A program made the position numbers and the translations under genes. Below are positions 1 to 45,690 of a stretch of DNA of 45,690 nt, one piece after another. This DNA comes from Deltaproteobacteria bacterium (GTDB taxonomy: Bacteria; Desulfobacterota; Dissulfuribacteria; Dissulfuribacterales; QOAL01), in NCBI GenBank assembly GCA_015489315.1, contig WFZZ01000012.1:1-45690 (forward strand), written 5' to 3'. Position 1 is the first letter of the stretch. Every line of letters begins with the position of its first letter. The notes under the pieces are model-generated. The model was not told the origin of the DNA. It did no database searches and worked only from the letters and a program-made list of their open reading frames with translations.

Positions 1-155
1 ATCAAAAGGCATCCCGATGATTCTGTACACCCAAGATCCTCTGCCCAAAATCCAGAAAGATAAAATCTGTTCTCAGGGCCAAAGATTAATGCTGCATCTA
101 AATCCCTTGCCAACAGTGAACGCCTTAGCCGTTTAATTCTTTTTTCACTCATCAT
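1..155 (-). CDS. Aminopeptidase P / creatinase-type (M24) peptidase, N-terminal fragment
   Basis: Only the first 51 codons lie in the window; the gene runs off the left edge. Read on the minus strand from ATG at 155 (a second in-frame ATG is at 152), it encodes a charged start followed by a segment with DLDAALIFGPENRFYLSGF. This matches the creatinase N-terminal domain of Xaa-Pro aminopeptidases, where a line such as 'alLv..p.N..YLtGf' is typical. An AAGGTG Shine-Dalgarno sequence lies 7 bases upstream of ATG 155. The metal-binding pita-bread catalytic domain would be outside the window, so the exact peptidase class is inferred. It is divergent from the sensor pair that follows. Confidence 0.75.
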   Translation of the reverse strand, partial: MMSEKRIKRLRRSLLARDLDAALIFGPENRFYLSGFWAEDLGCTESSGCLL

Positions 156-544
156 TTCAAAACACCTTTTCCAAAAAAATTACACCATACAATTTTGTCG
201 AAGGGGTGACAATTTTTTCCTGTTGTTTTCCCGAAACTCCTGCTTCAGTATATCTTACTTAATAAGAAAATAAGTAACAAAATTTTGGCCATATTACGTT
301 TATTGAAACCTCATGATGAACTGTTTTTTTACTTAATCACTCTCATACTACGATGTGTAAATTACACTTAAGTCTTTATCCTGAAATTTAGGAGAGATAT
401 TTGACTCAAATTCTACACTTATGCTATATTTAATTATAAAGATTCTCTAAATTAGAACCGATAAAAAATGTATGAAATCGATTTTATAGAGTAAAAAGGT
501 ATCGGGCTTGTATTTACGCCCCTGGATTGCACAAAGAATCTTTT
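156..544. other. Divergent intergenic region, about 390 bases
   Basis: No gene is supported here. It holds the ribosome binding site of the leftward peptidase gene, a small inverted pair TTGTC/GACAA near 195-215, and the probable rightward promoter annotated separately at 401-430. The rest is AT-rich without further recognisable structure. Confidence 0.6.
401..430 (+). promoter_or_regulatory. Probable sigma-70-type promoter of the sensor pair
   Basis: TTGACT (401-406) and TATATT (425-430) are separated by 18 bases, close to the vegetative consensus. Transcription would start near 437 and give a leader of about 110 bases before the solute-binding protein gene. This is a motif match only. Confidence 0.45.
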
Positions 545-1345
545 ATGAAAATAATCAGCTCCTTACTCTTTGCACTGGTTTTAATAATCAACTCTGTCAA
601 CGCGGATGAGTCAAAATGCTTTCACTGGGTAGATGATGAGGATTACCCCCCACTTATTTACCGTGGAGATGACGGGAAACCCGCTGGCATTTTTTACCAA
701 ATAATGACAGAAGCATTTCATCGTATGAATATTCCCCTTAAAGTAGAACTCTATCCCTGGGTTCGTTCTCAGAAGATAGTAGCTGCCGGCAAGGCTGACG
801 GCATGGTTACCATTCTTACTAATGAGAGAAAACCGTTTTTTCTTGCTTCCGATCCCATTCTTCTAGTTTCTGAACATATATTTCTCAACAGAAACAATCC
901 TCGAGTAAAGGAAATAATATCTATACGCTCGTTGAAAGCAATTAAAAAATATAGAGTTGTTGAAACACTCGGTGCGGGTTGGACCAAGGAAAAATTAAAA
1001 GGAGCGGAGATCACCTGGGTTCCAACCTTGGATAGTGCCTTCAAAATGCTCATTAAAAACCGTGCGGACATCTTTATCTTAAATAGTTTTGTTGCGGCAT
1101 TCTTTCTTCAGAAGAAACTAAAGGAAGGAGGCTCAATTTCCAAAGATTACAAAAACATATGTGTCAATCCATATCCCCTGACAATAATTGCCTTTCGTCT
1201 TCTTATCAGAAAGGATTCTCCATTTGTAAAAATACTTGATGGCTTCAATGACACTATTCATCATATGCAAAAGGATGGAACCATCCGGCGTATTATAGAA
1301 GAGTCCCATCTGCCACGCCTTGAAGGAATTCTTAATCAATGGTGA
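545..1345 (+). CDS. Periplasmic solute-binding protein, SBP_bac_3 type
   Basis: The protein has a signal peptide (MKIISSLLFALVLIINSVNA, then DES) followed by a family-3 extracellular solute-binding fold of about 245 residues. Recognisable pieces are the opening 'DYPPLIYRGDDGKPAGIFYQIM', 'GKADGMVTI' and the C-terminal 'DSPFVKILDGFNDTIHHMQKDGTIRRI'. I start it at ATG 545, because the signal peptide begins there; an in-frame TTG at 527 would add six residues and neither start has a strong Shine-Dalgarno sequence. No permease or ATPase gene is adjacent. Instead its stop overlaps the start of a hybrid kinase (ATGGTGA), so it probably acts as a ligand sensor partner rather than a transport component. 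The ligand is unknown; family members bind amino acids and related small molecules. Confidence 0.85.
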   Translation: MKIISSLLFALVLIINSVNADESKCFHWVDDEDYPPLIYRGDDGKPAGIFYQIMTEAFHRMNIPLKVELYPWVRSQKIVAAGKADGMVTILTNERKPFFLASDPILLVSEHIFLNRNNPRVKEIISIRSLKAIKKYRVVETLGAGWTKEKLKGAEITWVPTLDSAFKMLIKNRADIFILNSFVAAFFLQKKLKEGGSISKDYKNICVNPYPLTIIAFRLLIRKDSPFVKILDGFNDTIHHMQKDGTIRRIIEESHLPRLEGILNQW

Positions 1346-3234
1346 GAATGATAGAAATTCCAGAATGGTTTAAGAGTAAAATAGGCAGGTGTTTTGCCAT
1401 TTGTACTATATTGTCAGGGACAATGATGTCCCTGGTAATTTCTATCATCATATCTTATCAGCAATACCAGGAAAGAATCTCTTTTATTAAAAAAGAACTT
1501 GATACTATTGTTACGACTAACAAGTCTTTCATAGAGCAAAGTCTCTGGATAATGGACACTCGTTCATTGAATCTTGTAATGAAGGGTTTTTTGATAAATA
1601 GCGATATTGTTTTTTTTCAAATCACTGATGAAAATGGAAAGATAATTGTACGGAGCGGAAGTCCGGGCAGTGACAACAACATAAAAAAAACTGTTCCTCT
1701 TTATCACCAAGAAAAAGGTAAAAAAATTTTTCTCGGCAAGCTTACAGTTGAGGCATCAAAACGGTCAGCTTTTGCAAAAGCTCGATCTTTAATCTTTATA
1801 ACATTTTTCCAGAACCTACTACTAATGTTTCTCCTCTCTATAGCCATTATTTTCCTGTTCCATCGTCTTATTTCAAGGCATTTAATTGCAATCCAGGAGT
1901 ACACAAAAAGCATCAAATTGGGACTTAAGCAGGAGCCACTTAAACTTGACCGGCCTATTAACAGGTTTACAGAAAATGATGAACTGACAAGTACAGTAAA
2001 TGCCATCAATCTGATGTCCCGCGAGATCTTCGATGCCTATCAGGATCTGGAAAAACAGATAGCAAAACGAATCGAACTTGAACGGCAGCTTCAACAGGCC
2101 CAGAAGATGGAATCCATTGGCAGGCTTGCCGGTGGTGTAGCCCATGATTTTAATAATATTCTCAGCATAATAATAGGTTATTCCGAGCTGCTGCTTGCCC
2201 AGATTCCTCCCTCCGATCCGATATATGACAAAATAAAGGCCATTCATGATGCCAGTAATAAGGCTTCCACTTTGACAAGGCAGTTGTTAGCCTTCAGCCG
2301 GAAACAGGTTCTTAAAAGAGAAGTCATATCCCTAAATACCATCATAAAAGATTTTCTAAAAATTTTGAGCAAGATGGCAGGTGAAGACATAGTCTTTAAA
2401 ACCTATTTGTCTAAAGACAATTGTATTGTGGAGGCCGATCCTGCCCAAATAGAACAGATTCTCATGAACCTAGTAGTTAATGCCAGAGATGCCATGCCCG
2501 ATGGCGGCGAAATAATAATTGAAACCGCTGAGGTTGAACTTGACGAACTTTATACAGAAAAACATAGAGAGGTCAAACCGGGGCGCTACGTTCTCTTGAG
2601 CATCAGTGATACTGGAGAAGGCATGGATGAAGAGGTTATATCAAAGATATTCGACCCGTTTTTTACAACTAAGGAACTGGGCAGGGGTACCGGACTAGGT
2701 CTTGCTACTGTATATGGCATTGTTAAACAGCATGGTGGTTATATTTATGTCTACAGTGAAAAAGGTAAGGGAACAACATTTAAAATATATTTACCAGCCA
2801 GCAATAAGAGTAAAGAAGAGAAACAAGATAACTCTATTAGAGGAAGATTGCCCTCCGGGAATGAAACAATCCTGATTGTTGATGACAATCCGTCCATTTG
2901 TCAACTCATTGAAGATACGCTAAAACCCCTTGGCTATAATTGCCTTAAGGCAACTTCTGGCAAGGAAGCTCTGGATATTCTACATAAATATGACGGGGAA
3001 ATTCACCTATTAATCACGGATGTTGTTATGCCCAAGATGAATGGCAGAGAGCTTGCGAAAGCCATAAGAAAAGAGAGGCCGGGGATCAAGGTCATTTTTA
3101 TATCTGGCTACACTGAAAATATAATTGTCCGACACGGTGTACTTGAAAGGGGTATTCATTATATATCCAAACCAATCACACCTGTTGCATTAACACAGAA
3201 AATCAAAAGTGTACTAAATAAAAATGAAACTTAA
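1339..3234 (+). CDS. Hybrid sensor histidine kinase with C-terminal receiver
   Basis: This 631-residue protein has a transmembrane helix near residues 17-40, a short periplasmic segment, a second helix near 150-173 and a HAMP-like linker. These are followed by HisKA with H269 in GGVAHDFNN, a HATPase domain (N-box NLVVNARDAMPDGG, G1 DTGEGMD, F-box DPFFTT, G2 GRGTGLGLA) and a receiver domain near 510-625 with acceptor D561 in LLITDVVMPKMNG. It therefore autophosphorylates and passes phosphate to its own receiver. There is no DNA-binding output and no response regulator next to it. It overlaps the preceding solute-binding protein gene by 7 bases, which suggests that protein delivers the signal. 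The start is ATG 1339; ATG 1348 is also possible. Confidence 0.92.
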   Translation: MVRMIEIPEWFKSKIGRCFAICTILSGTMMSLVISIIISYQQYQERISFIKKELDTIVTTNKSFIEQSLWIMDTRSLNLVMKGFLINSDIVFFQITDENGKIIVRSGSPGSDNNIKKTVPLYHQEKGKKIFLGKLTVEASKRSAFAKARSLIFITFFQNLLLMFLLSIAIIFLFHRLISRHLIAIQEYTKSIKLGLKQEPLKLDRPINRFTENDELTSTVNAINLMSREIFDAYQDLEKQIAKRIELERQLQQAQKMESIGRLAGGVAHDFNNILSIIIGYSELLLAQIPPSDPIYDKIKAIHDASNKASTLTRQLLAFSRKQVLKREVISLNTIIKDFLKILSKMAGEDIVFKTYLSKDNCIVEADPAQIEQILMNLVVNARDAMPDGGEIIIETAEVELDELYTEKHREVKPGRYVLLSISDTGEGMDEEVISKIFDPFFTTKELGRGTGLGLATVYGIVKQHGGYIYVYSEKGKGTTFKIYLPASNKSKEEKQDNSIRGRLPSGNETILIVDDNPSICQLIEDTLKPLGYNCLKATSGKEALDILHKYDGEIHLLITDVVMPKMNGRELAKAIRKERPGIKVIFISGYTENIIVRHGVLERGIHYISKPITPVALTQKIKSVLNKNET

Positions 3235-3273
3235 CAAAAGACAAAATTTAACCAAGTGTCAAACACTCTGCAC

Positions 3274-3397
3274 AAAAGAGCCTGTCCAGCAAATGTGGTC
3301 TCTCGACTTTAAAACACAAAATAGAGACTCTTTTTTAATCAGACCATAAACTTAATGTTCCATCTTTAAAAATCGAGTTTGCAGGACAGCCTCTTTT
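3274..3397. repeat. MITE-like element with about 20-bp imperfect terminal inverted repeats
   Basis: Left arm 3274-3293 (AAAAGAGCCTGTCCAGCAAA) and right arm 3378-3397 (TTTGCAGGACAGCCTCTTTT) are inverted copies matching at 18 of 20 bases. They enclose 84 bases with no open frame. The end sequence resembles IS termini of the 'GAGGCTGTCC' kind. A weaker continuation (CTCGACTTTAAA against CTCGATTTTTAAA) sits inside both arms. I see no clear target duplication. It lies between the kinase and the porin gene; it could instead fold in RNA as a long-looped hairpin. Confidence 0.45.
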
Positions 3398-3416
3398 AAC
3401 TAGAGGAGAAATTAAG

Positions 3417-4712
3417 GTGTTGAATGTAGGTGTGAAATGTCTGGCGGCATCTATATTTGCATCATCTATGCTCTTTGTAAGTAACCTAGCGGGGGCTATA
3501 GGACATTCGTTCGATGGAAATCAAAAAGCAGCAGTAGAAAAATCATCCCCAAAAACATCATCAGAAAATTTTGAAGCAATACTTAAAAACGGAAACTTTT
3601 CAGCCAATCTGAGGCTCTTCTTTATGATTAGAACCTTTGATCATGTTAAACCAGATACAAAGGCGTTAACCGGCGGCGGAATATTAAAGTATGAAAGTGG
3701 AGATTTTCATGGGTTTAAATTTGCCCTTGCATACTATGGAAGCCATAAAATAGGTGGTTTCTTCAGTAGATCAGAGGGGGTAGGAACAAGCCTGCTGCAA
3801 AAAGATGGTGATGATATCCACTTTCTTGGTGAAGCGTATCTGAAATATTTCATTGGCAAAACAACACTAAAGGTCGGTCGCCAAAGATTGGCAACACCAT
3901 TAATTCAAGATAATGAACAAAGAATATTGCCATCTGTTTATGAAGCCGCAATTTTAAGAAATCAGGATATTCCAGATACCATTCTTGAAGCTGGATATGT
4001 AAAGAGTTACAGCGGTTTCGGTTCAAAATTCAGCGGTTTTGATGACAAGGATGCGATATGGGGTAAAGATGGACTTGGATATATTTATTTTAAAAACAGA
4101 AGCATAACTAACCTTGTTGTAAGGGGACAATTCATAAAAACCATATCAGGCAGTGATAATCGGGGAGCGAAAATTGCACTAGATGATTACAAATATATTG
4201 ATCTCAAGTATAGTTTGCCAATAGGTACAAACAGCTATTTTAAAGCTCAATTTGGAGGCAATGCATACAATAGTGCACCCAACTCCACACTGGTTGGTGC
4301 AAAAATAGGAACAACACTGTTTGGGATGGTAGATGTTGCCCTGCTCTATGATAAAATTTCAGGCAATAACTTTGAAACTGTAAACTCAGCTCCAATATAC
4401 ACCGACTTTCAACAAGGTTATGGTTTATATGAACCAAGTACCGCATTTGGCGTACAGACAATTTTAAGACCTCTAAAAGGCTTGAGTGTTGAATTTGGTT
4501 ATGCCAATGTGAGTTCTGATACAAAAAAACTTGTCGATGACTTTTCAGAGTACATTTTGGATCTAAAATATAAAATCAACCATTGGTCAAAATTTAGAAT
4601 CAGAGGCTCTTTAAAAGACCAGAGTGATGCCTCTGAAAACTTATTGGCTGAAAATAGAGGTGGTAGAGAAGATAGAAGCGACCTCAGAATTATATTTTAT
4701 ATAACCTTTTAG
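3417..4712 (+). CDS. OprD-like outer-membrane porin
   Basis: A 431-residue protein with a signal peptide ending near NLAGA and then a beta-barrel-like pattern of alternating hydrophobic strands, ending in the aromatic-terminated IIFYITF expected for insertion by the Bam complex. The 'FEAILKNGNFSANLRLFF' opening and 'TLKVGRQRLATPLIQDNEQRILP' segment resemble OprD-family porins of the type common in Campylobacterota and Desulfobacterota. Family members let small anions, amino acids or organic acids across the outer membrane; the substrate here is unknown. The start is GTG 3417, eight bases after GGAG; a later GTG at 3432 is less well placed. It is apparently monocistronic. Confidence 0.8.
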   Translation: MLNVGVKCLAASIFASSMLFVSNLAGAIGHSFDGNQKAAVEKSSPKTSSENFEAILKNGNFSANLRLFFMIRTFDHVKPDTKALTGGGILKYESGDFHGFKFALAYYGSHKIGGFFSRSEGVGTSLLQKDGDDIHFLGEAYLKYFIGKTTLKVGRQRLATPLIQDNEQRILPSVYEAAILRNQDIPDTILEAGYVKSYSGFGSKFSGFDDKDAIWGKDGLGYIYFKNRSITNLVVRGQFIKTISGSDNRGAKIALDDYKYIDLKYSLPIGTNSYFKAQFGGNAYNSAPNSTLVGAKIGTTLFGMVDVALLYDKISGNNFETVNSAPIYTDFQQGYGLYEPSTAFGVQTILRPLKGLSVEFGYANVSSDTKKLVDDFSEYILDLKYKINHWSKFRIRGSLKDQSDASENLLAENRGGREDRSDLRIIFYITF

Positions 4713-4906
4713 CATATAGTGGTAGCCACAATTTCAAAGACGGTTTTTTGTATTAATTCGGAGGACATTTTATTTGCCCGTAACATGATGCTCTTTTTAT
4801 CTATATTTTTTAAACAAAAGGTGTTATATTATAGTCAAGAAAGATAAAATGGCATAGATATTGTATAAAATACTGTAAAATAAAACCTTGTCAGGAGGAA
4901 GATTCA

Positions 4907-5494
4907 ATGGAAGTCAGAAACGCAATCCTTTCGTTATTGGTGAGTTCATTTTTCTTAGTCTCATGTGCTTCCCAAAGTGGCTGGACTCCTACTGTTGATC
5001 CAACCACTTCTCCGGCGGCCTATGGAGGGTATCCTCAACAACCCCCTCCACCTCAATATCCTGCACAACAATATCCGCAACAGCAGTATCCTCAGCAATA
5101 TCAGACTCCACCTCCTGCTCCAACTCCACCTGTAACTTATCCCCAGGGAACAGGTTCAACCTATTCCCAGCCAGCCACAACTACTGCCCCTCCCCCGCCT
5201 CCACGCAGAAACTATACCCAGGACCTTACCGAGTGTAAGATGCTTGCCCAAAGGGTTTCAGGCTATACTCCAGGTGAAGCCATTAAGGGCGGTTTAATTG
5301 GTGGGGCCATTGGAGCTGCTGCAGGGGCTGCCATTGGAGCTGCCGTTGGTGATCCAGGGAAAGGAGCTGCAATTGGAGCTGCTGCAGGGGGTATAGGTGG
5401 TGGAACCTATAATGCAGTAGAAGCTGAGAGAAAATACAAACAGGCCTATATTAATTGTATGAGACAAAGGGGCTGGAATGTAATTAATCCTTAA
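4907..5494 (+). CDS. Pro/Gln/Tyr-rich lipoprotein with glycine-zipper domain
   Basis: This 195-residue protein begins with a lipoprotein signal (lipobox FLVSC, acylated Cys near residue 20). A low-complexity segment (about residues 40-100) rich in QQYPQ, PPP and AP repeats follows. Next come a conserved Cys, then a glycine zipper from about 125 to 165 (repeated GGAIGAA and GAAIGAA units), and a C-terminal segment with a second conserved Cys (YINCMRQRGW). Glycine-zipper lipoproteins of this kind sit in the outer membrane or cell envelope; no precise function is known. AGGAGG lies upstream at good spacing and a terminator follows. Confidence 0.8.
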   Translation: MEVRNAILSLLVSSFFLVSCASQSGWTPTVDPTTSPAAYGGYPQQPPPPQYPAQQYPQQQYPQQYQTPPPAPTPPVTYPQGTGSTYSQPATTTAPPPPPRRNYTQDLTECKMLAQRVSGYTPGEAIKGGLIGGAIGAAAGAAIGAAVGDPGKGAAIGAAAGGIGGGTYNAVEAERKYKQAYINCMRQRGWNVINP

Positions 5495-5511
5495 CCTCCA
5501 TCCTCCTCCTT

Positions 5512-5553
5512 AAGGGCCATTGGTTTTTGCCTTTGGCCCTTTTCCCTTTTAAA
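5512..5553 (+). terminator. Rho-independent terminator after the lipoprotein gene
   Basis: AAGGGCCA (5512-5519) pairs with TGGCCCTT (5534-5541) and is followed by a T-rich tract (TTCCCTTTT). It lies 17 bases after the lipoprotein stop codon. Confidence 0.7.
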
Positions 5554-5676
5554 AAATTCACAAAATATCCCCAAATTTCAAAAAGAGTAGTTGCAAATCA
5601 TAACTATTGTGCTTTATAAATTACCAATCTAATTTTCCATTCAGTTGGGAGAGGAAAATTTTTTAGGAGGCATTTT

Positions 5677-6318
5677 TTGGTCATGAACACAAGGAGAGAA
5701 TCTTTAGGTCCAATAACAACAATAATGAACGGGGGACTTTTCTTTTTCCAAGAATTTTTAAAACATCCCTTACAAATTGGCTCAATAATCCCGAGCTCTC
5801 AGGCACTGGTTAAAAAGGTGATTCAGGCTGCCAAGGTAGAATCGGCAAAGACCATAGTGGAACTTGGTCCAGGAACTGGCTGTACCACAAAGGCAATTCT
5901 AAAGGCCATGCAACCAGATGCCAAGCTGTTATCAATTGAAATAAATCCCAACTTTCATAAAATAGTAAGTTCCATTGAGGACCAAAGACTTATTGCACAC
6001 CTAGGAGATGCCAGAAAATTGAGTGAAATATTGGAAAAATATGGACTTAAAGCGCCAGAGGCCGTCATTTCCGGCATACCCTTTTCAACCATGAGTGAAG
6101 AATGTGGCTCACAAATAATCCAGGCCATAAATGATGCACTGGCCCCCAATGGAAGATTTGTCGCATACCAGTTGAGCAAACGTGTTATATCTCTTTGTAA
6201 GCCAATAATGGGAAAGGAAAAGGTTCAGCTTGAATTCCTTAATATCCCTCCTATGCGAGTCTGCCTCTGGGAAAAGAAAAATGGAAATGGAAACGGAAAT
6301 AGATGTTCATGTCAATAA
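5677..6318 (+). CDS. PmtA-like / rRNA-adenine-dimethylase-like SAM methyltransferase
   Basis: The N-terminal 'FFFQEFLKHPLQIGSIIPSSQALVKKV' is characteristic of the phospholipid N-methyltransferase (PmtA-like) branch of class I methyltransferases. It is followed by SAM motif I VELGPGTGCTTKAIL, 'LLSIEINPNF' (acidic residue binding the ribose) and 'AVISGIPFSTM' (post-II region). It may methylate phosphatidylethanolamine, but this family is often mis-assigned and the substrate is inferred. AGGAGG at 5665-5670 is 6 bases from TTG 5677 and 12 from ATG 5683, so the TTG start is favoured by spacing. The C-terminus is an odd low-complexity NGNGNGN tail. It is followed after 35 bases by the aconitase gene. 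Confidence 0.75.
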   Translation: MVMNTRRESLGPITTIMNGGLFFFQEFLKHPLQIGSIIPSSQALVKKVIQAAKVESAKTIVELGPGTGCTTKAILKAMQPDAKLLSIEINPNFHKIVSSIEDQRLIAHLGDARKLSEILEKYGLKAPEAVISGIPFSTMSEECGSQIIQAINDALAPNGRFVAYQLSKRVISLCKPIMGKEKVQLEFLNIPPMRVCLWEKKNGNGNGNRCSCQ

Positions 6319-6353
6319 ATTAAAAATAAAATTATCAGGAGTAATTTTGAAAT

Positions 6354-8291
6354 ATGGGACTGAGTGTAACTGAAAAGATAATTGCAGCTCACATTGTTAA
6401 AGGAAACTTGACACCTGGAGAACCCATTGCCATTAAGATAGATCAAACCCTTACACAGGATGCCACTGGAACCATGGCCTATCTGGAATTTGAAGCCATT
6501 GGCATTGACAGAGTAAAGACAGAGCTCTCCGTAAGCTATGTTGACCATAACCTTTTACAGTCTGATTTTAGAAATGCAGATGATCACAGATTTCTCCAAT
6601 CCATTGCTGCCCGATACGGAATACACTTTTCAAGGCCAGGAAATGGCATCTGCCATCAGGTCCATCTTGAAAGATTTGCAGCCCCTGGAAAGACACTTCT
6701 AGGCTCAGACAGTCACACACCTACTGCTGGTGGATGCGGGATGCTTGCAATTGGAGCAGGTGGTTTGGATGTTGCAATGGCGATGGCCGGACAACCCTTT
6801 CATCTAAACATGCCTGAGGTACTTGGAATTCATCTGACCGGGGAGCTTTCTCCTTGGGTATCTGCCAAGGATGTAATACTTGAGCTATTAAGAAGACTTA
6901 GCGTAAAGGGCGGGGTTGGAAAGGTCCTTGAATATTTCGGACCTGGCGTTAAGACCCTGTCAGTTACAGACAGGGGTGCGATTGCAAACCTTGGAACAGA
7001 GCTAGGGGCAACTGGAACTGTCTTTCCTTCAGATGAAATAACCCTAAAATTTCTTAGGGCCCAGGAAAGAGAAGAAGACTGGAAAGAGCTTCTTCCTGAT
7101 GAAGATGCCAATTATTCTGAAATAATTGAAATTGACCTTTCAAGCCTTGAGCCAATGATAGCCTGTCCTTCGTCCCCGGACAATGTGGTTAAGGTCAAAG
7201 AAGTTTCTGGTAAAGAAGTATCCCAGGTGATAATAGGCTCCTGTGCCAACTCTTCTCTCAGGGATTTAACCATAGCGGCAAAGGCCCTTGAAGGACGAAG
7301 CATAAATCCAAATGTAAGCTTTGAAATTAATCCGGGAAGCCGCCAGGTGTTAGAAAACTCTGATGTATCAGGGGTTCTCAGGACCCTTATTCATGCCGGG
7401 GCGAGAATTCACCAATCAGGCTGCCTTGGATGTATTGGTATGGGTCAGGCCCCTGCAACCGATACAATTTCTCTAAGAACCTTCACTAGGAATTTTCCTG
7501 GGAGAAGCGGGACGAAAAACGATCAAGTCTATCTTTGCAGCCCGGAAACAGCAGTTGCATCTGCGATAACTGGAAAGATAACTGACCCAAGGGAGCTCGG
7601 CGAGGCTCCTAGGGTTGAAATGCCAGAAAAATTCGTGATCAATGACAATGGAATTATTTCGCCTCCTAAAGACGGAGCAAATGTTAAAATAATAAGGGGG
7701 CCAAATATTAAGCCTCTCCCCGATTTTGAGCCTCTGCCAGAAGAACTTGAGGCAAAGGTAGTGTTAAAGGTGGGAGACAATATCACCACTGACCATATAA
7801 TGCCGGCAGGAAGTAAGATCCTTCCCTTAAGAAGTAACGTCCCTGCAATAAGTGAATATGTCTTTTCTGCCATAGACCCGGACTTTCCCAAAAAGGCAAA
7901 GGAATCCGGAAATGTGATAGTAGTTGGTGGAGAAAACTATGGTCAGGGCTCTTCAAGGGAACACGCAGCCCTTGCACCAAGGTATTTAGGTGTTAGAGCA
8001 AAACTTGTAAAGAGTTTTGCAAGGATACACAAGGCAAATCTCATCAACTTTGGCATTGTACCCATGACCTTTGAAGACCCTTCTGACTATGACAAAATCA
8101 GTCAAGATGATACCCTAACCATTCCCGGAATAAGAAATGCCCTTCTTACAGGGGCAAAAACGGTAACTGTTAAGAGCTCGGGTGGCGATACCTTTCAGGC
8201 AAGACTTGAGCTTTCCGAAAGAGATAGATATATCCTTGCAGCTGGAGGCCTTTTAAACTGGGTAAGGGCAGAACTTAAAAAAGATGGATAG
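6354..8291 (+). CDS. acn: Aconitate hydratase, short bacterial type
   Basis: At 645 residues this is a compact aconitase: domains 1-3 carry GSDSHTPTAGG, the first cluster cysteine in IIGSCANSS and the CLGC pair in HQSGCLGCIGMG (three Cys ligands of a 4Fe-4S cluster), and a C-terminal swivel domain carries DNITTDHIMPAG and GGENYGQGSSREHAA. It interconverts citrate and isocitrate in the cytoplasm. The length and missing insertions fit the shorter 'putative aconitase' family rather than the ~890-residue AcnA; a related dehydratase such as homoaconitase is less likely but not excluded. Its stop overlaps the aroE start by 8 bases, so it is translated with the shikimate operon. Confidence 0.88.
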   Translation: MGLSVTEKIIAAHIVKGNLTPGEPIAIKIDQTLTQDATGTMAYLEFEAIGIDRVKTELSVSYVDHNLLQSDFRNADDHRFLQSIAARYGIHFSRPGNGICHQVHLERFAAPGKTLLGSDSHTPTAGGCGMLAIGAGGLDVAMAMAGQPFHLNMPEVLGIHLTGELSPWVSAKDVILELLRRLSVKGGVGKVLEYFGPGVKTLSVTDRGAIANLGTELGATGTVFPSDEITLKFLRAQEREEDWKELLPDEDANYSEIIEIDLSSLEPMIACPSSPDNVVKVKEVSGKEVSQVIIGSCANSSLRDLTIAAKALEGRSINPNVSFEINPGSRQVLENSDVSGVLRTLIHAGARIHQSGCLGCIGMGQAPATDTISLRTFTRNFPGRSGTKNDQVYLCSPETAVASAITGKITDPRELGEAPRVEMPEKFVINDNGIISPPKDGANVKIIRGPNIKPLPDFEPLPEELEAKVVLKVGDNITTDHIMPAGSKILPLRSNVPAISEYVFSAIDPDFPKKAKESGNVIVVGGENYGQGSSREHAALAPRYLGVRAKLVKSFARIHKANLINFGIVPMTFEDPSDYDKISQDDTLTIPGIRNALLTGAKTVTVKSSGGDTFQARLELSERDRYILAAGGLLNWVRAELKKDG

Positions 8292-9126
8292 ATTGGATAT
8301 AAGAAATATAACTGCACATACAGCTCTTTATGGAATAATTGGAAAACCTGTAAGGCACAGCCTTAGCCCAGTAATGCACAATGCTGCCTTTAAGGCAATT
8401 GGCATAGATGCGGTTTACCTGGCCTTTGAAACAAAGGATGTAAAAAAGGCCCTTGATGCCATGAAGTGCTTGGATATAAAAGGGTTTTCAGTAACCATTC
8501 CGAACAAAGAAGGTGTAATTGACTATCTTGATGAGATAGACAATGCAGTTGCTAGGATTGGGGCCTGTAATACCATTAAGAATTCAAATGGAAGGCTTTT
8601 CGGGACTAACACCGATTGGCTCGGAGCAGTTGAAGCAATAAGGGAAAAGGCGGATCTTTCCGGCCTTAAGGCCGTGGTGTTAGGAGCCGGGGGCTCCTCC
8701 AGGGCAATCTGCTATGGCCTTTTAAAAAAGGGGGCAGATGTGACCATCTGTAACAGGACATTGGAAAGGGCAGAAAAGATAGCCACGGACTTCGGCTGCA
8801 GGGCAAGGCCCCTTACAGATGCCGCAAATCTTAGAGCAGGCCTCCTGATTAACACAACCTCTGTTGGAATGAGCCCCAATGTGGACGAAATGCCCATACC
8901 CGAACATGCAGTGAAAAACTTTGATATAATAATGGATATAGTTTATTCGCCTCTTGAGACAAAACTTTTAAAGAAGGCAAAAGAAGCAGGGAAAAAAACC
9001 ATAAGTGGCATTGAAATGCTTTTAAATCAGGCTGCCTGGCAATTTGAGTTCTGGACAGGGGAAAAGGCCCCAAGGGACGTGATGAAAGAAGCGCTTTACA
9101 AAACATTAAACGGCAATCATGCATGA
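8284..9126 (+). CDS. aroE: Shikimate dehydrogenase
   Basis: This protein reduces 3-dehydroshikimate to shikimate with NADPH. The substrate-binding SLSPVMHNAAF (residues ~26-36), catalytic Lys in VTIPNKE, Asp in GTNTDWLG, nucleotide-binding GAGGSSRA and NRT (NADPH preference), and the C-terminal GIEMLLNQAAWQFEFWTG are all present. At 280 residues it is normal in length. It overlaps both the aconitase gene upstream and aroA downstream by 8 bases, indicating coupled translation. Confidence 0.95.
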   Translation: MDRLDIRNITAHTALYGIIGKPVRHSLSPVMHNAAFKAIGIDAVYLAFETKDVKKALDAMKCLDIKGFSVTIPNKEGVIDYLDEIDNAVARIGACNTIKNSNGRLFGTNTDWLGAVEAIREKADLSGLKAVVLGAGGSSRAICYGLLKKGADVTICNRTLERAEKIATDFGCRARPLTDAANLRAGLLINTTSVGMSPNVDEMPIPEHAVKNFDIIMDIVYSPLETKLLKKAKEAGKKTISGIEMLLNQAAWQFEFWTGEKAPRDVMKEALYKTLNGNHA

Positions 9127-10375
9127 AATAGTCTTTGAGTGTCCAGGATCAAAAAGTATTACCCAGCGGGCCCTTATAGTTTCAAGTCTTTCAAATGGGG
9201 CATGCAGGCTTTTTACCCCTCTTGATAGCGAAGACACCCAGCTTTTACGAAATGGACTTAGGGCATTTGGAATTAACATTGATGATGGCACCCCTACATG
9301 GCTTATCGAAGGTTCAAAGGGAGTTCTAAAGGAGCCGCAAAAAGAAATTTTCATGGGAAATAATGGAACCGGCATAAGGTTTTTGATATCTTTTTCAGCG
9401 TTAGTGAAAGGAAGGACCATCTTAACAGGCAGTCCCAGGATGGAAGAAAGGCCAGCAGAACCCCTTTTAAAGGCTCTCAGACAAATTGGAGTAGATGCCA
9501 AAAGCATTAAAGGGACAGGATGCCCTCCCGTTGAAATAACATCAAATGGCCTTGAGGGTGGCGAGGTAACCCTTTCTGCAAGGGCAAGCAGTCAGTTTCT
9601 GTCTTCCCTTTTACTTGTTGCACCTTACGCCAGAAAACCTCTTACTATTGAACTAGATGGAGAGCTTGTCTCAAGACCCTATGTGGATATAACTCTTAGG
9701 GTAATGGAAGATTTCGGCATACACGTAAAGGAAGAAGGAAGTAGATTTATAGTACCACAAGGCATCTATCTGAAGGATGACTACACAATTGAAGCCGATG
9801 CCTCCAGCGCCTCCTATTTTTTTGGTGCTGCAGCAGTTACGGCCCATGCCATTAGAATAAAGAATCTTCCGCCAAATCCAATCCAGGGGGATGCCTCTTT
9901 TTGTGATATCTTATCAAAGATGGGCTGCAAGGTGCAAAAGGATAAAAATGGAACACTTGTAAAAGGCCCGGGGGCTGATGAGCTTTATGGCATAGAGATT
10001 GATATGTCCAAATGGCCGGACGTTGTTCCAACCCTTGCTGTTGTTGCTGCCTTTTCAAAGGGAAAAACCGTTATTAAAAATGTTGAGCACCTTCGGATTA
10101 AAGAGACAGACAGGATAAAGGCGGTTGTTACAGAACTTAATCGGATAGGATGTAAGGCAGAGGAGCTTCCGGATGGAATGGTAATCCATGGAAACCCAAA
10201 GGGTCTTAGGCCTGCAAAAATCAAAACCTATGATGACCACAGGATTGCCATGTCCTTTGCCATAGCAAAGCTACTTATTCCTGAAATATCCTTTGAAGAC
10301 AAGACGGTCGTAAAAAAGTCCTTCCCCAAATTTTGGGAATACTGGGAGAAACTGGAAAAGGAGCTTTCGAAATAA
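9119..10375 (+). CDS. aroA: 3-phosphoshikimate 1-carboxyvinyltransferase (EPSP synthase)
   Basis: A 418-residue EPSP synthase. It has the GSKSITQRALI segment at residues 10-20 (substrate-binding Lys-Ser-Arg), GNNGTGIRFL for phosphate/PEP contact, a central SRPYVDITLRVM and the C-terminal LRIKETDRI and YDDHRIAMSFAIA blocks. It joins shikimate-3-phosphate and phosphoenolpyruvate. The first strand is shorter than usual (the protein begins almost at the PGSKS motif), as in many compact homologues. It is in the same operon as aroE, aroK and aroC. Confidence 0.95.
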   Translation: MHEIVFECPGSKSITQRALIVSSLSNGACRLFTPLDSEDTQLLRNGLRAFGINIDDGTPTWLIEGSKGVLKEPQKEIFMGNNGTGIRFLISFSALVKGRTILTGSPRMEERPAEPLLKALRQIGVDAKSIKGTGCPPVEITSNGLEGGEVTLSARASSQFLSSLLLVAPYARKPLTIELDGELVSRPYVDITLRVMEDFGIHVKEEGSRFIVPQGIYLKDDYTIEADASSASYFFGAAAVTAHAIRIKNLPPNPIQGDASFCDILSKMGCKVQKDKNGTLVKGPGADELYGIEIDMSKWPDVVPTLAVVAAFSKGKTVIKNVEHLRIKETDRIKAVVTELNRIGCKAEELPDGMVIHGNPKGLRPAKIKTYDDHRIAMSFAIAKLLIPEISFEDKTVVKKSFPKFWEYWEKLEKELSK

Positions 10376-10388
10376 TCCTTTAAAATCT

Positions 10389-10928
10389 ATGAAGAAAAAG
10401 GCTAAAAAGATACTTTTAATAGGTTACAGGGCTACAGGTAAGACTGCAGTTGGAAAAGAACTTTCAAGGGTACTTGGTTGCCCTTTTATTGACCTTGATC
10501 AAGTCATTGAAAGAGAGGCCTCAAAGACCATTTCTCAAATAGTCGAGGAGGAAGGCTGGGAAGGATTTAGGAAAAGGGAGGAAAAGGCCCTTAAAGAGGC
10601 CCTTGATAGACCCAAAAGGTTTGTTTTGGCTTGCGGTGGAGGGGCGGTTTTACATGAAGAAATAATGGAAGAATTCAAAAAAGGGGCTCTTATTGTCTGG
10701 TTAAAGGCACCCTTTGAAGTCATGATGAAAAGGCTTCTATCTGATTCAAAAAGTGCTACTATGCGTCCTTCTCTTACGGGTAAAAACCTTGAAGAGGAAA
10801 TTACAAAGACCTATGAAAAAAGGCGCCCCCTTTATGAGAAATTTTCCCATATCTCGGTTGATACTAATGAAAAAAGCCCATTTCAGATCGCTCAAGAGAT
10901 AAACGAGGCCCTTACCTATGCCTGGTAA
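10389..10928 (+). CDS. aroK: Shikimate kinase
   Basis: The 179-residue kinase has a P-loop GYRATGKT (residues ~13-20), a shikimate-binding FIDLDQVIE and EGFRKREE, the CGGGAVL loop and a lid region with ATMRPSLTG. It phosphorylates shikimate using ATP. It starts 13 bases after aroA and overlaps aroC by 11 bases. No strong Shine-Dalgarno sequence is seen, so it probably depends on coupling. Confidence 0.94.
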   Translation: MKKKAKKILLIGYRATGKTAVGKELSRVLGCPFIDLDQVIEREASKTISQIVEEEGWEGFRKREEKALKEALDRPKRFVLACGGGAVLHEEIMEEFKKGALIVWLKAPFEVMMKRLLSDSKSATMRPSLTGKNLEEEITKTYEKRRPLYEKFSHISVDTNEKSPFQIAQEINEALTYAW

Positions 10929-12024
10929 TACTTTTGGAAAGGCCTTTTCCGTTACTACCTGGGGAGAATCCCATGGTCCTGCCCTGGGGGCTGTCATTGA
11001 TGGGTGTCCGCCAAGACTTTCCCTCAATGAACAAATGATTCAAGAGGCCCTTGACAAAAGACGCCCTGGAAAAGGTGGGGCTACTGAAACTGCCAGAAAG
11101 GAACCTGACAAGGTACAGATACTTTCAGGTATCTTTGAAGGAAAAACTACAGGCACCCCAATAAGCCTTCTTATATGGAATAAGGATGCAAAAAGCAGGT
11201 CCTATGATGACATTAAGGATATCTTCAGACCAGGACATGGCGACTACACTTATTTTAAGCGCTTTGGCATAAGGGATTACAGGGGTGGAGGAAGATCTTC
11301 TGGAAGGGAGACGGCAGCCCGGGTAGCAGCAGGCGCCATTGCCCAAAGGGTATTGGACCTTTTGGACATAAAGGTCATTGCCTATACCATTAGTCTAGCA
11401 GGAATTGATGCAAAAAAGAAGAATCTGGAAGAAATTGATGAAAACAGGCTGTTTTGTCCTGACAATGAAGCAGCAAAAAGGATGGAAGAAAAGGCCTTAG
11501 AGATGAGAAAAAAGGGGGACTCTGTTGGAGGAATTGTTGAAGTAGTTGTTCAAAATGCCCCTTCAGGTCTTGGAGATCCTGTATTTGACAAACTGGATGC
11601 AGATATTGCAAAGGCCCTTATGTCTGTTGGTGCAGTAAAGGCCGTTGAAATCGGTTCGGGGCTAAAGGCCGCTTACACGACTGGAAGTGAAAATAATGAT
11701 CCGATAACGCCAGAAGGTTTTTCGAGCAATAATGCGGGTGGAATTCTCGCAGGGATTTCAAATGGAGAGTCAATAATTGCAAGGGCAGCAGTAAAACCCA
11801 TTCCTTCCATCTCAATTGAACAAGACACAATTGATACCTTAGGAAATCCGAGAAAGATAAAGGTCAGCGGAAGACATGACATTTCAGCCATACCGAGAAT
11901 TGTTCCTGTTTTAAAGGCCATGATGCAGCTTGTAATTGCTGATCACCTACTAAGACGTTTTCAACTTGAAATCACTAACAACTCCCTTTTGATAAAAGAT
12001 AGACAGGATGGAAGAATTGTTTAA
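10918..12024 (+). CDS. aroC: Chorismate synthase
   Basis: A 368-residue FMN-dependent enzyme making chorismate from EPSP. Signature blocks are TTWGESHGPALGAVIDGCPP at residues ~10-29, RPGHGDYTYFKRFGIRDYRGGGRSSGRETAARVAAG in two contiguous family signatures and the C-terminal GRHDISAIPRIVPVLKAM. It overlaps aroK by 11 bases and the next gene by 17. The last common step of aromatic synthesis is thus directly next to the tyrosine branch. Confidence 0.95.
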   Translation: MPGNTFGKAFSVTTWGESHGPALGAVIDGCPPRLSLNEQMIQEALDKRRPGKGGATETARKEPDKVQILSGIFEGKTTGTPISLLIWNKDAKSRSYDDIKDIFRPGHGDYTYFKRFGIRDYRGGGRSSGRETAARVAAGAIAQRVLDLLDIKVIAYTISLAGIDAKKKNLEEIDENRLFCPDNEAAKRMEEKALEMRKKGDSVGGIVEVVVQNAPSGLGDPVFDKLDADIAKALMSVGAVKAVEIGSGLKAAYTTGSENNDPITPEGFSSNNAGGILAGISNGESIIARAAVKPIPSISIEQDTIDTLGNPRKIKVSGRHDISAIPRIVPVLKAMMQLVIADHLLRRFQLEITNNSLLIKDRQDGRIV

Positions 12025-12820
12025 ACCTCGTATTGGAATCATTGGCGGAAAAGGGCGAATGGGCCGCTGGTTTGAACGCCTTTTTAAAGACACTGGGCAT
12101 GAAGTCCTTATTTCAGATGTTGATACCGAACTTAAGGGAGAAGACCTTACAAAGGAATGCCATGTAATTATATTTGCCCTTCCAATGGAAGTATTTCCAC
12201 AGGTTGTAAAGGAACTCGGGCCCAAAATTCCTGAAGAGTCATTTATGACTGATATTTGTTCCCTTAAGGAAAAACAAGTTAAGGTGATGCTTGAAAATAG
12301 CGTCTGTGAGGTTTGCGGCACACACCCCCTTTTTGGCCCAGGTGAAAAGGATCTTAAAGGACTTAGGGTTGCCCTTTGTCCCTCTAGGGGACAAAGGTGG
12401 TACCAATGGTGGAAGGAATTTTTGATTGAAAACGGGGCCCTTGTTGCCGAGTTTACCCCTCAGGAACATGATAGAACCATGGCATGGGTCCAGGCCCTTA
12501 ACCATTTCATACTTCTTTGCCTTGGAAAGTCCCTTGAAGAAGATGGGATAAATTTCGAACATGTATTAAAACTTGCCACCCCAAGCTTTGAAAGACAATT
12601 GAATATAGTGGCAAGACTTTGTCTTCAGGATCCGGAGCTTTATGCAACCATTCAGCTTGGAAACCCATATACCAAAACTGCTGTAAATACCTTTACAAAA
12701 CATGCCAGGGATCTAAAAAAAATCTTGGATGGAGGTGACAGAGAGGGCTTTTTAAAGATATTTAAAGAGGTCCAAGAGCTAGGACCTACCCTTTTGAAAT
12801 ATTGTAGGAAAGGCCTTTAG
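12008..12820 (+). CDS. tyrA: Prephenate (or arogenate) dehydrogenase
   Basis: A 270-residue NAD(P)-binding enzyme of the TyrA family. It has a Rossmann motif GIIGGKGRMGRWFERLF (residues ~9-25), 'MTDICSLKEKQV', and the catalytic-region CGTHPLFGPGEKDLKG with its conserved His. The helical dimerisation half contains ALNHFILLCLG. No chorismate mutase or ACT domain is fused. The GGKGxMG motif with Lys resembles the TyrA portion of chorismate mutase fusions. It acts after chorismate synthase on the tyrosine branch; whether prephenate or arogenate is preferred cannot be read here. Confidence 0.9.
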   Translation: MEELFKPRIGIIGGKGRMGRWFERLFKDTGHEVLISDVDTELKGEDLTKECHVIIFALPMEVFPQVVKELGPKIPEESFMTDICSLKEKQVKVMLENSVCEVCGTHPLFGPGEKDLKGLRVALCPSRGQRWYQWWKEFLIENGALVAEFTPQEHDRTMAWVQALNHFILLCLGKSLEEDGINFEHVLKLATPSFERQLNIVARLCLQDPELYATIQLGNPYTKTAVNTFTKHARDLKKILDGGDREGFLKIFKEVQELGPTLLKYCRKGL

Positions 12821-12822
12821 TT

Positions 12823-13122
12823 GTGATTGAACTACCAAGTTATCTGAGCGAGACGAAAAAGGGAGTACTATTAAAACTTCACATACAACCAAAATCATCA
12901 AAGACAAAAATAAGTGGCCAATATGGAGATAGATTAAAGATTAGTATTAAAGCCCCACCAGTTGATGGAAAGGCAAATAAGGCCGTTCAAGATTTTTTAG
13001 CAAAGTTTTTTAATATTCCAAAGTCTAACATCGAACTAGTCTCTGGTTCAACTTCCAGAAAAAAGAATTTTTTAATAAAAAATTTATCCGTAAAAGAAAT
13101 AGTCAAACACTTTTCATTCTAA
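12823..13122 (+). CDS. YggU/DUF167-family protein
   Basis: A 99-residue member of the DUF167 (YggU) family, recognised by 'LHIQPKSSKTKISGQYGDRLKISIKAPPVDGKANKAV' spread over residues ~19-56 and 'VSGSTSRKKNFLI'. Its function is unknown. It starts at GTG 12823, two bases after the tyrA stop, and ends the aromatic operon. In many proteobacteria this family sits beside yggT; here yggT is 16 kb away. Confidence 0.9.
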   Translation: MIELPSYLSETKKGVLLKLHIQPKSSKTKISGQYGDRLKISIKAPPVDGKANKAVQDFLAKFFNIPKSNIELVSGSTSRKKNFLIKNLSVKEIVKHFSF

Positions 13123-13147
13123 CCCCATCTTTAGTTTTCCTAATAAA

Positions 13148-13184
13148 ATACCGATCCTTTTTTAAGGAATTGGTATCTTTTTTG
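13148..13184 (+). terminator. Rho-independent terminator of the aromatic operon
   Basis: ATACCGATCCTT pairs imperfectly with AAGGAATTGGTAT around a short T loop and is followed by CTTTTTTG. It begins 26 bases after the yggU-like stop and precedes pilC. Confidence 0.75.
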
Positions 13185-13217
13185 AATTACAAACGATAAA
13201 ATTTCTAGAGGTGATTT

Positions 13218-14432
13218 ATGCCAGTTTATATCTGGGTAGGAACAGATATTTCGGGAAAGGATGCAAAAGGGGAGATTGAAGCCAAGGATGAGCATACTGC
13301 TCGAATGCTACTTGCAAGAAAACGCATCCGTTTAAAAAAATTAAAGAAAAAGCCAAAAGACCTTTTAGAAAACATCTCCTTTTTGCAACCAAAGGTCAAA
13401 ACTAAGGACATTGTCATTTTTACCAGGCAACTATCAACCATGATAGATGCTGGATTGCCTTTAATTAAAGGACTTGAAATCCTTGCCTCCCAACAAGAAA
13501 ACCCTACCTTTAAAAAAATGCTGACACAAATAAAATCAGAGGTCGAAAGCGGTTCTACCTTTGCCGACGCCCTAAAGAAATATCCCAAACATTTCGACAG
13601 ACTCTATGTCAACATGGTTGCAGCAGGAGAAATTGGTGGAATCCTGGATGAGGTCCTCAGAAGGCTTGCTGACTATATGGAAAAGGCACAGGCCCTTAAG
13701 GCCAAGGTGAAAAGTGCCATGACCTATCCAACCATAGTCCTTGCTATTTCTGCAATAGTATTGAGTATTATCCTAATTTTTGTAATACCGACCTTTGCAA
13801 AAATGTTCAAGGACTTTGGGGCTGCCCTACCTTTGCCTACCCAAATAGTAATTAATATCAGCAACTTTTTAAAATCCTATTTCCTAGTAATAATTGGGTC
13901 TATCTTTGTATTTGTGATAATCTTTAAAAAATTTTATGGCACCGAAAAGGGACGATATATTGTGGATAAAGGACTTCTTAAGGCTCCAGTCTTTGGGCCA
14001 CTAATTAGAAAGGTATCTGTTGCTAAGTTTACTAGGACCCTGGGGACCTTAATCAATAGTGGAGTTCCAATAATTGAGGCGCTCAACGTTGCAGCCGGAA
14101 CTGCTGGCAATAAAATAGTAGAAGATGCCATTAAGGCAGTGAAGGCAAGCATAAGTGAAGGTCGCTCCATTGCCCAACCTTTAATGGAAAGTAATGTATT
14201 TCCAAATATGGTGGTCCAAATGATTTCGGTTGGTGAAGCAACAGGTGCCCTTGATGCAATGCTAAGTAAAATTGCCGACTTTTATGACCAAGAAGTTGAT
14301 GCAGCAGTCGATGCCCTTACCAGCATGATTGAACCCTTTATGATTGTATTTTTAGGTGGTACAATTGGTTCAATCATTATTGCCATGTATCTGCCTATCT
14401 TTAAGATGGCATCTGTGGTAGGGGGAGGTTAA
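13218..14432 (+). CDS. pilC: Type IV pilus inner-membrane platform protein PilC (GspF family)
   Basis: A 404-residue protein with two T2SSF domains (about residues 68-190 and 270-392), the diagnostic FTRQLSTMIDAGLPL...L and FTRTLGTLINSGVPIIEALNVAA repeats, and three hydrophobic helices (about 170-195, 217-240, 372-396). It forms the platform on which the pilus motor acts. A GspF of a type II secretion system is similar, but the N-terminal 'YIWVGTDISGKDAKGEIEA' is PilC-like. GAGGTG precedes the ATG. No other pilus gene is nearby, so the rest must be elsewhere. Confidence 0.92.
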   Translation: MPVYIWVGTDISGKDAKGEIEAKDEHTARMLLARKRIRLKKLKKKPKDLLENISFLQPKVKTKDIVIFTRQLSTMIDAGLPLIKGLEILASQQENPTFKKMLTQIKSEVESGSTFADALKKYPKHFDRLYVNMVAAGEIGGILDEVLRRLADYMEKAQALKAKVKSAMTYPTIVLAISAIVLSIILIFVIPTFAKMFKDFGAALPLPTQIVINISNFLKSYFLVIIGSIFVFVIIFKKFYGTEKGRYIVDKGLLKAPVFGPLIRKVSVAKFTRTLGTLINSGVPIIEALNVAAGTAGNKIVEDAIKAVKASISEGRSIAQPLMESNVFPNMVVQMISVGEATGALDAMLSKIADFYDQEVDAAVDALTSMIEPFMIVFLGGTIGSIIIAMYLPIFKMASVVGGG

Positions 14433-14437
14433 GACTG
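14421..14437 (+). promoter_or_regulatory. Shine-Dalgarno sequence deciding a CTG start for cbiFG
   Basis: GGGGGAGG (14421-14428), inside the last pilC codons, is followed after 6 bases by CTG at 14435. The reading frame is open from 14405 and has no ATG, GTG or TTG before the conserved SAM-binding motif, so this ribosome site points to CTG as the start. Confidence 0.6.
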
Positions 14438-16276
14438 CCTGAAAAAAGACTTTTTCCAATCCACTTTGTAGGGGCAGGCCCTGGAGATCCTGAACTTCTG
14501 ACCATTAAGGCACAAAAACTCCTTAAGGCCGCTGATACCATCATCTATACTGGAAGTCTTGTTCCTGAAGATGTCTTGAAAGGCCTTACAGGTAAAATCT
14601 ATAACTCCGCCCACATGACCCTTGATGAAGTAACTTCAATACTAATTGAGGATTACCATAAAGGGAAAAGGGTTGTAAGGCTTCATACAGGCGACCCCAC
14701 CATTTATAGTGCAATTGGCGAACAAATAAGCATCCTAAAAGAAAAAGACATCCCATTTAAAGTAATTCCAGGAGTTACTGCTGGCCTTGCTGCAGCCTCA
14801 AGCCTTGGATGTGAACTTACAATTCCAGGAGTAAGCCAGACTGTTATCATTAGTAGGATCGCTGGAAGAACACCTGTTCCAGAAACGGAGGACATTTCTA
14901 TCCTTTCAAGGATAAGGGCATCTCTAATACTGTATTTAAGTATATCAAAGATTGATAAAGTCGTAGAAAGGCTCCTTTCCGGCTATGATGTAAAAACCCC
15001 TGTTGCAGTTGTTAAAAAGGCTACATGGCCATCGGAACGCATAATCAGAGGAACATTGTCTAATATTTCCAAGAAGGTTAAAGAGGCAGGTATCAAAAGA
15101 CATGCTGTAATAGTTGTGGGCGAAGCCCTTAGAGGAATTACTGACCTTCAAAAACAGGCCTCTAAACTTTATAGCAGATACTTTTCACATGGTTTTAGAA
15201 AGGGTATCGATTTTGATAAAAAAGTATTAAGGGCCTTTTCGAAAAATGAAGACAAAAAGAATTTAACAATAATCTTTCTCGGAGAAAAAGGAAAAAGGAT
15301 TTCAGAAAAAATTAAAAAGGGGCTTTATAAAAAATGCGAAAAAGTAGATGTAATTTCTTATGAAATATTTAAAAAAGACATTACAAAATTTTGGGAAGAC
15401 TCTCGTGCTCTGGTCTTTATCGCCTCTTGCGGCGTGGTCATTAGAACTATTTCAGCCCAGTTAAAAGACAAACTTCAAGACCCTGCGGTTATTTGTATTG
15501 CCGAATCAGGGAAAAATGTCATATCCCTTCTTTCAGGCCACATTGGAGGGGCAAACAGCCTTGCCATTGAAATTTCAAAAATACTTGATGCAGTTCCTGT
15601 TATAACCACTAGCTCTGACACATCTTTCAAGCTTCCATTTGATCTATGGTGTAAGTCTCAGGGGCTTATACCCACTAATTTAAGACTATTAAAAGATGTC
15701 CAGGCAAAAATAAGAAATGGGGAAAAAATAAAGGTATTCATTGAAGAAATTTTGGATGTCAATGACCTTCCAAGTGAGCTAAAAAAGGTTAAAAAAAAGG
15801 AAGAGGCGAATGTCATAATAAGCCCTTTTTTAAATGAAATAGACAGAAGGCTCCTTGTTGTTCCGAGACTATTTTGTCTTGGAGTAGGTTGCCATAAAGG
15901 TATGGAGCCAAGACTTCTTTTTGAAAGATGCCTTGATTTTCTTGATAAAAACGGAATCCATCTCTATAGCATAAAAAAGGTTACCACTATAGATAAAAAA
16001 GGGGATGAACCTGCCATAATTGAACTTTCGAGGGAGCTTTTGGCAGACCTTAAGATCTTTAAAAAGGAAGAAATAAATGAAGTCAAGGGCCTTGAGATAT
16101 CCAAGGCTGCTCAAAGGGCACTTGGCGCAATTGGCGTATCAGAGCCTTCTTCTATCCTTTGTTCCAAGGGCGGAAATTTATTGGTCAAAAAATTTAAATA
16201 TCCTGATTGCACCTTTGCCATATCATTGGAAAAATTTTCAATATCAACAAAAATCACTTGCTACCCTAAGACGTAG
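14435..16276 (+). CDS. cbiFG: Cobalt-precorrin-4 methyltransferase / cobalt-precorrin-5A hydrolase fusion (CbiF-CbiG)
   Basis: The first ~250 residues are a CbiF/CobM tetrapyrrole methylase: FVGAGPGDPELLTIKAQKLL at residues 11-30, YTGSLVP, RLHTGDPTIYSAIGEQ and PGVTAGLAAASSLG. The rest is CbiG: 'ALVFIASCGVVIRTI', DPAVICIAES, ISLLSGHIGGANSLA, PVITTSSDT and the C-terminal CHKGMEP and AIGVSEPSS region. Together they methylate C-11 and open the lactone in the oxygen-independent B12 route. The first in-frame ATG (14576) lies after the SAM-binding motif, so it cannot be the true start; CTG 14435 with a strong ribosome site 6 bases upstream gives a full-length 613-residue protein. It follows pilC by 2 bases. 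Confidence 0.88.
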   Translation: MPEKRLFPIHFVGAGPGDPELLTIKAQKLLKAADTIIYTGSLVPEDVLKGLTGKIYNSAHMTLDEVTSILIEDYHKGKRVVRLHTGDPTIYSAIGEQISILKEKDIPFKVIPGVTAGLAAASSLGCELTIPGVSQTVIISRIAGRTPVPETEDISILSRIRASLILYLSISKIDKVVERLLSGYDVKTPVAVVKKATWPSERIIRGTLSNISKKVKEAGIKRHAVIVVGEALRGITDLQKQASKLYSRYFSHGFRKGIDFDKKVLRAFSKNEDKKNLTIIFLGEKGKRISEKIKKGLYKKCEKVDVISYEIFKKDITKFWEDSRALVFIASCGVVIRTISAQLKDKLQDPAVICIAESGKNVISLLSGHIGGANSLAIEISKILDAVPVITTSSDTSFKLPFDLWCKSQGLIPTNLRLLKDVQAKIRNGEKIKVFIEEILDVNDLPSELKKVKKKEEANVIISPFLNEIDRRLLVVPRLFCLGVGCHKGMEPRLLFERCLDFLDKNGIHLYSIKKVTTIDKKGDEPAIIELSRELLADLKIFKKEEINEVKGLEISKAAQRALGAIGVSEPSSILCSKGGNLLVKKFKYPDCTFAISLEKFSISTKITCYPKT

Positions 16277-16380
16277 TGGGATAACTATTAGATTTCATTT
16301 TTTTGTAATGACTTCCCTTTCTTAACACAACGATCTTTCTCTTCAAACATCTACTTGTTGCCCATTTTTATGCACTGAAC

Positions 16381-19293
16381 CTAAAATATTTCTCCCAATT
16401 TTTCCTTCCATCTTAAGGGAAGCCTTACAAGCTGCTTTTCCTTATTTTTAAAAAGTAAAAAGCCTCTATTTAAGCCGAACAGAAAAAGGTCTCTGGTGAG
16501 TTTTACATCCATCTTACAATAATCTATTATCTTCCTAATCTTTCCTTCCTTCCACCACTTAAGGGCCAAAAGGCCATTTGCGGATTTTTGAGAGCCAAGG
16601 GTGCAAGATGAAAGGCTATCCAGGGAAAGTCTGTAGCCAAGCCTTTTGTTTACATCTTCCAAAATGTCAAGGGTTGGAAGGGACCAAAAATCCATGTCTG
16701 AATATGCGGAAAGCACCCTGTAATCAAATCTTTTGATATTAAAGCCGATCACCAGATCTATTTTATTCAAAAGATTAAAGAGAAAGGGAAGCTGGTCTTC
16801 CAAAAAAGTAACATAGCTTTTGGTCTTCGAATCATAGAGGACTGCACAGCTTACTCTCATTCTTTCTGCCCACTGCCAGCCGCCAACCTCTCTTGCCGAA
16901 AGCTGGGTCTCTAAATCAAGGACTCCAAAACGCACATTTTTTAAAAATTCACCCAGAGGGAACTCTCTTTTATCTGAAAAGCTTTTTTCACTCCTATCTT
17001 CAATTTCAAAAGTTTTCGCCCTTTTTATTCTGATTTCAGGGGATTTTAACATCTTCAAAACAAAAATGGCGCAGGATTTATCAATGGGCCTGTTTCCTGA
17101 GCCACATTTTGGTGAATGAACACAGGAAGGGCATCCGTTTTCACATTTGCAGCCCTTGATGGTATTGTAAGTAAGTGCCAAAAGCTCCTTTCCCTGGCTA
17201 AAGGCCTGACCTGTAAGCCCCACTCCTCCTGGTACACCATCATATATAAAGATGGAAGGGGCCTGGGTCTGGTGATGAAAGGTAGTTGATATACCTCCAA
17301 GATCATTTCTGTCACATAAGACCAAAAGTGGCATGATTCCAATAATTGCATGTTCTATGGCATGGATACCACCCATAAAATGAAGGTATCTGGACTCCAC
17401 CTTTTTCTTTATCTCATAAGGAATCAAAAACCACATGCCCTCTGTCTCAAATCTCTGTGGAGGAAGATCAAGATCCACCCGATTTATAAGCCTCTGGCCA
17501 CGAATGTGTCTAATGTCATAGCCTATTACCTGATCTGTTATGAGAAGCCTTCCCCAAAAGCACTCTGTTCCATAAAGCCTGCCCCTTTTTCTTATCTCAA
17601 TAATCTCTGTGCTCTTTTCTGCCCTGATCCTAGTGAAATAGTCAACATTAACCTCCTTAACCAGAACTTGCCTTGTTTCAATATCAAGGTCCAAAACCCT
17701 ATATGTCTTGCCCATGTGAAGGTAAATGGCACCCGGGTGTGTCTCCCTAAAGGCCCTGTAGCCATCAACAGTCCCTATGGTCCTTCCATCCTCTTTGTCG
17801 ATTATCTGAAAACCCTTGCCTGTACCGCGAAGATCCACCTCCCTGTGGGGATATCTTCTCATAGTAACAAATCTTTCCCGATCTTCGGTTTCAAAGAGTC
17901 TCCCCTTGTCAATAAGTCGTTTAAGATGAACCCTAATATCCTTTTCCCTTAATAGTGCCTCTTTTTTATGAATTGGTATTTCAGATGCTGCACAGATAAG
18001 ATGCTTTTCAACCACGCTTTTATTGTGGATGTTTATAACCGCCTTTTCAGATGGCCTTTCAATTAACTCCTTTGGATTTTCCATAAAATACTTGTCAAGG
18101 GCATCTTGCCCAGAAACAAGTATTACAGCAGACTCCCTTGCGCTTCTTCCAACCCTTCCGCTTCTTTGCCTGAGAGACATCAGGGTCCCTGGATAACCTA
18201 CAAGGATGCAAAGATCAAGAAGACCGATATCAATCCCGAGCTCAAGGGCACTAGTAGAAATTACTGTCAAAAGTTCACCACTGGAAAGGCTTTCCTCGAT
18301 CTGTCTTCTTTCCTGTGGAAGAAAGCCTGCCCTGTAGGAACATATCTTTTCAGCCATATCTCCTGCCCTCTGTTTTACCCAGAGTCCTATAAGCTCGGTA
18401 AGCTTTCTTGACTGGGTGTAACATATGGTCCTGAGCTTCCGCTTAAGGGCTGCCAGAATGAGTTGAACTGCCACCTGAGCCGAGCCTTGTCCCTGTGGAT
18501 CAACCAGAATAAGATGCCTTTTCCCCTGAGGTCCTCCTGATTCATCAATCACATAAAAATCAAGGCCGGTCAGCTCCCTTGAAAGGTGACCAGGGTTACC
18601 AATGGTAGCAGAGCTAAGTATAAAGGTTGGATTTATCCCATAATAATCGGTTATGCGTTTTAGCCTTCTAAAAACCCATCCCATGTTGCTTCCCATTATG
18701 CCCCGGTAGGTATGGACTTCATCAATGACGATGTATTCAAGATTTTTCCAAAAACCCGACCATTTCTGATGAAAGGGCAAAAGGGAAAGATGAAGCATAT
18801 CAGGATTTGTAAAAAGGCAATTTGGAACCTGATCTCTTATCTTTGTGCGTCTATAACTTGAAGTATCACCATCATAGATTTCTGCCCTTGGCGCATCTTT
18901 ATTAAAAACCCTATCCATCAGGTTTCTAAGCCCCTTTAACTGATCCTGTGCAAGGGCTTTTAAAGGGAAAAGGTAAAGGGCCGTGGAATCTGGCCGTTTG
19001 AGTATGGACTCAATGATAGGTATGTTATAAACAAGGGTCTTTCCACTTGCAGTTGGTGTTGCAATTACAATATTTTCCCCGGACATCACGAAGTCTATGG
19101 CCTTTGCCTGATGACTAAAAAGCCTTTTTATCCCAAGGGAGTTAAGGGCTTCCAAAAGTTCCTTTGAAAGTTTGTGCCTGGGGATTAAAAATTTGGGGGA
19201 TCTTTCTGGTTCAAGATGTGCGTAACAAATAAGCCTTCCAAAGGTCTTTGATGCCTTAAAGGAAGATATATACTCAGAGACCTTTCCAGCCAT
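16381..19293 (-). CDS. DEAD/DEAH helicase (MrfA/DUF1998 type) fused to an RNase H-like DEDD exonuclease (MrfB type)
   Basis: A 970-residue protein. The helicase half has Walker A TPTASGKT near residues 76-84, DEVH in VIDEVHTYRG, SSATIGNP and motif VI QRSGRVGRSAR. A DUF1998 zinc-binding cluster follows at ~714-742 (CKCENGCPSC...CGSG...C). The last ~170 residues are an RNase H-like exonuclease with DEDDy residues: LDLET, IGFNIKRFDY and YCKMDVKLTRDL. In Bacillus subtilis MrfA (helicase) and MrfB (exonuclease) are separate proteins in excision of mitomycin damage; here they look joined. Repair of DNA adducts is inferred. It is the last gene of the minus-strand operon, 17 bases after cobC. Confidence 0.9.
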   Translation of the reverse strand: MAGKVSEYISSFKASKTFGRLICYAHLEPERSPKFLIPRHKLSKELLEALNSLGIKRLFSHQAKAIDFVMSGENIVIATPTASGKTLVYNIPIIESILKRPDSTALYLFPLKALAQDQLKGLRNLMDRVFNKDAPRAEIYDGDTSSYRRTKIRDQVPNCLFTNPDMLHLSLLPFHQKWSGFWKNLEYIVIDEVHTYRGIMGSNMGWVFRRLKRITDYYGINPTFILSSATIGNPGHLSRELTGLDFYVIDESGGPQGKRHLILVDPQGQGSAQVAVQLILAALKRKLRTICYTQSRKLTELIGLWVKQRAGDMAEKICSYRAGFLPQERRQIEESLSSGELLTVISTSALELGIDIGLLDLCILVGYPGTLMSLRQRSGRVGRSARESAVILVSGQDALDKYFMENPKELIERPSEKAVINIHNKSVVEKHLICAASEIPIHKKEALLREKDIRVHLKRLIDKGRLFETEDRERFVTMRRYPHREVDLRGTGKGFQIIDKEDGRTIGTVDGYRAFRETHPGAIYLHMGKTYRVLDLDIETRQVLVKEVNVDYFTRIRAEKSTEIIEIRKRGRLYGTECFWGRLLITDQVIGYDIRHIRGQRLINRVDLDLPPQRFETEGMWFLIPYEIKKKVESRYLHFMGGIHAIEHAIIGIMPLLVLCDRNDLGGISTTFHHQTQAPSIFIYDGVPGGVGLTGQAFSQGKELLALTYNTIKGCKCENGCPSCVHSPKCGSGNRPIDKSCAIFVLKMLKSPEIRIKRAKTFEIEDRSEKSFSDKREFPLGEFLKNVRFGVLDLETQLSAREVGGWQWAERMRVSCAVLYDSKTKSYVTFLEDQLPFLFNLLNKIDLVIGFNIKRFDYRVLSAYSDMDFWSLPTLDILEDVNKRLGYRLSLDSLSSCTLGSQKSANGLLALKWWKEGKIRKIIDYCKMDVKLTRDLFLFGLNRGFLLFKNKEKQLVRLPLRWKEKLGEIF

Positions 19294-19310
19294 TTAAAAA
19301 TTCTAAAAAT

Positions 19311-19937
19311 TTAGAGACCTTCAAGGTGACAGGTGCAGTTAAGCCTTTTTATCACCTTTGGCCCGTTAGAGAAAGAGAAGATCTCATTTACACAAGAATA
19401 ATCCTGTTGGAGGCTAAAAATCTTTTGAAGGTCCATACCAAGAATTTTTGATATGAGAACCCTGTTTACACCACCATGACAGGCAATTGCCACCCTCTTT
19501 CCATATCTTCCAGAAAAGACATCCTTTAAAATTGGATAGGCCCTTTCGAGAAGATCAGAAAGGCTTTCGCCACCAGGGGGTCTAAAGCTTGAAAGGTTAT
19601 TCATCCTCTCTTTCATCTTGCCGGGATATTCCTCTTCTATCTCATCCCAGCTTAGCCCCTGCCACTTTCCAAAATTTATCTCTCTAAGACTTTCTGACAA
19701 AAAAACTTCACACTCCTTTTGAAAATCCCTGATACATTCTGCCAGATAGGTACATCTTGAAAGATCACTTGATATGATAGAATCAATCCTTGCCTCAGAT
19801 AGCCTTCTAGCCACAAGTTTGCTCTGCTTTTTCCCTCTACCTGACAGAGGGATGTCCTTCTGGCCATAAAAGACCCCTTGTGGAAAATCCACTTCTCCAT
19901 GACGGATTAAAAAAACCTGAACCCCTTCTACCTGCAA
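19311..19937 (-). CDS. cobC: Histidine phosphatase, probable alpha-ribazole phosphatase
   Basis: A 208-residue phosphoglycerate-mutase-like phosphatase with LIRHGE (residues ~10-15, phospho-accepting His), SSDLSRC, the acidic 'REINFGKWQG' loop and ACHGGVNR (second His). The generic fold is certain; alpha-ribazole-5'-phosphate as substrate is inferred from overlap with cobS, which makes the last bond of the cobalamin nucleotide loop. The start is TTG 19937, seven bases after GGAG, and it overlaps the cobS 3' end by 10 bases. Confidence 0.85.
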   Translation of the reverse strand: MQVEGVQVFLIRHGEVDFPQGVFYGQKDIPLSGRGKKQSKLVARRLSEARIDSIISSDLSRCTYLAECIRDFQKECEVFLSESLREINFGKWQGLSWDEIEEEYPGKMKERMNNLSSFRPPGGESLSDLLERAYPILKDVFSGRYGKRVAIACHGGVNRVLISKILGMDLQKIFSLQQDYSCVNEIFSFSNGPKVIKRLNCTCHLEGL

Positions 19938-20668
19938 AGATAAGCTCCTGCCATAAGTATTATGGTCTCTGTTATCTCAAGATGGGCACCAAGACAGTCA
20001 CCAGTAACCCCCCCAAAAATTCTTAAAAAAAAACGGGAAGAAAAAAGCGCAAGAAGAATTGATACAGCAAAAAGATAAAGGCCCTTTACTTCCAAAAGAA
20101 ACCACGCTGAAGAAATGGCAGTTAGGGCTGCAAGAAGAAGAGAAGAGCGAGTTTCTTTTCCGCAAAAGGGACTTCCAAGCCCTTCCTTTTCTCTTGCATA
20201 GTGAGAAAGAGAAGAAAGGCAGTTAAGTGACCACCTTGATAGACATGGCGCAATGATAAGATACTGCCAGCCTCCATACTTGACTATCCCGGCAAGGCTT
20301 CCAGCCTTTAGAATCATCTGGCAACTTACGGCAATGGCACCCATGGCACCTGTCCTGCTATCCTTTAAAATCTCAAGGGCCCTTTCCCTAGGTGCCCCGC
20401 TTCCAATGGCATCTGCCACATCACAAAGACCATCTAAGTGAAGACCTCGTGTCATGAAAGCAAGGGCAACTGCCAGGAATCCGCCCTTTAGAACAGGTCC
20501 CCAAATATCATCAACGGCCCATAAAAACCCTGCCAGAATAGAGCCAAGGATTAGGCCAACGAGCGGGAAATAGGAAAGACTTGCACAAAGATCTCTTTTT
20601 TCTACACGAAGCCCAGGAACAATGGAAAATATAGTCAGAAACTGAAGAGCAATTACAAAACCTTTTAT
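19928..20668 (-). CDS. cobS: Adenosylcobinamide-GDP ribazoletransferase (cobalamin synthase), non-canonical start
   Basis: This integral membrane enzyme joins adenosylcobinamide-GDP and alpha-ribazole. The Mg-binding DGLCDVADAIGSG, the RTGAMGAIA motif and several hydrophobic helices are present. The first ATG in frame (20455) would delete the conserved first ~71 residues. The frame upstream remains open and encodes KGFVIALQFLTIF, the usual CobS start, with ATA at 20668 where Met is expected and GGAGG nine bases before it. With ATA as start the protein is 246 residues, normal for CobS. A single missing A in the GAAATAAAA stretch would instead restore an in-frame TTG, so a sequencing indel is the main alternative. 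Confidence 0.85.
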   Translation of the reverse strand: MKGFVIALQFLTIFSIVPGLRVEKRDLCASLSYFPLVGLILGSILAGFLWAVDDIWGPVLKGGFLAVALAFMTRGLHLDGLCDVADAIGSGAPRERALEILKDSRTGAMGAIAVSCQMILKAGSLAGIVKYGGWQYLIIAPCLSRWSLNCLSSLSHYAREKEGLGSPFCGKETRSSLLLAALTAISSAWFLLEVKGLYLFAVSILLALFSSRFFLRIFGGVTGDCLGAHLEITETIILMAGAYLCR

Positions 20669-20677
20669 TTCAAAAAA

Positions 20678-20682
20678 CCTCC
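20678..20682 (-). promoter_or_regulatory. Ribosome binding site of cobS
   Basis: GGAGG on the minus strand, nine bases upstream of ATA 20668 and four bases from an out-of-frame TTG that reads TTG AAA TAA. It supports initiation at this point but not which codon is used. Confidence 0.6.
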
Positions 20683-20685
20683 AGA

Positions 20686-21330
20686 CTAATCATCCCATTC
20701 GGTCTTAATACGTTGAATCACCTTTTCCACAAAAGGAAGCCTTTCAGGAAGACACACACCAAAAAGGGGGGCACCCTGTTCCAATATATCCCCGTTTTTA
20801 AAATAGACCTCATATAACACCCCAGAAGGACCTTCGTAATTTAATGTGGTATCCCTTTTCATAAGAGACATTATGACAATCTCATCGCCTGTCTTAACAG
20901 AAAGGCTCTTGGTCTTTCCCTTTTCAAATTTGGCAGAAATCTCTGGAGTGAAAAAATATCTGGCCCTTTCAGGGGCGGGAAAGATGTGAAGGACCTCTTT
21001 TAATATTCTATTTGTAATTTCCTGTTTATTTAGTCTATGCCTTATAAGCATAAGGGGTTGTCCTGCCTCCACAAACTTTCCATCAAGATCCACTCTTAAG
21101 TCAGTAACTATTCCATCAAACCGGGAGGTAATCCTTTTTGGATTTTTCTCTCTTTCAAGGATGTACAGAAGGGTACCAGGTCTATGAAGCCACTGACCTG
21201 AGGGACCTTTTACAGCCTGGCCTTCCTCTACCTTGAATTTTACAACTCCAGTATGAGGTGCAAGTATCTCATGATCTTCATAGGGATGAGACTTATATTT
21301 TCGTAAAAGATCATTTAGATTTATGCTCAT
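20686..21330 (-). CDS. Two-domain biotinyl/lipoyl carrier-like protein of an acyl-CoA carboxylase
   Basis: A 214-residue protein containing two barrel-sandwich domains of the biotinyl/lipoyl type. The first (about 20-97) ends 'FDGIVTDLRVDLDGKFVEAGQPLMLI', the second (about 123-193) ends 'GPSGVLYEVYFKNGDILEQGAPLFGV'. Neither has the classic AMKM. At that position the first reads EREKN (K62) and the second SLMKRD (K158); K158 is the better candidate for biotinylation. It lies 11 bases after the fused carboxyltransferase gene and accC, so a role as biotin carboxyl carrier is inferred. If it is not biotinylated, another BCCP must serve this complex. Confidence 0.75.
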   Translation of the reverse strand: MSINLNDLLRKYKSHPYEDHEILAPHTGVVKFKVEEGQAVKGPSGQWLHRPGTLLYILEREKNPKRITSRFDGIVTDLRVDLDGKFVEAGQPLMLIRHRLNKQEITNRILKEVLHIFPAPERARYFFTPEISAKFEKGKTKSLSVKTGDEIVIMSLMKRDTTLNYEGPSGVLYEVYFKNGDILEQGAPLFGVCLPERLPFVEKVIQRIKTEWDD

Positions 21331-21341
21331 TTCCTTTTTGC

Positions 21342-23612
21342 CTATTTATAATACAGATTTGGGCCACCCATTGTCATAAGTGCTTCAAAGAGATTTTTCC
21401 TAAATTCACGCCTGTCCCAAATACCTTGAATATGCCCACGCTTCAGGGCATTTCTAGCCTTATGATAATCCGGTGGCACATCTGTTCCAGTTGTTTCCCT
21501 AATTACTCTAGGGCCTGCAAAACCTATCCTGGAAGATCTGATTCCTACCTGGTAGGGTGAACAGCCCAAAAAGCTCGCCACTGGCCCTGCATAGGAGTTA
21601 TTGTCATAAACCACGATATAAAGGCCGCCACTATCAATATATTCCCTTACGGCAAGGGTACACCTTGGCATTTGTATAACCCCAAGGGTTCCTTCGTGAA
21701 TTCTTATCCCTCCTGTTGTATGGATATAGGCTAGAAAGGGACGCCTTGTTGTCCTAGCTCTATCACAGGCCCGAATGAACTTTTCACCTTCTGCAGAACC
21801 TACAGTTCCACTTCTAAAGTCACTATAAAGCATGGCCACCACAAGTTTTATTCCTAAAACTTCTGCATCAAAGGTAATTATGGCTGATCCCCTTCTGGTC
21901 CGTTCAATGGCCTTTTTAAGCTTTTCATCAAACCCCTTAAAACCAAGGGGATTATCTGAAACTATTTGGGTATTAAATTCCCTAACGGAGCCCTTGTCAA
22001 AAAGGTTTTCCAGATACCATTGGTATTCCAATGGAAAGTGATGGCCACAGGTTGGACAAACGCCACTATATTCTCCGTAAAGATCAGGGACCCAAAGATC
22101 TTTACACCCGTATTTTTCAGCATTTGGGCATGTTACGGTTCTATCTTCATTTGCAAGAGGGCTGATATATTGTTCCCAATCCTGCATAAAGATACTTCGT
22201 CTTAATGGATCCTGTTGAGATGTCTGGGCAGGTTTTTGAGGTGCGGGAAAGACGAAATCATAGGCGGCCCTCATTGATTCTGTTACAGTCTTGAATATCA
22301 CAGAACCTTCACTTGACACCTCTTCCAATATCTTTTGAAGATTTTTTGACTGCTTTCTCAAAAGACCGTATCTGATGTCATAATATTTGTGCCTTGTTGA
22401 CTCCCAAAACCTTGTAAGCCTTTTGGAAAAAGGGCGCTTGAGGACCTTGAAGCCCTTTCCCATTGCCCTATACTTTTTTGATCTAATTTCAAGAAGTCTA
22501 TCCTTTTCTGATTCAGAAAGGGTCCATTTTATGTGAATATCGAATTCATCATTAAATACCTTTTCCTTGTCCTGGCTTTGCCTCCTCAAGGCATAGGCCC
22601 TGAAGGCCCTAAAGCTCTTTGTCTTAAGGACAACTTCATCCGTTGCCCTTACCATTTCATATCTCAACCTTTTGAAAAATTTGAAGTCACTCCTTTTTGC
22701 TCCGAGAGGCGGTTCCTCTACAATTCTGTCAATGGTACCCAATTCAAGATTGTCTTTTGCAGTCATTTTCAACTGCTCTGCACAGTGCTCAACAAGCTTC
22801 CTTGGAACCTTTCCGCCTTCCTTGATCCTTCCTTCAATGGCAGCAGCGCCTTCTGGTGAGATGACTGAATAATATCCCCGTGATGCCATGAGCCTCATAT
22901 CTGCTAAACCTATAGCTTCGGCACCACCAGAGCCCCCTTCTGAAATAAAGGAGATCATGGGCACTCTAAGTTTTGCCATCTCAAAAAGATTTCTTGCTAT
23001 CTGCTGGGCTGCCCCTGGATAATCCTCTATTGGATAGGCACCAGGCGTAAATATGTAAAAATGGATTGGTATGCCCTCCGTCTCTGCAACCTTCATATAC
23101 CTTAAGGCCTTTTCATTCCCCCAGGGCTTTGCGCATCCTCCGTTTCTAAACTCCTCACCCATGCCCTTTTCATGGCCAATTACCATTACCTGATGATAAT
23201 AGAGCCTGTTTTTAACTCTTCTTGTTATAGTTGCCCTAGCAGCAATTACAGCAGGATCAATATTGAACTCTCCATCCCCACCAAGTTCGGTAAAGGAATC
23301 ATAACAATTTTCAAGTATATCCAGGAGAGTGAACCGTTGAACGCTTCTTACAATATTTACTATCTCAATGGGACGAAGCCTTTTAGCCACTTGCCTTTCT
23401 GCAAACTCGATGCGGCCTTCAAGGGAATAAATCTGTTGAAGAAGCTCTCTTTCACTATATTCAAAAAGGTTTGTCCTTAGCTCCTGAACCCTTTCAAAAA
23501 GTTCCTTTAAATTACCCCACTCAAACCCACCCTTTATATCAGCAAGATAGGAAACTCTATCTTGCAGGGTAACCAGATATTTTCCACTGTCTAATATGCT
23601 TTTTTGTTCCAT
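21342..23612 (-). CDS. accAD: Fused acetyl-CoA carboxylase carboxyltransferase (alpha then beta domain)
   Basis: A 756-residue protein. The first ~420 residues are AccA-like (GHEKGMGEEFRNGG, PWGNEKALRYM, GAYPIEDYPGAAQQIARNL, SEGGSGGAEAIG, SPEGAAAI). After a linker comes an AccD-like half beginning with a zinc site (CPNAEKYGC then CPTCG, near 494-522) and 'GTVGSAEGEKFIRACDRA'. It transfers carboxyl from biotin to acetyl-CoA or another acyl-CoA. Escherichia coli has separate subunits; alpha-before-beta in one chain is the reverse of the beta-alpha order seen in plant and actinobacterial fusions. It lies between accC and the carrier-like gene. Confidence 0.88.
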   Translation of the reverse strand: MEQKSILDSGKYLVTLQDRVSYLADIKGGFEWGNLKELFERVQELRTNLFEYSERELLQQIYSLEGRIEFAERQVAKRLRPIEIVNIVRSVQRFTLLDILENCYDSFTELGGDGEFNIDPAVIAARATITRRVKNRLYYHQVMVIGHEKGMGEEFRNGGCAKPWGNEKALRYMKVAETEGIPIHFYIFTPGAYPIEDYPGAAQQIARNLFEMAKLRVPMISFISEGGSGGAEAIGLADMRLMASRGYYSVISPEGAAAIEGRIKEGGKVPRKLVEHCAEQLKMTAKDNLELGTIDRIVEEPPLGAKRSDFKFFKRLRYEMVRATDEVVLKTKSFRAFRAYALRRQSQDKEKVFNDEFDIHIKWTLSESEKDRLLEIRSKKYRAMGKGFKVLKRPFSKRLTRFWESTRHKYYDIRYGLLRKQSKNLQKILEEVSSEGSVIFKTVTESMRAAYDFVFPAPQKPAQTSQQDPLRRSIFMQDWEQYISPLANEDRTVTCPNAEKYGCKDLWVPDLYGEYSGVCPTCGHHFPLEYQWYLENLFDKGSVREFNTQIVSDNPLGFKGFDEKLKKAIERTRRGSAIITFDAEVLGIKLVVAMLYSDFRSGTVGSAEGEKFIRACDRARTTRRPFLAYIHTTGGIRIHEGTLGVIQMPRCTLAVREYIDSGGLYIVVYDNNSYAGPVASFLGCSPYQVGIRSSRIGFAGPRVIRETTGTDVPPDYHKARNALKRGHIQGIWDRREFRKNLFEALMTMGGPNLYYK

Positions 23613-23625
23613 AAAATTTTTTATA

Positions 23626-23651
23626 TTAACTGCTCAAAAATGAGCAGTTAA
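23626..23651 (-). promoter_or_regulatory. Perfect 11-bp hairpin between accC and accAD
   Basis: TTAACTGCTCA and TGAGCAGTTAA are perfect inverted copies around a 4-base loop. The accC stop codon lies in the first-transcribed arm. The following bases are A/T-rich but not a clean T tract, so it may act as a processing or stability hairpin, or a weak attenuator, between carboxylase subunits. Confidence 0.6.
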
Positions 23652-25060
23652 AATCTCAATACTTCGTCAACCTTTTCATAAAGATATGAAAGATTTGTAA
23701 TTATCCCATTGCCACGGGAATCTTTACCATCAATAATTGTTTCAGAAATGAAATCTTTTGCCCTTTCCTTTGCTTCCTGGGTATCCTTTCCCCATACAAT
23801 CACTAGAGCCAGATTGGGGTCATATTCTGTGGGAATCTCATAAGGCTCATCTTGTGGCACATGGGTATAGACCCTCACCCAAGGTTCATCTGGAAATTCA
23901 AACCTCGTAATGGTTCCACACCAAGGAGCAAAACCCCTTTTTACATCTTCTGCCACAATCCTTAGTTCAATGCTTGTGCCCTCAAAGCTGACATGCCTTT
24001 GAGAAAAGTTAAGTTTTTCGCCAAGTGCACTTCTTATCTGCTCTTTTATTAAGTTAACCGGACCCCTCTGCCGTGATATGCGGGAAATACACGCGGATAT
24101 CTCATTTTCCACCTGAATTCTGGTATTAACCTCAAGAAGATAAGGCTTGCCATCCCTTGTAACTATCCATTCCCAGGTGCCTACATTGTCGTATTCCACT
24201 TTTTCTGCAAGCCTTATAGAATATTTTACCATGTCATCGAGAACCTTTCTGGCATCAAAGGGGTATTCCCAAATGGAAGGGTCAAAACCAGGAGCCACCT
24301 CTACTCTCTTTTGGCGACCCGTGCTCTGAATGGTGCAGTTCCTGGTACCAAAATGGACCACTTCTTTGTGTTGACTGCAAAGAAGCTGAACCTCAAGGTG
24401 GTGATAATCTCTCATACACTGTTCAATGAGAACGCCCTCATCGCCAAATTGTCTCTTTGCATAGTTCTGGATACGCCTATAGACTTGCCGAAAGACATCG
24501 AGGTGATTTACCTCCTCTATTCCCATTCCCCCGCCACCGGCAGAGGCCTTAACAAGAATCGACGGTTTATCAATCCCCTGCTCTTTTTGCTTTAAAAAAA
24601 GTTCCTCAGCCAGTGTCTCTGCCTCGATTTCACTATAAATGGGCTCGTCTGAACCTGGAATAACAGGTATTCCAAGAGACTTCGCAATCCTTTTGGTATT
24701 TATCTTACTTCCCAGGTCCCTTATGACCTCCCATCTTGGACCAATAAAGGTGATAGGTCTATTTCGCAATGCAGCACGCCTTGCGAATCGAAAATCTTCA
24801 GAAAAAAAACCATAGCCGGGATGTATGGCAGTAGCTCCTGAATGATCGGCAACAGAAAAAATCTCATTGGGATCCTTGTAACTTGAAATTCTATAAACCG
24901 CCTGGCTGCCCCTTTCTTTCAGGGCCTTTTTCACATGGCCCGAGGCCCTATCTTCTTTTGTATATACAACCACATAATCAAGGCCCAGCTCATTACACGC
25001 CTTCATTATGCGGATTGCTATCTCTCCTCTATTGGCAATAAGTACCTTTTCTTTTTTCAT
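23648..25060 (-). CDS. accC: Biotin carboxylase
   Basis: A 470-residue ATP-grasp protein with KVLIANRGEIAIRIMKAC at the start, HPGYGFFSED, the glycine-rich loop KASAGGGGMGI, 'FGTRNCTIQSTGRQKRVEVAPG' (the usual RDCSxQRRxQKxxEEAP block in altered form) and LEVNTRIQVENEIS. It carboxylates biotin on a carrier at the expense of ATP and bicarbonate. The usual Q-R-R-H-Q-K block being changed to Q-S-T-G-R-Q-K suggests a divergent subfamily. Its partner is the fused carboxyltransferase downstream. No strong ribosome site is visible before ATG 25060. Confidence 0.88.
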   Translation of the reverse strand: MKKEKVLIANRGEIAIRIMKACNELGLDYVVVYTKEDRASGHVKKALKERGSQAVYRISSYKDPNEIFSVADHSGATAIHPGYGFFSEDFRFARRAALRNRPITFIGPRWEVIRDLGSKINTKRIAKSLGIPVIPGSDEPIYSEIEAETLAEELFLKQKEQGIDKPSILVKASAGGGGMGIEEVNHLDVFRQVYRRIQNYAKRQFGDEGVLIEQCMRDYHHLEVQLLCSQHKEVVHFGTRNCTIQSTGRQKRVEVAPGFDPSIWEYPFDARKVLDDMVKYSIRLAEKVEYDNVGTWEWIVTRDGKPYLLEVNTRIQVENEISACISRISRQRGPVNLIKEQIRSALGEKLNFSQRHVSFEGTSIELRIVAEDVKRGFAPWCGTITRFEFPDEPWVRVYTHVPQDEPYEIPTEYDPNLALVIVWGKDTQEAKERAKDFISETIIDGKDSRGNGIITNLSYLYEKVDEVLRF

Positions 25061-25114
25061 ATACTTTTAAAAAAATAGTGGCAGATTTTTAAATGCTACT
25101 GTATATTTGCTGAC

Positions 25115-25208
25115 TTGCTTGCATATTATCAATTTTGGCAAGCAAACCGCTCAGGATTTTACCTGATAATCCAAAAAAGACAAACCTGATTTTTTTTAAC
25201 TATCAGGT
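25115..25208 (+). promoter_or_regulatory. Structured leader of speD with competing hairpins
   Basis: A first hairpin pairs TTGCTTGC (25115-25122) with GCAAGCAA (25138-25145). ACCTGATA occurs at 25161-25168 and ACCTGAT at 25184-25190; both can pair with the single TATCAGGT at 25201-25208, giving two mutually exclusive hairpins. A small CCTGG/CCAGG hairpin (25238-25256) lies just before the speD ribosome site. A promoter was not identified with confidence, so it is not certain that the whole region is transcribed. Confidence 0.35.
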
Positions 25209-25279
25209 CTTAGTTATGGAAAAACATTCCCTGTGCCCTGGAAGCGTTTACCAGGCGATTATGAAAGGAGGGCATGAAA

Positions 25280-25717
25280 ATGGCTAAGGTCGAATATGGT
25301 TTTGGACAACATCTTATGCTGGATGGTTATGGTTGCGAACGCGAAAAGCTTATGGATCTTAACGGGATATACGACTTTTTAAGCCGGTATCCTGATGAAA
25401 TAAATATGACCAAAATTATGCCCCCTTATGTCTTTAAATATTCGGGTAAAGTGCCTGAAGACTGGGGCATTTCTGGCTTTGTACTAATTGCTGAAAGCCA
25501 CATAAGCATTCACACATTTCCTGATAAGCTCTACTTGAGCCTTGATATCTTTTCCTGCAAGGCCTTCGACGCCGACCTTGCCATTAAACACATAAAGGAT
25601 ATTTTCTCCATCGAAAAGATGGAGGTAAAACTCCTGAGTAGAGGCCATGAATTTCCAAAGGTAATAAGAAGCGTCCAGGAATTTATTAAGGATCAGCGCT
25701 CACATATGACTGTCTAA
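25280..25717 (+). CDS. speD: S-adenosylmethionine decarboxylase proenzyme
   Basis: The protein has the AESHISIHTFPD motif around residue 78; the chain is expected to self-cleave between Glu and Ser, giving a pyruvoyl group on the new alpha chain. 'SGFVLIAESH', SLDIFSCKAFD and a Cys in that block fit bacterial class 1 SpeD. It makes decarboxylated SAM for polyamine synthesis. ATG 25280 is preferred because GGAGG (25267-25271) is 8 bases upstream; ATG 25274 is only 2 bases from it. It is followed within 4 bases by a ureohydrolase gene. Confidence 0.92.
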   Translation: MAKVEYGFGQHLMLDGYGCEREKLMDLNGIYDFLSRYPDEINMTKIMPPYVFKYSGKVPEDWGISGFVLIAESHISIHTFPDKLYLSLDIFSCKAFDADLAIKHIKDIFSIEKMEVKLLSRGHEFPKVIRSVQEFIKDQRSHMTV

Positions 25718-25720
25718 TAA

Positions 25721-26593
25721 ATGGGCCAAGGCTTTTTAGAATCTTCTGCCCAATCATCATTTAAAAAGGCAAATTTCGTAGTTCTGCCGATCCCCTATGA
25801 TATTACTGCAAGCTGGGGCCAGGGCGCACGCCTTGGCCCACAAAGAATTTTTGAGGCCTCTAAGGAGCTTGAACTCTTTGATGAAGAACTCCTGATTGAA
25901 CCCTTTAAAGTTGGTGTTCATACCCTTCCTACCCTTGAACTTTCAATCCTGCCAGAAGCAGCCCAAAAGACAATAAAAGATAGTGTAAGGTTCATATTTG
26001 AAAACCAAAAATGTCCTGTCTCAATTGGTGGAGATCATTCTGTCAGTATCGGCCTTATCGAAGTGGCCAAGGCCTTTTATGAGGATTTGACAGTCATTCA
26101 ATTTGATGCCCATACGGATCTCAGGAAAACCTATCAGGGAACAAGTCTTAGCCATGCATGTGTTATAAGAAGAATATGGGATACAGTAAATGGCCAAGTC
26201 ATCCAGGTTGGCATTCGCTCTTTATCCAAAAATGAATGGGCATTTCTGGAAAAAGAAGGAAAAGAGCCTGTTTGGGCAAGAGATATAAAGACGGATCTAA
26301 AAGGTGCTGTTGCCCTTATTAAATCCGGCATAAAGACCAAACACATTTATATAACTTTGGATGTTGATTGCCTTGACCCATCCATCATGCCCGCTACAGG
26401 CACTCCCGAGCCTGGAGGCCTTTTATGGCATGAGCTTTTGGAGATCTTAAAGGCCCTCTGCCAACAATACAGGGTGATTGGTTTTGATGTGGTTGAGCTT
26501 TCTCCCATACCGGGAATTGTTCACCCGGATTTCCTGGCTGCTCGATTGATCTATAAGATGATAGGATATATTTCACAATTTCGGGATGCGTAA
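25721..26593 (+). CDS. speB: Ureohydrolase of the agmatinase/arginase family
   Basis: A 290-residue binuclear manganese enzyme with all metal motifs: GGDHSVS, FDAHTDLR and LDVDCLDPSIMPATGTPEPGG. It removes urea from agmatine or, as known in Thermus-type polyamine synthesis, from N1-aminopropylagmatine. Pairing with speD makes either reaction plausible, and the second would use the product of SpeD directly; the substrate cannot be decided from sequence. No spermidine synthase gene is in the window. Its last codons overlap the small ORF that follows. Confidence 0.88.
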   Translation: MGQGFLESSAQSSFKKANFVVLPIPYDITASWGQGARLGPQRIFEASKELELFDEELLIEPFKVGVHTLPTLELSILPEAAQKTIKDSVRFIFENQKCPVSIGGDHSVSIGLIEVAKAFYEDLTVIQFDAHTDLRKTYQGTSLSHACVIRRIWDTVNGQVIQVGIRSLSKNEWAFLEKEGKEPVWARDIKTDLKGAVALIKSGIKTKHIYITLDVDCLDPSIMPATGTPEPGGLLWHELLEILKALCQQYRVIGFDVVELSPIPGIVHPDFLAARLIYKMIGYISQFRDA

Positions 26594-26933
26594 TTCCATC
26601 AGGCTTATTCTGATATTTATAGTTGTTTTATTGTTTTTTTTACAAGGGACACCTTCTTTAAAGGAAATGAAGACGAATATTCCAACGGCAGATTTGGTCA
26701 TAAAAGGCAGTAAGGATTGTTGAAAGGCCCTTGTAGGCGTAGGCTTACGCTTTAGAGACCCTAAAATCCCAGTTGGCTACAGGATCGAGGTCTTTTTAAG
26801 GCCAGACACCATGCCAAAAATGAAAAAACTCCTTTCTATAGTGGGCGGAAAAATAATTTTTCGTAAAGACCAAAAGGACTTTGTACATCTTGTTATAGAA
26901 AAAACTCCTGTCAAAAAGGAAAATGGTCCTTAA
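26586..26933 (+). CDS. Small membrane-anchored protein with in-frame TGA; candidate selenoprotein
   Basis: From ATG 26586 the frame encodes a hydrophobic N-terminus (residues ~5-20), a soluble segment ending KGSKDC, then TGA at 26721-26723 (codon 46), and continues open for 69 more codons (KALVGVGLRFRDPKIP...) to TAA 26931-26933. That end overlaps the dus start by 11 bases, as intact operon genes do. A hairpin 11 bases after TGA fits a bacterial SECIS (annotated separately), so TGA may be read as selenocysteine, giving Cys-Sec. The alternative is a 46-residue protein followed by a decayed remainder, or a pseudogene. I do not recognise the family. Initiation probably depends on coupling, as the start lies within the speB end and no clear ribosome site is seen. 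Confidence 0.5.
26735..26752 (+). promoter_or_regulatory. Candidate bacterial SECIS hairpin
   Basis: AGGCGTA (26735-26741) pairs with TACGCTT (26746-26752), with one G-T pair, around the loop GGCT. The loop starts 18 bases after the in-frame TGA. In Escherichia coli fdhF the loop GG lies at positions 19-20 after UGA, and here GG is also at 19-20. A bulged U like that of fdhF is not obvious. Confidence 0.45.
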
Positions 26934-27894
26934 CATAGGTACGGTAAGTCTGAAAAATCACTGTATTCTAGCACCTCTTGCGGATATTACAGATTACCCC
27001 TTCAGAGAAGTTGTAAGAAGACTTGGGGGTGAGCTCACTTATACTGAAATGATAGCCAGCAAGGCCATTTGCCATAAAAATCCAAAGACCCTGCATATGG
27101 CAAAGCCGGTTTCAGGTGAATATCCATTGACATGTCAAATAGTAGGAAGTGATCCATCTGAAATGGCACAAGCTGCAAAGATTTGTGAAGACCTCGGTGC
27201 TGCAATAATTGATATAAATATGGGCTGTCCTCAAAAAAAAATCGTTAAAACTGGGGCCGGGGCGGCGCTATTGCTAGATATAAAAAGGGCAGAAGATATT
27301 GTTAGTAAGATAAAAAAGGCCGTATCTGTGCCTGTTACATGCAAGACCAGACTAGGTTGGGACAGTAAGTCAATCTGCATTTTAGAATTCTCCCTAAGAC
27401 TTCAGGAAGCCGGAGCCTCAATGATTGCAATTCACGCAAGGACTAAAAAACAGATGTTTTCTGGTGTTGCAAGATGGGACTTAATCAAGCCTGTTACTGA
27501 AAAACTTGAGATCCCTGTAATCGTAAATGGTGATATAAAAGGTCCAGAAGATGCCAAAAGGGCCTTAAAGGAATCAGGGGCTCATGGAGTCATGATTGGG
27601 AGGGCAAGCCTTGGAAGGCCCTGGATAATTGGAAAAATCTCTTATTATCTAAGGGAAGGTAAAAAGAGTGAAGAGCCAAATACCGATGAAAAAAAGAAAA
27701 TAATCGACTTACATCTCTTGCTCTTGCGAAAATTTTATGATGAAAAAAACGCCCTTTTAAAGGCCAAGAAACATCTTTCTTGGTACACCAAAGGCATGAA
27801 ATTTAGCGCCAGTTTTAGAAATAGACTTCAAGCTATTAAAAATTTTAATGAACTTTTAAAATTTAAAGATGAGTTTTTCAAAAGACATAACTAA
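26923..27894 (+). CDS. dusB: tRNA-dihydrouridine synthase
   Basis: A 323-residue FMN enzyme that reduces uridine in the tRNA D-loop. The APLADITDYPFREVVRRLG opening (usual APMAGVTD altered at three positions), ELTYTEMIASKA, INMGCPQKKIVKTGAGAALL with the catalytic Cys, TRLGWD and the 'GVMIGRASLGRPWI' block are present. The helical C-terminal domain follows. Subgroup DusB is likely from length and motifs. It overlaps the candidate selenoprotein ORF by 11 bases and converges on divIVA with a 4-base overlap. Confidence 0.9.
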   Translation: MVLNIGTVSLKNHCILAPLADITDYPFREVVRRLGGELTYTEMIASKAICHKNPKTLHMAKPVSGEYPLTCQIVGSDPSEMAQAAKICEDLGAAIIDINMGCPQKKIVKTGAGAALLLDIKRAEDIVSKIKKAVSVPVTCKTRLGWDSKSICILEFSLRLQEAGASMIAIHARTKKQMFSGVARWDLIKPVTEKLEIPVIVNGDIKGPEDAKRALKESGAHGVMIGRASLGRPWIIGKISYYLREGKKSEEPNTDEKKKIIDLHLLLLRKFYDEKNALLKAKKHLSWYTKGMKFSASFRNRLQAIKNFNELLKFKDEFFKRHN

Positions 27895-28559
27895 GAACTA
27901 GGCCAGAGCTTGTCGGGTTCAAAGTTAAAGTTTTCCTTTTTGGATTCCATCTCTTTAGAATCTTCTTTTTCATTGGATGAAATATCCTGTTCTGGGGCCT
28001 TATTCTCTTCATGCTGTTCGTTAGAAGATTGATTATCATCAGGTAAATCTTCTTGAATAGAACGAATCTCTTTGGCAGTAAGTCTTAAACTTTCATCAAA
28101 CTCTTCCGGTGGCAAGGCCATTTCCTCATCAAGAATTCTCAAAAAGCTTTCAAAGGATAAACGCATCTTATGAACTGCCTCACGCTGCATCATACGAAGA
28201 CGCCTAATCCTATCTTCTAGGGAGATAGCCTCCTTATGGGCATCTGCAACAATTCTATCTGCATCGAGTTTTGCTCTATCAATTATAACCTCTGCCTCTT
28301 TTTCTGCCTGAATCTTCATCTCTTCTGCTGCTTTATGAGCAACTGTTAATGCATTTCTAAATTCGGCTTCCTGCTTTTTTAAAAGGGCAATTTGTCGTTT
28401 ATATGCAATAAGTTTATCCTTTAGTTCATTTCTCTCCCTAATTAGGGAAGCAAGGAAGTTTGCCACTTCTTCTAAGAAAGCGGTTACTTCTTTTCTGTCA
28501 AAGCCCCTAAATCTGGTAGTAAACTTCTTCCCAACTATCTCATCGGGTGTTAATGACAT
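27891..28559 (-). CDS. divIVA: DivIVA-family coiled-coil protein
   Basis: The N-terminal TPDEIVGKKFTTRFRGFDRKEV and FLEEVANFL form the membrane-binding DivIVA motif. This is followed by a long coiled coil (about residues 35-150) and an acidic, Ser/Glu/Asn-rich tail ending near WPSS. DivIVA proteins gather at negatively curved membrane such as poles and septa; this function is inferred. It is 9 bases after yggT, a pairing common in bacteria. At 222 residues it is longer than the minimal family because of the acidic tail. Confidence 0.88.
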   Translation of the reverse strand: MSLTPDEIVGKKFTTRFRGFDRKEVTAFLEEVANFLASLIRERNELKDKLIAYKRQIALLKKQEAEFRNALTVAHKAAEEMKIQAEKEAEVIIDRAKLDADRIVADAHKEAISLEDRIRRLRMMQREAVHKMRLSFESFLRILDEEMALPPEEFDESLRLTAKEIRSIQEDLPDDNQSSNEQHEENKAPEQDISSNEKEDSKEMESKKENFNFEPDKLWPSS

Positions 28560-28568
28560 CCTTGCCTC

Positions 28569-28877
28569 CTAATAAAGTCTTGCAGCCAATTGATAAAGGC
28601 TTGGGACCAAAAAACTGTCAAGAAAAATCAATGCCAAAATTATGGCCATTGGACTAAAGTCAATCCCACCTACATAAAGTGGGATATATCTTCTGACTCT
28701 ATTCATTACTGGATCTGTTACATTGTAAAGAAAGCGCACAATGGGATTATACGGATCTGGGCTTACCCAGGAAATAAGGGCACGGATAATAAATACCCAC
28801 ATGTATAAATTTAGAAGTATATGGAGTATAGATGCGATAGACTTTATAAAATTTGCCAAAATGAACATGTGCTCCAC
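28569..28877 (-). CDS. yggT: YggT-family membrane protein
   Basis: A 102-residue protein with two hydrophobic segments (about 12-33 and 74-96) around the family motif RALISWVSPDPYNPIVRFLYNVTDPVMNRVRRYIP (residues ~31-65). YggT/YlmG proteins are linked to division and membrane or FtsZ organisation, though the mechanism is not settled. It stands between the MoCF-domain gene and divIVA, in the same direction and closely spaced. Confidence 0.9.
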   Translation of the reverse strand: MEHMFILANFIKSIASILHILLNLYMWVFIIRALISWVSPDPYNPIVRFLYNVTDPVMNRVRRYIPLYVGGIDFSPMAIILALIFLDSFLVPSLYQLAARLY

Positions 28878-28887
28878 CTCTTTTCAT

Positions 28888-29949
28888 TTATTTACCAAAC
28901 GGACAAATTGGATAGTGACATTTTTTGCAATTTAAACACAAACCACCATGGCCAAGCTCAGCAATCTCTCGCCTTCCAATCATATCTCCTGCCAAAACCC
29001 TTGGAAGTATAAGGTCTAAAACAGTGGTCTTAAAATACATGCCACATGCAGGAATTCCCAATACTGGTACCTTACCAATATAACTTACTAGAAACATTGC
29101 TCCTGGCAATACTGGACTTCCATAGACAAGTGAATGGGCTCCTGCCTCTTTTATTCCCTTTCTGGTAACATCATCTGGATCCACTGACATCCCACCTGTA
29201 CATAAAATGATCTCAGCACCCGAATCTATAGCATCCTTTATTGCTCCTGAAATCTCAAAGATGTCATCTGGAACTTTTTTAAAACTAGTAACCTCCACAC
29301 CAAAGGCTTCAAGCTTCTTCTTCATAACAGGGCCAAAGGCATCTTTGATCCTTCCTTCAAAGACCTCCCTACCTGTTACAACTATAGCTCCCTTTTTTAT
29401 TTTATAATCAATGACTTTTAAAAGCCCCCTAGCCCCTTTTAGAATTACCTTGGCCCTATCCATGATTTCTTTAGAAATCACGAGTGGAATTGCACGCCCC
29501 GCAGCCACAAGTTCTCCCTTTTTTACAGGAAAATTGTCATGCCTTGTGGAAAGCATAACGTCTCCTAAAAGATTAAGTTCTAAAAGGGCCTCTTTATCTA
29601 CTTTGAAAATTCCATTAAATGAAGCATAAAAGGACACCTTGCCCTCTGATATCTTTAAGTCTGTATAGACCCCTGACCCACAGGCATATCGTCCAAGAAT
29701 AAGAGCAGCATCGTTTTCGTGAACATGTTCAGGACCTAACTCAAGACAATAGATATGAAATTTTCCAAGATCCTTTAATCTTGAAACGTCCTCCTTTTTT
29801 ATTATGTGCCCTTTCTTAAAGGCTGGCCCCTTTTTCTTTCCAGGTACTATTTCAGTGATATCATGGGGTAGGACCATCCCTACCGCTTCTTCCACAGGAA
29901 CAAGCCTTTTTATAAATAAGACATCATGATCATCAGGAGATAGGCTCAT
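28888..29949 (-). CDS. Molybdopterin-binding (MoCF/MoeA-like) protein with C-terminal Cys cluster
   Basis: Residues ~1-160 resemble the extender part of MoeA-like proteins ('PVEEAVGMVLPHDITEI' near the start). The second half has the MoCF-type domain: VTGREVFEGRIKD, 'GAEIILCTGGMSVDPDDVTRKGI' and 'VPVLGIPACGMYFKTTVLDLILPRVLAG'. The C-terminus ends in C-x2-C-x2-C-x4-C (GLCLNCKKCHYPICPFGK), probably binding Zn or an Fe-S cluster. I start it at ATG 29949, because AAGGGGG precedes it by 5 bases and it overlaps the fmdE stop by 17; the longer frame to 30030 would overlap fmdE by about 100 bases. It may act in molybdopterin insertion with the FmdE-like neighbour. Confidence 0.8.
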   Translation of the reverse strand: MSLSPDDHDVLFIKRLVPVEEAVGMVLPHDITEIVPGKKKGPAFKKGHIIKKEDVSRLKDLGKFHIYCLELGPEHVHENDAALILGRYACGSGVYTDLKISEGKVSFYASFNGIFKVDKEALLELNLLGDVMLSTRHDNFPVKKGELVAAGRAIPLVISKEIMDRAKVILKGARGLLKVIDYKIKKGAIVVTGREVFEGRIKDAFGPVMKKKLEAFGVEVTSFKKVPDDIFEISGAIKDAIDSGAEIILCTGGMSVDPDDVTRKGIKEAGAHSLVYGSPVLPGAMFLVSYIGKVPVLGIPACGMYFKTTVLDLILPRVLAGDMIGRREIAELGHGGLCLNCKKCHYPICPFGK

Positions 29950-30523
29950 AATAACCCCCTTGGGCACAAGGCCTACAAAGTATCTTTCCGTCCTTTTCAA
30001 CATCCCTAAAATCTTGAACCCACTCACCACATATCGAACATTGGACCCTTCTTCCAGGACGCCCTGGCAAATCGGCTTTATTGACTTTCACATGTACATC
30101 TTGGATCTCAAAAAGTTCTGAATCAGGCATGACCTTGTAGGCCTCAAGCTGTCTTTTGTATTTATTTTCTATCTCAGGGAAATATCTTTTAGATAGCTCT
30201 CTTGCCTCTTCCTTTGCAACTATTCGCTTGGCCTTTCCTGTCTCAAGATCCAGAAAAGTTACTGCCATCTTTCCATAATCTACCCACCTTAAGGACCTCT
30301 TCCCAAGGCTACAACCGGTAACTGATTGAATTGCATCAGTTGCACACCGATCTATTTCCACAAATACTATGAGCCGTTTTCTATCCTTTCCCTTTGGATC
30401 TTCAATACCAAGCTCTTTTAGACCAAGCATGGCAAGACGCACTCCAAGGACCTGCCCAGGGCAAAGGTGCCCATGAAGTCTTACTGATTCTTCCAATAAT
30501 TGCTCAAATGTTTTATTACTCAT
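29933..30523 (-). CDS. FmdE-family protein with zinc-ribbon C-terminus
   Basis: The 196-residue protein has the FmdE core: HGHLCPGQVLGVRLAMLG (residues ~17-34) and 'EIDRCATDAIQSVTGCSLGKRSL', which form a Cys/His metal site in known members. A C-terminal zinc ribbon follows (CSICGEW...CRPC). FmdE was named for a gene near tungsten/molybdenum formylmethanofuran dehydrogenase of archaea, but bacterial copies occur beside molybdopterin genes, as here; their exact role is unknown. AAGGA precedes ATG 30523. It is divergent from the next methyltransferase gene. Confidence 0.85.
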   Translation of the reverse strand: MSNKTFEQLLEESVRLHGHLCPGQVLGVRLAMLGLKELGIEDPKGKDRKRLIVFVEIDRCATDAIQSVTGCSLGKRSLRWVDYGKMAVTFLDLETGKAKRIVAKEEARELSKRYFPEIENKYKRQLEAYKVMPDSELFEIQDVHVKVNKADLPGRPGRRVQCSICGEWVQDFRDVEKDGKILCRPCAQGGYYEPIS

Positions 30524-30549
30524 ACATATCCTTTCGTAGAGGTGAAAAA

Positions 30550-31419
30550 GTGAAAGATATCAACCCCAGTTCTCCAGAGTTTTGGGAATCCCTGGCCATA
30601 CCAGAAAAAAAAGACCAAATTAACAAAAGATGTCTTGAGGCTAAAACTTGGGACAAAGCTGCTGCCACTTATGATGACCTTGAAAAGTGCAAAGATTATC
30701 AAAATCAAATAAATTCGATATTAAACATCTTGCAACAAAAAGGCGCTTTAGACAAGAAAAATATTGTGATGGATGTAGCCTGTGGCACTGGAACCTATGC
30801 AATAAGATTTGCACCCTTTTGTAAATCAGTCACATGTCTGGACATATCAACGGGCATGTTGAAAAAGTTAGAGGAAAAGAAGAAACATTATAGCCTGTCA
30901 AACATTGAAATTGTACGGAAAAGCTGGGAAGACTTTAAGAGGGATATTTCCTTTGATTTGGTCTTTTGTTCCATGACTCCACTTTTAAGGGACATAAAAA
31001 ATCTAAAAAAGATTCTTAACTATTCAAAAAGATTTATAGGCATAGTGACCTGGGCCGGAATAAGAAAAAATCGGCTTTTAAGCCTAATTTCAAGGGAGAT
31101 TTTGGGAGAGGAGATACACCAAAAGGGTCAAGACATTACTATTATTTTTAATTACCTTTATAGCCTTGGATATGCACCACATCTCACCTTTTTTACAGGA
31201 TGTTGGGAAAGAACAAAACCCATAAAAGATCAGATTGAAAGGATGATCTGGCGCCTTGAACTAAAAAGGCCTTTGAAAAGAAATGAAAAGGATGAAGTGA
31301 AAAGGATTTTGGAAAAATTTGCAGATAAAAATGGGCTTGTCAAAAGCGTTACCACAGTCCGCACTGCCTTTATGTTCATTGATAAAAAAGAGGCAAAGGG
31401 GGCCTTCTCATGTGATTAA
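30550..31419 (+). CDS. Class I SAM-dependent methyltransferase
   Basis: A 289-residue methyltransferase with SAM motif I VMDVACGTGTYAIRFA, 'VTCLDISTGMLKKLEE' (motif II region) and 'SFDLVFCSMTP' (motif IV). The substrate is unknown. The start is GTG 30550, five bases after AGAGGTG; the frame is open further upstream, but that part is antisense to fmdE and is not gene. It is divergent from fmdE and its end overlaps the end of the next gene by 4 bases. Confidence 0.85.
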   Translation: MKDINPSSPEFWESLAIPEKKDQINKRCLEAKTWDKAAATYDDLEKCKDYQNQINSILNILQQKGALDKKNIVMDVACGTGTYAIRFAPFCKSVTCLDISTGMLKKLEEKKKHYSLSNIEIVRKSWEDFKRDISFDLVFCSMTPLLRDIKNLKKILNYSKRFIGIVTWAGIRKNRLLSLISREILGEEIHQKGQDITIIFNYLYSLGYAPHLTFFTGCWERTKPIKDQIERMIWRLELKRPLKRNEKDEVKRILEKFADKNGLVKSVTTVRTAFMFIDKKEAKGAFSCD

Positions 31420-33998
31420 TTTTGGTTGGAAAACACACTTATTAGGATAGAACTCAATTCTTCCAGCTTGTATGGCTTTGGAAGGGCTGCACAAAAGCCA
31501 AACTCTTGAAAATTTTTTATGACTTCATCCTTTGAGTAGCCTGTAGAAACTATAACCTTGGCATTTGGATCTTCTTTTAAAATGAACTTAACCGCTTCTT
31601 TTCCACCCATTCCGCCAGGAACAGTTATATCCATAATCACAGCATCAAAGGGTTTACCTTTTTCCCTTGCATCCTTGTATTTTTTAAGGGCCTCTTTTCC
31701 ATCCTTGGCAACATCTGCTTCATAACCTAAATAGATCAGACTTTCCCTTAAAAGCTCTCTGATATTTTCCTCATCATCCATTACAAGCACCCTTTTGCCC
31801 TTGGTAGAACTAGATATCTTTGCCTCCTTTGTTTCAGTTTTTTCAATATCTTCTCCTAGGGCCGGCAGATAAATGGTAAACTTTGTACCATAATTCTTTT
31901 TCGATTCGACATCGATAAAACCGCCATGTTTTCTTACAATTGAGAAACAAACGGCAAGACCAAGACCTGAGCCCATCTTTTTAGTTGTGAAAAAAGGATC
32001 AAAAATCCTTGGAAGGTCTTCAGGCGAAATCCCTGAGCCTTTATCTTCGATGGTTATCACAACATAATTTCCTTCTGGCAGAAATTGGTGAACTCCTTGT
32101 TCAAGTGGGAGGTTATATGCCTTTATTGTAATAATCCCCCCGTCAGGCATAGCCTGGTCAGCATTTATGACCATATTTTGGATAACCTGGCTTATCTGTC
32201 CAGGGTCAACTTTTACTGACCAAAGATCTTTTGCAAAATCAAACTTGCAAGCTACATTTGAGCCCTTTAGCGAAAATTCAGCAGTCTCAAGAATTATCTT
32301 TTTAAGTGAAATTACCTTCTTTATTGGTGCACCACCCTTTGCAAAGGTAAGAAGCTGCTGGGTTAGGGCTTGGGCCCTATATGCAGCCTTTTCGGCCGCA
32401 TCCAGTCGTTTAAAAAGATCAAGATCATCCTGTGCCTTAAGTTTTGAAAGAGAGATATTACCCAAGATGGCAGTCAATAAGTTATTGAAATCATGAGCAA
32501 TACCACCTGCAAGAACTCCCAGAGATTTAAGCTTTTCCACCTTTGAAAGTTCAAGGGTGGCAAGTTTCTGATCCGTTACATCCAAATTACTACCTCTTAC
32601 ACCTAGGAAGTTTCCATCTCCATCATAAACCTTTGAGCAACTGTGACTCACCCATCTTACTTCACCATCCTTTCTGACAATTCTAAACTCCATATTTTCA
32701 TGGGGTTCATGAGTTCTCTGGATTTTCATATTATCGAGGTGTTTTTTGAATAACTCTTTGTCATCAGGGTGAACAATATCCAACAAAAGGGCTGGTTTTT
32801 TCTTGAATTCTTCTTGGGTATATCCAGTTATTTCGTAACAACGATGTGAGTTATATTTAAACTGTCCATTTTCATCTATCCAATATGCCCAGTCGGTGGC
32901 ATATTCAATTACTGTTCTTAATATCTCTTCCTTCTTGAGCAAATCTTCCTGGCCTTTGTATATGGCGTTTAACATTCTATCTATGCTTGTACTGATATTT
33001 CGCATCTCAAGGGAATCACTTAATTCCTTTATGTTAAGAAGACTCGATTTTTGTAATCCATTAAGATCTAGGGATGAGAGCACCTCTGAAAGACGATCAA
33101 TGGGCCTTGTAATGAGTTTATCAAATATTTTATCTGCCAGGAAAAGAGTAAAGACAAAAATCGCAAATATCACTCCCAAGACTGGCCAAAGGTTTTTCCA
33201 GATATAGATGAGGGCATTTTTCCACGGAGTAATTGCATAAAACTCCCAGCCCTTGGGAACATCTAGAAGGCGTCTAAAACACCAATATCTATCACCAGCC
33301 ATCTTTAGCATATACAGTCCATACTGGTCAGGACCATTAATAGATTCAAAGGTGCTTCTTAAATTTTCGCGCCTCTCTACAAGCTCCTTTTGGGGATGAT
33401 AGACAACAGTTCCGTGATTAGAAAGGATAAACACCATAGAGCCCTTAATTGACGGACTTGTCACCTTTGAAAGTAAATGTCTTAAGGGCTCAAGGTCTCT
33501 TTCAAAAATAAGGCTATAACCTCCTGGAACTTCATATAGAAATGTAACAACAGGTGATTTTACGAAAATTGATTGATGAACCCTTGATATCCTTTTGTGC
33601 CTTTTAATATATTCAAATCCAGAAAGATCGAGGTCTAGATAGTCTCTAAATCTCTTGTCTCCAACCAGGATTATTCTGTTCTCTTTTGATAAGAGTGCGT
33701 ATTTTTTGTTGCTTGTTATCTTTGGCAGTTGCTTTTTTAGATATTCCTTGAGCACCTCTAATTCTCCAGCTGGTGCAACTTTTAACAAGTATTTAATTAA
33801 AAGGTCGTCGCGATATAGATAATTTTCTATAAGATTTGTGCATGAATTGAAAAGACGCTCCATCTCTAAGCTTGTTTGTCTTTTTAGAATATGGATGGCA
33901 AAATAGGACGTTACTAAAAATAAAATTGCCAGAGATGCAATTCCAAGTAGCCAAATAATAAGTTTTATTTTTTTTATAATGGAAGGAGGTTGCGACAT
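31416..33998 (-). CDS. Hybrid sensor histidine kinase with periplasmic sensor, PAS and receiver domains
   Basis: An 860-residue protein. A transmembrane helix (~13-33) leads to a large periplasmic sensor (~34-270, Cache-like), a second helix (~273-295) and a HAMP-like linker. After these come a PAS domain with PAC (~365-485: 'WAYWIDENGQFKYNSHRCYEITGY'), HisKA with H502 in GGIAHDFNN, HATPase (NMVINADQAMPDGG, DKGSGIS, GSGLGLAVCF) and a receiver with D790 in AVIMDITVPGGMGG. It is 6 bases after a lipoprotein-type solute-binding gene, so it probably senses that ligand together with the periplasmic domain. No response regulator gene is adjacent. Confidence 0.92.
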   Translation of the reverse strand: MSQPPSIIKKIKLIIWLLGIASLAILFLVTSYFAIHILKRQTSLEMERLFNSCTNLIENYLYRDDLLIKYLLKVAPAGELEVLKEYLKKQLPKITSNKKYALLSKENRIILVGDKRFRDYLDLDLSGFEYIKRHKRISRVHQSIFVKSPVVTFLYEVPGGYSLIFERDLEPLRHLLSKVTSPSIKGSMVFILSNHGTVVYHPQKELVERRENLRSTFESINGPDQYGLYMLKMAGDRYWCFRRLLDVPKGWEFYAITPWKNALIYIWKNLWPVLGVIFAIFVFTLFLADKIFDKLITRPIDRLSEVLSSLDLNGLQKSSLLNIKELSDSLEMRNISTSIDRMLNAIYKGQEDLLKKEEILRTVIEYATDWAYWIDENGQFKYNSHRCYEITGYTQEEFKKKPALLLDIVHPDDKELFKKHLDNMKIQRTHEPHENMEFRIVRKDGEVRWVSHSCSKVYDGDGNFLGVRGSNLDVTDQKLATLELSKVEKLKSLGVLAGGIAHDFNNLLTAILGNISLSKLKAQDDLDLFKRLDAAEKAAYRAQALTQQLLTFAKGGAPIKKVISLKKIILETAEFSLKGSNVACKFDFAKDLWSVKVDPGQISQVIQNMVINADQAMPDGGIITIKAYNLPLEQGVHQFLPEGNYVVITIEDKGSGISPEDLPRIFDPFFTTKKMGSGLGLAVCFSIVRKHGGFIDVESKKNYGTKFTIYLPALGEDIEKTETKEAKISSSTKGKRVLVMDDEENIRELLRESLIYLGYEADVAKDGKEALKKYKDAREKGKPFDAVIMDITVPGGMGGKEAVKFILKEDPNAKVIVSTGYSKDEVIKNFQEFGFCAALPKPYKLEELSSILISVFSNQN

Positions 33999-34004
33999 AA
34001 GATT

Positions 34005-35135
34005 TTAAAAAATCCTTCTGACTAGTACAAACTTTCTATTTTGTGCCTTTATTAGGTAAATTGGCCTTATGACATCTCCAAATCTATTAAACTTTACCTC
34101 TCCTAACAAAAAATTAAATCGTTGCCTTAAAAGTTCTTTTTTTAGGCAATAGACATCTGTGGGATCGGAGCAAGATTTCATTACTTGAGAAATTATCTTA
34201 ACAGCCTCAAAGGCCCTAGCAGATTTGGGTGTGGGTTCCCTTCCGAATTTAGCCCTTAAACTTCTTGAAAAAGCCTCAAAAAGCTTATCCTTATAAAAAG
34301 GCTTTAGAAACGTTACAATCTCTAGACCATCTACAGCTCTACTTCCATATTCAAAAAGTCTAGGACCTTGGGACCAAAGCGTTGCAAAAAAACGGCCATT
34401 GTAACCCTTTTGCCTCAACTTTTGGGCAAAAATCCCTGTGGCCTTTACCTCTGTTAAAAAAACAACTGCTTGTGGACCATAGGCCAATACCTCTTCGACC
34501 TTTTGAGTATAATCAACACCTTCTTTGGTATTTATCTGAACCTCAAAATATTTACCCTTGAAATTTCTTTTGATCTCCTTTTCAAGGTCTTTACAAAAAC
34601 TAGAATTTGACATGTCCATAATAAAAAGAAGGCTCTTCAGTCCATCTTCCTCAAAAAGTTTTCCAAAGGCCTTTCCATACAATACGTTATCAACTGATGT
34701 CCTGAAAAAAAGATCATCTTTTTTTGACAGCTTTGTGGTGGCTGTATAAGCAGTAAAAAGTATTCGTTTTTTTTCCATAACCAATGGGTAGGCAATTAGG
34801 GTATTTTGTGAATAGGTATGTCCTATGATAACAGGGCACCCCTTGGAAATTAACCTTTCATCAGCCTCAAGTATCCCTTCCTTAGTGTTCTTATCATCTT
34901 CTACCAAAAGCTCTAAAGGCCTTCCATTTATTCCACCTGCCTCATTGATTTCATTTACCCCAAGCCTTGCTCCAGCCTCTATATCTTCAGCAGGAGTTCC
35001 GCTGTAACCGCTTAAATTGATTGACAGACCTAATGGGATTGGAGATCTATGGCCACATCCAATAAATGAGGATAAAATTAAAAAAGCTCCTATAAAAAAG
35101 AGCCATATGGTGGATCTTAACAATTTCTTGTGCAT
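34005..35135 (-). CDS. Branched-chain amino-acid-type solute-binding lipoprotein (Peripla_BP_6)
   Basis: A 376-residue protein with a lipoprotein signal (lipobox SFIGC, acylated Cys at residue 27). The type I periplasmic-binding fold follows: 'GLSINLSGYSGTPAEDIEAGARLGVNEINEAGGINGRPLELLVEDD' spans residues ~35-81, the family hallmark; then YTATTKLS and 'FLTEVKATG'. Its ligand is unknown; relatives bind amino acids, amides or urea. There are no permease or ATPase genes nearby, and a hybrid kinase follows after 6 bases, so it is probably a tethered sensor. AGGAG lies 6-7 bases before ATG 35135. Confidence 0.85.
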   Translation of the reverse strand: MHKKLLRSTIWLFFIGAFLILSSFIGCGHRSPIPLGLSINLSGYSGTPAEDIEAGARLGVNEINEAGGINGRPLELLVEDDKNTKEGILEADERLISKGCPVIIGHTYSQNTLIAYPLVMEKKRILFTAYTATTKLSKKDDLFFRTSVDNVLYGKAFGKLFEEDGLKSLLFIMDMSNSSFCKDLEKEIKRNFKGKYFEVQINTKEGVDYTQKVEEVLAYGPQAVVFLTEVKATGIFAQKLRQKGYNGRFFATLWSQGPRLFEYGSRAVDGLEIVTFLKPFYKDKLFEAFSRSLRAKFGREPTPKSARAFEAVKIISQVMKSCSDPTDVYCLKKELLRQRFNFLLGEVKFNRFGDVIRPIYLIKAQNRKFVLVRRIF

Positions 35136-35178
35136 ATTTTCTCCTTTTTAAAAGTTATCGGACTTGCCTTTTATTTTT

Positions 35179-36177
35179 TTAACTTTCGTTAAGCATTGAT
35201 ATCCATTCCCGTCCAGGAAATCCTAGAGAAAAGGTGGCAATATCAATTGCCTCCTTAAGACAGCCTTTTGCATCCTTCCCATTCAAAAGCCCGTTTATAA
35301 AGCCGGCATCAAAGGCATCTCCTGCCCCGGTGTTATCAACAACTTTCTTGACCTCTTTTGCTGGAGAAAAAATTTCCCCTTTTTGGCTAAGTATCTTTGC
35401 CCCCTTTCTTCCCATCTTTTCTATAATAACTGGTAAAGAAAGATCGTTAAAAAGAGCAAATCTATTAAAGGCCTTTTCTGACAACCCTGTTGATACCAGA
35501 TTTTTATCAAAAATATTTTCTTCACCAAAAAACTCTTTCATTTCAAAGTCTGTCAAAAACAAAAGGGCTGTTTTTTCAAAAAGCCTTCTTATCCTTGAAA
35601 TACCCATTTTGGCATAGACCTCACCTGGATCAAAGCTGGTAATGGCCTTTTCTGGAAGTATATCTAAAAGAAGAGATTGAATTTGAGGTCCTTCATTAAA
35701 AGCAAGGGATGAAAAATGAAAAAGATCGCATTCATTAAAGACTTCATGGAGAAGCCCTTTTTCAGGCAAATAAAAATCTCCAGGTATTACTACCATTGCT
35801 CTATCCCTGGTCTTTTCGTCTATTACAATGAGGCATATGGAGCTTCTTCCTCTTTTAACAATAAGTTCCTTGGAAACACCTTTCATCGATTCAAGTAAAA
35901 ATTCCCCTTCTTCATCTTCTCCAATACTTCCGACAAAAAAACACTCGTGCCCCAGAGCAGCCAGGGCACAAATGGTATTTGCAGCCGAACCTCCTCCGCT
36001 TTTTGAAAGCAATCTGCCCCTTTCCTTCAATATTTCAAAAATGCCTCTGGACTCTTTGTGGCTCATGACCATTTCTCTGCCAGGGCTTAAACCTATTTTA
36101 AAAAGCCCAGTAGATTCTAAGTCCTCAACTTGATAAATAATATCAAAGTTCATGGCACCGTTTCCTACAATTAACAT
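35179..36177 (-). CDS. PfkB-family carbohydrate/nucleoside kinase
   Basis: A ~332-residue ribokinase-like protein with GGGSAANTICALAALG and the C-terminal signature DNTGAGDAFDAGFINGLL containing the anion-hole GAGD and catalytic Asp. Adenosine kinase, ribokinase and tagatose kinase share these features, so the substrate is not assigned; the layout resembles adenosine-kinase-like members. The ATG at 36177 is preferred because GGAGG lies 5 bases upstream; an earlier in-frame TTG (36189) lies on top of that site. It is the first gene of the unit with the solute-binding protein and the kinase. Confidence 0.85.
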   Translation of the reverse strand: MLIVGNGAMNFDIIYQVEDLESTGLFKIGLSPGREMVMSHKESRGIFEILKERGRLLSKSGGGSAANTICALAALGHECFFVGSIGEDEEGEFLLESMKGVSKELIVKRGRSSICLIVIDEKTRDRAMVVIPGDFYLPEKGLLHEVFNECDLFHFSSLAFNEGPQIQSLLLDILPEKAITSFDPGEVYAKMGISRIRRLFEKTALLFLTDFEMKEFFGEENIFDKNLVSTGLSEKAFNRFALFNDLSLPVIIEKMGRKGAKILSQKGEIFSPAKEVKKVVDNTGAGDAFDAGFINGLLNGKDAKGCLKEAIDIATFSLGFPGREWISMLNES

Positions 36178-36368
36178 CAGGTCCTCCAAGTTATTTTTAA
36201 AACTAAAATATTTAATGCGTATGCTTGGGACAGGAATAGTTTAAAAAAAAATTTTTTCAATAGTTTTCAACAAGCTTTTTCAGCAAAAATCTTGAAAAAA
36301 CACCAAATTAGCCATTTTTAACCCAAAAAATTCACCTTTTACCCAATTTTATTGACAAAAATTGTCCC

Positions 36369-36398
36369 TTGACAGAAATATCTTATTCCCAATATAGT
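36369..36398 (+). promoter_or_regulatory. mraZ promoter
   Basis: TTGACA (36369-36374) is a perfect -35 hexamer and TATAGT (36393-36398) lies 18 bases downstream. Transcription would begin about 36405, inside the repeat array. Confidence 0.7.
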
Positions 36399-36431
36399 GG
36401 GATGAAGTGGTATAAAGTGGGGAAAAGGGGG
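36397..36431 (+). promoter_or_regulatory. MraZ operator: four 10-bp-spaced G-rich boxes
   Basis: GTGGG (36397), GTGGT (36407), GTGGG (36417) and GGGGG (36427) follow each other with exact 5-base spacers, one DNA turn apart. This matches the known MraZ binding pattern of repeated TGGGN upstream of mraZ. It overlaps the -10 box, consistent with autorepression of the dcw operon. Confidence 0.85.
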
Positions 36432-36437
36432 GAATGA

Positions 36438-36890
36438 ATGTTTCGTGGCAAATCGACCCATAATCTTGACGCCAAGGGTCGATTAAGCATTCCTGCCCGT
36501 TTTAAAGATGTCTTAAAGACTAGATATGATAACAAGCTCATTGTTACCAATCTTCCTACTTATTTGGCTGCATATCCTATTGAAGAATGGAAACAGATTG
36601 AAGAACAATTTGCAAAGTTTAGATTTGGCCCCCCTAAAGTCTTGGCCTTTAAAAGGTATCTTTTGGGAGCAGCAGTCGAGTGCTCTCTTGATGGACAAGG
36701 CAGGATTCTGATTCCTGCTGATTTGAGGCAAGAAGCTCAAATAAAAAAAGAGGTCGTCTTGGTGGGTATGCATAACTATTTTGAAATCTGGAGTAAGGAC
36801 CTATTAGATCAAGAAACAAACGATACAAGGGAAAACTTCGATGCCATTAGCAATGATATTATCAAAGAATACGGCATTGGACTCTACTAA
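36438..36890 (+). CDS. mraZ: Transcriptional regulator MraZ
   Basis: A 150-residue protein with two SpoVT/AbrB-like swapped-hairpin repeats: 'FRGKSTHNLDAKGRLSIPARFKD' at the start and 'AVECSLDGQGRILIPADLR' near residues 78-96. MraZ forms a ring that binds the G-rich boxes just upstream and controls the dcw cluster. It is the first gene of the cluster and its end overlaps rsmH by 50 bases. Confidence 0.95.
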   Translation: MFRGKSTHNLDAKGRLSIPARFKDVLKTRYDNKLIVTNLPTYLAAYPIEEWKQIEEQFAKFRFGPPKVLAFKRYLLGAAVECSLDGQGRILIPADLRQEAQIKKEVVLVGMHNYFEIWSKDLLDQETNDTRENFDAISNDIIKEYGIGLY

Positions 36891-37776
36891 CCCCAAGGAG
36901 ATTCACCTACCTGTCCTTTTAAATGAGGTCTTAGAGTTTCTTAAACTTAGGGAAGGTGGTGTATATCTTGATGCAACCCTTGGACTTGGTGGGCACAGTG
37001 AAGCCATTATAAAAAAATGCCCGAACATTTCTCTTTTGATTGGCCTTGACTGGGATGAAGAGGCCCTAGAGCTTGCAGCCAAAAGGCTAAAACCCCTTTC
37101 CCCAAAAGCCCACCTTTACAGAACTAATTTCAAGGACATGGACCTTGTTTTGGAAGAAGAAGGACTAAAGGGTGTAGATGGAATCCTCATGGATCTTGGC
37201 CTTTCTTCTTATCAACTAGACCTTAGTGGTAGAGGCTTTAGCTTTATGAGGGATGAACCACTAGATATGAGAATGGATAGAACTGAAACAGTCCTTGCTT
37301 CAGACATGATAAACAATCTTCCAGAAGAACGTTTAGCAGAACTCATCCATATCTACGGAGAAGAACCTTGGTCAAAAAGGATTGCTAGAGCCATAGTTAA
37401 ATGTAGGACTGAAAAGCCAATCTTATCCACCCTTGAGCTGGCTAACATTATCAAAAAGGCAATTCCAAGACGTTTTCATCCTAAAAAAATACATCCAGCC
37501 ACAAGGACATTTCAGGCCATCAGGATTGCCATAAACAGGGAATTTGAAAATCTTACCACTGCCTTAAAAAAGGCAAAAAAATGCCTTAATCCAGGAGGAA
37601 GGTTATTGGTAATATCCTTTCATTCTCTTGAAGATAGAATCGTCAAACATTTCTTTCAGAATTCAGAAAATATAAACATTATTACCAAAAAGCCATTAAG
37701 GCCTAAGAAAGAAGAAATAAATAAAAACCCTAGGGCAAGAAGTGCCAAACTAAGGGTTGCAGAAAAGGCTTTTTAA
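36841..37776 (+). CDS. rsmH: 16S rRNA m4C1402 methyltransferase RsmH (MraW)
   Basis: A 311-residue methyltransferase with 'HLPVLLNEVLEFL' near the start, SAM motif DATLGLGGHSEAII, 'LIGLDWDEEAL', MDLGLSSYQLD, the RGFSFMRDEPLDMRMD block and the C-terminal SFHSLEDRIVKHFF. It N4-methylates C1402 of 16S rRNA. ATG 36841 overlaps mraZ by 50 bases; ATG 36853 or a TTG nearer the conserved HLPVL would shorten the overlap, and no ribosome site settles it. Confidence 0.93.
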   Translation: MPLAMILSKNTALDSTNPKEIHLPVLLNEVLEFLKLREGGVYLDATLGLGGHSEAIIKKCPNISLLIGLDWDEEALELAAKRLKPLSPKAHLYRTNFKDMDLVLEEEGLKGVDGILMDLGLSSYQLDLSGRGFSFMRDEPLDMRMDRTETVLASDMINNLPEERLAELIHIYGEEPWSKRIARAIVKCRTEKPILSTLELANIIKKAIPRRFHPKKIHPATRTFQAIRIAINREFENLTTALKKAKKCLNPGGRLLVISFHSLEDRIVKHFFQNSENINIITKKPLRPKKEEINKNPRARSAKLRVAEKAF

Positions 37777-37792
37777 AAAGTGGAGGTGGGCC

Positions 37793-38152
37793 ATGACCAC
37801 TAGGACAGCAACTATAAGAATGCCTCACAAAAACTCTTATACAAAGAAAGCAACACTTAAGGACAAATTTAGTATTGGAGAATTTGTGGCCTTTGATTCC
37901 TTAAAGGGAATAATCTCCATTGTACTTTTGATAACCTTTCTCTTTCTTTCGGGCTATACCACCTATGAGGTCAAGGCAGTGGCAGATGACATAAAAAAGA
38001 TAGAGACGGAATATATCAAAATAAAAGATGAAAATATGGGCCTTAAGGCCAAGTTTTCTAAGGCTACCAATGACAAGGAATTGATCCAGATTGGAAAACG
38101 TCTAGGCCTTAGACCACCAGAAAAAAAACAAATAATAACATTATCAGAATAG
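37793..38152 (+). CDS. ftsL: FtsL-like septum protein
   Basis: A 119-residue bitopic protein: a basic N-terminal cytoplasmic part, one transmembrane helix ('IISIVLLITFLFLSGYTTY', ~residues 42-60) and a periplasmic coiled coil (~62-100) ending in 'QIGKRLGLRPPEKKQI', a usual FtsL ending. FtsL with FtsB scaffolds and activates the FtsW-FtsI synthase. Sequence identity is low in this family, and the call rests on topology and position. ATG 37793 is chosen because GGAGGTGG precedes it; the frame is open further upstream into rsmH. Confidence 0.8.
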   Translation: MTTRTATIRMPHKNSYTKKATLKDKFSIGEFVAFDSLKGIISIVLLITFLFLSGYTTYEVKAVADDIKKIETEYIKIKDENMGLKAKFSKATNDKELIQIGKRLGLRPPEKKQIITLSE

Positions 38153-38154
38153 CC

Positions 38155-39729
38155 ATGAAAAAACAGTTTGTCAGGGGCGGGACTTACAACAAAGGAGATA
38201 GGGAGTATAAGAAAAGATGGCCTTACTACACACTCTTAATAGGCACTCTTTTCTTTATAGGCCTGGTCATTTCAGGCTGTTTCGGGGAGAGGGTTTCTGA
38301 TAAAAAACCCATTGCCAGTTCAGCTCTTGCCCCTGGCAGTCCTTTCTACAGAGTTGATCCTCAAAAGAGACTTCTTTCACGAAAAAGTATTGTTGACCGA
38401 ACAGGTACTATTCTTGCGATCTCAGAAAGGGATAAATATGGCAATCCCAAAAGGGTCTATCCCTACGGTGAAATGGCAAGAGAACTTTTGGGCTTTGTAG
38501 ATGGGTATGGACGTGGCCTTGAAGGGATTGAATACGTTTATGATGATCTGTTATCTCCAATTGAGCCCCAAAAAAATCAGATGCCGGTTGTCCTTTCCCT
38601 TGAAAAAAATCTCCAAGAAGAATGTCAGCTAAATCTCAACTGGCAAATAAGGCGTCTTAAGGCCAAAAAGGGAAGTATTATTTTAATGGATTTAAAAACA
38701 GGAAATATTCTTGCCATGGCAAATAAGGCATCCCAAGATGGTGAAAAGATTATTGCTATAAAGGAGACCATTAATCCTTGGCCATTAATTTACTGCCTTA
38801 GCCTTTTACAAAACATAGAGGAGCAAACACTCCAAGAACAAAGGGAAAACAAAGAAAAAAGTGTACTTAATGAAAATAAAATAAAAAGTCTCAAAACTGT
38901 AAGATGGCACTGGCATCTTTTTAAAGAGGATTCTGGAGTCTGGACGAGAGTAAAAGAAGAACATTTTGAAAACCTATCACTCACTTCAAATACCCTTTCA
39001 ACCCTTATTGCACTTGGCCTTGGTCAAAAGACCGGCATAGACCTTCCAGATGAAAATCAGGGGACATTACCAATGATTCTTTCCGATAACATGACTCAAA
39101 TCCTTGACTCACAGGCCGAGGCAACCCCATTGCAACTCCTTTTTGCCTTCTCAAGACTTGTTGCCAATAAAAATATAGAAAGACCAAGTCTTCTTCTTTC
39201 AAAAAGTGCAAATGAGAAAACAAAAGAAAGGGTAATCTTTGATGAAAATACCCACAAAAAACTTTTAGAATTAATTGGCGACACCTCCGGTCCTTCGGTC
39301 GCTTCTTTTTTGAAAAAGGGAGAAGGTTTTCAAGTAATTGGTCTTGGATTCTGGCCAAAGAAAAATCCAAAGGTAGTATATATTTCCTGTCTTTTTGACG
39401 CAAAACTTAGACCTGATAGAAGAAGAGGAACACTCGGCAGAATGGTCCATCTGGCAAGGATGGGAGCAGGTGCCATTAATAAACGATTTCAATTTGAAGA
39501 TGATGTAAGCCTTGCTCTTAAAAGACCCTTTTATAAAAAGGCAAAAATCCCAAGCTCAAACAAGATGCCTGACCTTATAGGGCTTTCAATGAGAAGTGCC
39601 ATTGAAATGATGGAGCAGATGGGTGTTACTCCAAAGATATCTGGGAAAGGAACTGTAAAGGCTCAATTCCCAAAGCCTGGCAAAAGAATTTCCAAGGAAA
39701 AGGGCTGTTTAATTATTTGTGAAAGTTGA
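38155..39729 (+). CDS. FtsI-like protein lacking transpeptidase active-site motifs
   Basis: A 524-residue PBP2/3-type protein in the ftsI position. A basic N-terminus, transmembrane segment (~24-41) and 'SIVDRTGTILAIS' (79-90) are kept. Then ~80 residues of the usual pedestal are missing before 'RVYPYGEMARELLGFVDGYGRGLEGIE' (100-126). The transpeptidase scaffold follows (SIILMDLKTGNILAMAN, TGIDLPDE, ATPLQLLFAFSRLVANK), ending in one PASTA domain (471-523). SxxK is absent: the alignment goes from ETINP to WPLIYCLSLLQ (205-219). SxN reads TSN (277-279), and KTGT is deleted between GFQV and IGLGFWP (391-401). The KTG at 292-294 is the ordinary 'GKKTGIDLP' structural motif. It cannot be a normal transpeptidase; a structural or regulatory role is inferred. 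Confidence 0.85.
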   Translation: MKKQFVRGGTYNKGDREYKKRWPYYTLLIGTLFFIGLVISGCFGERVSDKKPIASSALAPGSPFYRVDPQKRLLSRKSIVDRTGTILAISERDKYGNPKRVYPYGEMARELLGFVDGYGRGLEGIEYVYDDLLSPIEPQKNQMPVVLSLEKNLQEECQLNLNWQIRRLKAKKGSIILMDLKTGNILAMANKASQDGEKIIAIKETINPWPLIYCLSLLQNIEEQTLQEQRENKEKSVLNENKIKSLKTVRWHWHLFKEDSGVWTRVKEEHFENLSLTSNTLSTLIALGLGQKTGIDLPDENQGTLPMILSDNMTQILDSQAEATPLQLLFAFSRLVANKNIERPSLLLSKSANEKTKERVIFDENTHKKLLELIGDTSGPSVASFLKKGEGFQVIGLGFWPKKNPKVVYISCLFDAKLRPDRRRGTLGRMVHLARMGAGAINKRFQFEDDVSLALKRPFYKKAKIPSSNKMPDLIGLSMRSAIEMMEQMGVTPKISGKGTVKAQFPKPGKRISKEKGCLIICES

Positions 39730-39760
39730 TTCCTAACCTGTTAAAATTCTTTTTTAAAAG

Positions 39761-42697
39761 ATGCTCATTAGAGAACTTTTTGACGAAATAATACAGGAAA
39801 TCCATTCTGTTAACTGGTCAGATGCCATTGATATATCATCCCTTTCTCTTGATTCAAAAAAGGTCAAAAAAGGGGGGCTTTTTATAGCCCTTCCTGGTAC
39901 AAGGACCCATGGATGCGATTATATAAAAGAGGCCATTAAAAATGGCGCAGCAGCCATACTTTGCCCCTTTGATTGCATGGAAAGGCTAAGCGCTGATGTA
40001 CCAAAAGAAGTACCTTTAATTTTTTCAAAAGACATCCATGAATGTGGTGGCAAGGTTGTTTCAAAATTTTTTGGAAACGTGAGCTCCAAACTTTCCATAA
40101 TAGGAATCACTGGAACCAATGGAAAGACAACCAGTGCATTTTTAATAGATTCCATTTTAAGATGTTCTGGTAAAAGGACTGCCATCTCAGGAACCATATT
40201 TCAGGAAATAGCCGGTAAAAGAGAAAAGGCCACTCTTACCACTCCGGATTTAATCTCCTTTCACTCTTTTTTAAAAAAGGCCTTTGATGCTGGGGTTACC
40301 CATGTAATTTCTGAAGTATCCTCCCACGCCCTTTCCCAGGGAAGGGTCTTTGGAGTAAATTTTAAAAGTGTATTATTCACAAATTTAAGCCATGATCATC
40401 TAGACTATCACAAGACCCTTGAAGATTATTTTCATTCAAAAAAGAAACTTTTTACAACTCTTAATCCTGAAAAATCGGTAATTAACATTGATGATCCCTT
40501 TGGGAAAAGACTTCTAAAAGAAGCTAAAGGAGAAATTATAACCTACGGCCTTAAGGAAAAGGCCGATGTATTTCCAATTAACTATTCAACTGATCTTAAT
40601 GGAATAAAGGCCAGGTTCTCTGCCTTTGGGACAAGTTTTTCAATAAAATCACATTTAATCGGTAATTTTAATATTTATAACATCCTTGGTGCCATTGGTG
40701 TTACAAAAGGTCTTGGTATATCCAATGAAGATATAGCCAAGGGAATAGAAGCATTAAAAAATGTTAAAGGGCGCTTAGAACCTTTATTTATCAAGGGAAT
40801 TTATGGATTTGTTGACTATGCCCACACCCCGGATGCCCTTAAAAATGTTCTCCTTACCCTTAAGGCAATAAGGGAAAAGCGAATCATCACCATAGTCGGC
40901 TGCGGAGGAGATCGAGACAGGTCCAAAAGGCCTGAGATGGGAAAAATTGCAGCCAAACATTCTGACCTTGCAATCATTACTTCAGATAATCCCAGAAATG
41001 AAGACCCTCGATCAATTATAAAAGAGATGTTAAAAGGGGTTTCTGCAAACCTAAAGGGAAAGACAAGGGTCATAGTAAGACGGGATAATGCAATAAGGTT
41101 TGCAAGTCAAATAGCTAAAAAAGGTGACATTATTCTTTTGGCTGGTAAAGGCCACGAAGACTACCAGATAATTGGAAACGAAAGACTTTCCTTTGACGAT
41201 AAAATCCACCTTGAGAATGCACTTTCCGAAAAAAAATTTTTTGGAAATGAAGTTCAGCCAACCATTTATCTTTTAAAAGAGGCCATAGGCGGAAAACTTA
41301 TAAATGGAAAAGATGAAATACTTGAAAGGCAATTTTTATCTGTATCAACAGATTCCAGAAATGTAGAAAAGGGGGCAGTTTTTTTTGCCCTAAGGGGTGA
41401 GCGCTTTGATGGTCATGACTTTTTGGATGAAGTGTGGGAAAAGGGGGCCATTTGTGCAGTAGTTGATAAAAAAAGGGATTTTTCTTCCCCGTCTGAACTT
41501 CCCCTCATTAAGGTCCAAGATACCCTTTTTGCGCTTGGGGATCTTGCCAGATGGTATCTTGAGTTTTTAGGTGTTAAAACCATTGGCATTACAGGAAGCT
41601 GCGGTAAAACCACCACCAAAGAACTTTTGAAGGCTGTTCTTTCAAAAAAATTTAATGTCAAAGCCACTTCTGGAAACTTTAATAATCTTATAGGCCTTCC
41701 TTTAACTGTCCTTGGACTAAGGCCTGGAGTTGAGTGGGCCATTTTGGAAATGGGAACAAATCTTCCTGGTGAAATTAAAAGGCTTTGTGAAATAGCAAGG
41801 CCAGAGGTAGGCATTATCACCTGTATAAAACCTGTCCACCTTGAAGGCCTTAAGACAGTTGAAAATATTGCCCTTGAAAAGGGCTTTTTGTTTGAATCCC
41901 TGCCAGAAGACGGAATTGCCATATTGAATGCAGACGATGAGCTTTTGATAAAAAATGCCAAAAGATTAAAGACAAAAAAGATATACACTTACGGTATTTC
42001 TGAAAAATCGGCAAAGAAGTGTATTTCCCTCTCTCACATCTATGCAAAAGAATGGACTGAAAGGAAAGAAGGCCTTGAAATCAAAGTTGTCATAGATGGC
42101 CAGGATTACAAATTTACATCTCCACTTATTGGAAGCTTTAACATTTCAAATATCCTTTCTGCAATTTCCTGTGGAATAGCCCTTAATGTTCCAGTTGACA
42201 AGATCAAAGAGGCCGTGGCGGAAACAGGTGCAATTTCAGGAAGGATGAATATAGAAAAGTTTTCTTCTGGTTGGATAATTCTGGATGACTCCTATAATGC
42301 AAATCCGGCCTCCATGAAGGCAGCATTGGAGTTTTTAAAGAAAAACTTCCCTAATGAGAAAAAAAATCTCATTCTTGGTGATATGCTCGAATTGGGAAAA
42401 GATGCGGAAAAATTCCACATTGAAATTGGTAAGGTCAGCAGCACACTTTCACCATCCATATTAATTGCAATTGGAAATCTTTCTAAAAAAATAGCCCAAG
42501 GGGCAGTGGAATCGGGCCTTACTCCAAAGAAAATAAAAACCTTTAGGACATGGCAGGACGCCCTTGAATTTTTAAAGGCTGATAACAGACTTTTTTTTAA
42601 TGGTTCCAAAAGGGTTGTGCTCTTAAAGGGTTCAAGGGGGGTCAGCCTTGACAGGCTCAAAGAATTCATCGAAAAAAGGATTGGAGAGGATTTTTAA
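39761..42697 (+). CDS. murE-murF: MurE-MurF fusion (DAP-adding plus D-Ala-D-Ala-adding ligase)
   Basis: A 978-residue protein. The MurE half (~1-490) has [10 protein letters not shown] near 114, '[13 protein letters not shown]', HDHLDYH and DNPRNEDP near 408; DNPR indicates meso-diaminopimelate specificity. The MurF half (~495-978) has '[27 protein letters not shown]', [15 protein letters not shown] near 608, '[14 protein letters not shown]' and [11 protein letters not shown]. It adds the third and then fourth-fifth peptide residues to UDP-MurNAc precursors. Single-chain MurE-MurF is known in Bordetella and other groups. It lies between the ftsI-like gene and mraY, where two genes normally lie. 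Confidence 0.93.
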
Positions 42698-43776
42698 TGC
42701 TTTTTCACCTCCTCTATCCACTCCATAACCTATTATCCTTTTTTAATGTCTTTAGATACATAACATTTAGGACCATATATGCGGCAGTAACCGCCCTTGC
42801 CATTACCCTTTTTCTGGGACCCTGGTTTATAAAAAAGATAAAGAAACTTCAGTTTGGTCAGGTTGTAAGGGATGATGGCCCCAAGAGCCACCTAAAAAAA
42901 ACAGGAACTCCAAGCATGGGAGGGATATTGATAAACTATGCTATAGCCACCTCAACCCTCCTTTGGGCAGACCTAACCAACCTCTTTATCTGGATCGCTC
43001 TAATTATACTTTTGGGTTTTTCATCAATTGGATTTGTAGATGACTGGCTAAAGATTAGGCACAAAAATCCTAAGGGACTCAAGGGCCGCTGGAAGCTCTT
43101 TATCCAGGCCACCCTTGTCGGCCTTTGCTCACTAGTTCTTGTAATAAGTGGGCATTGGGATACGCATTTAAGTGTTCCCTTTTTTAAAAATCTTCATCCT
43201 GATCTTGGACTTTTCTATATAGTTTTTGCATACCTTGTAATTGCAGGCGCTTCAAATGCAGTAAATCTAACTGATGGCCTCGACGGTCTTGCTACTGGTC
43301 CATTTGTAGTTTCTTCAGCAGTTTATACGCTTTTTTGCTACTTAGCTGGTCATTCAAAGCTTGCTCATTACCTTCAGATACCCTATGTCCCAGGGGTTGG
43401 GGAGCTTTCAATCTTTTGTGGAGCCATGGTTGGAGCCGGTCTTGGTTTCTTGTGGTATAACACCTACCCTGCTGAAATCTTTATGGGAGATGTTGGATCA
43501 CTCGCAATGGGTGGGGCATTGGGAGCTGTAGCCCTTATGTCAAAACAAGAAATTCTACTTGCAATAGTTGGCGGGATATTCGTAGCCGAGGCCCTTTCTG
43601 TAATGATGCAAGTTGGATATTTCAAAATAACAAAGGGGAAGAGAATATTTAGAATGGCCCCTTTACATCACCATTTTGAAATGATGGGCTGGCCAGAGCC
43701 AAAGGTTATAGTGAGATTTTGGATAATCTCGGTACTTCTTGGCCTTCTGGCCATAAGCACCCTGAAACTTAGATAA
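42697..43776 (+). CDS. mraY: Phospho-N-acetylmuramoyl-pentapeptide transferase
   Basis: A 359-residue integral membrane protein with about ten helices. Catalytic motifs [24 protein letters not shown], the '[15 protein letters not shown]' segment and [23 protein letters not shown] are intact. It transfers phospho-MurNAc-pentapeptide to undecaprenyl phosphate, giving lipid I. It starts on the last base of the murE-murF stop (TAATG). Confidence 0.97.
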
Positions 43777-43779
43777 CAC

Positions 43780-45177
43780 ATGGAATATTTCAGAGATAAA
43801 AAGATTTGTGTACTTGGAATGGGTGTTTCTGGAAAAGCTGCTGCAAAGTGGCTATTCGAAAAGGGGGCAAATCTTTTACTTGCTGACGACCTTCCGGTTG
43901 ACAAGTGGGATAAGGGAATTCATCCTCTTTTAAACGCAAAAAATGTATTTTTTAAATGTTCTGATGAAATAGAAAAAGAAGATATAGAAGGTCTTGACCT
44001 TATTGTAGTTAGTCCAGGAATTCCCAAAAAGCACAAGGTCCTTTCACTTTCAAAGGAATTTTCCATTCCCCACGTGGGAGATCTCTATCTGGCAGCATCC
44101 CTTTGGAAAGGCCCATTAATTGGAATAACCGGAACAAACGGAAAGACCACAACCACCCTTTTAACCCTACATCTTTTAAAAGAAGGAGGCTTAGATGCGA
44201 TCTGTGCTGGAAACATCAGCCCACCTCTTTTTGACCTAATGGACAAAAATTCTGAAAAAACAATCGCGGTACTGGAAATAAGTAGCTTCCAACTGGAATA
44301 TTTTAATAAAGACTTTGATTGGTTTGAACATCCTTTTTTTAATGTTGCCGTATGCCTCAACATTGCCACTGATCACTTGGATAGACACAAAGATCTTGGA
44401 GATTATAAAAAGGCCAAGTTGAACCTTTTTAAATTTCAAGAAAAAGCCCACACCGCAATTATTGGAAGGGGCATTAAGGAAGACGAAATAAACATCCCTT
44501 CAAAAAATGTCTTTTATCTAGAAGATATCATAAATGGAAAGGAAAAACGGACTCTGGAAATCCTTTTTAAAGGCAAAAAGATATCCCTTGACATTTCAAA
44601 ATGGGGTCTTAAGGGACGCCATAACCTTGATAACCTGACATCTTCCATAATTTCTGCCCTCACTCTTGGTGCATCTAAGAAAGCAATTTTAGAGGGCATA
44701 TCAAACTTTAAAGCGCCAAGTCACAGAATGGAATTTTTGGCAGAGATTGATGGGATAAAATTCATTGATGATTCAAAGGCCACTAATATACATGCTCTAA
44801 AAGCTGCTCTAAGAGCCATAAATTCCGGTCTTATCCTTATATTAGGAGGGCTTGGTAAAGGCGAAAACTTTGAAGATTTAGCTTATTTTTTAAAGAAAAA
44901 CGGAGTAGCAAAAAGAGTAAGAGGGGCTGTTTATATAGGAAAAGAGGGCTCAAGGATAAAAAATATTTTAAAGGGCATTATCCCAAGAGATGTTGTCATA
45001 CATGATGATAAAGGGGATATTGTGATGAAAAAGGCGGTAATAGCTGCAAGGGAGATGGCAAAAGAAGGAGACACAGTTCTTTTAAGCCCTGCATGTGCAA
45101 GTTTCGACCTTTTTTCCAGTTACAAGGAAAGAGGCGAAATTTTCAAAAGGGAAGTTTTCGCCTTAAAAAACAGCTAA
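43780..45177 (+). CDS. murD: UDP-N-acetylmuramoyl-L-alanine:D-glutamate ligase
   Basis: A 465-residue Mur ligase with CVLGMGVSGKAAAKWLFEKG (residues ~10-29), P-loop [14 protein letters not shown], 'VLEISSFQLE', ATDHLDRH and FIDDSKATNIHA. It adds D-glutamate to UDP-MurNAc-L-Ala. The next gene is murG after one base; ftsW would normally lie in between. Confidence 0.95.
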   Translation: MEYFRDKKICVLGMGVSGKAAAKWLFEKGANLLLADDLPVDKWDKGIHPLLNAKNVFFKCSDEIEKEDIEGLDLIVVSPGIPKKHKVLSLSKEFSIPHVGDLYLAASLWKGPLIGITGTNGKTTTTLLTLHLLKEGGLDAICAGNISPPLFDLMDKNSEKTIAVLEISSFQLEYFNKDFDWFEHPFFNVAVCLNIATDHLDRHKDLGDYKKAKLNLFKFQEKAHTAIIGRGIKEDEINIPSKNVFYLEDIINGKEKRTLEILFKGKKISLDISKWGLKGRHNLDNLTSSIISALTLGASKKAILEGISNFKAPSHRMEFLAEIDGIKFIDDSKATNIHALKAALRAINSGLILILGGLGKGENFEDLAYFLKKNGVAKRVRGAVYIGKEGSRIKNILKGIIPRDVVIHDDKGDIVMKKAVIAAREMAKEGDTVLLSPACASFDLFSSYKERGEIFKREVFALKNS

Positions 45178-45178
45178 A

Positions 45179-45690
45179 ATGAAAGAGACCTTTAAAATAG
45201 CCATTGCCGGAGGTGGAACAGGAGGGCACATATTTCCAGGTCTTTCAATACTTGAAGAGCTTTCAAAACTTAAAAAAATAGAAACGCTTTGGATTGGAAC
45301 GGGAAGACCAGTAGAAAAAAAAATTCTTATGGAAAAAGATCTCATTTATAGGGTTATTGAGGTGAAGCCCATTAAGGGTGGTAGCTTTTTAAAGGCACTT
45401 AGTGCTCTTTTGGGCCTGCCTGTTCCCATCATTAAATCAATCAAACTCTTGCGGCAGTTTAAACCACATGTTGTCCTGGGTGTTGGCGGATATGTTTCAG
45501 GGCCTGTTCTTGTGGCCTCAAAATTTCTCAAGATACCTTCTGCCATACATGAGCAAAACACCTTGCCAGGGCTGACAAATAGAATATCAGCCCGATTTGC
45601 AGATAAGATTTTTATTAGTTTTAAGACCTCTTATAAATTCTTTGAGCCAAAAAAGACCGAATACCTTGGAAACCCGGTAAGGCGGGAAAT
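45179..45690 (+). CDS. murG: UDP-N-acetylglucosamine transferase MurG, N-terminal part
   Basis: The gene runs off the right edge; 170 codons are visible. The N-terminal IAIAGGGTGGHIFPGLSI (glycine loop binding the lipid carrier), 'VVLGVGGYVSGPVLVASKF', 'AIHEQNTLPGLTNRI' and 'LGNPVRRE' are diagnostic. MurG turns lipid I into lipid II at the inner face of the membrane. ATG 45179 is one base after the murD stop. Confidence 0.95.
   Translation, partial: MKETFKIAIAGGGTGGHIFPGLSILEELSKLKKIETLWIGTGRPVEKKILMEKDLIYRVIEVKPIKGGSFLKALSALLGLPVPIIKSIKLLRQFKPHVVLGVGGYVSGPVLVASKFLKIPSAIHEQNTLPGLTNRISARFADKIFISFKTSYKFFEPKKTEYLGNPVRRE

Follow-up and report, generated by a model that had tools for sequence, protein, structure and literature searches.

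The Dissulfuribacterales, as we take this order of sulfur bacteria to be, have no catalytic FtsW-FtsI pair, and we infer that the whole order must therefore divide with other wall-building enzymes. The protein encoded at the ftsI locus, here called pseudo-FtsI, is descended vertically from FtsI, the transpeptidase of the divisome, and probably now acts as a non-catalytic divisome subunit, with the septum being made by a class A PBP and/or RodA-PBP2. Its role is inferred. The dcw cluster was read in a window of 45,690 nucleotides, meaning the whole stretch of DNA that was analysed. Coordinates are given in Table 1.

Table 1 Features of the dcw cluster and of pseudo-ftsI in the window.
Feature	Position	Strand	Remarks
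mraZ	36438..36890	+	
rsmH (mraW)	36841..37776	+	
ftsL, FtsL/DivIC-like, 131 aa, directly upstream of pseudo-ftsI	37757..38152	+	PF04977 E=1e-4, below cut-off
pseudo-ftsI, 524-aa FtsI orthologue without transpeptidase active site	38155..39729	+	orthologues in 43/46 order genomes
N-terminal hydrophobic segment ending in lipobox-like I-S-G-C42	38224..38280	+	Cys codon 38278-38280
Pedestal anchor motif RKSIVDRTG, kept, residues 76-84	38380..38406	+	near-invariant in 24-sequence alignment
Pedestal-deletion junction, residues 93/94	38431..38436	+	hhalign against intact FtsI
SxxK place, here P210-L-I-Y213	38782..38793	+	hhalign; PGSxxK at this place in no order member
SxN place, here W263-T-R265	38941..38949	+	aromatic order-wide, mostly WxPW / WTR
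KTGT place, deletion between K388 and G389	39316..39321	+	hhalign; GKTGT/S in no order member
PASTA domain, residues 470-514	39562..39696	+	PF03793 E=5.5e-10
murE-murF, single fused ORF, 978 aa	39761..42697	+	
mraY	42697..43776	+	
murD	43780..45177	+	
Missing ftsW, slot between murD and murG	45178..45178	.	murD stop and murG start 2 nt apart
murG, truncated by contig end	45179..45688	+	

The pseudo-ftsI frame is uninterrupted over exactly the interval listed. Pfam searches with its 524-aa product returned the PF00905 transpeptidase family (E=5e-11) and the PASTA domain, and the best PDB matches were FtsI proteins (E=1e-15). When a profile of 24 order members was aligned with one of 23 intact FtsI proteins from the phylum (hhalign), the match had a probability of 100 and E=3e-82, and it spanned the whole periplasmic part. 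These scores place the homology to class B PBPs beyond chance. By descent and by locus, the window protein is FtsI.

By function, it is not a class B PBP transpeptidase, because SxxK, SxN and KTG were tested and all three were unmet. Motif losses were read from the hhalign alignment, with the FtsI of genome G052 providing the intact numbering. The SxxK motif is substituted (S293 to P210, K296 to Y213), and ~10 residues are deleted just upstream of it. At the SxN place, S347-S348-N349 became W263-T264-R265. From KTGT, the T-G-T and the following loop are deleted. The pedestal is short by ~65 residues, and no acceptable PBP_dimer domain was detected by Pfam (PF03717 E=0.58 over 19 residues). Two apparent remnants were rejected: the remaining KTG triplets (KTGN, KTGI) do not represent the motif of the active site, and an SSN sits just ahead of the PASTA domain, not at the SxN site.

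An earlier note, made from the letters of the window and a list of its reading frames, had described a class B PBP aligning along its whole length but without its transpeptidase active site. Both claims held, as did the loss of KTGT by deletion. Its deletion of SxxK failed, the motif being substituted beside a deletion, and so did its reading of SxN with Thr for Ser, the serine having been replaced by tryptophan. The pedestal loss, put at ~80 residues, is real but smaller. According to the same note, an intact SxxK/SxN/KTGT set found by structure-based alignment would refute it; the structure predicted for the window protein together with a 97% relative had low confidence (pLDDT 30), and no fold search rests on it.

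Among 60 related genomes searched, the protein turned up in the relatives at order level. The inactive FtsI was detected by an order-profile search in 43 of the 46 genomes of the order, covering ~11 families. In the other three (G027, G033 and G037), the profile matched PBP2 only. The dcw contig of G027 begins inside murE, so that the pseudo-ftsI region is unassembled; G033 (83% complete) and G037 (66% complete) yielded no MurE-MurF locus, and the 5' part of the cluster was unseen. SxxK and KTGT are missing in every aligned order member, and none has GKTGT/S, or PGSxxK at the right place. Four outgroups at the phylum level (G048, G051, G052 and G057) keep EPGSTFK-type and GKTGT motifs. PGSRIK in G016 and PGSRLK in G018 were rejected as SxxK candidates, both being within the PASTA domain.

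At the SxN place, 22/24 order proteins carry an aromatic residue, mostly in [WF]xPW or WTR. We read this conserved aromatic motif as a new constraint in the dead site. The stretches IVDRTG, YPYG, GFWP and RRGTLG are conserved in the order, and the invariant residues of the 24-sequence alignment are mainly glycines and prolines, with a few charged or structural ones. PASTA is mostly kept, being absent from several order members. Pairwise dN/dS values of pseudo-ftsI (NG86, without significance test) ranged from 0.17 (G003/G004) to 0.40 (G039/G040), with 0.25 for G000/G005, 0.22 for G012/G017, 0.22 for G013/G009, 0.25 for G019/G029 and 0.32 for G039/G044. By these pairwise values, pseudo-FtsI is under purifying selection. 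Genome G023 is, by strong inference, what we take to be the cultured Dissulfurimicrobium hydrothermale Sh68T, whose complete chromosome has been published (PMC8780430). Order-wide conservation, selection, the aromatic motif and this complete cultured genome support the first interpretation of the gene as a retained pseudo-enzyme and not a decayed one. The same deletions and purifying selection, proposed at that stage as a check in related genomes, were both found within the order; motifs kept in relatives would have indicated decay, and the order relatives lack them too.

FtsW is absent from the window's genome as well, which the earlier note, silent on FtsW, had missed; the sole SEDS protein belongs to the RodA clade. 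In relatives with an intact FtsW/FtsI pair, ftsW occupies the slot between murD and murG. Relatives with long contigs have the gene order rsmH-ftsL-pseudoftsI-murEF-mraY-murD-murG-murC-murB-ftsQ-ftsA-ftsZ. Exactly one SEDS match was obtained for 45/46 order genomes, and none was found in the remaining genome. Fifteen of the order's SEDS proteins were analysed in a tree that also contained dcw FtsW and mrd-type RodA sequences from other families, and all 15 grouped in the RodA half. The SEDS gene follows PBP2 in the mreBCD region, both in the window's genome and in the other genomes read. An Rfam search of one dcw locus gave no match. The MurE-MurF fusion (978 aa) also occurs in most of the order (not in families f4 and f5) and in family f25. 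Elsewhere in the window, reading by eye revealed a PAS/histidine kinase/receiver hybrid (31416-35135, -), which adjoins a lipoprotein resembling periplasmic substrate-binding proteins and probably forms a sensor pair with it, and neighbouring FmdE-like and MoeA-like genes (28888-30523, -), probably molybdenum-enzyme related.

To place the order in its phylum, dcw clusters were read in ~75 genomes from ~60 families. A missing ftsW together with an FtsI without motifs was found in the order (families f1-f11) and in f25, f28, f35, f39, f63 and f71. All other families scorable for both traits have ftsW and an intact FtsI; 38 FtsI proteins were intact by motif, and that of G049, lying off its contig, was unscored. 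FtsI measures 248-318 aa in f35 and f63, and 320-333 aa in f39, which we take to be the Thermodesulfobacteriaceae. The loss of ftsW and the inactivation of FtsI coincide wherever both were scored, in at least four lineages including the Thermodesulfobacteriaceae, a recurrence in other families that the earlier note had missed. Genome G143 (1,634,377 bp), which we take by inference to be Thermodesulfobacterium geofontis OPF15, with a published genome (PMC3624685), has neither ftsW nor an intact FtsI.

Mapped on a tree built from eight dcw proteins, the absence of ftsW together with a dead FtsI requires four or more changes. The AU test rejected one ancestral loss for the whole phylum, with a single clade lacking ftsW (p=0.013); it did not reject one loss shared by f71, f25 and the order (p=0.53). 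Four independent pairs of rows were concordant, with a sign test p=0.125 that cannot reach significance at n=4. Both the tree and the pair test used one label for the two traits, since these coincided in every row scored for both.

Genome G046 has one SEDS protein with an intact FtsI, while G085 and G120 of the same family have two, and an assembly gap is the likely reason. Only one SEDS match was obtained for each of G063, G064, G067 and G112, although ftsW is in their dcw cluster, and their FtsI is intact where fully read; the pseudo-enzyme therefore cannot be predicted just from a low number of SEDS matches. In G159 (f25, 99% complete) no SEDS and no PBP2-type match was found, there are several PF00905 matches, and the dcw state is as in the order. 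Either its assembly has a gap, or G159 grows and divides with class A PBPs only. In f35 and f63, a ~262-aa, apparently multi-membrane-spanning protein occupies precisely the position of ftsW, between murD and murG (L163:4085-4879, L164:4107-4892 and L165:3692-4483, all -). It had no Pfam match in the only locus searched, L163, and could be a degenerate FtsW.

The PF00905 inventory of the window's genome comprises PBP2, pseudo-FtsI, one class A PBP, in which the glycosyltransferase domain is present, and a stand-alone transpeptidase of 399 aa. The earlier note had proposed searching the genome for a second, intact FtsI; none was found by the PF00905 search, and the inventories reject a hidden one. 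Five order genomes (G022, G027, G030, G034 and G036) gave only two PF00905 matches apiece; those identified always include a PBP2-type and mostly also a class A-type protein. In these genomes, septal cross-linking must therefore fall to PBP2, the class A PBP or both, unless an enzyme outside the PF00905 family does it. This supports the original suggestion that another enzyme does the cross-linking, with only PBP2, the class A PBP and the small stand-alone transpeptidase remaining. A class A PBP was found in nearly all order genomes, FtsZ in 35/35 good genomes, DivIC-type (FtsB-like) matches in 20/20 genomes tested and MreB in the same proportion, 12/12 order genomes among them. Besides pseudo-FtsI, the set that is kept consists of FtsL, FtsQ, FtsA, FtsZ, the FtsB-like protein, MreB, PBP2-RodA and the class A PBP.

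The 399-aa transpeptidase (L003:1252-2451, on G000:C207) has SASLFK, SINP and GKTGT motifs and no dimerisation domain, and a MlaD/PqiB-like gene adjoins it. Proteins of similar size and match are widespread, not universal, in the order. As a universal FtsI replacement it was rejected, since in the genomes with two PF00905 matches PBP2 and the class A PBP already take up both. Many order genomes also have a second MreB-like gene (G000:C234:4564-5535 and equivalents; PF06723 E ~1e-90 to 1e-107), separate from the mreB near PBP2-RodA.

The membrane anchor of pseudo-FtsI is unusual in two families, f1 and f2, where the first hydrophobic segment ends in Gly-Cys in 27/29 proteins, mostly in a lipobox-like pattern. 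This was overlooked at first reading. The pattern was seen in 0/38 intact FtsI proteins and in none from the other families. The PS51257 rule demands a lipobox Cys at 15-35 and a charged n-region; most members of genera g4, g6 and g22 meet it strictly with a possible start, and the window protein fails its length limit (Cys at 42, usual limit 35). The f1/f2 pseudo-FtsI is likely a lipoprotein, as judged from sequence alone, lipidation being untested. In the FtsWIQBL structure, the transmembrane helix of FtsI docks on FtsW, and FtsL touches both the pedestal and the transpeptidase domain of FtsI (PMC7614612). FtsW loss would therefore free the FtsI helix and leave the FtsL contacts.

We propose that the septal synthase role passed to other enzymes, after which FtsW would have been lost and FtsI kept for binding alone. 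Pseudo-FtsI would sit with FtsL, FtsQ and FtsB at the Z-ring and recruit or regulate a septal peptidoglycan synthase. In f1/f2, the lipoprotein form would dispense with the transmembrane helix through which FtsI docks on FtsW. The scaffold role, already suggested in the earlier note, remains an inference, with no localisation, partner or essentiality data. The sequence does not single out the septum maker, since the order keeps the class A PBP as well as RodA-PBP2. By analogy, and with modest confidence, we favour the class A PBP, whose septal role is untested. The RodA-PBP2 pair is the weaker candidate, and both acting together is the least likely of the three. The state of G159 leans toward the class A PBP unless it reflects an assembly gap.

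The main competitor to the class A PBP is a RodA-PBP2 pair serving both elongation and septation, with pseudo-FtsI as an adaptor letting FtsQLB switch RodA-PBP2 on at the septum. It is the sole SEDS-class B pair left in the order, MreB is retained in all order genomes tested, and Chlamydia reportedly uses MreB and Pbp2 for division. Against double duty stand the class A PBP present in nearly all order genomes, the SEDS-free and PBP2-free G159 with the same dcw state (again barring an assembly gap), and Clostridioides difficile, in which RodA-PBP2 does not take over septation (PMC10693644). We consider this reading plausible but clearly less likely than not. A remodelled site with a new catalytic or ligand-binding activity, for example binding of uncross-linked stem peptides via PASTA and a WxPW pocket, would fit the conserved WxPW/WTR at the SxN place and the mostly kept PASTA domain. 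However, there is no conserved nucleophile or other catalytic set, and we regard this as unlikely.

Slow decay, in which the gene would persist only through tight operon packing and its product be functionless, gains some support from the far shorter and more degenerate FtsI of f35, f63 and f39 (248-333 aa) and from PASTA loss in several order members. It is improbable given the open frame across 43/46 genomes and ~11 families, the dN/dS of 0.17-0.40, the new aromatic motif at the SxN site and the conserved IVDRTG, YPYG, GFWP and RRGTLG stretches. An assembly or sequencing artefact that removed the motifs and ftsW could be suspected, as the window comes from a fragmented assembly of 266 contigs. 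This is all but excluded and already refuted: independent assemblies agree (G005 at 97%), G023 has the same dcw cluster on a single contig of 2,025,450 bp, and G143 also lacks ftsW and an intact FtsI.

Pseudo-FtsI resembles FtsI (PBP3) in its dcw position between ftsL and murE, its domain order, its IVDRTG / YPYG / LGFGQxTGIDLPGE / PASTA stretches and the profile match (E=3e-82). It differs in having no SxxK/SxN/KTG, a pedestal shorter by ~65 residues, no FtsW partner and, in f1/f2, a lipobox-like Cys. C. difficile divides with the class A PBP1 (PMC10693644), and its class B PBP3 takes part in division with dispensable catalysis (PMC12539705). That divisome is similar to the one described here in having no canonical FtsW/FtsI pair and in keeping FtsL, FtsQ, RodA-PBP2 and a class A PBP; an FtsZ-retaining divisome without functional FtsW/FtsI is likewise seen in the order. 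However, the dcw SEDS and class B genes of C. difficile are SpoVE and SpoVD, with sporulation roles, whereas in the order, which belongs to a different phylum, ftsW was deleted and it is the class B protein of the dcw cluster whose active site is gone. Bacillus subtilis divides with a catalytically dead PBP2B S309A when PBP3 is present (PMC5656894). There too, a non-catalytic FtsI-type protein is combined with another transpeptidase supplying activity, but the case is a laboratory mutant with FtsW present. A survey reports ftsW loss from the dcw cluster in Thermodesulfobacteria (PMC8871954); in the bearing passage, FtsI is not mentioned, and the Dissulfuribacterales and the other families found here are not named. 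We found no report of FtsI active-site loss in these lineages in the literature searched.

A bolder, less likely reading is possible for f1/f2, namely that the former FtsI is a lipoprotein, perhaps held in the outer membrane, that acts from the periplasm to activate the septal class A PBP. LpoA and LpoB are lipoprotein activators of class A PBPs. The possible analogy, in that a lipoprotein would serve a class A PBP in both cases, rests on an inferred localisation and activity of pseudo-FtsI, which is not known to be related to LpoA/LpoB in sequence. If true, FtsI would have given rise to an equivalent of the Lpo activators, working in a divisome that has neither FtsW nor a catalytic FtsI.

Septal wall synthesis has been said to depend universally on FtsW-FtsI, C. 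difficile being a reported departure (PMC10693644). Several lineages of another phylum, including cultured thermophiles, are now seen to lack FtsW and to have an FtsI minus its catalytic centre. Here, natural evolution has uncoupled binding by FtsI from its catalysis. Cultured organisms are available in which to ask who builds the septum, what FtsQLB targets after FtsW loss, and which FtsI surfaces are conserved.
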